A stretch of DNA of 64,000 nucleotides from Oligoflexia bacterium. Lineage in GTDB: Bacteria; Bdellovibrionota; Bacteriovoracia; Bacteriovoracales; Bacteriovoracaceae. Location: positions 1 through 64,000 of the forward strand of contig JADGAN010000026.1 in assembly GCA_015231955.1 (NCBI GenBank). The letters run 5' to 3'. Positions 1-64,000 of the stretch are shown piece after piece. The position numbers were made by a program, and so were the translations under genes. Every line of letters starts with the position of its first letter. Positions within the stretch are counted from its first letter, which is position 1. The notes below the pieces were generated by a model. The model did not search any database and was not told where the DNA came from. It was given only the letters and a program-made list of their open reading frames with translations.

Positions 1-2
1 CA

Positions 3-260
3 CACTCACGGTATATTCCAAAATCAGTTCGAGAGGAGGTGGTGGCCAGGGCGCAGGGACGTTGCGAATACATTTCTCCCATCACTAATGAGAGGTGCAC
101 TGAGGTTCACCATATGGAATTCGATCATCGGCACGCCTATGCAAGTGGGGGAGCACACTCTGTCCAAAACCTCAGGTATCTATGCAGAGGCCATAACCTA
201 CTTCACGCCATTCATACCTACGGAAGTGAAAAGATGAACAGTTATCTTGGTGGAAAATAG
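3..260 (+). CDS. HNH nuclease domain protein, C-terminal fragment
   Basis: The reading frame is open from the left edge, so only the C-terminal part of the gene is present. The visible residues begin with SRYIPKSVREEV, followed by GRCEY, a second cysteine (ERCTEVHH), the core FDHRHAYASGG and LRYLCRGHN. This is the HNH fold: Cys pairs for a structural metal, the His-Asp-His centre and a closing H-N. HNH domains cut DNA with one metal ion. Here the domain sits at the very C-terminus of a larger unseen protein, an arrangement I recall from Bdellovibrio-like and myxobacterial genomes. An internal GTG at 39 could be misread as the start, but homologous-looking sequence continues upstream of it. 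Whether the protein is an active nuclease or a mobile-element remnant cannot be told from this fragment. Confidence 0.8.
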   Translation, partial: HSRYIPKSVREEVVARAQGRCEYISPITNERCTEVHHMEFDHRHAYASGGAHSVQNLRYLCRGHNLLHAIHTYGSEKMNSYLGGK

Positions 261-450
261 CTGCCGTGTTTGGCCACAGGAATGATGGTCGTTTTAGTGT
301 GATTTTCACAATTTTTTTTTACTGCATCTCTGTCTTAATGTTTAACCAAGGTAAATCACCCACAAATCTATTTCTTGAACTAAACATCCTTTATACGAAC
401 TCGGATTGCGGCAATCAAGGCCCCCCTCCACCGAACAGGTATATGCACTC

Positions 451-3204
451 TTACTGAGGGAGAAGGAGGTTGGTAAGAGAATCTTTTTTCATGTTGCAGA
501 AGGCGTGTGGAAGGATGCCCGGCCTAGAGATGGCCTCAGTTATTAAACACCATTGGTAGTATGTCTTTATGATTTTCTTAATGTGATCGTTGTTGAGAGT
601 TTTGAGTTTTTTTCGCTCCTTAACTCGACTAACTAGATCCTCTATGCTTTCTATTTGGGGTTCAGTGTTTGGATCATCGGAAAACAGTGTTATGAGATCC
701 CTATAAACAAGATCTTTAACTGGAGATAACTGTTTGTCTAACAGTGCTCCTGTTAGCTGATTGCTTGCTTTTATACACTCATTTTTGGTGAATGATTCAA
801 GTAAGCATAGTTGCTCGTAAGCGGTGACCAATGGGGTAATTGCTCTTATACTTTTGTCCACATTTTCTGTTGTCCACTCTAGAAGAGGAGTTGCTTGGTA
901 ATTATGAGTGATCGCAGTGAAGAGGCTTCCATCGCTCACTTGAAGTGCACTAAGATCTATTGCAGCTCCTCTTCCTAGCTTAAGCTCTCTTTTGATGATG
1001 TTGATGGCATCGTCCCTGCTAGTGGGCCTAGCTTGTGTTGCTTGCGCTCCTGGAGCTGCTAGTGGGCCTGGAGGAGCTACTGCATGTGAATGGGACGTTG
1101 TTATTGCTGGTACCGGATTTAGCGCTGCTGCTGAGCTTGGAGGAAGGATGGGTGCTTGATGAGCAGGGGCCATCGGCGCCACCGCCGCGGCCGCCGCTGG
1201 TGGATGAGGGTTAGTGCCACCAGCAGCACCACTAGGAGCACCAGCACGAGGAGCGAGTGGGAGTGGAATGGCCCCTGGGTTTACTCCTGTTGCGGAAGAG
1301 GAAGAGGAAGAGGAAGAGGAAGAGGAAGAGGAAGAGGGGATCGAATCAGTAATGGCAGTGGAGTGCTTCGCTAAAGATGCTTGTATGGCACTAGGAGAGC
1401 AAAGACCTCCCTGGCCAAAAAGTTCACTGTGAATCTGTTGCATACTCTTTCTTGATTGGGCATTAGGATTAAGCATGTTCAATATGTTCTGTGCTAAAGG
1501 ATCTTGAGCGAGATCCTCATTAGTCATATTAAGAGTTATAATCTCTCTTGTAATGCGGTTCTTCTGATTTTCTCCTTGTTGGCCTGTAAGTGGTTGTTGG
1601 CGAGCACATTCAAGCGATAAGCGTTTTGAGATGCTTGCGATGGTCGAGAGACTTTGCTTTTGCTGTTGATTGGCCGAGGGAAGAATATAGAGGTTTGCGA
1701 GGATCATCCCTAGCGCAAAGGTGTCCGCTTGTTGGGCCGTTTGCAGTGACTTCTTTTTTGCATCTCTAGTGGTTACAAAATTGTTCTTTTGGCATATTCC
1801 CGTGGTTGCAAGTTCTGGATCCATATACGCTGCAAAATTAGGTCGGATTTGCAACGGCAGGGATCCTTTTCCGGACAGAGAGGTGTTATCCCCAAGATGA
1901 GCGGCGTGAATGTAGGCGCCAAGCAACTCGATGTCGCCATCTTTGCCGTATTTGATATTGATGGTTTGAGGATAGATGTTTCGATGGGCCTTGCCGGCAT
2001 GATGAATGTTATAAAGCTCTTCAATCAAGAGGCAAGCTGCCTGATCAGTTGTGGGATAGGGAATAACTTTTTTCCTCTTGATATCGCGAATAAAATTATG
2101 AAGATTATCGTGTGTATAATCGGATCTAAGCATAACAGAGTGGCCTTTGCGGTAAATGGCCGGCAGCTTTGCTTGTTCAAGCGGTGAGTTGCTGTCCATC
2201 TCATCGTCATCCTCATAATACTCATCTTCATAATACTCATCTTCATTTTCAACTTCAACTTTAGCTTCAACTCCAGGATAAGCTTTTTCTTGTTTGGACT
2301 GGTTTCCAGCAATCTCTTGAGCGTTCAGAAAACTTTTCAAGACCATCGTTGTTTGTGCTTTGGTGAGAGGAACACGATTTTGTTGGAAGATGACGGAGTA
2401 ACGATCCTTATCACATACAGTTTTAAGTTGCTTAGGCATTTTGCAAAAATTTATATTGGGATTGCCATCATCATCACCAGTACCAGTATCATCATCATCA
2501 TCATCATCATCATCATTTCCGTTCAAACAATCCCCAAGCATCTTAGTGTAATTAAACCCAGGGTAGGAGATCATGTTTTCGGTATCACGATTGTGTGCAA
2601 ATTTCAAACCAGGAAAAGTAACAAAGATATCCCCATCTTTCCTCTCTTGGAAGACACGAATACGGCCAAAGGGGGAGTCAATGGAGTAATGGGGAGAGGT
2701 GTTTTTGTTTTCTTCATCGATGCTAGGAAATGGAAAGAGTCCAGGGATGCATTTTTTTTTGCTTCCTAGAAATTTATTATTGCATTTTTTGATTTTTTCT
2801 TTAATATCGTCCTCGATCTTAGGAATGGTGTTTTCTATAAGAATAACCATGCTGGAAATAGCGGAGAGTTCTTGACGAACTGGTTTGTGCAAAGAGCAGG
2901 CACTCATCATCTCAGCAAGGCGGTAAATTTGACTCTTTTGTGATGGTCTCTCTTTTGTACGAATGTTTGAACTCAAAAAAAAGTTGACCTGATTTAGATC
3001 CCCTGCTAAGCGATTGAGGGTGCTACTTTCGGAGCAGCTATCATCATTACTCGAAGGAACAACCTTGGCGGCCTTGGCAGCAGCTGGTGCCTGATCCGGG
3101 GTTCTAGTCAACACCGCAAAGAGATCTAAAGGTGCAAGGGCAGTAAGAGCAAGCGAGAGTAATAGACCAAAAGAGATGCACATACGGAGTAGATTTTTTT
3201 TCAT
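451..3204 (-). CDS. Exported pseudokinase-like protein A
   Basis: This 917-residue protein has a Sec signal peptide (residues 1-30, charged start and a Leu-rich core). Residues about 170-600 look like a diverged protein kinase fold: SPFGRIRVF resembles the N-lobe loop, AHRNIYPQTINI (about 406-417) sits where HRDLKPENIL belongs, MDPE (461-464) replaces APE, and ADTFALGMILANLY (493-506) matches the DxWxxG helix. The catalytic Asp is Asn, the loop Lys is Tyr, the metal-binding Asn is Thr, and no DFG is visible (HLGDN in its place). It should therefore be catalytically dead. An Asp tract (231-239), a Ser tract (624-637) and a Pro/Ala linker (about 640-745) separate it from a helical C-terminal domain. 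It lies head to tail with paralogue B. The exported location suggests a periplasmic or secreted scaffold; the partner is unknown. Confidence 0.75.
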   Translation of the reverse strand: MKKNLLRMCISFGLLLSLALTALAPLDLFAVLTRTPDQAPAAAKAAKVVPSSNDDSCSESSTLNRLAGDLNQVNFFLSSNIRTKERPSQKSQIYRLAEMMSACSLHKPVRQELSAISSMVILIENTIPKIEDDIKEKIKKCNNKFLGSKKKCIPGLFPFPSIDEENKNTSPHYSIDSPFGRIRVFQERKDGDIFVTFPGLKFAHNRDTENMISYPGFNYTKMLGDCLNGNDDDDDDDDDTGTGDDDGNPNINFCKMPKQLKTVCDKDRYSVIFQQNRVPLTKAQTTMVLKSFLNAQEIAGNQSKQEKAYPGVEAKVEVENEDEYYEDEYYEDDDEMDSNSPLEQAKLPAIYRKGHSVMLRSDYTHDNLHNFIRDIKRKKVIPYPTTDQAACLLIEELYNIHHAGKAHRNIYPQTINIKYGKDGDIELLGAYIHAAHLGDNTSLSGKGSLPLQIRPNFAAYMDPELATTGICQKNNFVTTRDAKKKSLQTAQQADTFALGMILANLYILPSANQQQKQSLSTIASISKRLSLECARQQPLTGQQGENQKNRITREIITLNMTNEDLAQDPLAQNILNMLNPNAQSRKSMQQIHSELFGQGGLCSPSAIQASLAKHSTAITDSIPSSSSSSSSSSSSSSATGVNPGAIPLPLAPRAGAPSGAAGGTNPHPPAAAAAVAPMAPAHQAPILPPSSAAALNPVPAITTSHSHAVAPPGPLAAPGAQATQARPTSRDDAINIIKRELKLGRGAAIDLSALQVSDGSLFTAITHNYQATPLLEWTTENVDKSIRAITPLVTAYEQLCLLESFTKNECIKASNQLTGALLDKQLSPVKDLVYRDLITLFSDDPNTEPQIESIEDLVSRVKERKKLKTLNNDHIKKIIKTYYQWCLITEAISRPGILPHAFCNMKKDSLTNLLLPQ
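1294..1336. repeat. GGAAGA hexanucleotide repeat (about 7 copies)
   Basis: About seven uninterrupted GGAAGA units lie inside the pseudokinase A gene and encode a run of 14 serines on the minus strand. The unit is a multiple of three, so copy-number change would alter linker length without a frameshift. Confidence 0.9.
2488..2516. repeat. ATC trinucleotide repeat (9 copies)
   Basis: Nine ATC units plus a partial one encode nine consecutive aspartates in pseudokinase A. Paralogue B has a shorter run of the same unit (six copies, 5634-5651) at a different place in the protein, so the acidic tracts arose separately. Confidence 0.9.
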
Positions 3205-3320
3205 GTCTTAAGTGCCTTTGCTATTCAATAAAATTTATTGTCACTTATAAACTCGTACTGCTCTCATCGGTTGCTTTTTAAAAAAAGTAAAAATCCCTAA
3301 AGAAAATAGACGCAAATTCC

Positions 3321-5825
3321 TTATTTTTTTGTGTGCTCATCTGCAATCTTATCTAACTCGATTTGCATAGGGTCGGTGACCTGTGCACCGTTCTCGTCGA
3401 TCCATTTTCTTAGCGCATTTTGGGTAAAGAAGCGATTAAGCCTGAAATGAGAGGCCTGGTCGTGAGTAAAGATTGCAGGGAAGCTATGATTGATAGTCGG
3501 AGCGAAGTAGCTTGGTGCTTGATTGGGGTTGCTAGCGGCAGAGGCAGCAGCACTTGCAGTGCTCTTTGTAAGAAAACTTTGCAGTTCTTTTTGGAGAGCT
3601 GGATTGTTTACCACTTGGCGACTGTAACCATCGTACCATTTTGGATCATTAGGTATTTGGTAATAAAATGTTCCCTCCATCCCACCTTTAGTGAGGAGGA
3701 CAATTTTAGCGTTGCTGTTGCCTAGAGTATAGAGTTCAGGAGCAAAGTTGGTTATAGCATACACGGCTTTTTCAGGGGATGCTGGCTTGTGAGCTGCTAC
3801 GGATGTATCTGCTACACTCCTATGCTTCTGTTTCTTCTCCTTCGTGAAAAACTTTTCTATGCGTTTACCATGAGGATGTTTCGTCGTCGCTTGTGTTAGA
3901 CTATCGAGAGAAGCTCCTCGATCTCGCCTAGCACTGGAGCGACGAGGATGAGGGGCATCGGGATTGTTGCTGCAAGCGCCGCCCTCTTCGAAAAGGTAAG
4001 CGCGAAGATCGGCAAGACGTAGGCGCTTTTCATCAGCACTATCACTTATCTCGTAATCACTTTTTACCACGGCCAAATGATCGCCGCTGTGAAATTGATT
4101 GTTATGAGGGCGAAGCATTCTTATAATCGCATGGGTGAGTTCACTCTGTTTATCTGGCCCAGAGTAGTCGTGAAGATTTTGTTGGTGAACCGCAAATTTA
4201 GCAAGCATCCTTTGCAAATATTGCGGAGACATTTTTACTTTTTTTGCACACTGTTCTCCTAAGATTTTAGCAATCTGGGTGATCTGATGAATCTCCTGCT
4301 TTTGTTTGGGAGTTGCCGTCGGATAAACATAAAGATTGAGTAGAACCATGCCCAAAGCGTAGACATCGGCGTCTTGTGCATACTTAATGTTGGCGTTTTT
4401 ATTTTTACTATAGACTTTGCCATTGCCGGCGCAGTTTCCGTCATAGATGGGTCTAGGGTCGAAATACTCCTCAAAACCAGGATAAATGGTAAGGTGATTA
4501 TTTCCGTTAGAGGTGATGGAGGTGTTGCCGGCAAGATGGGCGTGTGTGATCGCCTTGGCCCCTGTGCTCTTACTGTCTCTTAAATTTAAGTTGATACTTT
4601 GTGGTGTGATATTCCTATGTGCTCTATTGTTGGCATGAATGTTGTATAACTCTTCAATCAAAAGACAAGCGGCCTTAGGATGAGTGGCCATGGGAGTGAA
4701 GTGACGGGAGTCAACTTTTCTCATAAAGGTCGAGAGTGTTTCATCACTATAAGGTGTGTGAATGGTGTAGGATTTATCTTTGGGGTTAACATAAATTTTA
4801 GGCATGGTCGGTTGGGCAAAGTTCGTTTCCGTAGCTCCTATTGTAGAATCTTGTGGCCCCAACTTATCTTTATCATTAGTAGAGAAGAAGTGAGGATGTG
4901 CTTCAATCTCCTTCGAGTTGACTTGGCCGCGGACAGCACTGCGATTGCTTTTAGCTGTTAGTGGAGTGGCATTTTTTTGGAAACTTTCAGAGTAGTGATG
5001 AGTATCACAGGAGAGAGAAGTCTCACCTTTGTAACGGTCGTGCTTAAAGATGTCTGTAAACATTTTACTATAGTTAAAACCTGAATAAGTGATCACCTCG
5101 TGGGTATTGTGAGGTGAGTAGCGATGTAAATCGGGAAAGGTCACAAAGTAGTCGCCCTTTTCACTATCTTTAAAGACGACAACTCGTCCATAAGGTGAGT
5201 TAACGTTGTAACGTAAACTTAAATCGTTTGGATTACTATCTACTTTAGGAAAAGGAAAGAGGGAGTCAATGCAGCTTTGTCTTCTTTTGGCAAACCAACG
5301 ACTATTGCAATTAGTGATGGCCTTATTCAAATCTTTATCGATATTAGGAACAACATCTTTTATCACCATTACCATACTGGAAATGGCGTTCTGCTCTTTT
5401 CCTTTTTTGGGAGTAGCTAAGCTACATAATGACATCATGAGGGCCAGGCGGCGAATGCGTTCTCGCTTTTCAGGATCATAGTCGGACTGAATAGCGTAGA
5501 AGATATCTTTTACGTCTTTAGTTAATCTGCTAGAAGTGGGCTTACTGTCTCCAGTCTTACGATAAAGATCTACACACTCTCCTTGAGGTTCTCGAGAGGA
5601 GTCTTGCTCAGAATCAGGAGAAAAACTGGATACATCATCATCATCATCATCGGTAGCGTCACCACTTCTCCTCGGGTCGTTGAATATATTAGCATCGTCA
5701 ATGCTAGTGGAATTTGATCGCCGGAGACCAGGGCCGATGGCTTTGCTATCTTCTAGTGCTAGGGCAAGAGTAATAAGCACGCTTGCTGTTGCCAAAAGAC
5801 CATTTATTTTGCGTAAACCTCTCAT
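3321..5825 (-). CDS. Exported pseudokinase-like protein B (paralogue of A)
   Basis: The chosen ATG at 5825 follows CCGAGG by about 8 bases and opens directly into a signal peptide (residues 1-29). The frame extends upstream to 5867 but without a better ribosome site. B shares with A a Cys-containing N-terminal helical domain (RRLALMMSLCSLA, NAISSMVMVIKD), LFPFP, NSPYGRVVVF, YFVTFPDL and GFNYSKMF. The kinase-like C-lobe follows: EELYNIH, AHRNITPQSIN (402-412), FDPR (455-458) and DADVYALGMVLLNLY (485-499). As in A, the HRD Asp is Asn and the other catalytic residues are lost (Thr for Lys, Ser for Asn, no DFG); B also loses the Glu of APE. The two differ completely after about residue 600. A recent duplication followed by divergence of the C-terminal halves is the simplest reading. 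Confidence 0.75.
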   Translation of the reverse strand: MRGLRKINGLLATASVLITLALALEDSKAIGPGLRRSNSTSIDDANIFNDPRRSGDATDDDDDDVSSFSPDSEQDSSREPQGECVDLYRKTGDSKPTSSRLTKDVKDIFYAIQSDYDPEKRERIRRLALMMSLCSLATPKKGKEQNAISSMVMVIKDVVPNIDKDLNKAITNCNSRWFAKRRQSCIDSLFPFPKVDSNPNDLSLRYNVNSPYGRVVVFKDSEKGDYFVTFPDLHRYSPHNTHEVITYSGFNYSKMFTDIFKHDRYKGETSLSCDTHHYSESFQKNATPLTAKSNRSAVRGQVNSKEIEAHPHFFSTNDKDKLGPQDSTIGATETNFAQPTMPKIYVNPKDKSYTIHTPYSDETLSTFMRKVDSRHFTPMATHPKAACLLIEELYNIHANNRAHRNITPQSINLNLRDSKSTGAKAITHAHLAGNTSITSNGNNHLTIYPGFEEYFDPRPIYDGNCAGNGKVYSKNKNANIKYAQDADVYALGMVLLNLYVYPTATPKQKQEIHQITQIAKILGEQCAKKVKMSPQYLQRMLAKFAVHQQNLHDYSGPDKQSELTHAIIRMLRPHNNQFHSGDHLAVVKSDYEISDSADEKRLRLADLRAYLFEEGGACSNNPDAPHPRRSSARRDRGASLDSLTQATTKHPHGKRIEKFFTKEKKQKHRSVADTSVAAHKPASPEKAVYAITNFAPELYTLGNSNAKIVLLTKGGMEGTFYYQIPNDPKWYDGYSRQVVNNPALQKELQSFLTKSTASAAASAASNPNQAPSYFAPTINHSFPAIFTHDQASHFRLNRFFTQNALRKWIDENGAQVTDPMQIELDKIADEHTKK

Positions 5826-6116
5826 AAGCATTACCTCGGAAAAATGAAGATCATATTTAAAAAACACTCAATCCCATTATAAGGGAGTGATAATGAAATT
5901 TTTTTTTCAAGTGGAGGCCTTCTTTGGGAAGAGGTGAAATAATCAAGAGTTAGGCGGATAATTTTTTTCATGAAAGAGTAAGATTAAAGTAGTTTTTTTT
6001 AGGAGGGTGCCTCTAATAATTTGCATTTGAAAACCTGTTGAAAAAGTGGAGAAAAAAATAGTTTTTCCGATAGGGAAGGAGCGTGAATATTTGATTTTTT
6101 GAGATGAGGAGCAACT

Positions 6117-7571
6117 ATGCAAAAGCGCTCAAATCTAAAGGCAAAGGCGAAAGCAGCGGCCAAAGCAAGAGTGAAAGTGAAGGTGGCAAAGTTTGAGGGT
6201 AGTGAGGTGACTTTCCTAAAATTGAAAATGGTGGTGGCGGTGAGCTTTTTACTGCTACTTTGCTTTTTTTATTCCATGAAGAGAGCATGGGGAGAGGCCG
6301 GCTTCGATGATTGCAAGCAGCGTTTTGATCGCGGGGGCAAGTGGTATACAACTGGAATCGATATGGGGGCGGTGGGAACACAGATTGAGTCCTTTCAGAA
6401 TCGCTTTTGCGAGAAGCTGAAAGAAAATCCGTTGCAAAAGCCTGCGGGAGCAACACCGGAACAGCTGGCGCAAGCTAAAAAAAAGTGCCAAACCACAGTG
6501 CAAGGGTTGTTTGATAGTCACGTGAGAATGGTCATTCAAAGCTACGATCTAGCGCAAGCGTGCATTGCGATTAATAACCTCTCTAAAGTAAAAAATGCAG
6601 AGGATGCACCTTCGGGAGAGACGCATACACCAAAGAGTGGGCAGATGATGATGATGGCGGGAATGGGGGGAATGATGGGTGGAGGTATGGCCGGAGGAGC
6701 AATGGGTGGGGCCGGGGGAATGATGCCACCTTCGATGGGTATGGGATCGAACCCCATGATGATGTCGATGATGGCATCAGGGATGACGTGTAAGGCCTCT
6801 GGACCTGAGACGCAAGATTACTTCTCTTGTAAAGCGTTGGTGAACGCCTTTGACGGTTTTATGATGACTCAGATGGTGACGCAACAAGGGGAGCAGATGT
6901 ACACACAATTTCAAGCGGCCAAAGCACAAAATGAGGTGTTGTTGGCGCAAGGAAAGCAACCCGACTTGCAATTTGTAAAGATGCAGGAGCAGATGCAGGC
7001 GATGATGGGGGTGGCGCTTGGGCGTGCAAGTATGGAGGCGGCGAAGGCGGCAGCGTTTGGTGGACTAGCAATGGCGATGCCGACGAAAGCGACGCTCATT
7101 AGTGGGTGTGAGGAGGGATTTAGAAAAGCAAAAAATTTGGATAGTATTAGGAATAAGTTAAAATCGGTTCTGAATGCAATGAGAAATTACGCTACAGAGC
7201 ATTGTGAGGGAGGAGTTACATGCCAAGGAGAAGCTGCCGCTGCTGATCCCCTTACACCACCCAATGCAAGTAGTAACAGGCCTGGAGATGAACCTCAAGG
7301 CAGTGTTCCTGCGGTAGCACCGGTTGGTGCGAGTGCACCAGGAGGTGTACACTTGCAGGAAGCCTCTTCAGGGCGGCCACCCTCTCGCTCTGGTGCAAGT
7401 GACAATAGTGATTCGGCCTCGGTGCCTGGGCATGCAGGCAGTAATGTGCTGGATTTTGGTCCTGTAAAATCTACGTCGGAGAAGTGGAGTCCAGATGGAA
7501 GCTATAGCAAAAGGACTTACTACAATGATCAGAAAGGAGGGGCAGCACCGCCCACAGAGGGGAAAAAATGA
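6117..7571 (+). CDS. Exported or membrane-anchored Met/Gly-rich protein
   Basis: I do not recognise this 484-residue protein. The ATG at 6117 has AGGAG five bases upstream. It gives an unusually long basic N-region (residues 1-38, alternating Lys/Ala/Val) before a hydrophobic helix (about 39-54), so it may be an uncleaved anchor or an atypical signal peptide. About 13 cysteines in the exported part suggest disulfides. Residues about 176-222 are a run of Met and Gly with little else, followed by an Ala/Gln/Met helical region and a Pro/Ser/Gly-rich tail. The next gene overlaps its stop codon (ATGA), so the two are translationally coupled. A Met-rich patch can bind copper or form a hydrophobic surface; neither is shown here. 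Confidence 0.7.
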   Translation: MQKRSNLKAKAKAAAKARVKVKVAKFEGSEVTFLKLKMVVAVSFLLLLCFFYSMKRAWGEAGFDDCKQRFDRGGKWYTTGIDMGAVGTQIESFQNRFCEKLKENPLQKPAGATPEQLAQAKKKCQTTVQGLFDSHVRMVIQSYDLAQACIAINNLSKVKNAEDAPSGETHTPKSGQMMMMAGMGGMMGGGMAGGAMGGAGGMMPPSMGMGSNPMMMSMMASGMTCKASGPETQDYFSCKALVNAFDGFMMTQMVTQQGEQMYTQFQAAKAQNEVLLAQGKQPDLQFVKMQEQMQAMMGVALGRASMEAAKAAAFGGLAMAMPTKATLISGCEEGFRKAKNLDSIRNKLKSVLNAMRNYATEHCEGGVTCQGEAAAADPLTPPNASSNRPGDEPQGSVPAVAPVGASAPGGVHLQEASSGRPPSRSGASDNSDSASVPGHAGSNVLDFGPVKSTSEKWSPDGSYSKRTYYNDQKGGAAPPTEGKK

Positions 7572-8833
7572 ATATGAAAAATATCTTTGCAGTGGTGTCA
7601 AGAGGGATCGTCGTCGTGTTGCTGTTGTGTGTGCAGGTGCAAGAGAGCGCAGTTGCTGCGGATGAAGCTGACCGTCGCGCGGGGCCTGCAAGTGGTGATG
7701 ATGCAGTGGCCATTGCAACCTGTGCGGAGCTAAAAACAGAGCTTTTTTCAGGAAAGGAGTTACTGGATGATGGAGGTGGCGGTAGGAGTATAAGAGATGT
7801 TGACAGTGGCACACAGGGCACAGGGGGGACGACGGTAGGGGGTGTGGTGGGAAGTGATGTCAATGTGTACCAGCAGTGTTTGAATGCGCTTAGGGATAGT
7901 GTGCCAAAGAAGCTTTGTGAGCGAGAGTTTAATGCCGATCCGGCGTTTTTGGCGAATAAGGCGGCCAAAGATTTTGGGCTGATGATGGCGGCGCAGGCGG
8001 CAACGCAGTCGGCGGCCAATACAGGGATGGGGATGATGGCGAAGAATCAGGCGGATCAGCTGGGTGAGATTGCTGCACGTTATAGAGCGGCGGCGGCGGC
8101 ACAAGGTTCACCGTCGGTGTTGCCTCGTGACGATTTGCTTGCCGATGAGTGCCAGGTGGATCCTTCGCTTCCTAAGTGTAAATTAAAGCTTGGCGATAAT
8201 GGTGAGCGCTTGGGCTTTGGCAATAGTGGTGACATTGTGATTAACCCCAATGCTGCCGGCACCTACGTTGAGGGGCTTACGGCCAATGCTGAGATGGATA
8301 CCCAGAAGGCCGCTGGTAGGGGAGGCAATGCCGATCCCAATAAGGTTGGAGGGGCGCTGGGAGAGCATGGGGCCTTACCGGGTTATAAGGGAGATGGAAA
8401 CTTTGAAGGTGGGGATGTGGGGGCGGCGACAGTGAAGCATGGAGGTGGTGGAGGCGGCGGCGGCGGCGGCGGTAGCGCTTCAGCTCCAGGAGCACCTGCG
8501 GTGGGAGGTGGCGGTGATAATCAGCAGAAGAAGGGTGCTGGTGGCAACACTGCTAGTACTATTGCCTTTGGAGGCAATAAGGGTGCGATTGGTTATCAAG
8601 GCGGTGGCGGTGGCGGTGGTAAAGATGGGGGCAAAGGGGAAAATCCTTTTGATAAGCTCTTGGGCAACAAAGATCCGACAGGCAAGGGAGAGAGGCTCGA
8701 TTTAAGAGGGCCTGCCTCGAATGGAGGGGTGGCGGATTCAAGCACAGGGCTCTTTCTCCGTATCAGTAACCGCTATCAATCGGTGTATAAGAATAATCGC
8801 TTGGTGCTCTATGAGACAGTTGAACCTAAATAG
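7568..8833 (+). CDS. Exported Gly-rich protein
   Basis: This is a 421-residue unrecognised protein starting inside the stop of the upstream gene (ATGA overlap). A signal peptide ends near AVAADEA (about residue 31). The N-terminal half has paired cysteines (ATCAEL, QQCLNAL, KKLCERE, DECQVDPSLPKCK) and an Ala-rich helical stretch. The second half is low-complexity Gly with runs of 10 and 7 glycines. The last 30 residues return to ordinary composition: GLFLRISNRYQSVYKNNRL. A similar ending, SIFVLVSTRYKR, occurs in the membrane protein at 10725-12875, which suggests a shared C-terminal module. The flexible Gly region would fit a surface or secreted structural protein, but the function is unknown. 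Confidence 0.7.
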   Translation: MNMKNIFAVVSRGIVVVLLLCVQVQESAVAADEADRRAGPASGDDAVAIATCAELKTELFSGKELLDDGGGGRSIRDVDSGTQGTGGTTVGGVVGSDVNVYQQCLNALRDSVPKKLCEREFNADPAFLANKAAKDFGLMMAAQAATQSAANTGMGMMAKNQADQLGEIAARYRAAAAAQGSPSVLPRDDLLADECQVDPSLPKCKLKLGDNGERLGFGNSGDIVINPNAAGTYVEGLTANAEMDTQKAAGRGGNADPNKVGGALGEHGALPGYKGDGNFEGGDVGAATVKHGGGGGGGGGGGSASAPGAPAVGGGGDNQQKKGAGGNTASTIAFGGNKGAIGYQGGGGGGGKDGGKGENPFDKLLGNKDPTGKGERLDLRGPASNGGVADSSTGLFLRISNRYQSVYKNNRLVLYETVEPK

Positions 8834-8860
8834 TCTCAAGTAGTCTTAAATCTGCCAATT

Positions 8861-8878
8861 TTCTTACCTAGGTGAGAA
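8861..8878. repeat. Near-perfect palindrome downstream of the Gly-rich gene
   Basis: TTCTTAC-CTAG-GTGAGAA forms a 7-bp stem with one G:U pair. No T-run follows, so it is either a weak transcript end or a protein site. Confidence 0.35.
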
Positions 8879-8996
8879 GTCACAGATTCCCTGCTGGCAT
8901 CGCTTGATGGCGATGTAAACGATTGATTTTCAGCATAAACAAGAAATAAAAAAAATCTTTAGCTCATGGTTAAGCTTGCTTCGATTACACTTGATC

Positions 8997-9025
8997 TTGA
9001 AACGTTTACAAACGCTTACTATTTT
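8997..9025 (+). promoter_or_regulatory. Candidate sigma-70 promoter for the HExxH protein gene
   Basis: TTGAAA (8997-9002), a 17-base spacer and TATTTT (9020-9025) match the -35/-10 consensus at 5/6 and 4/6. They lie 19 bases before the ATG at 9045, which has GGGGG as ribosome site. Confidence 0.45.
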
Positions 9026-9044
9026 CTGATAAGGGGGTCATGCC

Positions 9045-9905
9045 ATGAGAGTGGCAATACTTGCAATTGGATGGTTCATGATAGTGCTCGGCATCTCTAT
9101 CTCTTGTTATAACAAAGATTCGCATGCGACTGCGAATGAGAGTGGATGTGATACTGCAATTTCACTGATCACTCCAGAGCTAGCGGCCATCTTACAAGCG
9201 AGTTACCCTAATGCAGGTAGTGTGGAGTTGCTAAAACTTTTTCAGGATAAGCAAAAACTAAACGAAATCTATTTGCAAGCGTTAGCAGAGACGGAGCGCA
9301 TACTGGGAATAAAACTAAAAAGCATTCCCAAATTAACCATCTCCCCAGCAGCACTGCCTGGTTTTTTTAGCTCCCAAGAAAACCGAATCAATATCTCTCC
9401 AGCAGTTGCTTTGTCCTTCTATAACTTTGTAAGGCCGTACTTGAGAGGTAGTGACGATTTTGTTAAAACATTGCAGGCGCTGATGTCTCATGAGTTAACA
9501 CATGCGATTCAAGATCAAGAAGTGCCTGGGTTAAAATATTTTACGCTGCTCCAGAAGGTGGGGGTAGAGTCTTTTGCAGTGTATGTTCAAGCGCAAACTT
9601 CGGAGCGATTGGGAGTTCAATATTTATTTGATATTTTGGTGAGAGTTTTAGGAGCGGAGGAATCGCTAAAGCAGATGGATAACATGTCTAGTAAAGAGTA
9701 TCAATTCATGTTTGTCTTGAGTGATAAGCTAGCATCCAAAACCATAGAGCATTTTAACGGTGATAAGCTTAAGGCCCTAAAAACTTTATTGAAGTTGCCT
9801 CCTACAGCAGATGAGCAGGTAAGCAATCCCGATAAGTACATTGCACACTTGGCGTCTGTTCCTATAAAAGAACGAAGACTGCTTTTTCCACGATTTTCTA
9901 ACTAG
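9045..9905 (+). CDS. Exported HExxH metallopeptidase-like protein
   Basis: This 286-residue protein has an N-terminal hydrophobic signal ending at SISC, which is compatible with a lipoprotein cleavage site. At about residues 148-152 it has SHELTHAIQDQ, an HExxH zinc motif. VGVESFAVYVQAQ follows about 20 residues later, whose Glu could be the third ligand of a gluzincin. The layout resembles small predicted zinc peptidases of the envelope. The substrate is unknown. It stands alone on its strand with its own promoter candidate, and its stop faces the end of the beta-barrel gene only four bases away. Activity as a peptidase is inferred from the motif only. Confidence 0.65.
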   Translation: MRVAILAIGWFMIVLGISISCYNKDSHATANESGCDTAISLITPELAAILQASYPNAGSVELLKLFQDKQKLNEIYLQALAETERILGIKLKSIPKLTISPAALPGFFSSQENRINISPAVALSFYNFVRPYLRGSDDFVKTLQALMSHELTHAIQDQEVPGLKYFTLLQKVGVESFAVYVQAQTSERLGVQYLFDILVRVLGAEESLKQMDNMSSKEYQFMFVLSDKLASKTIEHFNGDKLKALKTLLKLPPTADEQVSNPDKYIAHLASVPIKERRLLFPRFSN

Positions 9906-9908
9906 CGC

Positions 9909-10547
9909 CTACTTACCTCCAAAGAGAACCAGTGGCAGCGAGGCGGAGAGCAAGATCTCATTTACAGTTAGCTTTTTGGAGTAGACAGAGGCGTAGGAGT
10001 AACCGTCATAGATATACTGCTTATACTTCATGGTACGGTATTCGAGGTTTAGGCCTACAATATTGGCGATCACGTAGCTGATACCGGCGCCATAACCGCT
10101 CATCTGATTATATTTGCTTTTGTTGTCGATCAGGTGAGTGCCGGGAGAGCTTTCGCCTTTGATTTCTCCCTGTAAAAAGTAGGTGCCCCAGAGGCGCAGG
10201 TGCATGGGAAAGTGGTACCCGACAAAGAGACCACTTTGCTTTTTGGCGATATCATCTTTATAGGTGGTTGACCCGCTTTTAGAACTCATCTCAAAGCTTT
10301 GCATTGAGTATTCTCCACCAAGCATCAGTCCAGAAAAGACCACCCCGGCACGGCCACCGTAGATTAGTCCCGTATACTCATGCTCCCAGTTGCTGGTCGA
10401 AGCGTAACCACTACTTCCTGAACCTTGGATAACTTGACCAATATAGGGTTCAAGCAGGATACCGGCCTTCGCCTGCTTCATGGAGAAGGAGGTGGAGAAG
10501 AGAAGAGTTGTTATGAATAGTAGAGCAAGTAAAGTGGTTTTTTTCAT
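9909..10547 (-). CDS. Outer-membrane beta-barrel protein
   Basis: A clear Sec signal peptide (1-28, cleavage after AKA) leads a 184-residue mature protein. It has alternating aromatic strands (YTGLIYGGRAGVVFSG, GLFVGYHFPMHLRLWGTYFL, YGAGISYVIANIVGLNLEYR) and a final strand ending near LPLVLFGG. Length and pattern fit an eight-stranded OmpW/OmpA-barrel type protein. The substrate or role is unknown. It is divergent from the large membrane protein gene beginning at 10725, so the two may share control from the 177-base region between them. Confidence 0.75.
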   Translation of the reverse strand: MKKTTLLALLFITTLLFSTSFSMKQAKAGILLEPYIGQVIQGSGSSGYASTSNWEHEYTGLIYGGRAGVVFSGLMLGGEYSMQSFEMSSKSGSTTYKDDIAKKQSGLFVGYHFPMHLRLWGTYFLQGEIKGESSPGTHLIDNKSKYNQMSGYGAGISYVIANIVGLNLEYRTMKYKQYIYDGYSYASVYSKKLTVNEILLSASLPLVLFGGK

Positions 10548-10724
10548 AGATGGTCATCTCCATGGTAGGTATTAAATGTTGCTGATTGCTTTTCTTTTAT
10601 TCTCTCTTGAAAACAAAATTTCTTCAAGCATTGTTCCTTTAACTTTTTTGCAAGGGCAACCGAAAAGAGTAGGAATGAACTCTTTTTTATTGGAATGAAA
10701 GAGGGCCGTAAACAAGGATCATTT

Positions 10725-12875
10725 ATGGGCACACGTTTTTTCACTGCATGGACGGTGATTTTTGCACTTTTAATGTTTGAACTCTCCCCTTATAGCGTTT
10801 ATGCCATGAGCGGAGCAGTTGCCGCTGAAGGGGTGGTGCTATCAACACCTGTACCAAAAGCAACTCAACATGAGCAAGGGGAGGGAAATGTCCCCTCTAT
10901 CCCTTTTGAGCTGCAAGGGTATGAGCAGGCGCGGGCCGCAGGTGGAGATTTGGCCTTGATGGTTTTAAATCCGCTGCTGATGCTGATGGTGGGGATGTAT
11001 GCGACCTTTTCGATGGCGATGGCGCTCACCAGCTGTAAGATGTCCATGGTGGCGAAAGCTTCTCTGGTAGTCTTTTGGATAGGGATGATTGGATACATCA
11101 TCTCTGAGGTGATCTTCATGGTAAAGTACAAGAATGTGACGGCAGAGACAATCAAAGGGCTTAAGACAGGGAAGGCGATTAACGATCAAATCGTCTATGT
11201 GCACACCATGGCGAAAAATGTGAAAGAGTATAGAGATGCACTCTCTCTGAAAATGAAGGGAACCATTGTGGTGGGTGGGGTGTTTGTGGTTTCCGCAGTG
11301 CTTGCCTATGTGGAGTCCTTTCTGGGGCATGCAAAAGCGAGCAATCCTTTGACCGGCCCTGGTGTTATTGCCGAGGAAGCTGCGGAGCAACCCTCTGAAG
11401 AGTGTGTGGATAGCTCCGTCTCGCTTAAGGAGAGGATGACTAGTAAGGCAATAATTGCAAAGTACGCCGCTTTTTCTGGGATCGCATTAGTGGCGCCGGT
11501 GGGACTGGCGGGACTGGCACTCCTTACTCCTGGAAAGGCAGCGGGGGCGCAGGGCGATCGCGCAACCAGTGTTAACAACCCTGGGATTGCAGGATCTCCA
11601 GGCCCTAGCAGCAGCAGCATCAGTGGCCAAAATAGCGACGACCCGCAAATAAAAAAATTGGCGGAGCAGGCGAACAAGGGGAGTGCGCGCTTAAAAAACC
11701 CTGATGAGATTGTGGAGATCTTATCGCTAACGGTGGCACCGGTGGTAGGGGTGGCCATTGGGCTACTTATTTACTACTTTGCCGGCAAACCTCCCAAAAA
11801 GTGTGTGGCGGCAACGGATAACCATCCGCTCGATGCTCTTCCTGAGTGGTTTTGTGTGCAAGCAATGCGCGGGATTTTCCTCTCGGTGATTGCAGGGATT
11901 ACCTTTTCCCTCGGTGCGATCTTGGTGAAAAAGTTGGAGGAGGTGGAGCGTAGGCTTGGTTACCTTAACGGGGTGATCGAGGGGCTAAAGGCCACCAAAC
12001 AGCTTGGCCAAGATCCGCTTAAGCTAACGGCGGATGGACTAAAGGATGCAACCATCAACGAGGAGAACATCTCACTCTATGAAAATATCAATGAGAATAT
12101 GGCCGATGTGTGTGTGAATGCGACTACGGGTGCCGCTAAACTTGACTTGCGCTGTGGTTGTGCCAACAAACCAGGAGGGTGTATGCCGGAACCACTGACG
12201 ATTCCCAGTGTCTATCAAAATTTTCCGCTGCCTGGAGGCTTTGCTAGTGCCGGCAACCAGTTCCTTGGTTATGCCAACGCCTTAAATAGCAATCGCAGTG
12301 CTTTAGGCCAGGTATCGGCAGGGCAGGTGTTGCAAGGGGCGGCCAAGCTACGTCGTCTCGAGGACGATGTTAAAAAACAGATTAACGAGCAACTAAAAAA
12401 GAGTGGGCGACCAGCGATCGATTTTCAAAAGGAAGAGCTTAAAATGTATAAGGGACTGGTGAATGGCGCCAAGGCCGCACTCAACCAAGGTGGATTTAGC
12501 GATAATCAAATCATGGGGATGGGGGGCCAGCTCGGTGTTGGCGATCGTGAGGCCATGGATAATCTGGCCAAGGAGCTTGCTAAAAAAGAGGGCGTCAGTA
12601 GTGGTGGTGCCGCTTCCGCTGCGGGTGCTGGAGATGGTAAGAAGGGTGAGGGCGAGGATGAGTTTACCCTTGTCGACGAGTTGCCACCTCCGGTGGCGGC
12701 AGTTGGCGATGCGGACAATGCTCTCATCGATGCTAACGACAAAGAGCACTCGTTAGAGGAGTTCGAGGAGAGTTATCAAGATATTCATAACAATCCCAAA
12801 GAGTCGATCTTCGTACTCGTAAGTACCCGCTACAAGCGCACCGCCTACCCCCGCTTCCTCGAGCTCAAACCCTAA
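10725..12875 (+). CDS. Large polytopic membrane protein, unknown function
   Basis: I chose the ATG at 10725 because AAGGATC precedes it by about 6 bases; an earlier in-frame ATG at 10695 has no ribosome site. The product (716 residues) starts with a signal-like helix. It then has hydrophobic helices near LLMLMVGMYATFSMAMAL, LVVFWIGMIGYIISEVIFMV, TIVVGGVFVVSAVLAYV, AFSGIALVAPVGLAGLALL, VVGVAIGLLIYYFAG and GIFLSVIAGITFSLGAIL. A Cys-rich stretch (VCVNATT, LRCGCANKPGGCM) and a helical C-terminal part follow. The end, SIFVLVSTRYKR, resembles the end of the Gly-rich protein at 7568-8833. I do not know the family. The shared ending suggests they work in the same envelope structure or export route. 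Confidence 0.7.
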   Translation: MGTRFFTAWTVIFALLMFELSPYSVYAMSGAVAAEGVVLSTPVPKATQHEQGEGNVPSIPFELQGYEQARAAGGDLALMVLNPLLMLMVGMYATFSMAMALTSCKMSMVAKASLVVFWIGMIGYIISEVIFMVKYKNVTAETIKGLKTGKAINDQIVYVHTMAKNVKEYRDALSLKMKGTIVVGGVFVVSAVLAYVESFLGHAKASNPLTGPGVIAEEAAEQPSEECVDSSVSLKERMTSKAIIAKYAAFSGIALVAPVGLAGLALLTPGKAAGAQGDRATSVNNPGIAGSPGPSSSSISGQNSDDPQIKKLAEQANKGSARLKNPDEIVEILSLTVAPVVGVAIGLLIYYFAGKPPKKCVAATDNHPLDALPEWFCVQAMRGIFLSVIAGITFSLGAILVKKLEEVERRLGYLNGVIEGLKATKQLGQDPLKLTADGLKDATINEENISLYENINENMADVCVNATTGAAKLDLRCGCANKPGGCMPEPLTIPSVYQNFPLPGGFASAGNQFLGYANALNSNRSALGQVSAGQVLQGAAKLRRLEDDVKKQINEQLKKSGRPAIDFQKEELKMYKGLVNGAKAALNQGGFSDNQIMGMGGQLGVGDREAMDNLAKELAKKEGVSSGGAASAAGAGDGKKGEGEDEFTLVDELPPPVAAVGDADNALIDANDKEHSLEEFEESYQDIHNNPKESIFVLVSTRYKRTAYPRFLELKP

Positions 12876-13420
12876 GATGGCCTATTTATGACTACAAATG
12901 GTTCCCACACGCCTTTAGGTAATAAATAAACACCTGGCGCTGACTCTGCTCCATCACTGACGATGTGACAAATACCGGCCAACATTACGGCGAGAATAAC
13001 ATCGAAAGCGTTGTGACTATCACCACACCCAGCAACCAAATTGGCCATAGGGCCTTCGGCAAAAAGATAGATCTGCTTAGAACCGATATCAACTTCTCGT
13101 ATAAAGGGAAGTAGCTCCCGATGAGGATTTAACAAGAGAGCAGGCACATCTATTTCACTTGCTTGATGGCCAACATTCATAAGAATAACTCCGTCTCGCA
13201 TAAGGGGATAGTGTTCTGCTCGAATGATAGCGCTAGCTCCAGTTGCGGTCACAATAACATCTGATTCACGAATGGCCTCTTCCCACCAAACCAAAACCGA
13301 TCACACTTACCCGTTTCCCATGGAGAGTTAGTCCCGTGCGCGAAAGAAAGGCGTGCCAGGCGATCAGGCCAACCATGTGACGGTTATGCAGCCCCTCTTT
13401 CACAGGGACATCAATCGCGT
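12872..13420 (-). pseudogene. Adenosylhomocysteinase-like NAD-domain remnant
   Basis: Two reading frames together spell the NAD-binding half of an S-adenosylhomocysteine hydrolase-like protein. The first runs GLHNRHMVGLIAWHAF to KRVSVIGFGLVGRG and stops two residues later. The second resumes with EEAIRESDVIVTATG, DGVILMNVGHQASEID and the C-terminal end. In intact relatives about 30-35 residues lie between the Rossmann GxGxxG and the EEA helix. They are missing here and the frame shifts at the junction (about 13268-13290), so a deletion of roughly 100 bases is the likely cause. The N-terminal catalytic half is also absent: the remnant begins right at the stop codon of the DUF423 gene. The 3' end overlaps the convergent gene by four bases. 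Confidence 0.75.
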
Positions 13421-13821
13421 TAGATTGCTTTATAGGCAAGGTAGGCAAAGTAAAGGTGGCCAAGAATAAAGGCAACACCACCCAGTGGCGTAATCGCCCC
13501 CAGTAGTTTTATCTCTGTGATCGCCAAAGCGTAGAGGCTTCCACAAAAGATGATAATGCCTGCGACAAAAAGGAGTGCAACGATAAGGCCACTGCTATTG
13601 CTTGCGATCTCTGGAAAGAGTTTCATAAAAAACCCCAAGGCCATAAGTCCCAAGGCGTGGTAGAAGTGGTATTGAACTGCAGTTTGATAGATTGCTTGTG
13701 AATAGGGGGTAAAAACATTTTTTAAAGCGTGAGCACCAAAGGCACCCATTCCCACCCCGAGGCCCATTAAAAGTGCGCCTACTGCAATCCATACTTGGCC
13801 CATCATAAACATACTCAACAT
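13420..13821 (-). CDS. DUF423 small membrane protein (YgdD family)
   Basis: This is a 133-residue protein with four predicted helices and the hallmark MGAFGAHALK after the first helix, then QTAVQYHFYHALGLMALG and a closing LGHLYFAYLAYKAI. These are typical of the DUF423/YgdD inner-membrane family, whose function is not established. The ATG at 13821 follows AGGAGTT by about 8 bases. Its stop codon touches the beginning of the adenosylhomocysteinase-like remnant. The rearrangement that truncated that gene may therefore have placed it here. Confidence 0.85.
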   Translation of the reverse strand: MLSMFMMGQVWIAVGALLMGLGVGMGAFGAHALKNVFTPYSQAIYQTAVQYHFYHALGLMALGFFMKLFPEIASNSSGLIVALLFVAGIIIFCGSLYALAITEIKLLGAITPLGGVAFILGHLYFAYLAYKAI

Positions 13822-13903
13822 AGCGGATAACTCCTGATCGTGTTGTTTGAAATCCAGCTATAGCTATTTCAAAAATTGTCTTAAATAGCAAGCCAGTAGT
13901 TTT

Positions 13904-15697
13904 TTAGAAGTCATCGGCTTCTAAGAGGAGCGATTTTTGGAGATCGAGGGCGCTTGGGGAGGCACACTCTTTGAAGAGGCGTTCTGCCTGAGATTTGAAG
14001 GCGTTTTGTAAAACGCTTGCTACTGCGAGCGCGTTTTGGAAAGGGTGTGAGTGTGAATTTTGGCGAAGCTCTTCTATTATAGTTGAGAATTTTTTTTCAG
14101 CGGCCTCGCTTAGGTGATAACCGCTTTTGTGAGCAAGTTTGCGGCAAAGGGAGAGTAGCTCGCCACTATCAAGATCTCTAAAGTCGAGGGTGCTACTGAT
14201 CTTTCCTTGCAAATGCTTGTGTGATTTTAAAAGTGCTTGCATGGGAATTGTAGGGCCGGAAAGAATAATCGCAAGATTGTTGCCATACTCGCTCATGGCA
14301 CTGGAGATGGTATCAAGTGCTTCTGTTGCATAGGTATCGCCAAGCAAGCTGTGTGCATCGGAAATGAAAAGAATTCCCCCTAAGGCCTCCTTGATTTTTT
14401 CTTTGGTTTTTAGGGAGGTTTGACCAAGATAGGCAGCAACCAAAGAGGAGCGATCTGCTGTGATCACGTGGCCGCTACTCAGTAACTCGCTTTCGAAAAA
14501 ATAGTCGCCTAAAATATGGGCCACGCTATTTTTTCCGGTTCCGGGATTGCCACAAAAAACCATGTGCAAATTCAATTCGTGACTGGGGCCAGTGCTGGCG
14601 GAGTGTTTTAACTTTTGCAGTTTTAAAAAATCGCTGAGCTTTCTTAGCTCTCTTTTGACCTCTGTTATGCCATGGAGCTGTTGCAACTTCTCAAGAGAGG
14701 AGTGCTGCTTTTCCAGAGGAGGAAGTTTTTGATCGTCGGCAGGATCGGGCGTGAAATCGGAATAGACCAATTCGAGCAGTTGCGCTTGCGATAGCTCAGT
14801 CAAGTTTGCCGTAGAGAGGCGTAGTGCTTGTTGTGCAAGCGCTTTCTCAATCAAGTTGCGAACGGCGCGGCCATTGCCAAAGAAGCGACCTTTACGCCCT
14901 TGGCGAAGCAGTCGCATGCAGTAGTGGCGATTCTCCTTGGCAACGCTTAGTTTTAACTTAGAGAGCATGAGATCGAAGATGTGGCCTAGCTCTTCGTCGC
15001 TATAATCATCAAAGGAGATCAGGTGGGGAATCCGGCCTTTAAGGCCTGGATTTAGGTGTAAAAAATTTCGCATCTCTTCGGTGTAGCCGGCCAAGATCAA
15101 GACAAAATCGTTGCGGTAATCCTCCATGAGTTTTACCAGGGTATCGATACACTCCTGTCCAAAATGATCCTCGTTAGAGTTTTTGAGTGCATAGGCCTCG
15201 TCGATGAAGAGGATGCCTCCCATCGCTTTCTTGACGACGGCGGTGGTTTTAGAGGCGGTCTGGCCAACATACTCTGCCACTAAATCGGAGCGGGAGACTT
15301 CAATCAGCTGTCCCGTCTTGAGAGGGCCCAGCTTTTTTAGCTCTTGAGCATAAAAGCGGGCAAAGGTGGTTTTTCCGGTTCCTGGACTACCTGCAAAGAG
15401 CGCATGCAAAGTGACCTCGACAGCGGAAAATCCTCTGCGCACACGCTCTTGATTGATTTTTGTAAGCGCAATAACCTGTGCCAGCGCTGCTTTGGCAGCG
15501 TTTTGCCCGATGAAATCGGAGAGCTTGATCTCCTCTTTTGGAGCAGAAGGAGTTTCCGATCCCTTCTCATCGCTTATGGGAGGGCGCAAGGCCTCTTTGA
15601 TTTTGGAGTAGAGGTGCTCTCCCCAGATCTCTTTTAAGAGTTGCTCGCTATCATTTAATGGGTCGGAGTCGGAGGAGGATTTTTTTTGTGTTGTCAT
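13904..15697 (-). CDS. Tandem AAA+ ATPase of the CbxX/CfxQ (SpoVK) type
   Basis: This 597-residue protein has two AAA+ modules. Module 1 has Walker A GSPGTGKT (103-110), Walker B GILFIDEAYAL (161-171), the pore-like AEYVGQTASKT and sensor residues GYTEEMR; it looks complete. Module 2 has Walker A GNPGTGKN (383-390) and AAYLGQTSLKT, but Walker B reads GILFISDAHSL (441-451), so the DE pair is changed to SD and ATP hydrolysis there is doubtful. CbxX-type ATPases act as remodelling factors (Rubisco activase in red-type systems, EccA in type VII secretion, SpoVK in sporulation). The partner here is unknown. It is divergent from the OmpA-fusion operon with about 70 bases between, which may mean shared regulation. 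Confidence 0.85.
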   Translation of the reverse strand: MTTQKKSSSDSDPLNDSEQLLKEIWGEHLYSKIKEALRPPISDEKGSETPSAPKEEIKLSDFIGQNAAKAALAQVIALTKINQERVRRGFSAVEVTLHALFAGSPGTGKTTFARFYAQELKKLGPLKTGQLIEVSRSDLVAEYVGQTASKTTAVVKKAMGGILFIDEAYALKNSNEDHFGQECIDTLVKLMEDYRNDFVLILAGYTEEMRNFLHLNPGLKGRIPHLISFDDYSDEELGHIFDLMLSKLKLSVAKENRHYCMRLLRQGRKGRFFGNGRAVRNLIEKALAQQALRLSTANLTELSQAQLLELVYSDFTPDPADDQKLPPLEKQHSSLEKLQQLHGITEVKRELRKLSDFLKLQKLKHSASTGPSHELNLHMVFCGNPGTGKNSVAHILGDYFFESELLSSGHVITADRSSLVAAYLGQTSLKTKEKIKEALGGILFISDAHSLLGDTYATEALDTISSAMSEYGNNLAIILSGPTIPMQALLKSHKHLQGKISSTLDFRDLDSGELLSLCRKLAHKSGYHLSEAAEKKFSTIIEELRQNSHSHPFQNALAVASVLQNAFKSQAERLFKECASPSALDLQKSLLLEADDF

Positions 15698-15712
15698 AGT
15701 TGATCATTAGGT

Positions 15713-15740
15713 TTGAAGTTTATTAGAAACATTATATATT
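15713..15740 (+). promoter_or_regulatory. Candidate sigma-70 promoter of the OmpA/TelA/ABC operon
   Basis: TTGAAG (15713-15718), a 16-base spacer and TATATT (15735-15740) lie about 30 bases upstream of the first gene, in the short region between the divergent AAA+ gene and the operon. Confidence 0.45.
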
Positions 15741-15770
15741 AGAGATTATTGATCTGAAACAGGGGTGCAC

Positions 15771-17498
15771 ATGGAATTAGTCATTTTATTTTTAGCTTTG
15801 CTCAGTTGGCCCTTTTCCCTCGTGGCGGAGGAGTTTGCCTTTGTGGATTCTCCACCGCTTGCCAAAATAGTTAGTGAGCGCGTTCAAGATTGTAGCGCTA
15901 CCACTCCCATGCAGATTCCGATCATCACCTGGGGAGGCGACATCCCTACCATTTTTGCCAATGGCAATAAACTGGAGACGACGAAAGACTCCATCTTTGG
16001 AAAATTGGAGCTTAAGCTTAAATTACAGCGAGAGGATGTTTTTATGAATCAAGTGAAGGCCTACTTGCAATGCAAGTCTCCTTATTTGCGAGGAACGCTC
16101 TCCATGATTCAGATGGCATCGGAGGTTCTCTCTAAAGATAGTAGGAGCAAACCGGTGGTGATTTATCAGCTGACTTGGTCTGCCGGTGGGGATGCCTTGG
16201 TGGTGAAGGGTGCAATTAAAACCCCCAAAGATCTCAAAGGCAAAACCATTGTGGTGCAAGCGTATGGTCCGCACATTGATTACCTCGGAAAGATTTTAAA
16301 AGATGCTGGACTGAAAGTGAGTGATGTAAAAGTGCGCTTTACCAAAGATCTTACTGGCAGCAAGCAGTCGCCGATGAATGCCTTATACCGCGCCGATGTG
16401 GATGCGGTGTTTGTGATTTTTCCCGATGCCTTGAAGTTAACCTCCAATGGTACAGTTGGAACTGGTGCTGAAGATTCTGTCAAAGGCGCTAAGATCATGC
16501 TCACGACGAAAACCGCCAGCAGGATTATCTCCGATGTCTATGCCGTTCGTTCCGACTATTTTACTAGTCACAAAAAAGAGGTGATGAAATTTGTCCAGGG
16601 ATTGATGAAGGGGCAGGAGGAGACCAAGGCCTTGTTTAAAGATAAAGCGCAAAGAGGGGTGGAGTTTAAGGCCGCCCTCTCCGGTGTTGCCAAAATACTT
16701 CTTGATAGTGAACAGGCGGTGGCCGATGCAGAAGGGATGTATGCTGATGCCTATTTTACCGATTGGAATGATAATCTAAAATTTTTTAAGGATCAGAAGT
16801 ACCCTCGCGGTTTTGCTAAATTAAACCAGGAGATTAAAGAGACGCTGGAGGCGCTACAAATGCTCTCCTCCTCATCTTCATTATCTAGGGGTGGAGGGGA
16901 GTTGGTGCAAGCGGAGTGGGACTACAACCTTTTAAAGAAGGAGCTCAAGGGCAGCGCTAATCCTGAAGCGGATGCTCCTAAATTTAATGCAGACAAGGCC
17001 TCCCAGGTGGTGAGCAAAACGGCGTCAGAGGGTGATCTCTTTACATTTGAGGTGAACTTTAAGGCCAATCAAAACTCCTTTTCCACGCAGGAGTATGCGA
17101 CGGCCTTCCAAAAGGCGGTTGATCTTGCTGCCACTTATGCCGGTGCCGTGGTCACCATTGAAGGCCACTCCGATCCGCTCGGATACCTGCAGAAGAAAAA
17201 AGAGGGAGAGAGCGCTTTAGTGTTATCGCGGATCCGTCAATCGGCGAAAAATTTAAGCTTATCGCGTGCGATGGCGGTTAAGGATAGTCTTTTACAGTAC
17301 GCTAAGAGCAAAGGGATCTCTGTGGATCCTGGGCAATTTGTGATTGTCGGTAATGGCATTGATAAACCCAAAACCGGCCTTTGCGGTTCCGATCCTTGTG
17401 CTCCTAAAACTCAAGAGGATTGGCTAAGCAATATGCGAGTGGAGTTTCGTATCTTGCAAGTGGAAGCAGAGGCCAGTGTCTTCCAAAGTTTGGAATAA
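15771..17498 (+). CDS. Periplasmic binding protein fused to an OmpA peptidoglycan-binding domain
   Basis: The ATG at 15771 follows AGGGG by five bases and begins a signal peptide (to about AEEFAF); a GTG two codons upstream is less likely. Residues about 45-350 form an NMT1/SsuA-like solute-binding domain: PIITWGGDIPTIFANG, LKGKTIVVQAYGPHIDYLGK, ALYRADVDAVFVIFPDALK. After a Ser-rich linker (about 365-375), residues about 425-575 are OmpA-like: FEVNFKANQNSF, VTIEGHSDPLGY, LSLSRAMAVKDSLLQYAKSKG, VGNGIDKP and the closing MRVEFRIL. The fusion would fix a ligand-binding module to the cell wall. First gene of an operon of eight. From memory, databases name such proteins phosphate-binding/OmpA family; phosphate as ligand is not supported here. 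Confidence 0.8.
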   Translation: MELVILFLALLSWPFSLVAEEFAFVDSPPLAKIVSERVQDCSATTPMQIPIITWGGDIPTIFANGNKLETTKDSIFGKLELKLKLQREDVFMNQVKAYLQCKSPYLRGTLSMIQMASEVLSKDSRSKPVVIYQLTWSAGGDALVVKGAIKTPKDLKGKTIVVQAYGPHIDYLGKILKDAGLKVSDVKVRFTKDLTGSKQSPMNALYRADVDAVFVIFPDALKLTSNGTVGTGAEDSVKGAKIMLTTKTASRIISDVYAVRSDYFTSHKKEVMKFVQGLMKGQEETKALFKDKAQRGVEFKAALSGVAKILLDSEQAVADAEGMYADAYFTDWNDNLKFFKDQKYPRGFAKLNQEIKETLEALQMLSSSSSLSRGGGELVQAEWDYNLLKKELKGSANPEADAPKFNADKASQVVSKTASEGDLFTFEVNFKANQNSFSTQEYATAFQKAVDLAATYAGAVVTIEGHSDPLGYLQKKKEGESALVLSRIRQSAKNLSLSRAMAVKDSLLQYAKSKGISVDPGQFVIVGNGIDKPKTGLCGSDPCAPKTQEDWLSNMRVEFRILQVEAEASVFQSLE

Positions 17499-17534
17499 AT
17501 TGGAATAATCGAGGAAGAGGAAAAGGTAGGTGTG

Positions 17535-18314
17535 ATGAAAGCTATTCTTGTAATTGTTTTATTGCTAGCAGTGGCGATCTTTTTACAATCGAAATTTAGC
17601 AGTAAAAGTAGTAGTGAGCAACAGGAGGTGGTGAAAACGGAGACCCTGCTTTTACCGTGGCCTGGCGTTTTAAAAGAGGGGGAGCATTTAGAGAGTGTCG
17701 AGCGCTTTATTACGAGGAACTACTATATTATTCTCGATGGATCTGGAAGCATGGGCGAGAGTAGATGTTCCGGAAGCTCTACTAAAATAGAGGTGGCCAA
17801 AGAGGCCTTCCATAAGTTTATAGGATCCATTCCCAACAATGCTAACGTTGGTCTTGCGGTCTTTGATCGAGAAGGATTGTTCGAACGTGTAGCTTTGGCA
17901 ACAGAGAATCGTACGCTCTTAAACGAACAGGTAATGGCCGTAACTGTAGGAGAGGGGACTCCGCTGCGAGAGGCGATCTTGCTGGGCTTTCAAAAGTTGT
18001 CGGCACAAGCAGCAAGACAACAAGGTTATGGTGAATACCACCTTTTGCTGGTGACTGATGGTGAGGCCAATGAGGGCCAAGATCCGACAGCAGTGGTGGA
18101 CGCGATTTTGCAGGGTTCTCCAGTGGTCATTCACACCATCGGTTTTTGTATCGATGAAAACCACTCTCTAAACCAGAAGGGACGTATTTTGTACCAGTCG
18201 GCAGATTCGCCTGAAGAGTTACAGCAAGGCCTCCAAGAGGTTTTGGCAGAGGCCGTGGAGTTTCAGTCCCAGCTGCAGGTGGATAGCTTTAAGCAAAGCA
18301 GTGGCAACCAATGA
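17535..18314 (+). CDS. Membrane-anchored von Willebrand factor A domain protein
   Basis: I chose the ATG at 17535 (AGGTAGG upstream) over a GTG one codon earlier. A single N-terminal helix (about 2-17) anchors the protein. The rest is a vWA domain with an intact metal site (MIDAS): YIILDGSGSMGES gives DxSxS, GTPLREAI supplies the Thr, and LLVTDGEANEGQ the second Asp. Such domains bind protein partners through a divalent metal. The gene starts 36 bases after the first fusion gene and overlaps the next one by four bases, so co-translation is likely. In this setting it probably binds another member of the operon in the periplasm. Confidence 0.85.
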   Translation: MKAILVIVLLLAVAIFLQSKFSSKSSSEQQEVVKTETLLLPWPGVLKEGEHLESVERFITRNYYIILDGSGSMGESRCSGSSTKIEVAKEAFHKFIGSIPNNANVGLAVFDREGLFERVALATENRTLLNEQVMAVTVGEGTPLREAILLGFQKLSAQAARQQGYGEYHLLLVTDGEANEGQDPTAVVDAILQGSPVVIHTIGFCIDENHSLNQKGRILYQSADSPEELQQGLQEVLAEAVEFQSQLQVDSFKQSSGNQ

Positions 18315-19864
18315 AAACCAGTGCAAAACTTTTTTTTATCATCACTACTGTCGGTATCTTCTTGATGTTGGGGTACTATTTTGCAAAACCTTTTTGGGTG
18401 AAGAAGATTCAAATCTCCTCCTCTGATGCTGGCCAAGCGGAGGCCACACTTACCATTGGAGTTGATAGTTGGGCCGGCTATCTCCCTCTGTGTAGCGGTG
18501 AAATGCGCAAGCGCTTACTAAGCAAGGGGCTCTTACTTCAGTGTGAAAATGATAATGGTAACTATGCAGAAAGGATGCAAAAGCTTTACCAAGGAAAATT
18601 GGATTTTGCCGTGGCCACGGTGGACTCCTATATTTTAAATGCTGCTCAGTACGACTTTCCCGGGTCCATCATCATGGTGATTGATGAGTCCAAGGGAGGG
18701 GACGCCATCGTTGCTTTAAAAGATAAGATCTCTAAACTTGATCAACTGAAAACAAAACAAGGCTGGAAGATTGCATTTACTCCCGCCTCTCCTAGTGAAC
18801 ACCTCTTAAAGAGTATCTCCTCGCACTTTGATCTGCAGGCGATCAGGAATAAAAAGGGTGCTTGGAGAGTGGAAGTGAGTGGTTCTGAAGAGGCGAGAAA
18901 GCGACTGGAAGCAGGAGAGGTTGATCTTGCAGTCCTTTGGGAACCCGACATCTCCAAGGTGCTTGCCAGTGAAAAGATGGTTAAACTGATTGGCACCGAG
19001 GATACCAGGCGTTTGATTGTGGATATTTTAGTGGTGAACCGCAAGCTGGCCAAGGATCATCCCGAGTGGGTGAAAAAATTACTGATGGAGTATTTTAACG
19101 TTCTAAAATTTTTTAGAGATAATCCTCAAAGCTTAGTCGAGGAGATACGCTCACAAAGCAAAATTTCAGAGGAGCAAGCGCTCCAGGTGCTTCAAGGAGT
19201 GCGGTTTGTTAATTTAACGGAGAATGCGCGTGATTGGTTTGGCATTCCGGTGAATGGCCAGGGAAAAGATGGACTGGTCAGTACAATTGAATCCACCGTA
19301 GAGATCTTGCTCGAGCATCACGATTTCAAACAATCACCCCTGCCGGAGCGCGATCCTTATCGCTTGCAATATCGTACTTTCGTGGAGGAGTTGGTAAGCG
19401 ATTTAACTCAATTTGGGAACACTAGTGAGCAGCTGCCCAGTGGTAGTGGTGGTGGATTTCCTCCGCTTACTCCTGAACAGTGGGAGGCCTTAATGGAGAT
19501 AGGCACACTTAGAATCCGCCCCATTCCCTTTAAAAGTGGCACCATGGAGCTGGATGAAAACGGGGAGGCGGAGCTTGATTTACTGGTTCAAAACCAACTT
19601 TATCACTACCCTAATTTTAGAATTTTGGTGACGGGACATACCGGGAGTCGTGGTGATCGTCTGGCCAATCAAGAGCTCTCCTTACAGCGAGCGGAGGCGG
19701 TTAAAAAATATCTACTGGAGAAGCATAACTTAGATACAAATCGTATCCACTGCCTGGGAATGGGATCGGAGCGCCCTTTGCCGCAAGACCCGGGGGAATC
19801 AGAAAGAAGTTTTGAATATCGCTTGCCTCGAGTAGAATTAAAATTGTTGGCACCAACTATTTAA
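18311..19864 (+). CDS. Membrane-anchored binding protein fused to an OmpA domain
   Basis: This 517-residue protein has an N-terminal helix (about 6-25) without a clear cleavage site. Residues about 40-300 form an NMT1/SsuA-like binding domain (TLTIGVDSWAGYLPL, YQGKLDFAVATVDSYIL, RLEAGEVDLAVLWEPDISK). A linker with SGSGGG precedes an OmpA-like domain from about 385: FKSGTMELDENGEAE, ILVTGHTGSRGDRLANQELS, LQRAEAVKKYLLEKH, HCLGMGSERPLPQ and RLPRVELKLL. The layout would tie the inner membrane to peptidoglycan with a ligand-binding module between. It is a distant relative of the first gene of the operon, so the locus carries two such proteins plus a stand-alone binding protein. Confidence 0.8.
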   Translation: MKTSAKLFFIITTVGIFLMLGYYFAKPFWVKKIQISSSDAGQAEATLTIGVDSWAGYLPLCSGEMRKRLLSKGLLLQCENDNGNYAERMQKLYQGKLDFAVATVDSYILNAAQYDFPGSIIMVIDESKGGDAIVALKDKISKLDQLKTKQGWKIAFTPASPSEHLLKSISSHFDLQAIRNKKGAWRVEVSGSEEARKRLEAGEVDLAVLWEPDISKVLASEKMVKLIGTEDTRRLIVDILVVNRKLAKDHPEWVKKLLMEYFNVLKFFRDNPQSLVEEIRSQSKISEEQALQVLQGVRFVNLTENARDWFGIPVNGQGKDGLVSTIESTVEILLEHHDFKQSPLPERDPYRLQYRTFVEELVSDLTQFGNTSEQLPSGSGGGFPPLTPEQWEALMEIGTLRIRPIPFKSGTMELDENGEAELDLLVQNQLYHYPNFRILVTGHTGSRGDRLANQELSLQRAEAVKKYLLEKHNLDTNRIHCLGMGSERPLPQDPGESERSFEYRLPRVELKLLAPTI

Positions 19865-19888
19865 GAATTTAAGCATTGAGACCGTTTT

Positions 19889-20698
19889 ATGAATGATCTT
19901 AGAAAAAATAGTGCTAAAGTGGTTTTACAAGAGAGCTTGCAACACCCACTCACTCTCTTTCCAACGGCCGCAGGAATTTTGGGCGGGGTGGGCTCTGCGC
20001 TTTTTGGGGTCACTGCGCTTAGCGCTTCGCTGGCGATTGCAGGAATCACTATCGGGCTTGGAAGCTTACTTTTGAACTACTTCTATCGAGGCGACTACTT
20101 TATTTCCCGCCACCTCAAAGCGCTGCAAGTGCAGGCCGATCGACAGATGCAGCTACTAAGCGAGCGCTTAAAGCAATCGCTTAACCAGCGTGAGTTAACC
20201 ACGGAAGCTTCCCAGTTTGCAAAGCAGGCGCTTACACAATTAGAGCTATTGCAAAAAAAGTATCAAGGACTGAAAACACTTTTAGAGCGAAAATTAAATC
20301 CGCAAGAACTCACCTTTGGGCGTTTTTTAATGAGTGCCGATCAAGTTCACCATGCAATTTTGGACAATTTGGATATGATTGCGGATAAGCTTGCGGGACT
20401 TGCCTCCATTGATCAGCGCTACTCCGAAACCCGCATTCGCGAGATCAAACAACAACGTAGCATGGATGCGGCAGATGAGGAGGAGCTTAAAACGCTGCAG
20501 GCACGAGAAGAGTTAAGAGTCGCACACATGGAGAAGATTAATGTTTTGCTAACCTACAATGAACAAGCACTCACGGCGCTGGATAAGAGTAGTGCTGCGA
20601 TCACGGAGATGAAGGGTAAGTCGGGCCGCTCTCCAGTGGACCTCACCTTTGCTACGCAAGAGTTGGAGAGCATAGCAAACAGAGTACGAAACTTATAA
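19889..20698 (+). CDS. Membrane coiled-coil protein, XpaC-like partner of TelA
   Basis: This 269-residue protein has a hydrophobic hairpin at about 20-62 (LFPTAAGILGGVGSALFGV, LAIAGITIGLGSLLLNYFY). A long, mostly helical cytoplasmic part rich in Leu, Gln, Glu and Lys follows, to the end. That layout and the position directly before telA fit the XpaC-like proteins (named 5-bromo-4-chloroindolyl phosphate hydrolysis protein) that often sit beside telA. The name is historical and no enzymatic motif is visible. The family call is inference from layout and neighbour. The gene lies 24 bases after the OmpA fusion and 28 before telA. Confidence 0.5.
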   Translation: MNDLRKNSAKVVLQESLQHPLTLFPTAAGILGGVGSALFGVTALSASLAIAGITIGLGSLLLNYFYRGDYFISRHLKALQVQADRQMQLLSERLKQSLNQRELTTEASQFAKQALTQLELLQKKYQGLKTLLERKLNPQELTFGRFLMSADQVHHAILDNLDMIADKLAGLASIDQRYSETRIREIKQQRSMDAADEEELKTLQAREELRVAHMEKINVLLTYNEQALTALDKSSAAITEMKGKSGRSPVDLTFATQELESIANRVRNL

Positions 20699-20726
20699 TA
20701 AAAATCAAATCAATCTCGGGAGGTTT

Positions 20727-21914
20727 ATGATGTCTACCAATACGCTACAAGTTGCAGATGCCAAGAGCATTCGAGAAGATCTCGGTCTAAGTGAAACTGC
20801 CGATCTTGCAAAAAAACAGCTAGAGCAAGAGCTCGCAAGTGAGGCCGATAAATTTGTTAATGCCATCTTAAAACTAAATGCTGACGATGTTAGTGCTAAG
20901 GCCGATGGTAAACTTGCCATTGATAGCATGGGGGTTGGTTTGCAAAGACAAGCGGCCCAGCAAAGTAGCATGCTTAACCGGCCGGTAAAAGAGCTCTCCA
21001 AACGTGCTGAGGATGGAAGTGATGTCTCCAATGCTTTGATTAACCTTAAAATGGAGGTGGAGGCCTTGGATCCCGCACGCTTTGATTTTGAGGCGGGTTG
21101 GGCCAGTCGGATCGTGGGCATGCTTCCGGGGGTTGGCACCCCTTTAAAGCGCTACTTTAGCAAATATGAGAGTGCACAGACGGTGATTCAGGCAATTGTC
21201 AATTCGCTGGAACAAGGAAAGGAGCAATTGATTCGGGATAACAGCACGTTGTTAGCAGATCAGAAGGTACATCAAGAGCTTGCCTCTAAATTAAGCAAGG
21301 CCATTATGCTAGCGCTGGCCATAGATAAAAAACTAGAGGAGAAATTACAAGCGGAGGTGGCAAAAGATTCTAATCAATACCACTTTATTGCAGAGGAGTT
21401 GCTTTTTCCCTTACGCCAAAGGATCCTCGATTTACAACAACAATTGGCCGTCGGCCAGCAAGCGATTTTGGCGATGGAGATTATCATTCGTAACAACAAG
21501 GAGCTCGTCAGAGGGGTGAATCGCGCGCTCAATGTTACCGTTAGCGCTCTACAAGTGGGGGCCACTGTGGCCTTGGCCTTGATTGATCAAAAGAGTGTGC
21601 TGGATAAAGTTGAAAACATTAATCGCACCACCTCAGATTTGATTGCGAGCACGGCCGAGCGATTGAAAATCCAAGGAGCACAAATCCACAAGCAAGCTTC
21701 CAGCTCTCAACTGGACATGGAGTCGTTAAAGCGCGCCTTTGCCGATATTAAAATTGCCATGGATGATATTGCCAGCTTCCGTTTAAATGCGCTTCCACAA
21801 ATGGCACAAAGTGTATTGCAATTGGATCAGCTGACAGCAGAGAACCAGAAAGTGATTGAAAAAATGCAAAAGGGTAATCAAGCTACTCCTAAAATTACCA
21901 TTGATCTTAAATAA
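20727..21914 (+). CDS. telA: TelA-family toxic anion resistance protein
   Basis: This 395-residue soluble, almost entirely helical protein fits the TelA (KlaA) family in length and in segments such as NRPVKELSKRAEDG, VSNALINLKMEVEALDP, LPGVGTPLKRYFSKYES and AIMLALAIDKKLEEKL. TelA proteins are linked to tellurite resistance, envelope stress and antibiotic tolerance, but their biochemical role is not settled. GGGAGG lies six bases before the ATG. Its place between an XpaC-like protein and an ABC importer binding protein ties it to the envelope complex encoded here. No catalytic residues are apparent. Confidence 0.85.
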   Translation: MMSTNTLQVADAKSIREDLGLSETADLAKKQLEQELASEADKFVNAILKLNADDVSAKADGKLAIDSMGVGLQRQAAQQSSMLNRPVKELSKRAEDGSDVSNALINLKMEVEALDPARFDFEAGWASRIVGMLPGVGTPLKRYFSKYESAQTVIQAIVNSLEQGKEQLIRDNSTLLADQKVHQELASKLSKAIMLALAIDKKLEEKLQAEVAKDSNQYHFIAEELLFPLRQRILDLQQQLAVGQQAILAMEIIIRNNKELVRGVNRALNVTVSALQVGATVALALIDQKSVLDKVENINRTTSDLIASTAERLKIQGAQIHKQASSSQLDMESLKRAFADIKIAMDDIASFRLNALPQMAQSVLQLDQLTAENQKVIEKMQKGNQATPKITIDLK

Positions 21915-21924
21915 GGAGCTTTGT

Positions 21925-22977
21925 ATGAAATTAAAACTATTCTTGGTCGCATTCCTAACTTTAGTAAGTGTAAGTGCAACTCTGTACGCAGCAGAGAGCA
22001 AAGAGTTTGATGTGTGCTGGTCACACTATACCGGTTGGGAGCCGTGGGCCTATGCTGATGAAAAGGGTATTTTAAAAAAATGGGCGGATAAGTTTGGAAT
22101 TAAAATCAAACTCACTTTAGTGAACGACTACATTGAATCGATCAACCTCTACACCACTGGAAAATACCAAGCGTGTACCATGACCAACATGGACGCACTA
22201 ACGATTCCGGCCGTAGGTGGAATCGATAGCACCGCCTTGATCGTTGGCGACTTTTCTAATGGCAATGATGGGATTTTGACAAAAGAGGAGAAGTCGGTAA
22301 AAGAGCTTAAGGGAAAATCGATCAAGCTGGTACAACTCTCTGTCTCTCACTACCTCTTGTCACGGGCATTAGAGATGAATGGTCTTGCAGAAAAAGATGT
22401 AACTCTCGTAAACGCTAGTGATGCCGATATCGGTTCGCTTTTTATCTCAGATCCTAAAGCGGTTGTTGTCACTTGGAATCCCATTTTGATGAGTGCTAAA
22501 AAAGATAAGAATGCAAAAATTATTTTTGATAGCTCAAAAATTCCTGGTGAGATTATTGACCTGATGGTGGTGCGAACCGATGCTCCTGACACTTTAAAAA
22601 AGGCATTGGTAGGTGCTTGGTTTGAAACCATGAAAATGATGAATGTCTATGAAGCAAAGGATGTAAAGGCGGCAACAGAGGCCATCGAGTTCATGGCGAA
22701 GAAGGCGGGCAGTAGTGCTCTTGAATTCAAAGCACAGCTACAAACTACCTCCATGTTTTATGATGCTAAAAAGGCGGTGGAGTTCACCAAAAGTAAAAAA
22801 TTAATAGAGACCATGGACTATGTTCGCAGCTTTTCTTTTGATCATGGACTTTATGGACAAGGAGCAAAGAGTAAAGATTTAGTGGGGATGGAGTTTCCTG
22901 GTGGCAAGATCCTTGGTGATCCTAAAAATATCAAACTTCGTTTCAATGCAACTTATATGAGTGATAGCAACTTATGA
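21925..22977 (+). CDS. ABC importer periplasmic binding protein (NMT1/SsuA-like)
   Basis: The ATG at 21925 has AAGGAGC upstream and opens a signal peptide ending near LYAAES. The mature part begins FDVCWSHYTGWEPWAYA and continues with NDYIESINLYTTGKYQAC, TMTNMDALTIPA, VGDFSNGNDG, LVQLSVSHYLL and VVTWNPI. From memory this closely resembles the binding proteins described beside urea (guanidine) carboxylase genes. No carboxylase lies in the window, so the ligand cannot be named; urea, guanidine or another small nitrogen compound are possibilities. It forms the importer with the permease and ATPase that follow with overlapping starts. Confidence 0.85.
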   Translation: MKLKLFLVAFLTLVSVSATLYAAESKEFDVCWSHYTGWEPWAYADEKGILKKWADKFGIKIKLTLVNDYIESINLYTTGKYQACTMTNMDALTIPAVGGIDSTALIVGDFSNGNDGILTKEEKSVKELKGKSIKLVQLSVSHYLLSRALEMNGLAEKDVTLVNASDADIGSLFISDPKAVVVTWNPILMSAKKDKNAKIIFDSSKIPGEIIDLMVVRTDAPDTLKKALVGAWFETMKMMNVYEAKDVKAATEAIEFMAKKAGSSALEFKAQLQTTSMFYDAKKAVEFTKSKKLIETMDYVRSFSFDHGLYGQGAKSKDLVGMEFPGGKILGDPKNIKLRFNATYMSDSNL

Positions 22978-23798
22978 GTAACTTATTTTGTTTTGCAGGA
23001 TACGCTAAAGAGCGTTCTAAGTGGCCTGGTAGGTGTTATGCTATTTTTCCCTTCCTCGTGCTCGCAGCACTCTATTTGTACGCTTCTTATGCACGCTTAA
23101 GTGAGAATCCCCAAGACAAACTCTTACCCTCGATTGCACAAATGGTGGAGGCCACTCAGCAAATGGCCTTCACCCCTGATAAGCGAAGTGGGGAGTATCT
23201 TCTCTGGCAAGATAGCTTTGCAAGCTTAAAACGCATCTTTATCGGGATGGGGGCCGCTTCACTTGTGGGGTTATGCCTAGGGATACTTTGCGGACTCTTT
23301 GCTTTTTTTAGATCCCTACTTATTCCCTTTATTGTCTTTATCTCCATCATCCCTCCTCTGGCGATTTTGCCTATTCTCTTTGTTGCCTTTGGAGTGGATG
23401 AACTTGCCAAGGTGATGCTGATTTTCATCGGGGTTGCTCCAGTGATCACCAGAGAGATGTTTTTAGCAGCAAAAAATTTTCCCCTAGAACTTTTGACCAA
23501 GGCCATGACTTTGGGAGCGAACCCCTGGCAAGTTTGCGTACGTATTGTACTTCCACAACTCATCCCACGACTGCTGGAAACTGTAAGGCTCTCCCTTGGA
23601 AGTGCCTGGATCTTTTTAATTGCGGCCGAAGCAATTGCTTCCACCGATGGACTTGGTTATCGCATCTTCTTGATGAGAAGGTATTTGGCGATGGACGTGA
23701 TTATTCCCTATGTTTTTTGGATCACCATCCTTGGATTTGCCTTTGATTTTATTATTATTCGCTTTATTTTGTGGAGATACCCATGGTTCATGAAGTAA
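22974..23798 (+). CDS. ABC importer permease
   Basis: This 274-residue inner-membrane protein has about six helices and the EAA loop, MTLGANPWQVCVRIVLPQLIP, where the ATPase docks. Other helices include LIPFIVFISIIPPLAILPIL and SLGSAWIFLIAAEAIAS. The pattern is that of SsuC/TauC/NrtB-type permeases (BPD_transp_1). It starts within the last codons of the binding protein gene (ATGA overlap) and is followed by the ATPase with a 16-base overlap, so the three are made together. Confidence 0.9.
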   Translation: MSNLFCFAGYAKERSKWPGRCYAIFPFLVLAALYLYASYARLSENPQDKLLPSIAQMVEATQQMAFTPDKRSGEYLLWQDSFASLKRIFIGMGAASLVGLCLGILCGLFAFFRSLLIPFIVFISIIPPLAILPILFVAFGVDELAKVMLIFIGVAPVITREMFLAAKNFPLELLTKAMTLGANPWQVCVRIVLPQLIPRLLETVRLSLGSAWIFLIAAEAIASTDGLGYRIFLMRRYLAMDVIIPYVFWITILGFAFDFIIIRFILWRYPWFMK

Positions 23799-24676
23799 AA
23801 CACCTCTTGCATCTTGAAAATGTGTATCAAAGTTACGGCAGCAAACTAATTTTGGATAATATCGATCTTACAGTTTCTGCCGGCGAGCTTTGCACTGTGG
23901 TGGGGCCAAGCGGTTGTGGTAAATCAACTTTGCTACGATTGATTGTGGGCCAGGAGCAACCGCACTCCGGAACTGTTTTGATCGAGGGGAAGAGCGTAGG
24001 GATTCCCGATAAGCGCCGAGGCATCGTTTATCAGAAGTACTCCCTTTTTCCGCACTTAACGGTTCTGGAAAATATTTTGCTGGGTAAGCGCTTAACCCTA
24101 GGTAGCTTTGAGTGGCGTAAGCAAAAGCGGCAAATAAGTGAAGAGGCCTTGGAGTTTCTAAAAAAAGTTCACTTGCAAGAGCATCGTAACAAATACCCTC
24201 ATGAACTTTCAGGAGGGATGCAACAGCGAGTTTCCATCGTGCAAACCCTGATCATGAAACCCGATATCGTTTTAATGGATGAACCCTTCGGCGCTTTAGA
24301 TCCTGAAACCAGAGAGCAGTTGCAGATCTTCTTGCTGGAGTTATGGGAAAACCACCCCATGACCATCTTTTTTGTTACCCACGACCTGATGGAGGCGGTC
24401 TACCTCGGAACCAGAATCTTGGTGCTGTCTCACTACTACAGTGATGATCGTGGCCATGCCCCCGAAGTTCGTCGAGGCGCCCGCATTGTCGCCGATTACC
24501 CGTTAGAAAGAGTTGCAAGCTCCACCACCATCAAGAGCAGCAAAGTGTTCACCGATTTAGTTCAGCAAATCAGAAAAGAGGGTTTTGATCCCAAGAGCAC
24601 TACTCACGTGAGCGCGTTCAATTTAAAACACAAAGACTCCTTCCAAACCTTAACTCCAGAAGAGCACGCTCCTTAA
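23783..24676 (+). CDS. ABC importer ATPase
   Basis: The ATG at 23783 follows GGAG by six bases and lies inside the permease gene. All nucleotide-binding motifs are present: Walker A GPSGCGKST, Q-loop YQKYSLFPHLTVLEN, signature LSGGMQQRVSI, Walker B VLMDEPFGALD and switch FFVTHDL. It belongs to the SsuB/TauB/NrtD group (sulfonate, taurine, nitrate and related importers). A tail of about 60 residues after the catalytic core may be regulatory. It is the last gene of the operon; a separate promoter follows before the carbonic anhydrase gene. Confidence 0.92.
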   Translation: MVHEVKHLLHLENVYQSYGSKLILDNIDLTVSAGELCTVVGPSGCGKSTLLRLIVGQEQPHSGTVLIEGKSVGIPDKRRGIVYQKYSLFPHLTVLENILLGKRLTLGSFEWRKQKRQISEEALEFLKKVHLQEHRNKYPHELSGGMQQRVSIVQTLIMKPDIVLMDEPFGALDPETREQLQIFLLELWENHPMTIFFVTHDLMEAVYLGTRILVLSHYYSDDRGHAPEVRRGARIVADYPLERVASSTTIKSSKVFTDLVQQIRKEGFDPKSTTHVSAFNLKHKDSFQTLTPEEHAP

Positions 24677-24737
24677 AAGCATAAATCCCTTCCAAAATTC
24701 ACGACCTTTCTTGCCCAATTGTGTTTCATGCGCTTTT

Positions 24738-24767
24738 TTAAGATATTGATTAGTAACTCGCTATAAT
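24738..24767 (+). promoter_or_regulatory. Candidate sigma-70 promoter for the carbonic anhydrase gene
   Basis: TTAAGA (24738-24743), an 18-base spacer and a perfect TATAAT (24762-24767) lie 28 bases before the ATG at 24796. Confidence 0.6.
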
Positions 24768-24795
24768 TTTACCAACCTCTCATTAGGTGGAGTTA

Positions 24796-25737
24796 ATGAA
24801 ATTATTAAACAAAAAAACTTTATTATCATCATCATTGCCAATATGCTTGCTCTTAAGTTTTTCTCTTGCGATCAGTACTAAAGCTAAAGCTAGAGATGAA
24901 GATGAAGAGAGTGGCAGTGCTGCTGCTACTGCGGTAGAGGGGAAGCCAGCACCGACAGCGATGGATGCTTATCGCGAGTTAGAGCAAGGGAATAAACGGT
25001 TTGTGCAAAATCGTATGATCCATCCCAAGCAAGATCAATTTACCAGATCCTTACTTAGCAGTGGACAAAAACCAAATGCAATAGTGCTCTCCTGTTCCGA
25101 CTCACGTGTGCCTCCTGAGATTCTTTTTGATCAAGGGTTGGGACAAATTTTTGTGGTAAGAACGGCGGGGCAAGTGGCAGACTCCATCGCCATCGGAAGT
25201 ATTGAGTATGCACTTGAGCACTTGGGAACTCGGCTGCTTATTGTCTTAGGCCACGACTCTTGTGGGGCAGTGAAGGCGACACTAGCGACCCCTCCAGGAA
25301 AGAGTAGTGGTTCTCTCCACATCGATCGTATCATTGAGAGTATTCGCCAAAATTTAGGGCCGATCAATGAGAATGCACCTCTGGTTGATAGCAAACTCAT
25401 TTCCAAAGTACGCGATAATGTGAATGCCGAGATCAAGGCCCTCATTGCCAAGTCCCACATTATCCGTGAATTTATTGATAAGGGAGAGTTGGTGATTGCC
25501 AGTGGGATTTACCATCTAGATTCGGGAGAGGTAGAGTTTTGGTCGGCGGGAGTACCCATTATCATCGATGCCTTGCCTAAGATGCGGATGCAACAGCATA
25601 CCGATAGGCCTCCTCTGCCACCCCAGCATTTAGAGAGTGCTGGAGGGGATCGGGATCGTGCTCGTGCTCGTATCATTAATCGCAAAATTCTCTATTCCGA
25701 TCCTGGACCTGGCCTAGTGAAGAGTAGGCACCATTAA
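24796..25737 (+). CDS. Periplasmic beta-class carbonic anhydrase
   Basis: The ATG at 24796 follows AGGTGGAG. A signal peptide (about 1-32) directs the enzyme to the periplasm, which is less usual for beta-class enzymes. The zinc site is complete: SCSDSRVPPE gives Cys and the Asp-Arg dyad, and GHDSCGAVKA gives His and the second Cys. The enzyme interconverts CO2 and bicarbonate. About 60 extra residues after the core (from about QQHTDRPP) are polar and probably disordered. It has its own promoter but lies just after an importer of the NrtA/CmpA superfamily. A link between bicarbonate supply and that importer is possible but unproven. Confidence 0.9.
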   Translation: MKLLNKKTLLSSSLPICLLLSFSLAISTKAKARDEDEESGSAAATAVEGKPAPTAMDAYRELEQGNKRFVQNRMIHPKQDQFTRSLLSSGQKPNAIVLSCSDSRVPPEILFDQGLGQIFVVRTAGQVADSIAIGSIEYALEHLGTRLLIVLGHDSCGAVKATLATPPGKSSGSLHIDRIIESIRQNLGPINENAPLVDSKLISKVRDNVNAEIKALIAKSHIIREFIDKGELVIASGIYHLDSGEVEFWSAGVPIIIDALPKMRMQQHTDRPPLPPQHLESAGGDRDRARARIINRKILYSDPGPGLVKSRHH

Positions 25738-25786
25738 AAGTTTAAGAGAAGAAGTTTGTTTTTTCCTAGGATGAAGGCAGGAAGGC

Positions 25787-27232
25787 ATGAAAGCACTGTA
25801 TGTGAATGATAATCCAGAGGAGACCGAACATGTAAGCCGCCTCTTTCAAGTGCACTTTTCAAAGATCTCACTTCTAAGTGCTGCCTCTTGGAAAAGCATT
25901 CGTGATATTTTTGCCTATGATGGTCCTTTTGGTGTGGTGATTATTGAGGCCACCATCAAGGATGATAATCCGGCGGAGATTGCCAGCAAGCTTGTGGATA
26001 TGAATGGGCATCGTCCTTTTGTCTTTGTGGGGCCAAAAACCTTTATCGAAACTAGGATTAATGAAGCCACTTTCCGTTCTCATGAGGCCAATCAAATTCT
26101 TTATAGACCTTTTTCAGTGGATGATTTTAAAAGTGCGATCTCCGCCACTCTCGATTGGGCCCAAAAAGAGGAGTTTGAGCAATCTATTATTGAGGTACCC
26201 TATAACGATTTTATGCCGATCAAACTTAGAAATTTTTATCTTTATAGTGAAATTCCTTACGATGCTTACTTAGAGGTGGGTACGGGTAAGTTTATTAAAA
26301 TCATCAATAAGAATAAACGTTACTTGCACTCTAGGTTTTATGAGTATTCTCATCGTGGAGTAAAGTTTTTGTACTTGCGGCAGGAAGAAAATCTGAAGAT
26401 GCTGACGACGATTATGGGAACAGTGAGTGAGCGTTTGTCCAAGATGAATGAGCGTATAGAGAGTGTCTCTACCGACCTTTTTCCTGAAATGATGATGTTG
26501 CAAATTCGCGGTGTCTCCGCTATTCACCAGATTATGCAAAGTGTGGGAGTGCATGAGGCAATGATTACTGTTTGTGAGAATATGATTGCGAGTGCTTCAT
26601 ACATTTTTGATCGCTTACAGGGGATTGAAGAGGTGATTCGTATTTTTCCCTTTAAAGAAAACGATATTGCTGAGCAAAGTGTGCTTATTCACTATGTGTG
26701 TTTAGGCATCCTGCAAGGGATGCATTGGGATTCTAACATTTCTAGACGTAAAGTTGGCCTGGCAGCAATCATTCACGATGCACTTTTAAAGAATGAAAAG
26801 ATGATCGAGATTTCAACCTTAAAAGATCCTGAACTCTTGAAGTTTTCACAAAAAGAGCAGAAGGAGTTTAGCGAGCATACCATCAAGGCGGCCTTACTCT
26901 CCCATGGGTTTACTGGTTTTTCCGATGTCGATTTCATTATTGAGCAACACCATGAGCATCCAGAGGGGCTGGGATTTCCTCATAAGTTAAACGCTTTTGA
27001 CATCACACCGCTGGCAGCAACTCTTATCATTTCCAGGCGTTTTGTGAATGAACTTTCTCGCAAAGAGAGTGGTGCTAGCAATTTACGGAGTATCGTGCGC
27101 AAGCTTGCGGTAACCTATAGTAGTGGAGGTTTTAAAGAGGTGATACGCGCTCTCGATAATCATGTCAAACAACTGGATCGGCATTCGGCAACAAAGAGTT
27201 CTACAAAAACGGCGCGCTCACGCTTGCGCTGA
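25787..27232 (+). CDS. Degenerate REC plus HD-GYP-like protein
   Basis: This 481-residue protein has an N-terminal receiver-like fold (1-125) in which the phospho-acceptor position reads VVIIEAT (Glu54 for Asp), so it is probably not phosphorylated. A middle region (about 135-240) contains a possible PilZ-like or unassigned module. The C-terminal part has HD-domain features: AAIIHDALL (His330-Asp331), EHTIKAALL (His364) and HHEHPEGLGFP (388-398). True HD-GYP enzymes hydrolyse cyclic di-GMP and read GYP here; this one reads GFP. Metal ligands look mostly kept, so weak phosphodiesterase activity or cyclic di-GMP sensing are both possible. It lies 50 bases after the carbonic anhydrase gene. Confidence 0.75.
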   Translation: MKALYVNDNPEETEHVSRLFQVHFSKISLLSAASWKSIRDIFAYDGPFGVVIIEATIKDDNPAEIASKLVDMNGHRPFVFVGPKTFIETRINEATFRSHEANQILYRPFSVDDFKSAISATLDWAQKEEFEQSIIEVPYNDFMPIKLRNFYLYSEIPYDAYLEVGTGKFIKIINKNKRYLHSRFYEYSHRGVKFLYLRQEENLKMLTTIMGTVSERLSKMNERIESVSTDLFPEMMMLQIRGVSAIHQIMQSVGVHEAMITVCENMIASASYIFDRLQGIEEVIRIFPFKENDIAEQSVLIHYVCLGILQGMHWDSNISRRKVGLAAIIHDALLKNEKMIEISTLKDPELLKFSQKEQKEFSEHTIKAALLSHGFTGFSDVDFIIEQHHEHPEGLGFPHKLNAFDITPLAATLIISRRFVNELSRKESGASNLRSIVRKLAVTYSSGGFKEVIRALDNHVKQLDRHSATKSSTKTARSRLR

Positions 27233-27251
27233 TTCTTTTACGGGTACGGCC

Positions 27252-28064
27252 CTACCAGCTTACAACATAGCTAAGAAAGGTGGAGATGATATTTCCTGTA
27301 AGGTCAGAGTAGCCGCCCCCTTGTCCCTCTTTTACTGGACGATAAAGTTGGGTGTAGGCGTCTCGAAAATTGACCATATGATAGAGTAACTCCACCCCAA
27401 TATAGGACTCTCGCAATTTAATCGGAAATTCTAAACCCAAACCGAGGGCCGCCCCAATGGCCCCACTGGACTCATTGGGAACTGCAGTTTGATCGATAAA
27501 TTTACTGGTCTGATTCCAAAATTCCGCGCGAGCGATAGCGTAAGGATTAGAGTAGGTGATAGCGGTGCCAAGATCGGAAGTATCGAGGTAGTAGCGATAG
27601 AAGAAAAAGGAGCGGAACATGTTAACTTCGATCAGACCTGCTCCTCCTGGCAGTTGAAAACCTTTCGTGGGTTCATTCACCATCATATAGTGTTTGGAGT
27701 AGGCGGCCCCCAGACCAAAGGCCATTTGAAAATTCATAAAGTAGACGAGGGAGATGCCTAGTGAGGGATGCTTATCCTCATAGGCAATTCCACGATTGCC
27801 GGTAAAACTGGTCAGCCCGGCGGAGATATTGAAGGAGTAGTAACGGCCGTAACGGTAGAAGCGCTCATCCTCTAATACTTGGGAGGCCTCAATATCTTCA
27901 CTATAGTCGGTAAAGATATCTCCACTGGTGTTTAAATCATCCTCGTCAATGTCGACTGCCGGGCCATTTTCTGTATCGTATTGTGCCTCCGCATGCGGCG
28001 GCATGAACAGCAGAGAAAAGAAGAGGCAGTAGCAAAGAGCGATATAGCAATAGCATGGTTTCAT
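27252..28064 (-). CDS. Exported outer-membrane beta-barrel-like protein
   Basis: The signal peptide is MKPCYCYIALCYCLFFSLLF, ending near AEAQYDTE. An acidic linker (about 30-60) precedes a strand-rich domain with aromatic alternation: RYYSFNISAGLTSFTGN, LGISLVYFMNFQMAFGLGAAY, MFRSFFFYRYYLDT, GAALGLGLEFPIKL and a terminal strand ending FLSYVVSW, with the C-terminal Trp expected of a barrel. No family is recognised with certainty. It converges on the HD-GYP-like gene and is followed upstream on the same strand by a second small barrel gene. Confidence 0.6.
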   Translation of the reverse strand: MKPCYCYIALCYCLFFSLLFMPPHAEAQYDTENGPAVDIDEDDLNTSGDIFTDYSEDIEASQVLEDERFYRYGRYYSFNISAGLTSFTGNRGIAYEDKHPSLGISLVYFMNFQMAFGLGAAYSKHYMMVNEPTKGFQLPGGAGLIEVNMFRSFFFYRYYLDTSDLGTAITYSNPYAIARAEFWNQTSKFIDQTAVPNESSGAIGAALGLGLEFPIKLRESYIGVELLYHMVNFRDAYTQLYRPVKEGQGGGYSDLTGNIISTFLSYVVSW

Positions 28065-28137
28065 AGTAAGCTTATCGTCAAAGGCACGCTGGTTCTAATG
28101 GAAAATCGTAAAGAGTGTTGGGAGCGGAAAAATTTGA

Positions 28138-28647
28138 CTAGAGGTAAAAATGGATGGCAGCAGTGATAAAATGGTAACCAGTAGTTTGAATATTAAAATC
28201 GTTATTGATCTTATTCACGCTCACTCCAAACTCAAAGCTAAATCCTAAACTTTGAAGTCCACTAAAGTGAAACTCACTTCCGAGGGTGCCGTCGCATTGA
28301 AAGCCAGTATCGGAGGTGGTTGCCGTTTTTTTGTTAATCAGTCCCAGTAAGACAGAGGAGTAAAAGTTAAGTTGCGGCTCCACAAAGAGGATACGGTTTA
28401 ATTTAATCCCGGCACCATAACCCCCTTTTTTATCGGAGGTGCTAAGTCCAAATAAAATTCCCGCAGCAAATTGCTCGGATTTTTGCATTTTAAGAGAGAT
28501 CGAGGTGATGTCGTTCATCAATTGGTTAGACATGCCCACACCCAGGCGATTGATCAGATCGTGCTGTGCAAATGAGACATTGCACACGAAAGAGAGTGAT
28601 AAAAGTGTAGTAAGGAGCGCAAAAACAATCTTTGTTTGCAACTTCAT
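28138..28647 (-). CDS. Small exported beta-barrel-like protein
   Basis: This 169-residue protein starts at an ATG after AGAGGTAA, with a signal peptide ending near VSFAQHD. The mature part has alternating hydrophobic strands (FAAGILFGLS, GYGAGIKLNRILFVEPQLNFYSSVLLGLI, LGFSFEFGVSV) and ends HFITAAIHFYL, with an aromatic residue near the C-terminus as expected of a barrel protein. It may be an eight-stranded barrel. The function is unknown. The gene lies 73 bases upstream of the 270-residue barrel gene on the same strand and may be co-transcribed. Confidence 0.55.
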   Translation of the reverse strand: MKLQTKIVFALLTTLLSLSFVCNVSFAQHDLINRLGVGMSNQLMNDITSISLKMQKSEQFAAGILFGLSTSDKKGGYGAGIKLNRILFVEPQLNFYSSVLLGLINKKTATTSDTGFQCDGTLGSEFHFSGLQSLGFSFEFGVSVNKINNDFNIQTTGYHFITAAIHFYL

Positions 28648-28792
28648 AAATTACCTCTGTAAAAAGTTTATTTACATCATCACGTGGCCAGTGATAACTA
28701 ATGATAGGATAGCTAAAGATTCTGCCTTTTGACAAATTGACTTTTGTAGAGTTTTTTACTTTGATATAAAAAAATAAAAAAGGGTGTTAAGC

Positions 28793-29470
28793 ATGAGCAA
28801 GATGGATCACAAAGCGGACAAGGAGAAAAAAGAGGGTGCACCTCAGTTTGACTTAAGAGCTTGGGTACTGCAGAATTTACGATTAGTAGTGGCCTGTATT
28901 GTAGCTCTGGTCATTGCAAGTATCGGTTACGGTGTTTTTGTTCAGTACAAAGAGAAGCGGGATATCGAACACCAAAGTGCCCTTTACTCTTTTCGTACAG
29001 ACATTTGGGAGCGCTATAGGAGCGACTCTTTGCCAGAAAAGGATTTGATCATTGCCTTCGAATCTTTGGGTAAAAAGATAGGGTATGCAGAGAAGGGAAT
29101 AGGGGCGATGGCCATTGAGATGAATAATTACCTCCTCGAAAAAGAGCGGTTACAGCTAGCACTCACACTCAGTAAAGAGGTGTATGCTCACAATAAAAAT
29201 AATCTCTATGTTGTCTCCATGTTAGGGCGGCAATTGGCCGTTATGTACGAAGATCTAGGCAGTACCAAAGAGGCGATTGCCATCTTAGAGGATTTAAACA
29301 AAAGCAAGATGAAGCTCTTAGAGGCCAAAAACTACTTTGATCTTGGACGCCTCTATGCACTGGTCGGGGATAAGGAAAAATCGAAACTAAACTACCAATA
29401 TGTAGTGGATCACTTTGCAAATGATCAATTTGCAAGGTTAGCACGAGTGATTTTAAAGCAGGAACTTTAA
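28793..29470 (+). CDS. YfgM-like TPR membrane protein
   Basis: I chose the ATG at 28793 (AGGG upstream) over a GTG three codons earlier. A cytoplasmic basic start is followed by one helix (VVACIVALVIASIGYGVF, about 34-51) and an exported tetratricopeptide-like domain (ALTLSKEVYAHNKNNLYVV, IAILEDLNKSKM, FDLGRLYALVGDKEKSKLNYQYVV). In Escherichia coli YfgM has the same design, sits next to bamB, and works with the SecYEG translocon and PpiD. The bamB-like gene starts nine bases downstream, so the gene pair supports the call. Confidence 0.75.
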   Translation: MSKMDHKADKEKKEGAPQFDLRAWVLQNLRLVVACIVALVIASIGYGVFVQYKEKRDIEHQSALYSFRTDIWERYRSDSLPEKDLIIAFESLGKKIGYAEKGIGAMAIEMNNYLLEKERLQLALTLSKEVYAHNKNNLYVVSMLGRQLAVMYEDLGSTKEAIAILEDLNKSKMKLLEAKNYFDLGRLYALVGDKEKSKLNYQYVVDHFANDQFARLARVILKQEL

Positions 29471-29479
29471 GGAACTTTG

Positions 29480-30643
29480 ATGAAAAAAAATCTTACACTA
29501 CTATTTGTATTTTCTCTCTTATCGCTGGTGTTGCTTTCCTCTCTCTCTTGTTCTTCCCTGACCTCCATCTCCTCTATCAAAGGGGAGCAAGAGAAGAAGC
29601 GTTACTTCCGTTCGCTATGGACAAAAAATTTTGATGACCACCCCAAAGCTTTAGAGCAAGATACTGGACACTTTATGGTGGCCTTTCAATCGCCGCTTTT
29701 GCTGGATCAAGTGGTCTTTGTTGGAACTAGCTACAACGAGATGATGGCCTTAAATGCCAAAGATGGACGAGAGGTTTGGAAGGTGAATGAGGCCACTGCC
29801 ATTGTCAACACGCCTACTATTCACCAAGAGCTTTTGATCTATGGAACTGCCGAAGGGCGTTTGATTGCGCGCCAAGTGCAAACAGGGGCACTTCGCTATG
29901 CCGTTGATCTTGGTGATGCGGTAGAGTCGAGCGCTGCTATTGATAAAGAGGGGCGTCTCTATGTGCATTTACGCAACCATAAGGTGATTGCCCTCGATGC
30001 GCTTAGTGGAAAGATCCTCTGGAACTACGCTCGCTCCATCACTCATAAAACTACGCTTCAGCAAGTCTCTACGCCACTCCTTTATAAAGGCAGCATTATC
30101 GTCGGTTGTGCCGATGGTTTTGTCGTCTCACTGACAAAAGAAGAGGGTGTTGTTCAGTGGGAGCGCCAAGTTTCACAAGCAACAAAATTTGTCGATGTGG
30201 ATATGACCCCTGTGCTTAAGGGAGACCTTCTCTATGTGGCCTCGGTTGCCGGGCCTTTGACCATCTTAAATCCCGATAGCGGTGTGATCCTTCGCCGCTT
30301 TGACTATAAGGTGTATAGAGCACCTCACTTTTTAGCGGCCGATGCTGGCATGATCATTGGAACCGATGAGGGAGAGCTTTTGCACCTTGATCGTTATGGC
30401 GCTGTTGTGAAGCGGGCAAAATTAAGCTCCTCCATTTTAAACATTAGTGAATGGGCCGACGCACTTTTAGTGGCCACACGTGACGGAGAACTTTACACTG
30501 TTGATTCTAAGGAGTTTAAACTCCTTGATCAATTTCATTTCGGCACGAAAAACTCTCTCCTCTTTGGCGTCCCTTCTATTAGTGGAAAGAGTGTGGCCCT
30601 GCTCTCTTCTCGTAACCGACTCTACCTCTTTAAGACTAACTAA
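29480..30643 (+). CDS. bamB: BamB-like outer-membrane assembly lipoprotein
   Basis: The ATG at 29480 (AAGGAAC upstream) opens a lipoprotein-type signal (cleavage before Cys in SSLSC). The mature part is a beta-propeller of PQQ-type repeats: VVFVGTSYNEMMALNAKDGREVW, ELLIYGTAEGRLIARQV, GRLYVHLRNHKVIALDALSG, SIIVGCADGFVVSLTKEEG and DLLYVASVAGPLTILNPDSG. BamB binds BamA and helps insert barrels into the outer membrane. The yfgM-bamB order is the same as in enterobacteria, which strengthens the assignment. Lys-rich connecting loops and length (388 residues) are normal for the family. Confidence 0.8.
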   Translation: MKKNLTLLFVFSLLSLVLLSSLSCSSLTSISSIKGEQEKKRYFRSLWTKNFDDHPKALEQDTGHFMVAFQSPLLLDQVVFVGTSYNEMMALNAKDGREVWKVNEATAIVNTPTIHQELLIYGTAEGRLIARQVQTGALRYAVDLGDAVESSAAIDKEGRLYVHLRNHKVIALDALSGKILWNYARSITHKTTLQQVSTPLLYKGSIIVGCADGFVVSLTKEEGVVQWERQVSQATKFVDVDMTPVLKGDLLYVASVAGPLTILNPDSGVILRRFDYKVYRAPHFLAADAGMIIGTDEGELLHLDRYGAVVKRAKLSSSILNISEWADALLVATRDGELYTVDSKEFKLLDQFHFGTKNSLLFGVPSISGKSVALLSSRNRLYLFKTN

Positions 30644-31342
30644 ATGCCTCCACTCCTACTCCTCCTGATCCTCCTGCTTTGTCCCGCGATCTCAACCTTT
30701 GCCGCAATCGCTCCTATCGAGAGTGAGCTTTGGGCCACCATTACCCTTGCTGGCAGTGACAGCAGCTATCGTTTTCATAAAAAAGAGTGCTATTCACTCA
30801 CCCAAAACCCAGAGCTTTACCAAGCAGAGTTTGCGAAAGTGTGGGCGCGCATCTCCTCTAAAAATCGTAAGCTAAAAGTGCTTGAGAAAAAGCTGCAGCA
30901 GCAAGGAGCAAGCTTAAACCGCAAGGCCAAAGCGTTGAGTAATAGCGCTACTGGCATTCTCCCCTTGCAACTATTAATAGAGTCGCTAAAGCTCTCCATC
31001 AGCAGCAGTGAGCGCTACTCCCAAGTACTACAAGAGATGTTGAACGCATCTTCTAGCGATAAGGATCTCACGAGCGATATCAAAAAAGCACAAGCGATCA
31101 TCAGTGGTGCGCGTGAAGTACAGTTGGCGATGCTTCGTTGTCACCAACAAGATATCGCTTCAAGGTATAAACTTTTTGGCGATGAGAGGAGTGTTAAAGC
31201 ACTGGCGCTTGCACCTTCACCGCGAACACTTCCTCGGATTGGTGCTGGTCTTTTGCCCAAAGAGAGTGATCTTTTTGAACGAACCTCTGAGCTTAGTAAA
31301 AAGTACCTACTCCCGTTTTCAAAAAAAAGCTCAAGAAACTGA
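30644..31342 (+). CDS. Exported coiled-coil protein of unknown function
   Basis: Its ATG directly follows the bamB-like stop codon, without a separate ribosome site, so translation is probably coupled. A Leu-rich signal peptide (about 1-20) leads a helical protein with a heptad-like stretch (KNRKLKVLEKKLQQQGASL, about 68-86) and two cysteines (KKECYS, MLRCHQQ) that could form one disulfide. I do not recognise it. Being third in a yfgM-bamB operon suggests an envelope role, perhaps in outer-membrane biogenesis, but this is inference from position only. Confidence 0.6.
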   Translation: MPPLLLLLILLLCPAISTFAAIAPIESELWATITLAGSDSSYRFHKKECYSLTQNPELYQAEFAKVWARISSKNRKLKVLEKKLQQQGASLNRKAKALSNSATGILPLQLLIESLKLSISSSERYSQVLQEMLNASSSDKDLTSDIKKAQAIISGAREVQLAMLRCHQQDIASRYKLFGDERSVKALALAPSPRTLPRIGAGLLPKESDLFERTSELSKKYLLPFSKKSSRN

Positions 31343-31347
31343 GCTGT

Positions 31348-32760
31348 TCAATATTTAAAGTTAAGATTTTCCAATTCGTTTTGATGGATAAAGAGTGTCT
31401 CTGCAATGGGAGTGGGATCAGCGAGATTTTTGATCTTCTCCAAGGTGAACTCGTTAGAATCGGAAATCTTTTCCTGGTTATTAACCGTCTTAGAGTATTC
31501 TGGCCACACCTCGAGGTAGTAGCGATGCAGGCAACTTAAAGCATCGTTTTGTTCACACGCACTACGAGCATGAACTTTTAAATCATCCTCCGCTTTTAGC
31601 AGCAAGGAGGTGTAGACCAGGGCCCTGTTGACCTCTAGCGGAGGTGCTTGATGATAGGCGCTTTGTAGTTCTCGCAGCTGGCGATAAGCGGGCTGGTATT
31701 TTTCTTGACGCATAAAAAAGAGTGCTGTGAGTAGTGTGCGATCGCGTGATCCTGATGTCTTCAGTGAAAGTTCATGCAAGGCCAAAATGCCCTCCTCCCA
31801 TTTTCCTAAAACCCATGCCAGTGGAACAATCCGCTCAAGTGCATTCAGCGAATCGGGTTTGCGTTTTAAAGCGTATTGAAAGTGGCCATAGGCAAGCTCA
31901 TACTCTTTATTGGCAAGCTTAATGTTGCCACGAACGATTTCACTGTTGGCAGTGGTGATCCCTTGTAGAAGCTCCAAGGCCAAATCACTATTGCCATAAC
32001 GATAATAGATAATTCCGAGAAGTTCGCGAATCTGGGGATCTTGGAGGAACTCCTCATTAATGGTGGAGATCATCTCCTTTAAGGGTTCAATTTGATCAAA
32101 AAAGAGCGCAAACTTAAGCCAGATGGCCAACTCTTCGTTGCTTGCATTGTTGAGAATTTTAAAGACAAAATCGAGGCCACGTATTCTCATCAGCGATTTG
32201 GGATTTAAGGAGTTGACAAGAAGTTGCATCCAGAGATGGCCAGTAGGGGCATCTCTGTAATTTTGGAGTGAGCAAGTGCCATAATCTTCGAGGAGACGCG
32301 CTAGATTTACCTCAACATGATAGTAGTGGGCGGTAAACAAAATCATTTCACTCATAAGTTTTTGCAGACAAAAATTCTCCAGTGATTTGAGATTGTAGCG
32401 GGCCGCCTCTTTGCTTATTTGAAACGATTGCAGGTAATCGCCTTCAATGAAAGCGATCACTGCAAGATAGCGACGAGTGATCAATTTTCCCAAGTGTGTA
32501 TTAAAGTCACCTTCTATAATCAACTTTTTAGCATAAGAGGTGTTCCCACTTAAGATCATAAACTTTAAAAGCTTAAGATCGGAGAGGAGCTTTAAGCGCT
32601 TACTCTCCTCTTTGTAGAGGAGATAGTAGGCAATCTCTTGCGGAGAAAGTTTCTCGAAATCCACCTGTAGCTCTGTTTGCTCTCCCCAAATTTTGAGAGG
32701 AAAGAGTAGTGTTGATAGAAAAAGCATCAAGGTTATAATGGCACACTTTTGCTTGCACAT
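31348..32760 (-). CDS. Exported TPR-like repeat protein
   Basis: I placed the start at the ATG at 32760, just before a signal peptide (CAIITLMLFLSTLLFPLKIWG); the frame is open further upstream to 32808 but that part does not look like a signal. The body is helical repeats: LGIIYYRYGNSDLALELLQG, NKEYELAYGHFQYALKRKPDSLNALER, WVLGKWEEGILALHEL and FFMRQEKYQPAYRQLREL have the small/large residue pattern of tetratricopeptide repeats. The role is probably periplasmic protein binding. It is convergent with the bamB operon and divergent from the next exported gene. Confidence 0.6.
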   Translation of the reverse strand: MCKQKCAIITLMLFLSTLLFPLKIWGEQTELQVDFEKLSPQEIAYYLLYKEESKRLKLLSDLKLLKFMILSGNTSYAKKLIIEGDFNTHLGKLITRRYLAVIAFIEGDYLQSFQISKEAARYNLKSLENFCLQKLMSEMILFTAHYYHVEVNLARLLEDYGTCSLQNYRDAPTGHLWMQLLVNSLNPKSLMRIRGLDFVFKILNNASNEELAIWLKFALFFDQIEPLKEMISTINEEFLQDPQIRELLGIIYYRYGNSDLALELLQGITTANSEIVRGNIKLANKEYELAYGHFQYALKRKPDSLNALERIVPLAWVLGKWEEGILALHELSLKTSGSRDRTLLTALFFMRQEKYQPAYRQLRELQSAYHQAPPLEVNRALVYTSLLLKAEDDLKVHARSACEQNDALSCLHRYYLEVWPEYSKTVNNQEKISDSNEFTLEKIKNLADPTPIAETLFIHQNELENLNFKY

Positions 32761-32868
32761 GCAGCTCTTATCGGCAAAACTTTGCAAGGGCCAATAGGAA
32801 TATGCCAATGTGAATATTCGCCTAATGATCGTCGTTTAAGTGACCGAAGCACAGCAAGAGTGCATCTG

Positions 32869-34695
32869 ATGAAAAGCGAGAGAATGAGCATGGGAGTAGT
32901 AAAAAAAGTAGAGTGCATCTGTCTTGTATTGTTATTACTATGCCTTATCGCCAGAGGGAGGGCCGCTGCATCGGCAGAGGTCGAGCTGCAAGAGCTAAAA
33001 TATTTTATCTCGCTACTTGATCAAGCAGAGGTGGTACAGCTGTATTGTGAGCGTGGCCATCCTCTTCGCTACTTAAATGTCGAGGCCGAGCGAACAGCGA
33101 TCCGTTCGGTAGTCACTAACCTCCAATATTTAGGATTGGAGCTTAGTGTACGTGCTATTGCTGCTTATGCTCGTCACTTTGAGCTGAGTGAGGAAGAGTA
33201 TAAACGGCTCATGAGCTATATGCTAGTAGGATCGTGCACGCAAAATCTTACAGTGATTCCATTACGCGATTTGGGAATAAAGATGTTGCAAGAGTTTAGG
33301 CGCAAACCCGAGGAGCTACTCTCCCTTCCCTCCTTTGCTAAAAATCGATTTTTTCCAAGAAATTTTGAGAAATTAATCGATCTTAATAAAGCAAGAGAGC
33401 AGGAGTTTATGCGCACTCTAGAACTCTTTCGCAGCTTTTGTTCTTGGTCGGCAGATGTGGATGATTTTCGCCTGTTGCTGCCGCTTTTACAAAATCGCTT
33501 TATCATCAGTTGGCTTGCGGAGCAGATGGGACGAATGAAGAAGCGTTGGAATAAAGAGAAGCAACTGTTTGAGTGGATTCATCATCCTAAGAGTGCACAA
33601 GTAGTGTGTACGGGGTCGATCTGCCGAAAGGCAAAGAACTATGAGGAGTTTTTACAGCGTTTTCCACGTAATTTAGGATTCACCGGAGTCATGGAGGATG
33701 TGTATGCTATCTACTGCAATAAGTTTCGTGACCTACGCGAGAATTACTCTCAAGGAGAAGAGGCGATTTTGAGCTGGAAAAAAGCTCGTAGTAGCAGTGA
33801 TGAAATTTTATTGCAAACCCAGTTCCTCTCTCTGATCACTGGTATTCCCGACCTCTTTGGACAGATTGAAAAGTATAGTGAGAGTAGGGAGCTGTTTCGG
33901 ATGGCCATCGATGGTGATTTTAATCTTTGGTCCAAGCGCGCCTTTGAATCGCTAAAATTGCAGATGCATTATGAGGAACCGATTAGGATTACGCAAGGTG
34001 AGGGAGAGGAGTCGCAATCCTGCCTGCGCCTTTGGATGCAAAAGCGCAATCACGAGGCGTCCGATGTGGAGAAAAAGAAGGCGGAGATTTTAGAGGCGAT
34101 GAAGAGCAGCAGCGATCTGGAAAATGTGCTGGAGGAGGAGATCGAACTTGATCCGAGTGTGCCAAGTGTGGAGAGTAACAAACGGGAGGAGTTTTTGCAA
34201 TTTATTGAGACTAGCACCAAGAAGCGGGAACAGGGGTGTTGGACTGTTCCGTTTCAGGTTAATCTTGGGGAGTTTGATCGTGTACAGAGAAAGCATGGGA
34301 AGTTATCGATTAGTTTTCCTTTGGTGTTTAGTGACAACTTTCTTGCCTATTTTACCAGCGCCTGGAGGAGTAGTGCTCTCATGAAGGGTGGGGAGATAAC
34401 GCAAAAAAGGGAGCGCCTGCTTCAAGAGCTAGAGTCCAATATTGAGCGTGAATTGCAAAAGCAACAAGCGAAATTTATACATATTCCTTGGCGCGATAGC
34501 ACAATCGCACCGCAAGTTGCACGTGCTCTCATTTCCCTCATAGAGAGAGGGAGTGTTGTATTTGTTCGTAACTCCAGTTACCCCTTTTTGGTTCATGTAA
34601 AACTCTACTATGGATTATTTGCGCTCCAATATTTTCATAAGCAATTCAAATTGCGCCATACCAATCAGGCAGAGAATAAGGCCACTTTGCAGTAG
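32869..34695 (+). CDS. Exported protein of unknown function
   Basis: Several in-frame ATGs (32869, 32884, 32890) precede a hydrophobic segment (ICLVLLLLCLIARGRAAA). I give the first, but GAGAATGAGC before 32890 is an equally good ribosome site. The mature part (about 570 residues) is mainly helical with scattered cysteines (YCERGHPL, VGSCTQN, FCSWSADVD, VVCTGSICRK, QSCLRLW, GCWTVPF) and has no motif I recognise. It is divergent from the TPR-like exported gene with about 110 bases between starts, so the two may be regulated together. The next gene is the sigma factor, 34 bases downstream. Confidence 0.55.
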   Translation: MKSERMSMGVVKKVECICLVLLLLCLIARGRAAASAEVELQELKYFISLLDQAEVVQLYCERGHPLRYLNVEAERTAIRSVVTNLQYLGLELSVRAIAAYARHFELSEEEYKRLMSYMLVGSCTQNLTVIPLRDLGIKMLQEFRRKPEELLSLPSFAKNRFFPRNFEKLIDLNKAREQEFMRTLELFRSFCSWSADVDDFRLLLPLLQNRFIISWLAEQMGRMKKRWNKEKQLFEWIHHPKSAQVVCTGSICRKAKNYEEFLQRFPRNLGFTGVMEDVYAIYCNKFRDLRENYSQGEEAILSWKKARSSSDEILLQTQFLSLITGIPDLFGQIEKYSESRELFRMAIDGDFNLWSKRAFESLKLQMHYEEPIRITQGEGEESQSCLRLWMQKRNHEASDVEKKKAEILEAMKSSSDLENVLEEEIELDPSVPSVESNKREEFLQFIETSTKKREQGCWTVPFQVNLGEFDRVQRKHGKLSISFPLVFSDNFLAYFTSAWRSSALMKGGEITQKRERLLQELESNIERELQKQQAKFIHIPWRDSTIAPQVARALISLIERGSVVFVRNSSYPFLVHVKLYYGLFALQYFHKQFKLRHTNQAENKATLQ

Positions 34696-34729
34696 ACTTT
34701 TTTTAACTAGTTAGGGCATACTGCTGGGC

Positions 34730-35845
34730 ATGGATAAAATAAAAATAGTCACTCAAGAGAGAGAAGAGCAAGAGGGTGTGGACTCTTTATCGGAAGATGG
34801 ATTTGAAACAGATGCCGATTTCGATTCCAGTTTAGAAGCAGAGGCCGATGTTGATGTTGACACTGACATTGACATGGATACCGGGGGTGATATTGACTCC
34901 GATGGTGAAGGAGAAGAACACTCTGGAATGTTGCCAGCTGTGCGCAAAGATTGGCCTGTCGAGGTTTATCGTGCGGGTGCTGGTAAAAGCAAGGAACTCG
35001 TCAAGAGTGATCGTAGTGACCCTCTAGTGCGCTACATGCGTGAGATCAGCAAATATAAGCTACTCTCTCCAGAGCGTGAACGTGCGCTCACCAAGGCGCT
35101 GGCAGAGACGGGAGATATTGAAGTTGCCAAGGAGTTGGTACAGGCAAATTTGCGGTTAGTAGTAAAAATTGCGATGGAGTACCGATACGCTTACCACAAC
35201 TTGATGGACCTAATTCAAGAGGGCAATATTGGCCTGATGAAGGCAGTCTCCAAATTTGATTCCAATAAGGGCGCCAAGCTTTCCTATTACGCCAGTTGGT
35301 GGATTCGCTCCTATATTTTAAAATTTATTTTGGATAACTTTAGATTGGTGCGCATTGGAACAACCAGCGATCAAAAGAAGCTTTTTTATAATCTATTGCG
35401 CGAGAAGGAGCGCCTCTTAAGCCTTGGGATTGGCCCCGATACCAAGATGATCTCCGATTCGCTCGGGGTCTCTGAAAAATCGGTAGAGGTGATGAATCAG
35501 CGATTAGGAAGTCACGGGAGTGAACTCTCTATTGATAGGCCGATCTCCGATGGAGAGGGCAAACAAACTTCGCTGCTGGATACGCTTGCTGATGGCAGTG
35601 AGCCGATTGAGGACACCATTGCCGACGCTCAAGGGCTAGAGATCTTAAAGCACCACTTAAAAGATTTTGTAAACACCCTTAAAGATCGCGATCGTATCAT
35701 CTTCGAGAAACGCCTCCTCTCCGAGGTGCCGCCATCGCTTCAAAGTATTGCCGACGAGTATGGGGTTTCTCGCGAGCGTATTCGTCAAGTGGAGGAGCGG
35801 CTGCTTAAAAAATTAAAAGTTTACATGTCAGAATTTATACGTTAA
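34730..35845 (+). CDS. Sigma-70 family factor, RpoH-like, with acidic N-terminal extension
   Basis: Residues about 100-371 are an RpoH-type sigma factor. Region 1.2/2 has DPLVRYMREISKYKLLS, VQANLRLVVKIAMEYR, LIQEGNIGLMKAVSKFD and SYYASWWIRSYIL. The RpoH-box position reads DQKKLFYNLL, and region 4.2 ends SIADEYGVSRERIRQVEERL. The first 68 residues are highly acidic (Asp-Val/Asp-Ile alternation) and are not part of the usual family; they may block DNA binding until released. Heat-shock control is the usual role of this class, but in this phylum several RpoH-like paralogues exist, so I give no symbol. The ribosome site (CTGGG) is weak. Confidence 0.85.
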   Translation: MDKIKIVTQEREEQEGVDSLSEDGFETDADFDSSLEAEADVDVDTDIDMDTGGDIDSDGEGEEHSGMLPAVRKDWPVEVYRAGAGKSKELVKSDRSDPLVRYMREISKYKLLSPERERALTKALAETGDIEVAKELVQANLRLVVKIAMEYRYAYHNLMDLIQEGNIGLMKAVSKFDSNKGAKLSYYASWWIRSYILKFILDNFRLVRIGTTSDQKKLFYNLLREKERLLSLGIGPDTKMISDSLGVSEKSVEVMNQRLGSHGSELSIDRPISDGEGKQTSLLDTLADGSEPIEDTIADAQGLEILKHHLKDFVNTLKDRDRIIFEKRLLSEVPPSLQSIADEYGVSRERIRQVEERLLKKLKVYMSEFIR

Positions 35846-35877
35846 AGCTGCAATAAGTTTATTAACCTATTTGCTCG

Positions 35878-35901
35878 GTTGTAAAAGCACTTATTTACAA
35901 C
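35878..35901. promoter_or_regulatory. Perfect inverted repeat in the rpsO leader
   Basis: GTTGTAAA-N8-TTTACAAC has two exact 8-base arms and ends 21 bases before the rpsO start. No T-run follows. It may be a leader hairpin (S15 is known to repress its own mRNA in Escherichia coli) or a protein-binding dyad. Confidence 0.4.
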
Positions 35902-35922
35902 TGGGATTTATGGAGAAGTTTC

Positions 35923-36222
35923 ATGACTACACCTACCGTAGCAGTTACCGCTGCTGAACAACACAAACAAGAGCGTCTCGAGATCGTTAAAAAGTTTGGC
36001 CGCGTCCCTGGCGATACCGGCTCTCCTGAGGTGCAAATTGCACTCTTAACCAGCAGGATCAATGGCCTTGCGCCTCACTTCGAATCTCATCAAAAAGATT
36101 ACCACTCCAAGCGTGGTCTTTTAATGATGATTGCCAAGAGAAAATCTTTGCTTAAGTACTTGGCCGCTAAAGATGAAAACCGCTATAGAGAGATCCTCAA
36201 GGCGCTTGGTTTAAGAAAGTAA
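35923..36222 (+). CDS. rpsO: Ribosomal protein S15
   Basis: This 99-residue protein binds the central domain of 16S rRNA in small-subunit assembly. Conserved segments are [42 protein letters not shown] and [24 protein letters not shown]. The N-terminal ten residues ([10 protein letters not shown]) are a short extension over the usual 89-residue protein. GGAG lies about eight bases before the ATG. The pnp gene follows, as in many bacteria. Confidence 0.97.
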
Positions 36223-36312
36223 GACAAGACAAGAAAAGAAAGTAAAAAATAAATCTGAATACGATCAACATTAAAATTCCACTTTTTTATTTTAGAGTAT
36301 GGTTACGGCCAC

Positions 36313-36353
36313 AAGGTTTTAAAGCTATACTAAAGCAATGGCTTTAAAACCTT
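36313..36353. promoter_or_regulatory. 13-bp perfect inverted repeat between rpsO and pnp
   Basis: AAGGTTTTAAAGC (36313-36325) and GCTTTAAAACCTT (36341-36353) are exact complements around a 15-base loop containing TATACT. It may be a weak terminator or a pnp leader hairpin; in Escherichia coli such a hairpin is cut by RNase III for pnp autocontrol. Confidence 0.5.
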
Positions 36354-36453
36354 TGCTCTTTTCTTATTTTTGTTGAAGAAAGAAAAGAGATAGCGATAAT
36401 AAAAAGAAATAAAAAGAAATTAGAAGAAACACAGAAAAAATGGAGCTAAAGCA

Positions 36454-38586
36454 ATGAACGAAAACAAACGCGAGTTTAAGTACAACTATGGCGGCAAAGA
36501 GATCATTATCGAAACAGGAAGACTTGCCAAACAAGCAGATGGCGCTGTCTTTATCACCTGTGAGGGAACACAAATCTTGTCCACTGTGGTCTCTGCTAAA
36601 GAGGTTGGAGAAGAGCAAGACTTCTTTCCTTTGCTCGTGGATTATAAAGAAAAATTTTATGCCGCCGGAAAATTTCTAGGTGGTGTTAACAAACGAGAAG
36701 GACGTCCAAGTAATGCGGAAATTCTTCTCATGAGAATGGTGGATCGTCCTTTTCGCCCGCTCTTTCCTAGCGGTTATTACTATGAAACTATTATTCAAGC
36801 GACGGTACACTCCTTCGATCCTAGTGCCGATCCCGAAGTGTTTGCAGGCGTCGCCTCTGCGGCCGCGCTTGCAATCTCCGATGTCCCTTTTAATGGGCCT
36901 GCAGGCTTTTGTAAAGTGGGACGTATTAATGGAGAATTTGTTTTAAACCCTTCTCTAAACGATTGGGATAAGTCCGATTTAGAGTTGGTGGTTGCTGGCT
37001 CTAAAGATGCAATTTTGATGGTAGAGGGCGAGGCCGATGAGCTTCCTGAAGAGGTGATGGTTGAGGCCATCATGTGGGCGCACGAACACATCAAGGGACT
37101 TTGTGAATTTATTGAAAGTGTAGCGAAGGCCGTAGGCAAACCCAAACGTGCTTACACTTCAGTTACTCCTAACAACGCCGTTATGGAGATGTTACGAAAA
37201 AATCATGAGGCCACTGCTCGCGCCTGCCTGGCAATTTCCGATAAGCTAAAGCGACAACTTTCCGTGCAAGAGTTTGAAGCACAAGTGACAAAAGAGTTGG
37301 AGTCTCCTACAGAGAGAGCAAAGTATGGGTTTGCCGAGGGCGATAAGTTAGGCAAAAAGATTCACGCCGCTGTTGATGAGTTTATCTCTGAAATCATGCG
37401 AGAAGATATTTTAAACCGGGGCAAGCGCATTGCTGGTCGTGCTTTAACCGAAGTGCGCCCCATTGAAACCGAAGTGAGTGTGTTAAAAAGGCCTCACGGC
37501 TCTTCTCTCTTTACTCGTGGAGAGACGCAAGTGTTGGCAGCAGTGACCTTAGGCGGAAAAGAGGGTGATCAGTTGGCCGACTCCATTGCCGGTGTCAGTT
37601 ATGATCACTTTTATCTGCACTACACCTTTGCTCCCTACTCTGTGGGTGAGGCCCGTGGTTATCGCGGCGTGGGCCGGCGAGAGATTGGGCATGGAAACTT
37701 GGCAGAGCGAGCACTTCGCAAATTACTTCCCAAAGACGACAGCTATCAGTATACCACCAGAATCACTTGTGAGGTGACCGAGTCCAACGGCTCCTCTTCC
37801 ATGGGTTCGGTCTGCTCTGGCTCGATGGCGCTGATGGATGCTGGAGTTCCTCTGCGTGCTGCAGTTGCAGGGGTAGCGATGGGACTCATCAAAGAGGGTG
37901 AGAAGTTTGTAATTTTAACCGACATTTTAGGTGATGAGGATCACCTTGGCGATATGGATTTTAAAGTTGCTGGAACGACCAAGGGGATTTCGGCAATTCA
38001 AATGGATATTAAGATTGCAGGGGTGAGCAAGGAGATTTTCCAGCAAGCACTAAAGCAAGCGTACGAAGGACGCCTACATATCTTAGGAGAGATGGCCAAA
38101 AGTATTGCAAGGCCACGCTCTGAGTACAAAGAGGGTGTACCACGAATCATGACAACGAAAATCGAACCCGATAGGATTGGGGCCCTTATTGGTCCTTCAG
38201 GGAAGAATATCAAAGCATTACAAGAGGAGTTTAAGGTAACTGTTGAGGTGACCGACGATGGTAAGGTTAAGGTGCTTGGCAGTGATACCAATAAACTCAA
38301 AGAGGCGATAGCCACCATTGATATGCAAATCAATGGTCCAAAGATGAATGGCGATTATGAAGGGGTGGTTGTCTCTATTAAGGAGTATGGTGCTTTTGTT
38401 GATCTTGCTCCCAACGTCTCTGGACTACTCCACGTCTCTGAGATCTGCTCTGATCGTGTAAAAAGTGTGGAAGAGTTTTTAGATGTTGGTGATAAGCTCA
38501 CTGTTCGTGTGGTCGAGATCGATCGTTATGGAAAGATTAAGCTTTCGGCCAAGGCAGTTAAAGCGCTAACCAAAAAAAGTAAATAG
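36454..38586 (+). CDS. pnp: Polyribonucleotide nucleotidyltransferase (PNPase)
   Basis: This 710-residue protein phosphorolytically degrades RNA from the 3' end. Domains in order: a first RNase PH core (about 10-145), a helical linker, a second RNase PH core (about 310-540) with TRGETQVLAAVTLGG, ESNGSSSMGSVCSGS and DILGDEDHLGDMDFKVAGT carrying the catalytic aspartates, a KH domain (IEPDRIGALIGPSGKNIKAL) and an S1 domain (YEGVVVSIKEYGAFVDLAP). Length and motifs are all standard. GGAG precedes the ATG by about nine bases. A long leader with a strong dyad separates it from rpsO. Confidence 0.97.
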   Translation: MNENKREFKYNYGGKEIIIETGRLAKQADGAVFITCEGTQILSTVVSAKEVGEEQDFFPLLVDYKEKFYAAGKFLGGVNKREGRPSNAEILLMRMVDRPFRPLFPSGYYYETIIQATVHSFDPSADPEVFAGVASAAALAISDVPFNGPAGFCKVGRINGEFVLNPSLNDWDKSDLELVVAGSKDAILMVEGEADELPEEVMVEAIMWAHEHIKGLCEFIESVAKAVGKPKRAYTSVTPNNAVMEMLRKNHEATARACLAISDKLKRQLSVQEFEAQVTKELESPTERAKYGFAEGDKLGKKIHAAVDEFISEIMREDILNRGKRIAGRALTEVRPIETEVSVLKRPHGSSLFTRGETQVLAAVTLGGKEGDQLADSIAGVSYDHFYLHYTFAPYSVGEARGYRGVGRREIGHGNLAERALRKLLPKDDSYQYTTRITCEVTESNGSSSMGSVCSGSMALMDAGVPLRAAVAGVAMGLIKEGEKFVILTDILGDEDHLGDMDFKVAGTTKGISAIQMDIKIAGVSKEIFQQALKQAYEGRLHILGEMAKSIARPRSEYKEGVPRIMTTKIEPDRIGALIGPSGKNIKALQEEFKVTVEVTDDGKVKVLGSDTNKLKEAIATIDMQINGPKMNGDYEGVVVSIKEYGAFVDLAPNVSGLLHVSEICSDRVKSVEEFLDVGDKLTVRVVEIDRYGKIKLSAKAVKALTKKSK

Positions 38587-38594
38587 TTATTAAT

Positions 38595-39047
38595 ATGGAA
38601 ATCAAAATAAAGCTTCTCCCTCACTTTGATAAGTGCCTTCCCCTTCCCACCTATGCTACAAACTGGGCATCTGGGGCAGATGTGCGTGCACAGGTGCTGG
38701 AGGGGAGCTTTATCGAGATTAAACCAGGAGAACGAAAGCTTATCCCGACCGGATTTTGTGTAGAGATCCCTTTTGGTTTTGAGTTGCAAGTAAGGCCTAG
38801 ATCTGGGCTTTCGCTCAAGACAGGATTAATGATCTTAAATGCTCCTGGCACCATCGATGCCGACTATCGGGGTGAAGTCTCCATTATCGTGGGGAACCTT
38901 GGTAATAGTGTTGAGGTTATCAAGCATGGTGATCGTATCGCTCAGCTCGTGCTGGCGCCAGTGGCACGTGCAACCTTTATGGTCTCTGACTCCATCAGTG
39001 AGTGTGAACGTGGCAGTGGCGGTTTTGGGCACACTGGTCTTACCTGA
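38595..39047 (+). CDS. dut: dUTP diphosphatase
   Basis: This 150-residue trimeric dUTPase hydrolyses dUTP to dUMP and pyrophosphate, keeping uracil out of DNA. All five motifs are present: GADVRA, RPRSGLSLKTGL, APGTIDADYRGEV, GDRIAQLVLAP and the P-loop-like GSGGFGHTG at the C-terminus. It starts eight bases after the pnp stop without a visible ribosome site, so translation probably depends on pnp. Confidence 0.96.
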   Translation: MEIKIKLLPHFDKCLPLPTYATNWASGADVRAQVLEGSFIEIKPGERKLIPTGFCVEIPFGFELQVRPRSGLSLKTGLMILNAPGTIDADYRGEVSIIVGNLGNSVEVIKHGDRIAQLVLAPVARATFMVSDSISECERGSGGFGHTGLT

Positions 39048-39161
39048 AAAATTTTCTCACCGAATAAAAAAATCTTAAAACAGGGTTGACTCTTTTTGGT
39101 ACAGCGCATAGGATGCGCCGTAAAAACAGTTTATTCACTTTTTTTAGGAGGAAGGAAATTG

Positions 39162-40001
39162 ATGAATACGATTATGAATTCTGGCCGAATCTGCTTATTG
39201 CTACTTTTGTTTGTACTGGCAAATTTAGGCGCATCACTAGTGGAAGCAGCAGAGGAGAAGAGTATGGACAAGGTCGCCTTTAGGAATATCGAAGTAAGTG
39301 GTGAAGTGGAGGAAGAGGAGGATGCTCCCGATCAAGAGCTGCAAAATATCGATCGTGAGTTACGCAATAACAAAAAGAATTTAAAGTTACTCACTCAGAA
39401 AGAGGGAAAGTATAAAAAATTAGTGAATGTAGTGGAGAAAATGAGTGAACGCCACATTGAGTACGTCTCGGCCAAGGGCGATTACGAGGATGTGGTAGGA
39501 AAGTATAATAAACAAGTGGAGTGCAGTACTAGCATCAACAAAGATAAAGCTGAGTGCCAAGAGATTTTTCCTTCGAAAAAGCAGGAAAAGGTAGATGCCG
39601 CGGCCGCAACTTCAGCTCCAGCTTCAACGCCAACCTCTGCCGCCACCAGTAATAGCAAGCAAGATCGCCGTGAATTAACTCAATATGCGAAGGAAGATGT
39701 GTTTAACACACTCCAAGCAAAGCGCTCAGAACTGCGTGAATGCCACAAGGGTGAATTAATAGAGGGGCAGATACAAGAGGGAAGTGTTGACGTCAGCATC
39801 GTTATCAGTGGTAATGGCCAAGTGGTGGAGGCCGCTGTGAAGGAGAGTGAGGCGAGTTTCTCCTCAAAGATGATCAGCTGTATAAGCTCCGTTATTCATA
39901 GAACCAGCTTTCCCTCTACACCTAACCGCCGTATGGTGAAAGTCATGCAACCAATGACCTTTAACAAGATCGAAGTTTTAGTCAAAGCACTCTATCGTTA
40001 G
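39162..40001 (+). CDS. Exported protein with AgmX/PglI-like C-terminal domain
   Basis: The ATG at 39162 follows AGGAGGAAGG and opens a signal peptide (to about EAAEEKS); an in-frame ATG at 39096 has no ribosome site. Residues about 35-130 form an acidic coiled-coil stretch, then an Ala/Pro/Ser/Thr linker. The last 95 residues match the AgmX/PglI C-terminal fold: ELRECHKGEL, EGSVDVSIVISGNGQVVEAAV, MISCISSVIHRTSFP and a final strand. Two cysteines are placed as in the family. These TonB-C-like domains are named after gliding motility proteins of myxobacteria and are common in Bdellovibrio-like genomes. The function here is unknown. Confidence 0.75.
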   Translation: MNTIMNSGRICLLLLLFVLANLGASLVEAAEEKSMDKVAFRNIEVSGEVEEEEDAPDQELQNIDRELRNNKKNLKLLTQKEGKYKKLVNVVEKMSERHIEYVSAKGDYEDVVGKYNKQVECSTSINKDKAECQEIFPSKKQEKVDAAAATSAPASTPTSAATSNSKQDRRELTQYAKEDVFNTLQAKRSELRECHKGELIEGQIQEGSVDVSIVISGNGQVVEAAVKESEASFSSKMISCISSVIHRTSFPSTPNRRMVKVMQPMTFNKIEVLVKALYR

Positions 40002-40053
40002 ATAGATAAATCTTCAGAAAATTTTTCTTCTCACTTCCAGGTATTTAGAGGTA

Positions 40054-40076
40054 TTTTAAAGTTATACACTTTAAAA
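40054..40076. promoter_or_regulatory. Inverted repeat in the prc leader
   Basis: TTTTAAAGT-TATAC-ACTTTAAAA is an exact 9-base dyad whose right arm touches the GGGG ribosome site of prc. Its left arm and loop repeat the pnp-leader motif (TTTTAAAGCTATAC at 36317). Confidence 0.45.
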
Positions 40077-40088
40077 GGGGCGATTTTT

Positions 40089-42575
40089 GTGAAAAGAGTC
40101 TTACTTTTGGTTCTGATGGTTCTTTCCTGTATAGGAGTTTATTTAGGATTTGCAGAGATTTTAACTTCTGGCCACTCGTTACTCTCTTACGCTTCTTATG
40201 AACAAGAACAGAGCGTGGACACAAGGGTGGGAAGCTCTGATATTCGAAATTTAACAGGTGGGGTGACTGGTAGTAGTAAAGAGGGAGAGGAGAGTAAGTC
40301 TCCAGGAAAGAAAACGACTGACGGTAGCATCGTTTTAGAGGCGAGACCCACAGGAGATACTACCGCAAGTGATCGGCTTCGAGATCAGCTACTGGGAAAT
40401 TTAGTGAAACATCGCTTAGAGCTTATGCACTTTACGCAAAAGCAGATTAATGATGACCTTTCAGAGAAAGCATTCGATCTTTTCCTTGAGCGCATTGATC
40501 CTGGAAAACAGTTTTTGCTTCAAGAAGATATAACTGCTTTAAGTAAGTATAAAAAATTGATCGATGATGAGATGAGTTCCGGTAACTTTGAATTGGTAGC
40601 TGCCAGTAGTGTGATTTTAAAACGCAGAATTGATGAGGTCTCCACCATTGTGGAGACGTTGCTAAAGACCCCCTTTGATTTTAATAAGAAAGAGTTTTTA
40701 GAGTCGGATGCAAAGAAGCGAAAGTTTGCGGCCAACAAGAGTGAGCTTACCGATCTTTGGAGAAAAATCTTAAAGTATAATGTCCTTAATAGTTATCTTA
40801 CGACGATTGAAGAGGAGAAAGAGAAAGAGGAGTCACTAACGGCAGCGGCAGCGGCAGCAACAGCAACAGCAACAGCGACTGCAACCGGAGGAGGCAAAAC
40901 TCCCCCCGCTCCGAAAGCAACCCCAGATAAAAAGCTTTCTCAGGCAGAAATGGAGAAGAAGGCAACTGAAGAGACCTTGAAAAATTACCGTCGTCTCTTT
41001 TCACGCATGAAACAACAAGATCATAACGATGAATTAGACCTCTTTTTCAATGCAGTGGCGATGGTGTTTGATCCGCATACCAACTATATGCCTCCACAAA
41101 AGAAAGAGGACTTTGATATTGAGATGAAAGGCTCCTTGGAAGGCATTGGAGCGCTTCTTAAAGAGGATGGGCCCTACATTAAAGTGGTCAAAATTATCCC
41201 TGGAAGCGCTTCAGCTAAAGCAAAACTTTTAGGTCCTGAAGATACTATCTTGAAAGTTGGTCAAGGAGAGGATGGGGAGTTTGTGGATGTGGTGAACATG
41301 CGTATCACTGATGCGGTAAAACTCATTCGTGGAACCAAGGGATCCAAAGTGCGTCTCACCGTGAAAAAACCAACAGGAGAAGTGAAGATCTTCTCTATTG
41401 TTCGCGATGTAGTACAAATTGAAGAGTCGTATGCTAAGGGGTCACTTGTCGAATTTCAAGGAAGCGAAAAGAAGTTTGGATATATCTACCTTCCTAAATT
41501 TTATCGTGACTTTGAGGCGCAAGCAGAGGGACAGATTCCTCGCAACTGCACTGACGATGTCAAGGCGATCCTAGAAAAGTTTACCAAGGCCAAAGTCTCT
41601 GGGGTGATCTTAGATTTAAGAAACAATGGAGGAGGGGCGCTAGAAGATGCCAAACTTTTAAGTGGTCTTTTCATTTCCAAAGGCCCGATTGTACAAGTTC
41701 GCCAAAGTAATGCAGGAAAAGATGTGCTTTATGATAGTGACGATGGCATCTCTTACTCGGGGCCACTGGTGGTGCTGATCAATCGTTTTAGTGCCTCCGC
41801 CTCGGAGATTGTTGCAGGCGCGCTTCAAGATTATGGAAGAGCGGTGGTAATCGGTGGTGATCACTCCCATGGCAAGGGAACGGTTCAGCTCTTTTTAAAT
41901 CTGGATCAAGGGATGGATCGGATTGCCAAAAGTTTGTTACCGCTTGGGGCACTAAAGGTCACCATTCAAAAGTTTTATCGGGTCAATGGTAGTTCTACTC
42001 AATATAAAGGGGTGATTCCCGATATCATTCTTCCCGATCCACTGGAAGGGTTGGATACTAGTGAGAAGAGTTTGGACTATTCGCTAAAATGGGATGAGGT
42101 GCGACCGCTCTCCTTTGATAAGTGGAAAGGCGATTTGAAGATTTCTAAACTTGTCGACCAAAGTAAAAAACGGGTGCAAAAGAGTGATAAGTTTCAAAAG
42201 TTGCAAAAGACCATCTCTCTGCTCAAAAAGCGCCGTGAGGCAACCTTAGTCTCACTTAATATAAACGATATGCGAGCGGAACAAGAGGTTTTTCGTGCTG
42301 AGAATAAGCAGTATCGTGTTGATCAGGTGAATAATAAGATTTTAGTCTTTAAAGAGCAGGGTGGAAAGTTTACCAAGCTTGATCTTCCTCTGATCAATGA
42401 GGAAAGTGAAAACCAAAAAAAGAAGGGGAAAAATGGTAAAACTCCCTCGCTGGTGTTTGATGGGGATGATACAGGGGAGGATAGTGAGAATGACTGGTTT
42501 GATGGGCTAAGGAAAAATCCTTACGTTGATGAGGCCATGAGTGTGCTGATGGACATGAATAACAGCACACTCTAA
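40089..42575 (+). CDS. prc: Carboxy-terminal processing (tail-specific) protease Prc
   Basis: This 828-residue periplasmic S41 serine protease starts at a GTG with GGGG upstream. A signal ends near LSC, compatible with a lipoprotein. An N-terminal helical domain (KQINDDLSEKAFDLFLERID) is interrupted by an Ala/Thr-rich repeat (about 252-266, encoded by GCAGCG/GCAACA units). A PDZ domain follows (GSLEGIGALLKEDGPYIKVV to VKLIRGTKGSKVRLTV). The catalytic part has LDLRNNGGGALEDA, NRFSASASEI with nucleophile Ser570 and GKGTVQ with general base Lys596. A Prc-type C-terminal domain closes the protein. The enzyme trims C-termini of envelope proteins and controls peptidoglycan hydrolases in enterobacteria. 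Confidence 0.92.
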   Translation: MKRVLLLVLMVLSCIGVYLGFAEILTSGHSLLSYASYEQEQSVDTRVGSSDIRNLTGGVTGSSKEGEESKSPGKKTTDGSIVLEARPTGDTTASDRLRDQLLGNLVKHRLELMHFTQKQINDDLSEKAFDLFLERIDPGKQFLLQEDITALSKYKKLIDDEMSSGNFELVAASSVILKRRIDEVSTIVETLLKTPFDFNKKEFLESDAKKRKFAANKSELTDLWRKILKYNVLNSYLTTIEEEKEKEESLTAAAAAATATATATATGGGKTPPAPKATPDKKLSQAEMEKKATEETLKNYRRLFSRMKQQDHNDELDLFFNAVAMVFDPHTNYMPPQKKEDFDIEMKGSLEGIGALLKEDGPYIKVVKIIPGSASAKAKLLGPEDTILKVGQGEDGEFVDVVNMRITDAVKLIRGTKGSKVRLTVKKPTGEVKIFSIVRDVVQIEESYAKGSLVEFQGSEKKFGYIYLPKFYRDFEAQAEGQIPRNCTDDVKAILEKFTKAKVSGVILDLRNNGGGALEDAKLLSGLFISKGPIVQVRQSNAGKDVLYDSDDGISYSGPLVVLINRFSASASEIVAGALQDYGRAVVIGGDHSHGKGTVQLFLNLDQGMDRIAKSLLPLGALKVTIQKFYRVNGSSTQYKGVIPDIILPDPLEGLDTSEKSLDYSLKWDEVRPLSFDKWKGDLKISKLVDQSKKRVQKSDKFQKLQKTISLLKKRREATLVSLNINDMRAEQEVFRAENKQYRVDQVNNKILVFKEQGGKFTKLDLPLINEESENQKKKGKNGKTPSLVFDGDDTGEDSENDWFDGLRKNPYVDEAMSVLMDMNNSTL

Positions 42576-42611
42576 CAAAAGCAGCAAACTAAGAAATAAA
42601 GATCAAAATTT

Positions 42612-44237
42612 ATGCTACAAACACTCCTTTATAATGGTGCGATCTGCACTAAAAATGGTTCCTATGAGTTTCGTTATAAGTGGCTGGCGGTGCGTGCTGG
42701 GCGTGTCTGGCACCTAGGGGAGGAGAGTGGTGATGAACCACTTAGAGTGATGAAAGCGTTTATCTCCAGCAAGACCAAGGTGATCGATCTGCAAGGGGGC
42801 ACACTTTTTCCCGCCTTCTTTGATTCACACTTGCACCTCCTCGGTATAGGGAGAATCGCCAAGCGCTTAAATCTTAGCGGGGTGACTTCACTCCTAGAGG
42901 TGCGAAGACGAGTGAGTGAGGTGGCCGCCAAGCTTTCTCCAGGAGAGTGGATTTTAGGCCGTGGTTGGGATCAGAATTTGTGGGAGGGGCAAGCGATGCC
43001 CACGCTGCACGACCTTGACGACATCACAGCTAGTAACCCCGTTTTCTTAGTGCGTGTTGATGGACATGCGGCCTTAGTCAACTCAGCAGCGCTAAAGCTT
43101 GCTGGAGTCACTTCGGAGCGAGGGAAAGTTGCAGGAGGAGAGTATACACAAGGGCTCCTCATCGATAATGCCATCTCCTTGGTAGAAAAGTTGTTGCCAG
43201 AGGAGGGGCGAAGTGAACGCCTTGCCTACCTTGAAAGTTCCCTATCACTTTGTAAGGCGGCCGGGCTTGGAGGCGTGGTCGATGTGCAGGTGAGCTTGCG
43301 TGATCTTGATCTCTTTGCAAACTTTTTTAACGAGAAGCGATCGCTTCGAGTCTTTGCAATGATCGATGGGCACGATAGTGCGGCCCATGAGATGTTAGAG
43401 CATAGGGATGAATTTTATTGGAAGGAGTTTTTAGGCCGCTATAACTCTCCTTTTTTTAAAGTGGTGGGTATGAAGTTTTATGCCGATGGAGCACTCGGAT
43501 CGCGTGGGGCGCTCTTAAAAGAGCGATATGCTGATGCTGCTGATGCTGATGCTCGAGGGTTGGAGGTGCTCTCTAAGCAGGAGATGCAGCGATACTTTGA
43601 GAAGGCCTTTAAGGTGGGTCTGCAAGTGTCGGTGCACGCCTTAGGCGATCTTGCGGTTAGCAATGTTTTGGATGTGGGAGAGGCGATTTTAGCACAAAAA
43701 CAGATTAGAAAAGTGAAGCTTAGGATTGAACACCTAGAGGTGTTGGATCCTAAAGATATTGCGCGAATGCAAGCACTCTTGGCAGTCGCCTCCATTCAAG
43801 CAGTACACCTGGTGGATGATAGTCCTTGGCTGGCTTTACGTTTAGGAGAGGTACGCACGAAGGAGCGCGTCTCTCTTTGGCGCTCCCTTTTAAAGGGTGG
43901 GGTGCTGGTGGCCAATGGAACCGATGCTCCGATTGCAAACTTATCGCCGATAGAGAGCTTTTTAAGTTTAATCACCAGGAAGAGTGCCAGTGGCGCTGCC
44001 TATAGCGGAATTAATTTGCAAGAGGCGCTGACAGCAGAAGAGGCCTTAGAGGCGATGACGGAGAGTGGTTTTAAAAGTGTTGGGGAGAGTGAGAGTGGCG
44101 ATTTTGGAAAGATTGCCATTGGCAGGTATGCAGACTTTACACTTTTGTCGAAAAATATTTTAAGTGCATCAATGGAAGAGATTAGGGAGTGTAAGCTGCT
44201 TTTGCAGATGGTGGCCGGGGAGTGCACCTTTGAATAA
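42612..44237 (+). CDS. Metal-dependent amidohydrolase, YtcJ type
   Basis: This 541-residue amidohydrolase family 3 protein has no signal peptide. Key motifs: FFDSHLHLLGIG (metal HxH), WILGRGWDQNLW, KFYADGALGSRGALL, SVHALGDLAVS, LRIEHLEVL and NGTDAPIANLSP, followed by FGKIAIGRYADFTLLS closing the composite beta-domain. All expected metal ligands are visible. Substrates of YtcJ-like enzymes are usually unknown (N-substituted amino acids or cyclic amides are candidates). The next gene starts eight bases before its stop. Confidence 0.88.
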   Translation: MLQTLLYNGAICTKNGSYEFRYKWLAVRAGRVWHLGEESGDEPLRVMKAFISSKTKVIDLQGGTLFPAFFDSHLHLLGIGRIAKRLNLSGVTSLLEVRRRVSEVAAKLSPGEWILGRGWDQNLWEGQAMPTLHDLDDITASNPVFLVRVDGHAALVNSAALKLAGVTSERGKVAGGEYTQGLLIDNAISLVEKLLPEEGRSERLAYLESSLSLCKAAGLGGVVDVQVSLRDLDLFANFFNEKRSLRVFAMIDGHDSAAHEMLEHRDEFYWKEFLGRYNSPFFKVVGMKFYADGALGSRGALLKERYADAADADARGLEVLSKQEMQRYFEKAFKVGLQVSVHALGDLAVSNVLDVGEAILAQKQIRKVKLRIEHLEVLDPKDIARMQALLAVASIQAVHLVDDSPWLALRLGEVRTKERVSLWRSLLKGGVLVANGTDAPIANLSPIESFLSLITRKSASGAAYSGINLQEALTAEEALEAMTESGFKSVGESESGDFGKIAIGRYADFTLLSKNILSASMEEIRECKLLLQMVAGECTFE

Positions 44238-44910
44238 TCGACAACTTTGGATCGATTTTGTTCGAGGGATAGCGGTGCTGCTCATGATCTTTTACCACCA
44301 GGTGTTTGACCTCTATAGCTTGGGGATTTTAGAGGTGGAGCTTTGGAAAAATCCCTTTTGGTTTTATCTACCACGCCTTATCGTTTTTTTGTTTCTCTTT
44401 TGTGTTGGAGTAGCACTGACGATTGTTCATGGCCCTACTATTTTATGGAAAAAATTTTGGAGGAGGTTGCTGCCTCTTATCGCCTATGCACTTTTTATTT
44501 CTCTCTTCACCTTTATATTCTATCGTGAACAGTGGATCTATTTTGGAACGCTTCACTGTATTGCTCTTAGCTCACTTTTAGCGCTACCTCTACTCTCAAG
44601 GCCTAAGCTTGCGTTTGGCATCTGTGTGGGAATTAATCTTTTATTCTGCTTGAAAATAGTTCCAGGGGAGACTATTCCCTCGGTCACAAGCTTTGGCCCC
44701 TCAATGGATTTTGAACCCATCTTTCCTTGGTTTTCGGTGGTGGCCCTTGGCATCGCTTTTCGTCACTTGATGGTAAAGCAAGGATGGGTGTTTTCTCTAC
44801 CCGATATTCGCCTGATCACCTTTTGTGGGCGTCATGCGCTCCTCCTCTATTTTTTACATAGGCCTGTTGTCTTTTTAGTAGCAATGCTTTTAAATTTCAT
44901 ACTAAGATAA
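44230..44910 (+). CDS. DUF1624 multi-helix membrane protein
   Basis: I placed the start at TTG 44230, six bases after GGGGAG and just before LNNRQLWIDFVRGIAVLLMI, where homology begins. The upstream in-frame ATG at 44164 would add 22 unrelated residues. About seven helices follow. The RQLWIDFVRGIAVLLMIFYH start and FLFCVGVAL belong to the DUF1624 (heparan-alpha-glucosaminide N-acetyltransferase-like) group of acyltransferase-type membrane proteins. The actual substrate is unknown. Its overlap with the amidohydrolase gene suggests they are translated together. Confidence 0.75.
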   Translation: MNNRQLWIDFVRGIAVLLMIFYHQVFDLYSLGILEVELWKNPFWFYLPRLIVFLFLFCVGVALTIVHGPTILWKKFWRRLLPLIAYALFISLFTFIFYREQWIYFGTLHCIALSSLLALPLLSRPKLAFGICVGINLLFCLKIVPGETIPSVTSFGPSMDFEPIFPWFSVVALGIAFRHLMVKQGWVFSLPDIRLITFCGRHALLLYFLHRPVVFLVAMLLNFILR

Positions 44911-44948
44911 GTTTCCCATTGCTTTGTAACCTTATGATGAGAGGATCT

Positions 44949-45851
44949 ATGAATAAGGAAAAAACTAAGACAGTACTCATTGACTCTTTTCTTGAACTCA
45001 TTCGTAAAACTTCAGCAGAACTTCCTCCTGATATAATCACTGCACTCACTTACTACGCTAAACAAGAGGATGCCAACACCAAGGCCTCTTGGGCGGTGGA
45101 GCTTATGGAGGAGAATATTAAGCTTGCTAAGGAGAAGAGCGCTCCTTTATGTCAAGATACAGGATCGTTGCTCTTTTATGTGGATTATCATTCAGGACTA
45201 GGCGTTTCTACTTTAGAGCTAAAGAGCGCGATTCAAAAGGCGGTGATCCTGGCGACAGAGAAGGGGTACTTACGACAAAACTCCATAAACTCCATTACCG
45301 GAAAAAATGAGCCGAGCAATGTTGGACCCTCTCATCCCCATATTCTCTTTGAGGAGCAAGGAGAAGAGTTTATCGATGCACGTCTGATTTTAAAGGGAGG
45401 GGGTTGTGAAAATGTGGGCGTCCAGTATTCACTTCCTCATGCGCCTTTAAGTGCAGGTCGCGATTTAGAGGGGGCAAAACGGGTGATTCTCGATGCAGTT
45501 TTGCAGGCGCAAGGGAAAGGGTGCAGTCCAGGTTACCTTGGAGTGTGCATTGGTGGTGATCGTAGCAGTGGTTATGAAGAGTCAAAACGGCAACTGCTGC
45601 GAGCAGTGAGTGATGAAAACCCTCTTCCAGAGTTAAAACATTTGGAACAGGAGATTGTAGAAATGGCAAATCAACTGGGAATTGGGCCTATGGGTTTTGG
45701 AGGCAAAACTACACTTTTTGGATGCAAGATTGGCCACTTAAATCGCTTGCCGGCTTCCTTCTTTGTGACTATCTCTTATATGTGCTGGTCCTATCGTAGG
45801 CAAGGGATGCGACTAGCAAGTGATTTTACCATAAGCAAATGGCACTACTAA
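44949..45851 (+). CDS. Fumarate hydratase class I, alpha subunit
   Basis: The ATG at 44949 has GAGAGG upstream; the open frame extends ten codons earlier. This is the N-terminal half of a two-subunit iron-sulfur hydro-lyase: CQDTGSLLFYVDY, LRQNSINSITGKN, NVGPSHPHILFEE, LKGGGCENVGVQYSLPH, GCSPGYLGVCIGGDR and GFGGKTTLFGCKIGHL. Three conserved cysteines for the 4Fe-4S cluster lie in CQDTG, GGGCEN and GVCIGGD. It converts fumarate and malate. L-tartrate dehydratase (TtdA) has the same fold and cannot be fully excluded. The beta subunit follows 13 bases downstream. Confidence 0.88.
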   Translation: MNKEKTKTVLIDSFLELIRKTSAELPPDIITALTYYAKQEDANTKASWAVELMEENIKLAKEKSAPLCQDTGSLLFYVDYHSGLGVSTLELKSAIQKAVILATEKGYLRQNSINSITGKNEPSNVGPSHPHILFEEQGEEFIDARLILKGGGCENVGVQYSLPHAPLSAGRDLEGAKRVILDAVLQAQGKGCSPGYLGVCIGGDRSSGYEESKRQLLRAVSDENPLPELKHLEQEIVEMANQLGIGPMGFGGKTTLFGCKIGHLNRLPASFFVTISYMCWSYRRQGMRLASDFTISKWHY

Positions 45852-45864
45852 GAGGGATTTTAAG

Positions 45865-46440
45865 ATGAAAAAATTAAACTATCCTTATACTCAAGAAGCT
45901 ATCCGTGACCTGCAAGTAGGGGATGTGGTGATGATCTCGGGAAAACTCTTTACCGCAAGAGATGCTGTTCATAAATACCTCTATGATGGTGGACGCTCCC
46001 CGGTTGAACTTAAAAATCAGATCTTATACCACTGCGGTCCTGTGATTTTACAAGATGCGCGTGGGCTTTATAGTGTGAATGGTGCCGGGCCCACCACCTC
46101 CACTCGGCAAGAGCCGTATCAAAGTGCCATTATGGAGAAGCATGGAATTTTGGGAGTGATTGGCAAGGGTGGAATGGGCCCTAAAACGCTTGAAGGGTGT
46201 AAAAAATTTACTTGCGTCTATTTGCATGCGATTGGAGGAGCGGCACAAGTGCTCTCAGCAAAAATTGAGAAGATTGTCGGAGTCTACTTAAAAGATTTTG
46301 GCCCTTCGGAAGCGATGTGGGAGTTAGAGGTACGAGATTTTCCGGTGATTGTTACCATCGACGCTAGCGGTTCCTCTCTCCATGAAGATGTGAAGAAGCA
46401 TAGTGAATCGCGACTAAAAGAGCTACTTAATATAAGGTGA
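45865..46440 (+). CDS. Fumarate hydratase class I, beta subunit
   Basis: This 191-residue protein is the C-terminal half of class I fumarase as a separate chain. Conserved segments are LQVGDVVMISGKLFTARDAVHKYL, YHCGPVI, VNGAGPTTSTRQEPYQ, GKGGMGPKTLEGC and AIGGAAQVLSAKIEKI. Together with the alpha subunit it forms the active oxygen-sensitive enzyme of the citric acid cycle. The split form is usual in anaerobes and in many former Deltaproteobacteria. Its 3' end overlaps the convergent exported gene by 18 bases. Confidence 0.9.
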   Translation: MKKLNYPYTQEAIRDLQVGDVVMISGKLFTARDAVHKYLYDGGRSPVELKNQILYHCGPVILQDARGLYSVNGAGPTTSTRQEPYQSAIMEKHGILGVIGKGGMGPKTLEGCKKFTCVYLHAIGGAAQVLSAKIEKIVGVYLKDFGPSEAMWELEVRDFPVIVTIDASGSSLHEDVKKHSESRLKELLNIR

Positions 46441-46929
46441 AAGATACTCTTCAACGCTTCCACTGCCTCCGATAAGTCCATTTTCTTGCAAATTTTTATT
46501 TTCCCACTCTTTAAGCTCACCACTCCAATGTCTTAGGAGATAGCTCTTCTCTACCTGCTCATTGCGTTTTAATGCAAACTCACTCTCACTCATCTTGTTA
46601 CTACTGACCGCCGCGTTTGCTGCTGCATCATCCTCTTCCGCGCTATAATCGTACACATTTGCGGGATCTTGAAGCGGGCCCAACTCTCCTAGTGGGGTGG
46701 ATCCAATGTTGGAGATGTTTTGCGAGGAGGGATCGGGATAGGGACGATACTTAATCGTGCTTTGTGGGGGTGTGGTGCCAGTGGTGGTAGCAGTAGAAGG
46801 TGGTGTTGAGGGCGAGGTATTGATATTAACACCGGCACGACTGGGATCGATATTCACTGAGACTTGTGCTTGTGCCAGGGAAATCAGGAGTGAACTCATC
46901 AAAAGTGTTGTCAAAGATCTTCTTTTCAT
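46423..46929 (-). CDS. Small exported protein of unknown function
   Basis: I placed the start at ATG 46929, giving MKRRSLTTLLMSSLLISLAQA, a good signal peptide. The frame is open to 46983 but the extra residues would spoil it. No strong ribosome site is visible. The mature protein (about 148 residues) has VSVNIDPSRAGVNINTSPS, a Thr/Pro linker, and a polar C-terminal part with SYLLRHWSGELKEWENKNL. No family is recognised. The gene is divergent from the MscS-like gene with 45 bases between starts. Confidence 0.55.
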   Translation of the reverse strand: MKRRSLTTLLMSSLLISLAQAQVSVNIDPSRAGVNINTSPSTPPSTATTTGTTPPQSTIKYRPYPDPSSQNISNIGSTPLGELGPLQDPANVYDYSAEEDDAAANAAVSSNKMSESEFALKRNEQVEKSYLLRHWSGELKEWENKNLQENGLIGGSGSVEEYLSPYIK

Positions 46930-46974
46930 TTTTACATTGTAACATAGAATATATTCCATAGAGAAGGAGGGAGT

Positions 46975-48621
46975 ATGGGGCAAACTTTTGCAGCAGCGCT
47001 TTTGGGGGTGATGACGTTACTATTTTCATTTGCAGTAGTTGCAAATAGCGATGATGGGGTGGCCTTGCAGGAGGCAATTAAAAATCTGCAGTGGGTTACT
47101 AGCGATATGAAGCGCAAGGAGGCCATGCTTCGCGAGGCCCTCGATCAGGGGGCACGCCAAGAGCTGGGTGAGCAGTTGGGGAAGGCGAGAAAACGTTATG
47201 AGGCCTCGCAAGCAAGGTTAATTGAACTGGCGGCGGGGATTGCTTGGGATGATGTTGCCGAGGCAAGTGATACCCATGCGAAGCGAGATTTAATTACAGA
47301 GTTACAAGAGTTGGTTACTCCAGTGATCGATGCACTTCAACGGGCAAGTAAAAGACCGCGGAAAATCGAAGCGCTACGACGAGATATTGATACCTTTGAA
47401 AGTAAGGTACAAGCTTTGAGTGAAGGCCTAGGAAGGGTGAATGCAAAACTGCTTCCTCTGCCTGAAGGTAGTGAGACCAAGGTAAGTCTACTGCGAGTGC
47501 GAGAGGTGCTTAGCGATAGAGAACGCGAGGTCAAGATTCACTTAGATGAGCTGCGAGGAAAATTGCAAATAGAGCTAAGCCGTGATCTCTCTTTTATCTC
47601 TGCGGCAACTGAGATGCTTCAAGACTTCTTTGCCTTAAGAGGAAGGAACTTGCTGTTAGCAGTACTGGTATTTGTTTTTGTATGGGTCTCCCTTTTTAAA
47701 ATCAAAAAGTGGTGTCGTCCCGAGATATGGTTTTCAAAAAAAGAGCGCACGCGCTGGATTCAAAGACCGCTAATCTTACTTTATAACGTAGGCGCCGCCT
47801 TTGCTGCCTTTCTCTCTATGCTTCTTTGCTTTTACTTTTTAAATGATTGGGTGCTGCTCACCTTTTTTACTTTGGTACTACTCTCCTTTATTTGGTCTTT
47901 AAAGCAGTTGCTACCCAAGTTTATTATTGAGGGAAAATTGCTTTTAAATTTGGGAACAGTGAAGGAGGGAGAGAGAATAATCTGGAATGGTATTCCTTGG
48001 AGAGTCGCAGGGCTTGGCCCCTATTCCACTTTTATCAATGAAGATCTCGAGGGAGGAATGGTAAGAGTACAGGCCAAAGATCTTTTAGGGCTCTATTCAC
48101 GACCGGTTGTCGAGGGGGAGCGTTGGTTTCCAACGAAGAAGGGGGATTTTATTGAATTAAGTGACGAGACCTTTGGCGAGGTGATGTTGCAAACACCGGA
48201 GCAAGTGGTGGTAGCAACAGAGGTGGGGACTACAAAAATTTATAGTAGTGAGAATTTTATCTCCTTGGTTCCACAAATCTACTCCCAAGGGTATCTCTTG
48301 CAAGTGGGTATCTCTCTTGATTATGAGTATCTCCCCAAGATTGCCTCGATGGAGCTGCAGCAACTTTTTACCAGAGAGCTTTGCGAGTGCATGTCGAGAG
48401 ATCTGCAAGAGCAGGTGATTACCAGTATAAATGTCGTACTCGATCATGCACAAGAGAGTTCAATTGATCTTGTCGCAAGGGTGCGAGTTAGTGCAAAAGG
48501 AGTTGCGCTAAGACGTGCGCTCGAGGCAGAAGTGAAACGTCTCTTATTAAAAATTAGTGAAAAATATCATCTAAAGATTCCATTTCCTCAGATGGTTGTA
48601 CATTCTTCCCTCGTAAAATGA
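46975..48621 (+). CDS. MscS-like membrane protein with periplasmic coiled coil
   Basis: The ATG at 46975 follows AAGGAGGG. A signal peptide (about 1-24) leads a long helical region (about 30-215), one helix at NLLLAVLVFVFVWVSLF (about 222-238), then two more (LLYNVGAAFAAFLSMLLCFYFL, VLLTFFTLVLLSFIW), then a beta-rich domain with VKEGERIIWNGIPWRVAGLG and VGISLDYEYLPK. The layout matches large mechanosensitive channels of the MscS family, whose pore helix lies before the beta-domain. The pore-helix glycine/alanine pattern is not evident, so it may not be a standard channel. Confidence 0.6.
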   Translation: MGQTFAAALLGVMTLLFSFAVVANSDDGVALQEAIKNLQWVTSDMKRKEAMLREALDQGARQELGEQLGKARKRYEASQARLIELAAGIAWDDVAEASDTHAKRDLITELQELVTPVIDALQRASKRPRKIEALRRDIDTFESKVQALSEGLGRVNAKLLPLPEGSETKVSLLRVREVLSDREREVKIHLDELRGKLQIELSRDLSFISAATEMLQDFFALRGRNLLLAVLVFVFVWVSLFKIKKWCRPEIWFSKKERTRWIQRPLILLYNVGAAFAAFLSMLLCFYFLNDWVLLTFFTLVLLSFIWSLKQLLPKFIIEGKLLLNLGTVKEGERIIWNGIPWRVAGLGPYSTFINEDLEGGMVRVQAKDLLGLYSRPVVEGERWFPTKKGDFIELSDETFGEVMLQTPEQVVVATEVGTTKIYSSENFISLVPQIYSQGYLLQVGISLDYEYLPKIASMELQQLFTRELCECMSRDLQEQVITSINVVLDHAQESSIDLVARVRVSAKGVALRRALEAEVKRLLLKISEKYHLKIPFPQMVVHSSLVK

Positions 48622-48709
48622 AAAAAAAAAAATTATAAAAGATATAAAAGAGTAGATATTCAAGAGGAGTAATGATAGAAATAAAAAAATTGATGTTCAG
48701 AAAATAGTG

Positions 48710-48738
48710 TTGGACTCATTAATAAAATTTGTTACTAT
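48710..48738 (+). promoter_or_regulatory. Candidate promoter of the H1/SWIB gene
   Basis: TTGGAC, a 17-base spacer and TACTAT give a moderate sigma-70 match. The predicted leader of about 75 bases ends with AGGAGG before the ATG at 48823. Confidence 0.35.
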
Positions 48739-48822
48739 CGTAAATGTGATATGAGAGAGATGTGGTAACGATAAGGTCTGGGATGTAACTGCAATATTAA
48801 TGCAATTCATAGGAGGTAAATC

Positions 48823-49272
48823 ATGGCAACGAAGAAGACAACAAAGAAAGCTACTAAGAAAGTAACTGCAAAAAAAGCTGTTGCAAAGAAAGCAACAGCA
48901 AAAAAAGTTACTACAAAAAAAGTAGCTGCAAAGGCAACAGCAAAGAAGACAACAGTTAAAGCAACCGCAAAAAAAGCGACTGCCAAGAAAGCTCCAAAGG
49001 CCGCAAAAGCTCCAAGTAAGAGAAAGCCAAATGCAGCTTTTATGAGACCTTTAACTCCTTCTGATGCTCTTGCAGCAGTGGTTGGTGCTGGACAAATGCC
49101 TAGAACTGAAGTGGTAAAAAGAGTATGGGCATACATTAAGAAAAATGGTCTTCAAGATCAAAAAAACAGGCAACAAATTAATGCTGACGACAAACTAAAA
49201 GAAGTTTTCGGCGGTCAAAAAAGCGTTACTATGTTTGAAATGACCAAACTGGTTTCTAAGCACCTCAAGTAG
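48823..49272 (+). CDS. Histone H1-like protein with SWIB domain
   Basis: Residues 1-66 are a Lys/Ala/Thr tail of KKATAKK-type repeats, like the C-terminal tail of histone H1 and the bacterial H1-like proteins. Residues about 70-149 form a SWIB/MDM2 domain: MRPLTPSDALAAVVGAGQMP, EVVKRVWAYIKKNGLQDQ, RQQINADDKLKEVFGG and VTMFEMTKLVSKHLK. In Chlamydia and some Deltaproteobacteria SWIB domains are linked to DNA topology and nucleoid packing. A strong AGGAGG site, an own promoter and a strong terminator suggest high, separate expression. It probably compacts or organises the nucleoid. Confidence 0.9.
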   Translation: MATKKTTKKATKKVTAKKAVAKKATAKKVTTKKVAAKATAKKTTVKATAKKATAKKAPKAAKAPSKRKPNAAFMRPLTPSDALAAVVGAGQMPRTEVVKRVWAYIKKNGLQDQKNRQQINADDKLKEVFGGQKSVTMFEMTKLVSKHLK

Positions 49273-49300
49273 TTTTGATGTAAGCTGATTTTCAAAGTGG

Positions 49301-49329
49301 GCCCCCTGTTTTCAGGGGGCTTTTTTTTT
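49301..49329 (+). terminator. Rho-independent terminator of the H1/SWIB gene
   Basis: GCCCCCTG-TTTT-CAGGGGGC, an exact 8-bp GC-rich stem, is followed by nine T. The T-run touches the stop codon of the convergent gene. Confidence 0.95.
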
Positions 49330-50740
49330 ACCGTCGGACAATCTCTTGATATTTTTGCTTTAGCTCTTTGCTCACCCAATCTTTATTTTGGGAGATGGTG
49401 AATTTAAAGAAGTCGTGACAAGCGGGAGTGGGATTGCCGCGCGGAAATTTCTGACCGCCACTAAGGTAGCTTAGACAGGTGCGCGAGTAGTGTTCAAAGT
49501 ATTCGGGAATATTACTAAAGAGGTGATCGATAATGACCTCTTTACGTTTTTGATTTAAAAGTGAGAAGAGGCCATCGGGAAGCGGATCCAGTTTTTCCAG
49601 TGAGAAGAGCAGTTTTTCACGCTTGCTATATTTTTTTCCCAGCTCTCTAGTAAGGTTCCAGGCAAGGTTAAAGGAGGAGTCATTTAAAGGCCCATAGAGC
49701 ATGTAGGAGACTAAAAAGAGCTCGCGTTCACGACTATCTAACTCGCCATAAAGCGAGAGCAGGCGGTAGGCCGCTTGGCGTTTATTTAATGCCGTGGTCT
49801 CTAAGTAGAGTGCTGCTTTTACTTCACCCTTCATCTCCTGCCAACATTCAGGAAGGAGTTTTGCTTTCAGCTTTTTCAGGAGTGCGCGATCATCACTTAG
49901 GGACTCGGCCATCTGATAGAGAGAGTTTAAACTGTACTTTCGCACTAAAGGATCCCTGCACGCCTTATCTGCAATTTCACTCCTTAGAAGCGGATCAAAA
50001 AAGAGTAGTGCCTCTTTGTTCTCCGGGGTGCCATAGAGATGCGCTAATTTTCCCATCTTGAGCGCTACATCAGGGTCATAAGGGTGCTCTTGCCAAAAGG
50101 CAATCATCTGGGAGAGGCAAAGTGCTTTCGAGGCATTCGCCTGAAAACAGTTTTCAAAGTAGCTAAGGCCAATTTGCGAACGGCCACGGATAAAGAAGAG
50201 ATTTTCTTTTAAAAGGGGCCACTCTAGCAATTGATCCAGCTCTTTTAAGGTGGCAAAGGTGACCAGCTTCTTCTTCTTTTGATCGTAAACAAAGCTTTCG
50301 GCCATGGTGTTGACCATACTTTTCCACTGAAGATCGCGCTCTGCTGGCCGGATATCGTTTGCATGCTTGAAAAACTCGGAGTAATTTTTTTCCTGCAAAA
50401 GGTAGTCAAGGTCTTTAAAAAGATAGAGTGTAGAGGGGGGATTGACTACTGTGGTGTTGTTGACGGTAATGGTAGGTACAATGGGGGGGAGTGGTTCGGG
50501 AGATGGTAACAGCGTTAATGTGGGTAGTGGAGAGGGAGCAGGTGTAAAGCTAGGAGTTGCACTTTCAGCTGTTCCCATAATTTCAGGCGCTACTTCGATA
50601 AAATCGTAGTTAGTCTCTCCAAAATCGATGCTTTCAGGGGTGCTAGAGGGTGCAGCGGGGAGAGGTGCTGCTAGCGTATGAGTTCCTGGGATTTGTAGCA
50701 ACATTAATAGGAAGAGGATAAACTGTTTATAGGTAGTCAT
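49328..50740 (-). CDS. Exported helical-repeat protein of unknown function
   Basis: The ATG at 50740 starts MTTYKQFILFLLMLLQIPGT, a signal peptide. A longer frame to 50770 would begin with ATG overlapping the start of the divergent gene. A Pro/Thr/Ser-rich region (about 25-95) precedes an all-helical body with TPR- or Sel1-like spacing (YSEFFKHANDIRPAERDLQW, MKLAHLYGTPENKEALLF). No enzyme motif is seen. It is one of several exported helical-repeat proteins in this window (compare 31348-32760). Only 28 bases separate its start from that of the divergent putA-like gene. Confidence 0.6.
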   Translation of the reverse strand: MTTYKQFILFLLMLLQIPGTHTLAAPLPAAPSSTPESIDFGETNYDFIEVAPEIMGTAESATPSFTPAPSPLPTLTLLPSPEPLPPIVPTITVNNTTVVNPPSTLYLFKDLDYLLQEKNYSEFFKHANDIRPAERDLQWKSMVNTMAESFVYDQKKKKLVTFATLKELDQLLEWPLLKENLFFIRGRSQIGLSYFENCFQANASKALCLSQMIAFWQEHPYDPDVALKMGKLAHLYGTPENKEALLFFDPLLRSEIADKACRDPLVRKYSLNSLYQMAESLSDDRALLKKLKAKLLPECWQEMKGEVKAALYLETTALNKRQAAYRLLSLYGELDSRERELFLVSYMLYGPLNDSSFNLAWNLTRELGKKYSKREKLLFSLEKLDPLPDGLFSLLNQKRKEVIIDHLFSNIPEYFEHYSRTCLSYLSGGQKFPRGNPTPACHDFFKFTISQNKDWVSKELKQKYQEIVRR

Positions 50741-50768
50741 AGTTTTTATTGTCAAACGGGGATCGAGC

Positions 50769-53700
50769 ATGAGTCAAGAGCAATATTTTGCAGATGAAAT
50801 TGGTTTAGTTTTTACAACATTTAAGCAAGAAGAGTGGCGGCTAGCTTACAGTCGTGATTATGAGGGTGCAGTTAAGAGTGCGCTTTTTACTAAAGTAGTT
50901 GAGGAGCTTTTGCTCTTAAAAGAGGGCCATTGTGATAATTATCGTGGAACCATCTCTATTGGCGGACTCTTTGCTACGATTGTTATCTATTTTAAAGAGC
51001 GGGAGATGTCGCTTTTCTCTCTCCACCTCCATCGTGAACTCTTCTTTCTAAAGTGTCAGCGCAGTTTAAGTGGTAAAGAGTTACAGCAGTTGCAAGCAGT
51101 AGAGGGAGTGCAGCTTTTAAAAAAAGAGGTAGAGCGTGCGACCTCCATTCACGTTTTGAGCGGAGAAGGTGCACCAAAGGTGGCGGCAGTCGATGAGTTG
51201 ATCTTCAAGCATAAGCTACCACGTTTTTTTAGTGAGGAGCGCTTTGCTAAAGTGCATGATAAGAGTGGAGCGGCCCTCGAGTTGCTGTGGAAGGAGGTAA
51301 AGGGGTATACACCTTCATTGCTTGATCGCATAAACGATTTTGTGTTGGGGGAGTTTACCAAGTACCCAAAGCTTGGGGAGCAGATGATGAAATTTCTCTC
51401 CATCCTACCGCTGCTCACACACGATGAGAGTGGTAGAGAGACCAAGAAGCTTTTTAAAGAGGCGCTCACTTTTTCCGAGAAGGAGGGATTCTATTACCAT
51501 TTGGCAAAACTCTTAAAAGTGCTCCTCTACTTTATTCCCTCTCCTATCGTGCGTTTGTTGCTCTTAAAGAGTGTACGCCTCTTTGCTAAACGCTTTATTG
51601 CTGGTGAAAATTTACAGGAGGCATCCTCTGCGCTTATAAAATTACAAACAAGTGGACGCAACTTTGTTTTAGACCTTTTAGGAGAGTTGCCATTAAATGA
51701 TGCGTACGCAGAAAAATATTATTTAAAGGTGATGGAGCTCTTGCAGGAGATCTCTTCCCCGATCGTTATGAAGCAATCGGAGGCAACAGAGGAGCTTATC
51801 ACGCTTTTTAATAAAGGGGAGCAAAATGGAGCTGGTCTAAGTAAGGGGAGCATTGCAATTAAGTTAACCGCTCTTTGTGCAAACTTTGACTCCTTGGAGT
51901 TTAGCGAGAGTTATCGTTTGATTGCTCCTCGCTTAAAACAGATTTTATTGCTGGCAAAAGAGTTACAAATCTCCATCATTGTCGATGCTGAGCACTACCG
52001 TTACCGGGACGCCCTCTTTCGCATCTATGCGAGTGTGCTTGCAGAGGTGGGAGAGATGGATACGGGAATTGTTTTACAGGCCTATTTAAAAGATGCTTAC
52101 GAACATTTACAAGAGATTATCGCGCTTGCTAAAAGTCGTGCTCCTAAAAAGTTGCAGCTGCGTTTGGTGAAGGGGGCCTATTGGGATAGTGAAACTTTGG
52201 AAGCAAGAAGGGAGTCTTATAATAGTTATCAATTTTTAAATAAAGAGGAGAGTGATATCTATTTTCGAGAGATGGTTCATGAGATCTTAAAGGCGGGCGA
52301 GTATTTGCAACTTGCGCTGGCCTCTCATAACTTTAGTGATCACCTGTTTGCAGAGAGCTTACGAGAGGAGTTTTTTCAAAACGCTCCGCTGATCGAGCAT
52401 CAATGCTTGCATATGACTTGTGATCCACTCTCGCTCTCCTTGGCAAAAATGGGGTATGTGGTTCGTGACTATGTTCCCTTGGGAAATTTAATCTCGGGGA
52501 TGGGCTATTTTGTGCGCAGGCTTTTAGAAAACTCTTCACAAGTGGGATTTTTAACGATGTTACGAAGTGGTAATAGCAATGAAGGAGCTATCACCAACAT
52601 CAAGATGATCACTCCAGAAGAGCGCTTGCAAAGAAAAGTAGCGGCAGGAAAAGTCACTCACGATAAAGGGGAGGTCACCCTTAGCTCCGATTTTGGCAAT
52701 CTGCCTTTACGGCGCCTCTTTTTAGCAGAGGAAAAGATAGTGGATGATCTTGGTTATGGGGAAGTAGCGCTTGCACCACGCTTTGCCAATTCTCAGGAAG
52801 AGTTTAAAAACGGGTCCTGGAGTGAGCGTCCTATTTTTTATCGCGTCACTGCTCTCAGTGGTGTGGCCCATAAAATTTATGCCGACCTCGATGTTTTGAG
52901 CACACTCCATTGTAAGCTTTTAGAGAGCACTAAAGCGCAGGCGATGCTGGCGATAATCTCCATCTGTGATGGAATTAACTATACCATTCGCCAAGAGATG
53001 CAGCTACGTTCACAGCTTACCATTGATACAGTGCTTGCTCCTCGAGGAGTGGTAATGATTGTAGCGGAGGAGATTGCTCCACTGGTGCGTCAGTTTCACT
53101 CCCTGGCGTGTGCACTCGTCGCGGGGAACAGTGTGCTTTTGCATACCAAAGAAAAATTTTCTTCGCTTTATGATCGCCTACTCCTACACTTTTATGCAGG
53201 AGGAGTGCCACAGGAGGTTTTGCTCGTATCGACTAGTGAACACTTAAACGACACCTCTCCCTTGATTCAAAAGAGGGTTCATCACCAAAACCATTTGGCG
53301 GTCGCAATGGTTGCCAGTTCGGCGCTACTTGAAAATGCTATCATAGGACTACAAAAAGTACTCCCCTCTAGAATTTACGTGAGCTCTCTTATCAGTGATC
53401 GTTTTAAAGATGAGTCTAAGCATCTACTGCCAAACAGCGAGATTGTTATCTTTAAAGGTGCGGTAGAGGAGTGCTGCCACAGTAAAGAGCGCTACCATTT
53501 TGCAATGCTCTTTAGTAATTGCCAAGAGGAGATAAAAAACTTTACCAAGAGTTTTCGCGCAAAAGAGCTCTTTATCAACACCGTTCCTCATCGTTATGGC
53601 GAGGAGCGACTCTCTCTCTTAAACGAGCACTTGAAGGAGTTTCACCTTTTTAAAGACTGCTTCTCGAGTGATTTTACAGATACAGATGAAGCTCTTCTCC

Positions 53701-54338
53701 TGCTTCCTTGTGGTTCCGATTATCAAGAAGTGTGCATGCTAAAAGAGGAGAGAGTGCCACTCGCCTTCCATTGGCAACGGCTAGAGAGTGGGCTTTTAAA
53801 ATGGGTGCAAAATTATGAAGAGATTTTTAGTGGCATTCATGAGGATGAAAAAGCGGTAATTAAGAGTTATTGTGAGTGGGTGCAAAGGGAGCGTATTTTG
53901 GAGCGCTTTGTTTCTCTGCAAGAGGAGCTTTGCTCTGGATGCTTTGGATACTTTATGGCCAGCGAGAGTAATCCTCACCTAAAGAGCTTACTTTTTCTTT
54001 TGGCCGCACTCACGTTACGAGTGCAGCTTGCAATCTTTGCCAAAAATGAGAGTGTGGCCAAACGCTATCGCGAGGTGTTTGCACTCTTTTCGCCAAAATT
54101 AAATGTTGAAATTTTAGCACCCTCGGCAAGCTTATGGAGTAGTGCGCTTCGCGACCGTAGGGCGGAGTTTTATATTATAGATGGGACGCCTAGTGAAATT
54201 CGTTCCATCAGCAGTGAAGTTCCCATCACGGCCCTTCATGCTCCTAAAATCGTGAGTAAACTCGATGCTCCTGCCGCTAGTGATTTTCTCTCTTACTTAA
54301 AAAAATTAAGGGAGGAGCGTTCACTGACTACAATTTAA
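50769..54338 (+). CDS. PutA-like protein: proline dehydrogenase with degenerate aldehyde dehydrogenase domain
   Basis: This is a 1189-residue protein. The N-terminal half (about 90-560) is a proline dehydrogenase barrel: SIIVDAEHYRYRD, LRLVKGAYWDSET, LASHNFSDH and the substrate-binding double Arg in VRRLLENSSQ. It should oxidise proline with FAD. The C-terminal half aligns in layout with glutamate-semialdehyde dehydrogenase (TIDTVLAPRGVVMIVAEE, LACALVAGNSVLLHTKEK). However, the catalytic Cys motif (GQxC) and the Glu of ELGGK are not found, and spacing is eroded. The second step of proline oxidation must then be done by another enzyme, or the domain now has a structural role. The start ATG has GGGGATCGAG before it. 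Its last codons overlap the convergent coiled-coil gene. Confidence 0.8.
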   Translation: MSQEQYFADEIGLVFTTFKQEEWRLAYSRDYEGAVKSALFTKVVEELLLLKEGHCDNYRGTISIGGLFATIVIYFKEREMSLFSLHLHRELFFLKCQRSLSGKELQQLQAVEGVQLLKKEVERATSIHVLSGEGAPKVAAVDELIFKHKLPRFFSEERFAKVHDKSGAALELLWKEVKGYTPSLLDRINDFVLGEFTKYPKLGEQMMKFLSILPLLTHDESGRETKKLFKEALTFSEKEGFYYHLAKLLKVLLYFIPSPIVRLLLLKSVRLFAKRFIAGENLQEASSALIKLQTSGRNFVLDLLGELPLNDAYAEKYYLKVMELLQEISSPIVMKQSEATEELITLFNKGEQNGAGLSKGSIAIKLTALCANFDSLEFSESYRLIAPRLKQILLLAKELQISIIVDAEHYRYRDALFRIYASVLAEVGEMDTGIVLQAYLKDAYEHLQEIIALAKSRAPKKLQLRLVKGAYWDSETLEARRESYNSYQFLNKEESDIYFREMVHEILKAGEYLQLALASHNFSDHLFAESLREEFFQNAPLIEHQCLHMTCDPLSLSLAKMGYVVRDYVPLGNLISGMGYFVRRLLENSSQVGFLTMLRSGNSNEGAITNIKMITPEERLQRKVAAGKVTHDKGEVTLSSDFGNLPLRRLFLAEEKIVDDLGYGEVALAPRFANSQEEFKNGSWSERPIFYRVTALSGVAHKIYADLDVLSTLHCKLLESTKAQAMLAIISICDGINYTIRQEMQLRSQLTIDTVLAPRGVVMIVAEEIAPLVRQFHSLACALVAGNSVLLHTKEKFSSLYDRLLLHFYAGGVPQEVLLVSTSEHLNDTSPLIQKRVHHQNHLAVAMVASSALLENAIIGLQKVLPSRIYVSSLISDRFKDESKHLLPNSEIVIFKGAVEECCHSKERYHFAMLFSNCQEEIKNFTKSFRAKELFINTVPHRYGEERLSLLNEHLKEFHLFKDCFSSDFTDTDEALLLLPCGSDYQEVCMLKEERVPLAFHWQRLESGLLKWVQNYEEIFSGIHEDEKAVIKSYCEWVQRERILERFVSLQEELCSGCFGYFMASESNPHLKSLLFLLAALTLRVQLAIFAKNESVAKRYREVFALFSPKLNVEILAPSASLWSSALRDRRAEFYIIDGTPSEIRSISSEVPITALHAPKIVSKLDAPAASDFLSYLKKLREERSLTTI

Positions 54339-56053
54339 TAAGGTAAGGAGTTCGGCAGCAACAAGGATTTATAGGCCCTATAGATGTAATCACTAAGCTT
54401 AGGATCAACTTTTGCAATATCGGACATCATTTTTTTACCAGCAAGGACTTGCAGGATGCGCTCTTCATCTGTGAGATAAAGCGGACACAGTGGTGCTGAA
54501 TCGCTGATGAGAGCGGCACCAGCACGCGTTTTTTGGAGATTGGTAAAGGTAAGGGAGTGACCACCTTGTGGTTTATAAACCACCTTTTGTAAGCTTTTGG
54601 GAGATACAGAGGTATCAATAAAAAATTGGTAAGATTGAACCTCCTTGGTTGGATTCTCTTTGCCGATTTCAATGGTCACGGTACGGATAGATTTTTTATC
54701 GGTTTTAGCAGAAACCTTAATCTGATGATAGTTATCGGTGTAGTGTGAGAGCGGATCCATCGTAGTGTTGTCTTCAAACAGTAGAGCATACTCTTTGGGA
54801 AAGAGACTAAAGGCGAGATGGTTGCCGCTGTTACCATTTTCGATACGGAAGTTAATTCCCTTTGATGCATTAAAAGGGTCGATAAAAAAGAAGAGTTTTG
54901 CTCCCGCACTTTTGTGATCGCCCTTTTTGCTTTTACTCTCATAAGTTCCAAGAATGGAGTAGTCTTTGATGGAAGAGGATGATTCGTTGCTATTTGCAGG
55001 AAGAATCGTGTTGGTGATCAGTGACGATAGGGTGGCGTCCAATTCTGCTAAAGTTGTCTCTTGTTCTGCGAAAAGCTGAGTGCACTGCTGTTGATCCTTC
55101 TCCATTTGGAATTGGCAATCGGTGATTTCATTGTTGTGAGCGTAGATTGTGGCCCTCTGTTTATTTTGAGCATCCGTAAAGAACTCTTCACTGGCGATAA
55201 TCTTTTCCTGCATCTCCTCTATTGCTTGCTTGCTTTGCTTGCGGTAAGCCTCCAGTTTCTCTTGTTCTAAGCGAATTTCGCCACCAAGCTCTGCTTCTGA
55301 AGTGGCCAACTCTTGATCTCTTGCTGTTTGCAGAGCGAGCATACCTGCATTATGGGCCATAAGTGCTGTTTGCAGCTTTCTATCCTTTTCCATTACCAGC
55401 GCTGTTCTACTTGCGTAGAGTGTGCCAATCTTGGTGTTTAGTTCCTTGATTTTGCCAGCACTAAAGAGTTTCGCAAAGAGAGTTTGCTTTTGCGATAACT
55501 CTTGGGACAAGGCGAAGATCTGCTCATTCAATTGCTCGATCGACTCCTGCTCTTGTTGTAGCAGTAGGGTTAAATGGGAGGGAAAGGCGGTTTGTAGTTT
55601 GTTAAGTTTTGATTCGGACTCTTTGCTAATCTCTTGAAGGCGTGCTTCTTTCTGATCCAAGAGCTGCCGGTAGTTTCTTAGCATTTGACTCTCAATCGCC
55701 ACACACTCTGCTTCTTTATTGGTGATGAGAAGAAATTGCTGGTGAAGACTCTCTTTATGCTCTTGTAGCATAGTAGAGAGCTCTTGCTGGCAGGAGGATA
55801 TTTGTAAGGAGATATGTGCCATTTTCCGCCTTTGCTCTTTTATATCATCTTGAAGATTTTGAAAACTCTCCTGGTTTTTGTGGCGAGTGTTCGTCAGCTT
55901 TTCAAACACACTTTTGATCTCTTGAATTTTTTGTATCCGCTCTGCTTCGGCATCTTTTGCCTGCGGGGAGGCCATGCTCAAAGTGGAGAGAGTGAGCATA
56001 AGCAGCAGAAGAGTGGTCGTTTTACAGTAAAGAAAAAGAGTTAAATCGCGCAT
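54335..56053 (-). CDS. Exported coiled-coil protein with C-terminal beta domain
   Basis: GAGG lies eight bases before the ATG at 56053. A signal peptide (about 1-28) leads a long coiled coil (about 35-345) rich in Glu, Gln and Leu with regular heptads (LLDQKEARLQEISKESESKL, EQESIEQLNEQIFALSQEL). After a Ser-rich break comes a strand-rich domain of about 190 residues (YSILGTYESKSK, KLFFFIDPFN, HLAFSLFPKEYALLF, VTIEIGKEN). I do not recognise it. The design suggests a periplasmic or surface spacer carrying a small binding domain. Confidence 0.6.
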   Translation of the reverse strand: MRDLTLFLYCKTTTLLLLMLTLSTLSMASPQAKDAEAERIQKIQEIKSVFEKLTNTRHKNQESFQNLQDDIKEQRRKMAHISLQISSCQQELSTMLQEHKESLHQQFLLITNKEAECVAIESQMLRNYRQLLDQKEARLQEISKESESKLNKLQTAFPSHLTLLLQQEQESIEQLNEQIFALSQELSQKQTLFAKLFSAGKIKELNTKIGTLYASRTALVMEKDRKLQTALMAHNAGMLALQTARDQELATSEAELGGEIRLEQEKLEAYRKQSKQAIEEMQEKIIASEEFFTDAQNKQRATIYAHNNEITDCQFQMEKDQQQCTQLFAEQETTLAELDATLSSLITNTILPANSNESSSSIKDYSILGTYESKSKKGDHKSAGAKLFFFIDPFNASKGINFRIENGNSGNHLAFSLFPKEYALLFEDNTTMDPLSHYTDNYHQIKVSAKTDKKSIRTVTIEIGKENPTKEVQSYQFFIDTSVSPKSLQKVVYKPQGGHSLTFTNLQKTRAGAALISDSAPLCPLYLTDEERILQVLAGKKMMSDIAKVDPKLSDYIYRAYKSLLLPNSLPY

Positions 56054-56251
56054 GGAGCTTTCCTCGTTGTTGTGTTTGTATTGTGATCTCTCTTGATGAT
56101 TGTATCCTGGCCCTCAAACTGTTTAGGCAACACTATTTTCCACTCGAGCACAACTCCTTGAAATTGATCCATTCAAAACAAATTTTTTTGATAACTAATA
56201 AAAGAGGAGTGCCTCATTTTTAGAGCATTTATTTAGGGTACAAGAGAGTGG

Positions 56252-56590
56252 TTAGCAAAAGAACAGATGCAACAGCATTTTAAAGAGGCCGACCGGCCTT
56301 GCGCTGGTATCTTGTTTGAAAATCCAAGGAGCGTTGCTCTCGACACGTTCGGGGAGTGGTGCTTCAGAAAACTCATTGCTCCTGCTTTTACTTTCGACTG
56401 TGACTTCAAGTTTTGATTGTGCTTCGATTGCGGCCTTGTGCGCCTGCAGAGTAAAGCCAGGTCCTTCTGTTTTAGGCGATTCCCAGGGACGCAGCAGTGT
56501 GCCTGTTGCATTTTCGTTAGAGTTGTAGTCACTTTCTAAACGTAGGGGTGCAATCTTTTTAAACTTTAAATCTTTTAGGCCTAAGGCCAT
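56252..56590 (-). CDS. Small protein coupled to the ParA-like gene
   Basis: This 112-residue protein has an ATG that lies inside the last codons of the ParA-like gene, a classic sign of coupled translation. It begins MALGLKDLKFKKIAPLRLES and is polar and probably partly disordered, with a short hydrophobic end (VGLFKMLLHLFFC). No ParB or HTH motif is present. Small partners downstream of ParA-like ATPases often act as adaptor or stimulator; that role is inferred from position only. Confidence 0.55.
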   Translation of the reverse strand: MALGLKDLKFKKIAPLRLESDYNSNENATGTLLRPWESPKTEGPGFTLQAHKAAIEAQSKLEVTVESKSRSNEFSEAPLPERVESNAPWIFKQDTSARPVGLFKMLLHLFFC

Positions 56591-57687
56591 GGAGACTCTC
56601 CTATCACCTCAGTTCCAGGAATCGGTGGGCAGTAGTTGTTGGCGATTTCCAATTCACGTTTGCTATTCATATGGGTGCGAATGCGATCTCCAAGCTCGTA
56701 CAAGAGGTCACGCATCTCAATGGCAATATCTTTGGTGGGGGTGTGCTCGACTAAGGAAATTTTTAAGGCCTGTGCCTCTTCGCCATGAACACTCTCCTTT
56801 ATCCCATTTTCCACACAACCCAAAATATTGGAGGTGTACCAGCCCTTGATCTCCATGCTGAGTTTTTTCCCAATAGCATAGCGGGTAGGAATAAAGATCG
56901 GCATAAAATCGAGTTTCATCTCATTTTTAAATTGATTTAAAAAGTGACGAAAGACTCGGAAGTTTCTAAAGTTATTAATCTTGCACTCTAAGGGAGAGAG
57001 TAGAATGTCACTGGCGACCAAGGCGTTAGTGATCAAGCGGTTCCAGTTGGGAGAGCAATCCATGATAATTACATCAAACTCATCTTTTAAGGGGGCCACC
57101 ACCTTTTCTAAAAGCCAATACTCACGGCGATTGATGTTACTTAACGACTCATTTAAGGCCGCAAGTTCTGGTGTCTCTGGAATGTAAAAGAGCGTAGGTA
57201 GTGCAGTGGGGTAGATGATCTCATTTAAAGCAGAGGTGCGATTAAAGATATCCGCAAGGCCTTTGGTCTCATTGATTTTGGCCATGATGGTGTTGATATC
57301 TTCTTCATCCTCCAGCTCTTGGTTGTGTCCTAAGGCAGTGGTGATATCCCCTTGCATATCAAGTCCAATCACCAGCGTCTTCATACCATGGAGTGCGATG
57401 GAGCGAGCAAAATTCAAGGTGAGCGTAGTTTTAAGCACACCACCTTTGGTGGTAAAAACAGAGATTGCAACCGGAGTGGAAAATTTTTTAAGTCTCCCGT
57501 AGCGTTCACCAATGTAGGGCAGGGCCGCAAGTGGCCAGCCTCGTACCAAACTCGCCCCTTGGCGATAGCGTTGACTAGGAGGAAAGGCGTACTCCTTTTC
57601 TGCTAGTAGCAGCTCCTCCTCACTAAGCTCTTCATTAAAAATCTTAGAGATCTTTGCTGAACTAAAATACTCTTGCTGTCCTGCCAC
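56581..57687 (-). CDS. ParA/MinD-family ATPase
   Basis: The start is GTG 57687 with AAGGATC upstream. An N-terminal extension of about 75 residues with a Tyr- and Arg-rich stretch (FPPSQRYRQGASLVRGW) precedes the ATPase: deviant Walker A FTTKGGVLKTTLTLNFARS, switch I VIGLDMQGDITTALG, Walker B FDVIIMDCSPNWNRL and the C-terminal helices with FMPIFIPTRY. The extension is typical of plasmid or chromosome ParA types that bind DNA or a partner through the N-terminus. No ParB gene is next to it; instead a 112-residue protein overlaps its end. It probably positions a cargo (DNA, cluster or protein complex) on the nucleoid. Confidence 0.88.
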   Translation of the reverse strand: MAGQQEYFSSAKISKIFNEELSEEELLLAEKEYAFPPSQRYRQGASLVRGWPLAALPYIGERYGRLKKFSTPVAISVFTTKGGVLKTTLTLNFARSIALHGMKTLVIGLDMQGDITTALGHNQELEDEEDINTIMAKINETKGLADIFNRTSALNEIIYPTALPTLFYIPETPELAALNESLSNINRREYWLLEKVVAPLKDEFDVIIMDCSPNWNRLITNALVASDILLSPLECKINNFRNFRVFRHFLNQFKNEMKLDFMPIFIPTRYAIGKKLSMEIKGWYTSNILGCVENGIKESVHGEEAQALKISLVEHTPTKDIAIEMRDLLYELGDRIRTHMNSKRELEIANNYCPPIPGTEVIGESPWP

Positions 57688-57783
57688 AAGCGATCCTTTT
57701 CAAAAAGAATTACTTTTTAAATTGTAATGGGTGCTGAATGAAAAGTTAATGAAAAGTTAAGGAAAAATTTTAAGCTGGTAGGG

Positions 57784-58596
57784 TTACTTCTCTAGTGCTT
57801 TTACTGCTTTTATAAACTCAGGATGCGGATCTTTGATGGGTTTTTCTTGTGCCCGCTTCTCTAAACTTTTTAAAAATTTGAAGGGCCAATCTCTTTGTAC
57901 AAAATTCACCACCCACGTAGGGATCATGCCTTTTGGATCAAAGTGTGCATCAAGATCGACATAAGTGGTATCTTCACTTAAAGGAAAAAAGATCAAGTGA
58001 GAGGAGTGAAGTACTCCGCGAATTTTGTCAGTATAGACTGGGGCCTCTGGCATCTCCACCGATTTACTGACGATATTGATGAACTTGGTATTCTTATCCA
58101 AACTTTGATCGATAGTAAGCACTGTACGCATGACAGTGTCTCTATCGGTTACTGGCCAAGGGAGGCGATTGTGGTTGTAGGTGATGCCATCAGCATGGTT
58201 TTGTAATTTTAATAACTTCTTGGAGACAAGATTTGGTGTCCACTCTTTGGAACTCTCCACCTCTCGAATCGCAGTCAGTAAAGAGTAGACGGATGCTTTT
58301 AAAACTCCAATCCCGCGAAAGGCCATAGGTGACTCATCACCGTGGTTGCTTTCAAAAACGTAGATGCCATCCTTCGAGTAGATCTGTTGCCAACTTTTTT
58401 TTATATCCTTTAGGTAGTCGTACTTAAAGGGGAGCTCCTCCTCTGCACTGGCCTCTTTTGCTGCAAGAAAGACTGCAGGGTTTAGCTCCTCATCTGGAAT
58501 GGAGGATGAGGCGGCCTTGAGTACAAACTCTGAAGGGAAAAAGAAAAAGGAGAGGGTAAAAGTGGAAATTGCCACTAAGACACGTCCGAAAAACAT
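57784..58596 (-). CDS. Exported START-domain protein
   Basis: A signal peptide (about 1-29) leads a START-type (SRPBCC) fold of about 210 residues: SWQQIYSKDGIYVFESN, FRGIGVLKASVYSLLTAIRE, RLPWPVTDRDTVMRTVLTID, TYVDLDAHFDPKGMIPTWVVN and the long C-terminal helix VQRDWPFKFLKSLEKR. PWPVTDRD is typical of the family. Such proteins bind lipids or other hydrophobic ligands in a cavity. Bacterial START proteins exported to the periplasm are rare but known in this phylum. The ligand is unknown. Confidence 0.8.
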   Translation of the reverse strand: MFFGRVLVAISTFTLSFFFFPSEFVLKAASSSIPDEELNPAVFLAAKEASAEEELPFKYDYLKDIKKSWQQIYSKDGIYVFESNHGDESPMAFRGIGVLKASVYSLLTAIREVESSKEWTPNLVSKKLLKLQNHADGITYNHNRLPWPVTDRDTVMRTVLTIDQSLDKNTKFINIVSKSVEMPEAPVYTDKIRGVLHSSHLIFFPLSEDTTYVDLDAHFDPKGMIPTWVVNFVQRDWPFKFLKSLEKRAQEKPIKDPHPEFIKAVKALEK

Positions 58597-58690
58597 AGAA
58601 AAAAACTCCTATATGCTATTGTTATTGACGGTACCCCTTTCGGAGTAACCTAAAAAAAATGAAGGGTAAAATCTTAGATAGCAAAAATTT

Positions 58691-58720
58691 TTAAGCTTTC
58701 TCAAGCTTTCTTGAGCTTTC
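58691..58720. repeat. Three tandem TYRAGCTTTC units at the 3' end of gcvP
   Basis: TTAAGCTTTC, TCAAGCTTTC and TTGAGCTTTC follow each other directly. CTCAAG-CTTT-CTTGAG inside them forms a hairpin. On the minus strand it is followed by an A/T-run, so it could end the gcvP transcript. An 11-base copy (AAGCTTTCTCA) lies upstream of gcvP at 61819-61829. Confidence 0.6.
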
Positions 58721-61700
58721 TAAGCAAGGCCATTTTTGTGGGATGCAATCACCTCTTTACAGATCTCACCGACACTCATCTGGTGCAGTTTATCTGGTCT
58801 GATTCGGTCAGGCAATACAGGAATTGGCCAAGTGATCTTTTCAGAGAGCATTAAATTTTTATTGGCAGAAACCTCATCAATTTTACCTACTGGAGTAAAG
58901 TGAGGTACTGACTGTAACACTTCTGGCGTCTCATTAATCAGCAAGTAGATCGCCTTCACAATATCCACAAAACGATCAAGCTCTGCTTTTGTAAAACTCT
59001 CAGTAGGCTCGACCATTAACCCAGAGGGTTCTGGAAAGGCAACCGTTGGTGCGTGCACTCCAAAATCCAAAAAGAGTTTTCCTACTCTTGCTATGACTTC
59101 AGGTCTACTGTTGAGTCCCGCCACACTCTTTTCAACGCGCTCAAAATTAACTCCTGGCAAGGTAAGAATAAACTCATGCATCCGTGGAGAGCTCTCTGCG
59201 CCTACAGGTAGTGTCGGATAGATTTTTGAGAGGTGGTGCTGCAAGTAGCGTGAGGAGGCCACTGCTACCGCCGACATTTTGCGAATTCCTTCCCATCCCA
59301 AGGCACGTAGGTAAGCGTAGCAGCGTACTTTGTGCAAAAAGTTTCCAAAGTGACGATGCAAGGATCCTATGGATTTAGGAGCACGATACGTTTTGTAGAA
59401 TTCACCCTCTTTTTTTACCTGCACACCTGGTAGGTAGGGGAGCAGGCGCTCACTGACTGCTACAATAGCGTCACCAGGACCGCCACCACCATGGGAGATG
59501 GACCACGTTTTATGAAGATTATTATGAACAGCATCAACACCCAGCTTCGCAAGGTTCATGCGGCCAGCAATGGCATTCATATTAGCACCATCCATATAGA
59601 CAAGCCCACCCACGTTGTGAATGAGAGAGGCCATCTCTTGAAACTCCACTTCAAAAATACCAAAGGTATTAGGGTTGGTGACCATCACCCCTGCAATACG
59701 ACTGCCATGGGTATTAATCGTTTGTCGCAGCTCTTCAAAATCGATCATCCCTTTGGAGTTGGCACTAATCTCTAAAATCTCATACCCGGCAGCGTTAGCA
59801 GTGGCCGGATTGGTTCCATGAGCGGAGTGAGGAATTAAAATGATCTTGCGTGTGTCGCCCTCACCGTGATCACGATGGTAGGCCTGGAAAAGTTTTAATC
59901 CTGTGAACTCACCGTGAGCACCAGCAACTGGTTGTGTTGTTACCCCTTGCAGCCCTGTAATCGCCTTAAAGAGCTCTTGGGTTTCATAAAGAATTGCTAG
60001 CGTTCCTTGCAGATCGGCCTCTGGTGCTTGGGGATGTGTTTGGGTGAAGCTGGCAAGCGAAGCAAGATAGTCGTTGACATAGGGGTTGTACTTCATCGTA
60101 CAAGAACCTAAGGCATAGATTTGGTCATCAGGACTTACGTTTTGATCACTTAATTTTTTGTAGTAAGCGTGAAGCTCCGTTGTGGCAATTTTAGGAATGC
60201 CAATAGTCTCACTTTTTGCTCTCAAAAGCTGTGAAGGAATCTCTAACACACTTTTTTCTTGGTAAGTGGCGGGAGTACGTGGAAACTCCTTCTCGAAAAA
60301 GTTTAAAAGTTTTTGCAAGTCACTATCACTATGGTGATCAAAAAAGGAGAGCAGCAGCAGATTTCTTCCTCCGGGGGAGCGGGAGGAGACATCCACCCCA
60401 AGGTGCAGGTCATATTGAGTACGTGCCTTTTCTAAGAGAGCAGCAACACTTCCTACAATTTCAATGGTAAACTCATTAAAAAAGGGAGTGGAGGCAAAGG
60501 CCAGCGAAACCCCTTTAAACTCGCCCACCAAAATCCTCTGGGCCACGGTCAGTGCTAGTGAGCGTGCGCGAGCAATACTTTCACTCATGCCCTCGTCACC
60601 GCGGTTTAAGAGTGCAGCACCGACAAGTGTTCCCATAAAGGCCTGGTTGGAACAGATGTTGGAGGTGGCCTTCTCACGGCGAATATGTTGCTCCCTAGTT
60701 GCCAGCACCAGTGTCTTACAGGATCGCCCTTTGGAATCGACGGCACTACCAACGTAGCGGCCAGGAGTGGAGCGAATATCCATACGATTGTTTTGGTTGT
60801 AGCGAATACCAAAGATACCTAGACCAGGTCCACCAGAGGAGGGAGCAAGCGCCAAATGTTGTCCTTCACCAACAATCATGGTAACGCCCTCTTTTGCACT
60901 CCCATAGAGTGAAGGGGCCTTTAATCCCCCTTGCGCCAGCAGCATCGGATCGATCACTGCAATAGAGGCAAGCTTTTCTGCTTTAGCAAGATCTGTAAGC
61001 GCATCCCCATCTTCAAGGTTTCCAAGAGAGTTTACTTGCGGAAAGACCAGTGCACAGAGCACAGCAGTGGCGTCAGCCGCTTTAATCGCCGCAATTTTTT
61101 CTCGAATCGATTCAACGCTGGTGGTTCCGCTGCGCGCATCGACCTCTACAAAGTGTAAGCTTAAATCGGTCTCTTTTGCTGCTGTTAAGAGCACCTCTTT
61201 GTCGCCAGGATAAATCGAGTTACACAAAACTGCATGGGTACCTTTTTTTAATTTTTTTGCGGCCACCAGCGCTTCCATGATGGCGGTCGAACGATCATAC
61301 AAAGAGGCGTTGATCGCCTCAAATCCCGTCAGCATCGACAAGAGCGAAGAGTAGATCCAAAGCGATTGCAGTGTGCCTTGGCCACGCTCTGGTTGATAAG
61401 GGGTATAGGCCGTAGTCAGCCCCCTTAAATTGCAAACGAGCGGCACAATCTCTGGCACGCGATACTGTTTTAATCCATCACCAATAAAAGAGGTGCGGAT
61501 GGTATTTTTACTGGCGATACTCTTTACATGTTCAATCAGTTCATCGTAAGCAAGCGCCGAGCCCACTTTACTTTGGGCCGCGCGATTTTCTTCATCATCA
61601 AACTTTACTTTCTCCGAGATATGGGAGAAGAGATCATCAAGAGAAGCAGATCCAATGGTTTTAAGAACTGACGCAAGATCTTGGTCACTGATAGGCATAT

Positions 61701-61791
61701 AGGACGGGGCCAACTCTCTTTTTAATTTGCTAGGGTCATAAGGTAGATCGCGGGTTTTAGGTGTACTAGTAGAACGATGAAATGTATTCAT
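58720..61791 (-). CDS. gcvP: Glycine dehydrogenase (decarboxylating), single-chain P-protein
   Basis: This 1023-residue PLP enzyme of the glycine cleavage system decarboxylates glycine and passes the aminomethyl group to the H-protein. The N-terminal half carries TSFIGDGLKQYRVPEI, TAYTPYQPERGQGTLQSLW and GEGQHLALAPSSGGPGLGIFG. The C-terminal half has LGSCTMKYNP, HGTNPATANAAGYEI, YMDGANMNAIAG and the PLP lysine in NNLHKTWSISHGGGGPGD (Lys761). Both halves are fused in one chain as in Escherichia coli; other bacteria use GcvPA and GcvPB. The ATG has AAGGGAG upstream. No gcvT or gcvH is next to it and no glycine riboswitch is visible in the short leader. Confidence 0.95.
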   Translation of the reverse strand: MNTFHRSTSTPKTRDLPYDPSKLKRELAPSYMPISDQDLASVLKTIGSASLDDLFSHISEKVKFDDEENRAAQSKVGSALAYDELIEHVKSIASKNTIRTSFIGDGLKQYRVPEIVPLVCNLRGLTTAYTPYQPERGQGTLQSLWIYSSLLSMLTGFEAINASLYDRSTAIMEALVAAKKLKKGTHAVLCNSIYPGDKEVLLTAAKETDLSLHFVEVDARSGTTSVESIREKIAAIKAADATAVLCALVFPQVNSLGNLEDGDALTDLAKAEKLASIAVIDPMLLAQGGLKAPSLYGSAKEGVTMIVGEGQHLALAPSSGGPGLGIFGIRYNQNNRMDIRSTPGRYVGSAVDSKGRSCKTLVLATREQHIRREKATSNICSNQAFMGTLVGAALLNRGDEGMSESIARARSLALTVAQRILVGEFKGVSLAFASTPFFNEFTIEIVGSVAALLEKARTQYDLHLGVDVSSRSPGGRNLLLLSFFDHHSDSDLQKLLNFFEKEFPRTPATYQEKSVLEIPSQLLRAKSETIGIPKIATTELHAYYKKLSDQNVSPDDQIYALGSCTMKYNPYVNDYLASLASFTQTHPQAPEADLQGTLAILYETQELFKAITGLQGVTTQPVAGAHGEFTGLKLFQAYHRDHGEGDTRKIILIPHSAHGTNPATANAAGYEILEISANSKGMIDFEELRQTINTHGSRIAGVMVTNPNTFGIFEVEFQEMASLIHNVGGLVYMDGANMNAIAGRMNLAKLGVDAVHNNLHKTWSISHGGGGPGDAIVAVSERLLPYLPGVQVKKEGEFYKTYRAPKSIGSLHRHFGNFLHKVRCYAYLRALGWEGIRKMSAVAVASSRYLQHHLSKIYPTLPVGAESSPRMHEFILTLPGVNFERVEKSVAGLNSRPEVIARVGKLFLDFGVHAPTVAFPEPSGLMVEPTESFTKAELDRFVDIVKAIYLLINETPEVLQSVPHFTPVGKIDEVSANKNLMLSEKITWPIPVLPDRIRPDKLHQMSVGEICKEVIASHKNGLA

Positions 61792-61848
61792 TATTATTAC
61801 TCCCTTAAAAAATCATTAAAGCTTTCTCACAAACACTAAACAGGAAAG

Positions 61849-61870
61849 AGTAAACTGTAAATAGTTTACT
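61849..61870. promoter_or_regulatory. Inverted repeat between gcvP and rsmJ
   Basis: AGTAAACT-GTAAAT-AGTTTACT has two exact 8-base arms and lies in the 99-base region between the divergent starts. It is a candidate operator. Confidence 0.5.
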
Positions 61871-61890
61871 GTTGTATGGGCGGAACTGTA

Positions 61891-62649
61891 ATGAGCGAAG
61901 AGACCTGCGAAAATTTTTTTCTTGTGGCATCAGAGGAGGATTTGCGCTTAAAACTTTTTTGGAATGAAAAGATTGCTAAAGCAGAGGGATGGCAAAACTT
62001 TAAAGCAATCGATATTGATTTATATCAGATCTGGAGAGAATGGGAATCAGAAAGCTTCCGTCGAGCGGGTGATCCCCTCTGGAGGGCGCTTGGTTTCAAA
62101 GGGCGTCCTGGAGAGATTAAAGCGCATGATAGGCCTCCGATTATCTTTGATGCTACCGCAGGATTTGGTATTGACTCCCTTCGCTTGCTCTTTTACGGAG
62201 GCGAGGTTTACAGTTTTGAACGTAGTCAATTACTGCTAAAACTTTTGGCCAGTGGCAGAGGCGAGTTGCTTGCAAAACTTCCACCAGAGGTTTCTCAAAA
62301 ACTCTCTTGGCGTTTGATTGCAGGGGACGCTTGCAACAACCCCACTGCGCTTCCAAGGCCCGAGATCATCTACCTCGATCCTATGTACCCACCACGCGTG
62401 CGTGAGAAGGGAGCGCAAAGTAAAGAGATGCGAGTATTGCAAAGAATGGTAGGAAAGGGGAGCGAAGAGGAGGATCAGCGCCTCTTTGCCTGGGCCAAAG
62501 CGCTCTCGCCCAAGCGAATTATTGTCAAAAGGCCCTTTTACGCTAATCCTTTCGCCAAAAATCCCCTGGCATCAATCAAAGGAAAACTCCTGCGCTTTGA
62601 GGTCTACAGCTACTCTTCGTTGGAACCTGAAAAGTTTTCACTCAAGTGA
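61891..62649 (+). CDS. rsmJ: 16S rRNA m2G1516 methyltransferase RsmJ
   Basis: I chose the ATG at 61891 (GGCGGAA upstream) over the ATG at 61876, which lacks a site. The protein (252 residues) matches the RsmJ/YhiQ family: FDATAGFGIDSLRLLFYGGEVYSFER for AdoMet binding, AGDACN, and YLDPMYPPR as catalytic loop, followed by KEMRVLQRMVG and ALSPKRIIVKRPFYA. It methylates G1516 of 16S rRNA at N2. The motif is DPMYPP where Escherichia coli has DPMFPH; length and order agree with the family. Confidence 0.88.
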   Translation: MSEETCENFFLVASEEDLRLKLFWNEKIAKAEGWQNFKAIDIDLYQIWREWESESFRRAGDPLWRALGFKGRPGEIKAHDRPPIIFDATAGFGIDSLRLLFYGGEVYSFERSQLLLKLLASGRGELLAKLPPEVSQKLSWRLIAGDACNNPTALPRPEIIYLDPMYPPRVREKGAQSKEMRVLQRMVGKGSEEEDQRLFAWAKALSPKRIIVKRPFYANPFAKNPLASIKGKLLRFEVYSYSSLEPEKFSLK

Positions 62650-62734
62650 TTTTTTGCTTTTGTTTTTTTTCCTTCTCGCCTAATATGCGGCAACATTTAA
62701 GCTCTCAAGCAAACTAGATAATGAAGGAGTCATT

Positions 62735-63613
62735 ATGCATTTAGGATTAAAAAGCTTCAAAAGATTTTCGTTACTACTTCTCATAAGCGCGCTTTTTTTG
62801 GCAAGTAACAGTGGGAGTGCAGTGGCATACAGTAGTAAGGCACCCAGTTTATCCCTCTTAGCAGAGGCAGATAGCACAAGAGTAGAGGAGAAACTCTACT
62901 CTGCCTCCACCCTCTACACACCCTACCTTTCAGTGGAGGTTAGTGATAAGTATACCGTTGGTAGTTTTGCAGAGATCACCCAGACTCGAGATAGCGCGCT
63001 CGTTGATGCCATATCCTTAAGATTTGATCATAAGATTTATAAAGGTTCCTTGCTCGATCTCTCTTCCAGCAGTCGTTTGAATGTTAGGCCTTCAGAAGCG
63101 GCCCATGAAAAGTCTGGCGAGAGTAAAAACTTAGAATTTCGTGGGTACGCCAACTTGCAAATAAGTGACAATTTTCTTTTGAAAAATGAGCTTCGCACCA
63201 AGTTTAGTGCCGCCTCTCGCAAGTATGAGAATGAGAAGTCACAGTGGTGGAGTGTGGATTACTACTTGACTCCAGTTTATAGCTTCAGCGATAAGGTGAG
63301 TGGCGAGGTGGAGTTTTTAGGAGAAAAGATTGAGAAACGTCAGAGTTCTTCAGTCGAGTTTTTGCAAATGGCACCAAAAAGCATCTATCACTATAATTCG
63401 CATTGGAGTTCGAGTGCCAAGCTTGAGAGTAAATTACTAGAGTCTCAGGATGAGAGCTTCTCATGGGCGCAAAAAAATCTCCGTTTAGAATTGGGTGGCA
63501 AGTATGTTCCTAGCAGCAGCTTTGATGTAGAGTTTTTAATCTCTTCGTCGCTGATCAAGAGTGTAAGTAAAAATTTTCTGCTAGAGTTAAATGTTAACCT
63601 TATAGCTTTTTAA
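62735..63613 (+). CDS. Exported beta-rich (probable outer-membrane) protein
   Basis: AAGGAG precedes the ATG at 62735. The signal peptide (about 1-31, FSLLLLISALFLASNSGSAVA) leads about 260 residues of alternating strands: TPYLSVEVSDKYTVGSFAEI, LEFRGYANLQISDNFLLKNELRTKF, WSVDYYLTPVYSFSDKVSGE and FLLELNVNLIAF at the end, with a terminal Phe as in outer-membrane barrels. No family is recognised. It lies 82 bases after rsmJ. The hydE-like gene follows with its own promoter. Confidence 0.6.
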   Translation: MHLGLKSFKRFSLLLLISALFLASNSGSAVAYSSKAPSLSLLAEADSTRVEEKLYSASTLYTPYLSVEVSDKYTVGSFAEITQTRDSALVDAISLRFDHKIYKGSLLDLSSSSRLNVRPSEAAHEKSGESKNLEFRGYANLQISDNFLLKNELRTKFSAASRKYENEKSQWWSVDYYLTPVYSFSDKVSGEVEFLGEKIEKRQSSSVEFLQMAPKSIYHYNSHWSSSAKLESKLLESQDESFSWAQKNLRLELGGKYVPSSSFDVEFLISSSLIKSVSKNFLLELNVNLIAF

Positions 63614-63658
63614 ATTTATTTTTTTTCATTTATGATATTACGACAAGCGCTCCTCCTC

Positions 63659-63687
63659 TTGTATGACAGGATGAAGAGCGCTATACT
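63659..63687 (+). promoter_or_regulatory. Promoter of a probably leaderless hydE-like mRNA
   Basis: TTGTAT (63659-63664), exactly 17 bases, then TATACT (63682-63687). The ATG follows after six bases and no ribosome site is present, so transcription would begin at or next to the start codon. Confidence 0.5.
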
Positions 63688-63693
63688 TTCCCC

Positions 63694-64000
63694 ATGAAAA
63701 CAAATCACCTTTCCCCGCTAACTTTAGATGAAATCGTTTCCCTGCTCGAGTATGATCGCACGCGCGCCGAGCACGAACTCTTTCCACTTGCAAGAAAAGT
63801 CAAAGAGGAGAGTGTCGGCAACACTGTTTACTTTCGAGGATTGATCGAGTTTTCCAACTACTGCCATAAAAATTGCCTCTATTGCGGCCTTCGTCGTGAA
63901 AATAGGAGAGTGGCCCGCTACGATATTCCCGATGAGGAGATTTTAGCGATGGCCCGCTTTGCACGCGAGCACAACTATGCATCGATTGTGATGCAGTCGG
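63694..64000 (+). CDS. hydE: HydE-like radical SAM enzyme, N-terminal part
   Basis: Only the first 102 residues lie in the window. FRGLIEFSNYCHKNCLYCGLRRENRR carries the radical SAM CxxxCxxC cluster motif (CHKNCLYC) in the context typical of HydE, the [FeFe]-hydrogenase H-cluster maturase, and PDEEILAMARFAREHNYASIVMQS continues the family pattern. Close relatives are BioB and PylB; the GLIEFSNYC segment favours HydE. HydF, HydG and a hydrogenase should lie nearby if the call is right. The ATG at 63694 has no ribosome site. Confidence 0.75.
   Translation, partial: MKTNHLSPLTLDEIVSLLEYDRTRAEHELFPLARKVKEESVGNTVYFRGLIEFSNYCHKNCLYCGLRRENRRVARYDIPDEEILAMARFAREHNYASIVMQS

Follow-up and report, generated by a model that had tools for sequence, protein, structure and literature searches.

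Colinear TelA-type operons with OmpA-fused binding proteins, an ABC importer and an AAA+ ATPase: a candidate ligand-responsive envelope machine

What binding proteins (SBPs), a von Willebrand-type (vWA) protein, TelA and an ABC importer might do together is the question raised by a 64,000-nucleotide stretch of an Oligoflexia bacterium contig (JADGAN010000026.1), hereafter the window. An ORF check found all eight genes of the operon proposed in the first-pass annotation (P1-P8), tightly packed and co-directional on the plus strand between 15771 and 24676; four of the junctions are gaps (33, 24, 28 and 10 nt) and three are overlaps (4, 4 and 16 nt). That gene set was incomplete, as a divergent gene for a double AAA+ ATPase, whose start lies 73 bp before P1, had been missed; by its conserved neighbourhood this gene belongs with P1-P8 as the ninth member. 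The features are as follows.

13904-15697, minus strand: AAA, double AAA+ ATPase of the SpoVK/CbbX type (TIGR02881, 436 bits)
15698-15770, unstranded: divergent intergenic region, 73 bp to the P1 ATG, with promoter-like hexamers on both strands
15771-17498, plus strand: P1, exported SBP (NMT1/SsuA-like) with OmpA domain; signal peptide with SLVA end
17532-18314, plus strand: P2, vWA protein anchored in the membrane; MIDAS complete (D69, S71, S73, T143, D176)
18311-19864, plus strand: P3, N-terminal membrane anchor, SBP domain and OmpA-like domain without the Asp of the canonical pair
19889-20698, plus strand: P4, helical bundle preceded by a two-TM hairpin (AlphaFold model; no Pfam family)
20727-21914, plus strand: P5, TelA (PF05816, Pfam 226 bits), soluble, with a long helical hairpin
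21925-22977, plus strand: P6, soluble exported SBP, TIGR03427 ('putative urea'), 473 bits
22974-23798, plus strand: P7, ABC permease (TauC/SsuC-like; BPD_transp_1)
23783-24676, plus strand: P8, ABC ATPase (ABC_tran)

The hexamers in the intergenic region score 10/12 on the minus strand (15758-15731) and 9/12 on the plus strand (15713-15740). Since the total of promoter-like sites does not exceed chance, they are only suggestive.

A scan of 84,980 genomes with P1 returned at least 120 relatives, out of which 80 loci were kept; as these were retrieved via P1, its presence is built into the sample. More than ten phyla are represented among the 80 loci, and almost every intact locus is colinear. 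The order SBP-OmpA / vWA / SBP-OmpA / P4 / (TelA) / SBP / permease / ATPase was found in 14 + 11 loci, and further loci differ from it only by a moved ATPase or permease. This conservation of gene order is far beyond chance. The operon is also carried by Vibrio megaplasmids, complete copies occur on contigs of huge phages (436, 494, 545 and 595 kb), and Bacillus phage G has an abbreviated version of the gene set. The genes do therefore co-occur in other gene neighbourhoods, and colinearity across phyla, megaplasmids and huge phages strongly supports the earlier proposal of one envelope machine.

Carriage by huge phages and megaplasmids would also be explained if the operon served mobile elements in conflict or exclusion, in a Ter-like manner, by sealing or altering the envelope as a barrier to superinfecting phages, conjugation or toxins. 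The phage and megaplasmid copies agree with such a function, as does the sporadic occurrence of the operon within the phylum of the window, and Iyer et al. 2021 (PMC7824862) propose a role of this kind for TelA in the Ter systems of jumbo phages, where TelA is likewise accompanied by a vWA protein. However, most of the loci lie on ordinary genome contigs, several cultured ones on large chromosomal contigs, and the strongly conserved gene content without a hypervariable effector is unlike that of typical conflict systems. PADLOC returned no full-length model match, the partial matches being confined to generic OmpA, ABC and AAA parts. Compared with Ter systems, the operon has a vWA protein predicted to be extracytoplasmic, and an importer and SBPs are added; TerC, TerD, TerB, a PRTase and a HAD enzyme are absent from the nine encoded proteins of the set, and no Ter-linked or nucleoside-synthesis genes were found among ten proteins scanned. 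We regard a conflict system as distinctly unlikely.

P1 matches the NMT1 profile (2e-8) and, slightly under the cut-off, the OmpA profile (2.7e-5). Its SBP residues G142 D143, G168 P169 H170, D221, D257 and R262 were found in 100% of 78 homologues. In OmpA and Pal, peptidoglycan is bound by an Asp/Arg pair in the OmpA_C site, and the corresponding D470 and R501 of P1 are present in 78/78 homologues. P3 matches OmpA (1e-17) and NMT1/Phosphonate-bd; its OmpA-like domain has the Arg in 72/72 homologues and the Asp in only 1/72. Out of the two proteins previously described as tethered to peptidoglycan, P1 probably is, having kept the pair, whereas P3, with the Asp lost as in 71/72 homologues, probably is not. 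P2 matches the VWA profile (2e-10) and is indeed the MIDAS-bearing protein it had been taken for, with a complete motif (DxSxS...T...D) conserved in 79-80/80 homologues; the Vibrio version opens with a lipobox-like MGC.

The profile matches of P6, P7 and P8 bear out a full ABC importer. The score of P6 lies well above the curated TIGR03427 cut-off of 334 bits, and comparison with PDB sequences gave distant sulfonate/taurine-type SBPs. P6 is 49-55% identical to SBPs of urea/guanidine-carboxylase operons on plasmids, and judged by sequence P6-P8 resemble the guanidine-operon importers, whose SBP-permease-ATPase trio is homologous. Relative to those operons, the present one lacks carboxylase, deiminase and allophanate hydrolase, has a changed pocket loop and adds SBP-OmpA, vWA, P4, TelA and AAA+ proteins.

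The set could accordingly be read as a specialised nutrient importer, in which guanidine, urea or some similar nitrogen compound would be taken up through P6-P8. P1, P3 and P2 would make capture at the wall more efficient, and the role of P4, TelA and the AAA+ ATPase would be limited to assembly or quality control, without a separate output. Besides the closeness of P6-P8 to the carboxylase-linked importers, this reading is favoured by the conserved pocket-like residues in all three SBPs (P1, P3 and P6) and by acidobacterial P6, which falls in a 100/99 clade with carboxylase-linked SBPs and shares the loop WSIYVGWMP with them. The first pocket loop of TelA-type operons is different (WSHYTGWEP), however, and such importers do not normally require TelA/PspA or an AAA+ protein. 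A full-length urea/guanidine carboxylase was found in only 4/51 host genomes and is absent from the window's own host, where a single biotin-carboxylase-domain match below the cut-off lies elsewhere in the genome; the operon-region ORFs include no carboxylase or allophanate hydrolase, and Rfam gave no match at all, hence no guanidine riboswitch, in the window or six relatives. A nutrient importer without further output is therefore rather unlikely in our assessment.

The AlphaFold model of P4 (pLDDT 91.5) consists of a TM hairpin and helices, for which a fold search gave weak BAR-domain matches such as Lsp1/Pil1 (probability <=0.96, TM-score ~0.3). The label 'XpaC-like' given to P4 at first had to be abandoned, with PF10112 matching 0/46 P4 homologues and an hhalign probability of 3.4% covering the TM stretch only. 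P4 and XpaC are mutually exclusive beside TelA, and P4 occupies XpaC's position there without detectable homology. The XpaC-TelA (YaaN) pair of Firmicutes and Gammaproteobacteria likewise places TelA beside a two-TM helical protein, but without SBP, vWA or ABC genes, and its TelA is of another kind: by sequence, TelA proteins split into two classes, with the operon-type TelA apart from the XpaC-linked one. Identification of P4 as PspA or Snf7 was supported neither by Pfam nor by profile-profile comparison (9.9% against PspA, 10.7% for the reversed control).

The identity of P5 as TelA holds firmly, at 226 bits against a gathering score of 30 (E 9e-67). The fifth slot contains TelA in 27 of the 48 loci having both flanks and a PspA-like protein in 12, never both together. 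The PspA-like holders belong to Acidobacteria, PVC, Poribacteria and most phage versions, and on the P1 tree the TelA or PspA-like label changes 2 times, compared with 14.1 in shuffles. The PspA-like slot protein is related to PspA (hhalign 91.6%, E 8e-7, 222 columns; reversed control 2.9%); against PDB sequences its profile gave Vipp1/PspA entries at E 0.03-0.1 among generic coiled coils, which is not decisive alone.

TelA itself gave no signal as a PspA homologue (hhalign 0.3%), nothing informative against PDB sequences, and a low-confidence model (pLDDT 60; helices 139-210 and 216-303). When the P4 and TelA models were used for fold searches, the matches were miscellaneous helical bundles and were judged non-diagnostic; no PspA/Vipp1 entry was among the matches listed, which excludes nothing. 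PF04012 (PspA) has no match anywhere in the host genome of the window. Since TelA lacks homology to PspA and its model is poor, it is solely the exchange in the slot that suggests a PspA-like activity, and this alternation is a strong hint at the role of TelA. Listeria TelA mutants, as cited in PMC12791056, show increased sensitivity to nisin and a mild increase for tellurite, which speaks for a role of TelA in membrane maintenance. A resistance module for toxic ions (tellurite or a metal) would suit the historic name of TelA and the metal site in the MIDAS of P2. Yet NMT1-type SBPs point to import instead of export, the set contains neither a reductase nor an efflux pump, and the operon-type TelA groups apart from the XpaC-linked class, so that we consider this explanation very improbable.

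In the AAA+ ATPase, the first module is intact (Walker A GSPGTGKT, Walker B FIDEA) and the second is degenerate (GNPGTGKN, FISDA). An AAA+ gene adjoins the operon in 33 loci. Homologues of the window's AAA+ have the same divergent position in L017, L019 and L022 and lie 3 bp after TelA in L027, all four being in the window's part of the P1 tree; other AAA+ families fill the same role in 28 further loci, and within the clade of the window the type of AAA+ tracks the P1 tree. The Vibrio, Pleionea and Arenicella loci and phage LR756511 yielded no neighbouring AAA+ gene, a point against the machine proposed below.

A PspA version of the operon is covered in two sentences by Ravi et al. 2024 (PMC11237479), who infer ATP-dependent membrane remodelling tied to solute transport. 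The slot order of their PspA/Snf7-AAA+-ABC-PBPB-OmpA class, as given there, is that of the PspA-type loci in our sample. The present operon shares with it an SBP-OmpA protein, an ABC permease and ATPase together and, by neighbourhood conservation, a linked AAA+. It differs from the class, as there described, in having TelA in place of PspA, a vWA protein, a P4 that is not demonstrably Snf7, and an AAA+ of the SpoVK/CbbX type whose second, not first, module is degenerate. Neither TelA nor a von Willebrand domain is mentioned in their text, and our literature search for TelA with OmpA, vWA or SBP returned no description of the TelA version or its vWA partner. To call the system undescribed was too strong, given the PspA version in that source.

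We propose that the nine genes encode a ligand-responsive, AAA+-remodelled machine for membrane maintenance in which TelA does the job of PspA, a reading that we hold to be evenly poised between right and wrong. The nine products would form a single trans-envelope machine. Outside the inner membrane, peptidoglycan-bound P1, inner-membrane-anchored P3 and free P6, with P2 as a metal-dependent vWA adaptor, would capture a small solute, most likely polar or cationic and of the type handled by the guanidine/urea/taurine importer family, which would be handed to the importer P7/P8. Inside, the two-TM helical P4 would recruit the membrane-associated helical TelA, which may maintain or reshape the inner membrane in the same way as PspA of the sister operon, and the AAA+ ATPase would turn over this assembly. 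The output would be membrane protection or controlled permeability, set by the ligand or by the state of the envelope. The coupling of small-molecule capture to an intracellular TelA response, as first suggested, is plausible.

TelA proteins are common and take their name from tellurite resistance; to our knowledge, they have no agreed molecular function. We tentatively suggest, with more doubt than confidence, that TelA, though not homologous to PspA/ESCRT-III-type proteins, is equivalent to them in function, and that the operons of this family encode a machine for membrane remodelling, gated by a ligand and driven by the AAA+ protein, which owes its spread across bacterial phyla in part to huge phages and megaplasmids. 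If true, a function would be assigned to the whole TelA family. As TelA and PspA-like proteins occupy the same slot with the same partners, a direct and cheap swap test is possible. The operon also points to a coupling between the capture of solutes at the wall and the maintenance of the inner membrane, and it represents an unexplained envelope-acting cargo of huge phages and megaplasmids.

Eight open reading frames were found on the forward strand between positions 15771 and 24676, where they are separated by gaps of 10-33 nt or overlap (three junctions, by 4, 4 and 16 nt). The first gene, P1, has an ATG at 15771 with GGGG in front of it, the start chosen by the ORF finder being a GTG at 15765. 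The annotated features, in which SBP denotes an ABC-importer binding protein, are as follows.

Features of the operon and its divergent neighbor
13904-15697, - strand: double AAA+ ATPase of the SpoVK/CbbX type; Walker motifs on inspection intact in the first module, degenerate in the second
P1, + strand: NMT1 and OmpA domains (SBP-OmpA)
P2, + strand: vWA domain
P3, + strand: SBP and OmpA domains
P4, + strand: no family assigned
P5, 20727-21914, + strand: TelA
P6, + strand: TIGR03427 SBP
P7, + strand: permease
P8, + strand: ABC ATPase

An exported-looking beta-carbonic anhydrase gene (24787-25737) lies immediately downstream and is probably a separate transcription unit, having its own promoter-like site. 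The host genome contains a single TelA copy and TelA is absent from all 57 other relatives searched; the operon is therefore sporadic in this lineage. In an independent Bacteriovoracaceae MAG from this phylum (G202, locus L016), P1-P7 follow one another in identical order up to the end of the contig, with 43-71% identity.

A scan of 84,980 species with a five-row P1 alignment found at least 120 relatives, which is a lower bound because candidates needed a match to one of two short peptide patterns, and 80 loci were kept. HMM annotation of these loci gave a near-universal order (SBP-OmpA, vWA, SBP-OmpA, P4, TelA where present, SBP, permease, ATPase). The eight-gene set noticed in the first-pass annotation is a real finding, and a larger one than the sequence alone had revealed. 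As P1 was the bait, only the presence of the other genes counts as evidence. In the 48 loci flanked on each side by 1.5 kb or more, vWA occurs in 45, P4 in 43 and a second SBP-OmpA also in 43; 34 have a plain SBP, 31 a permease and 31 an ATPase. Carriers include Pseudomonadota, Thermodesulfobacteriota, Bdellovibrionota, Myxococcota, Acidobacteriota, Verrucomicrobiota, Planctomycetota, Lentisphaerota, Poribacteria, KSB1 and Elusimicrobiota, a list that includes possibly misbinned MAGs, the CPR cases and 'Bordetella parapertussis' MAG titles being doubtful. The Vibrio megaplasmids pAM7, pSEA2 and pIFO15642 share all eight genes with the window at pairwise identities of 22-52%, the ATPase being shifted to the front. 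V. coralliilyticus p380 (L005 11249-14917) has a stand-alone SBP-OmpA and vWA fusion pair, and the small gene in front of it is the one that also lies upstream of the operon on the Vibrio plasmids. A conserved protein of about 200 aa with no Pfam match adjoins three operons (L022, right after TelA; L038 6499-7101; L063 13070-13669).

The fifth position is occupied by TelA in 27 of the 48 loci, 25 by HMM and two divergent copies (L061, L065) by Pfam, and in 12 others by a coiled-coil protein of 270-280 aa instead; none of the 48 contains both. The profile of this slot protein matches true PspA (91.6% probability, E 8e-7, 222 columns; reversed-profile control 2.9%) and one member gives a marginal PF04012 match at E 0.003, while TelA compared with PspA gave 0.3%, with no relation seen. 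The TelA/PspA label can be mapped onto the P1 tree with only two changes, against 14.1 for shuffled labels. Together, these data indicate that one helical protein was replaced by another, not detectably related, between the same neighbors. The economical reading is that both would perform the same job. No PspA (PF04012) was found in the window's host genome.

The P2 MIDAS residues (D69, S71, S73, T143, D176) are kept in 79-80 of 80 sequences, and the three SBP families (P1, P3, P6) each have their own conserved pocket-like residues. Two peptidoglycan-tethered proteins had been proposed: this holds for P1, where both residues of the OmpA peptidoglycan site, Asp and Arg, are kept in 78 of 78, but wall binding by P3 is doubtful, since its Asp occurs in 1 of 72 and the Arg alone is retained. 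A two-cysteine motif, TGxCGxxPCAP, in the C-terminal region of P1 (about 17370-17420) is common to several TelA-type loci and is not in the aligned phage version. The predicted structure of P4, a high-confidence model (pLDDT 91.5), consists of a transmembrane hairpin and then a helical bundle. Among 30 gammaproteobacterial TelA loci, 24 have XpaC adjoining TelA and lack P4, whereas four have a system-type TelA with P4 and without XpaC. P4 thus occupies the position of XpaC, but profile comparison detected no homology, and the description 'XpaC-like' is not retained. Gammaproteobacterial TelA forms two classes, one high-scoring beside XpaC (PF10112; L145-L169) and one lower-scoring beside P4 (L170-L174, with the window's 20727-21914).

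Homologues of the AAA+ gene occupy the corresponding divergent position in L017, L019 and L022, and in L027 a homologue immediately follows TelA; all four loci share the window's part of the P1 tree. Other AAA+ families occur beside or within the operon in 28 further loci; in Acidobacteria the gene usually overlaps or abuts the ABC ATPase stop codon. No nearby AAA+ gene was found in marine Gammaproteobacteria, the Vibrio plasmids or phage LR756511. At least three AAA+ families adjoin the operon, varying by clade (L054 14356-15978; L055 5956-7617; L067-L074, downstream of P8), and they include two-domain proteins that fit the 'N-terminal copy inactive' description given by Ravi et al.

P6-P8 are close to importers from urea carboxylase/UAAP operons, whose pathway is today interpreted as the assimilation of guanidine (PMC12186494). 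Acidobacteria-type P6 forms one clade with the SBPs of those operons (support 100/99) and shares their loop WSIYVGWMP; in TelA-type P6, including the window's, the loop is WSHYTGWEP. Of 51 host genomes, just 4 encode a full-length carboxylase, the window's not among them, and no guanidine riboswitch was found in the window or in six relatives. As no more than a first guess, the solute may be guanidine or a close analogue.

Complete or near-complete operons were also found on IMG/VR contigs of 435,946, 494,120 and 545,322 bp and in phage LR756511 (595,163 bp). TelA fills the slot on the 545-kb contig, the PspA-like protein in the other three. A terminase was detected in LR756511, in phage G and on the 545-kb contig; the remaining IMG/VR contigs yielded none, and their classification as viral relies on the IMG/VR assignment. 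Bacillus phage G carries a shortened set (gp243-gp250) made up of permease, ATPase, helical protein and two SBP-OmpA proteins. LR756511 and a 107-kb contig cluster with Planctomycetota on the P1 tree. The huge-phage entries (contigs of 436-595 kb and phage G) are L137, L139, L141, L143, L008 and L009 (7269-13332); phrog_25518, annotated 'unknown function', is the SBP-OmpA family, and an HNH-like endonuclease gene lies between P6 and the permease on the 545-kb contig (L143 10335-11198).

The set had been put forward as an undescribed system. The window's operon is a TelA variant of an operon kind already sketched by Ravi et al. 2024 (PMC11237479, section 18), who for the PspA version infer ATP-dependent remodelling of membranes tied to the transport of solutes. 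Their main text contains no TelA version, vWA partner, two-plus-one SBP layout, TelA/PspA alternation or huge-phage occurrence. A search of the published literature found no other description. Most likely, the operon encodes a ligand-responsive machine for inner-membrane maintenance, of which we infer the ligand, the coupling and the activity of TelA.
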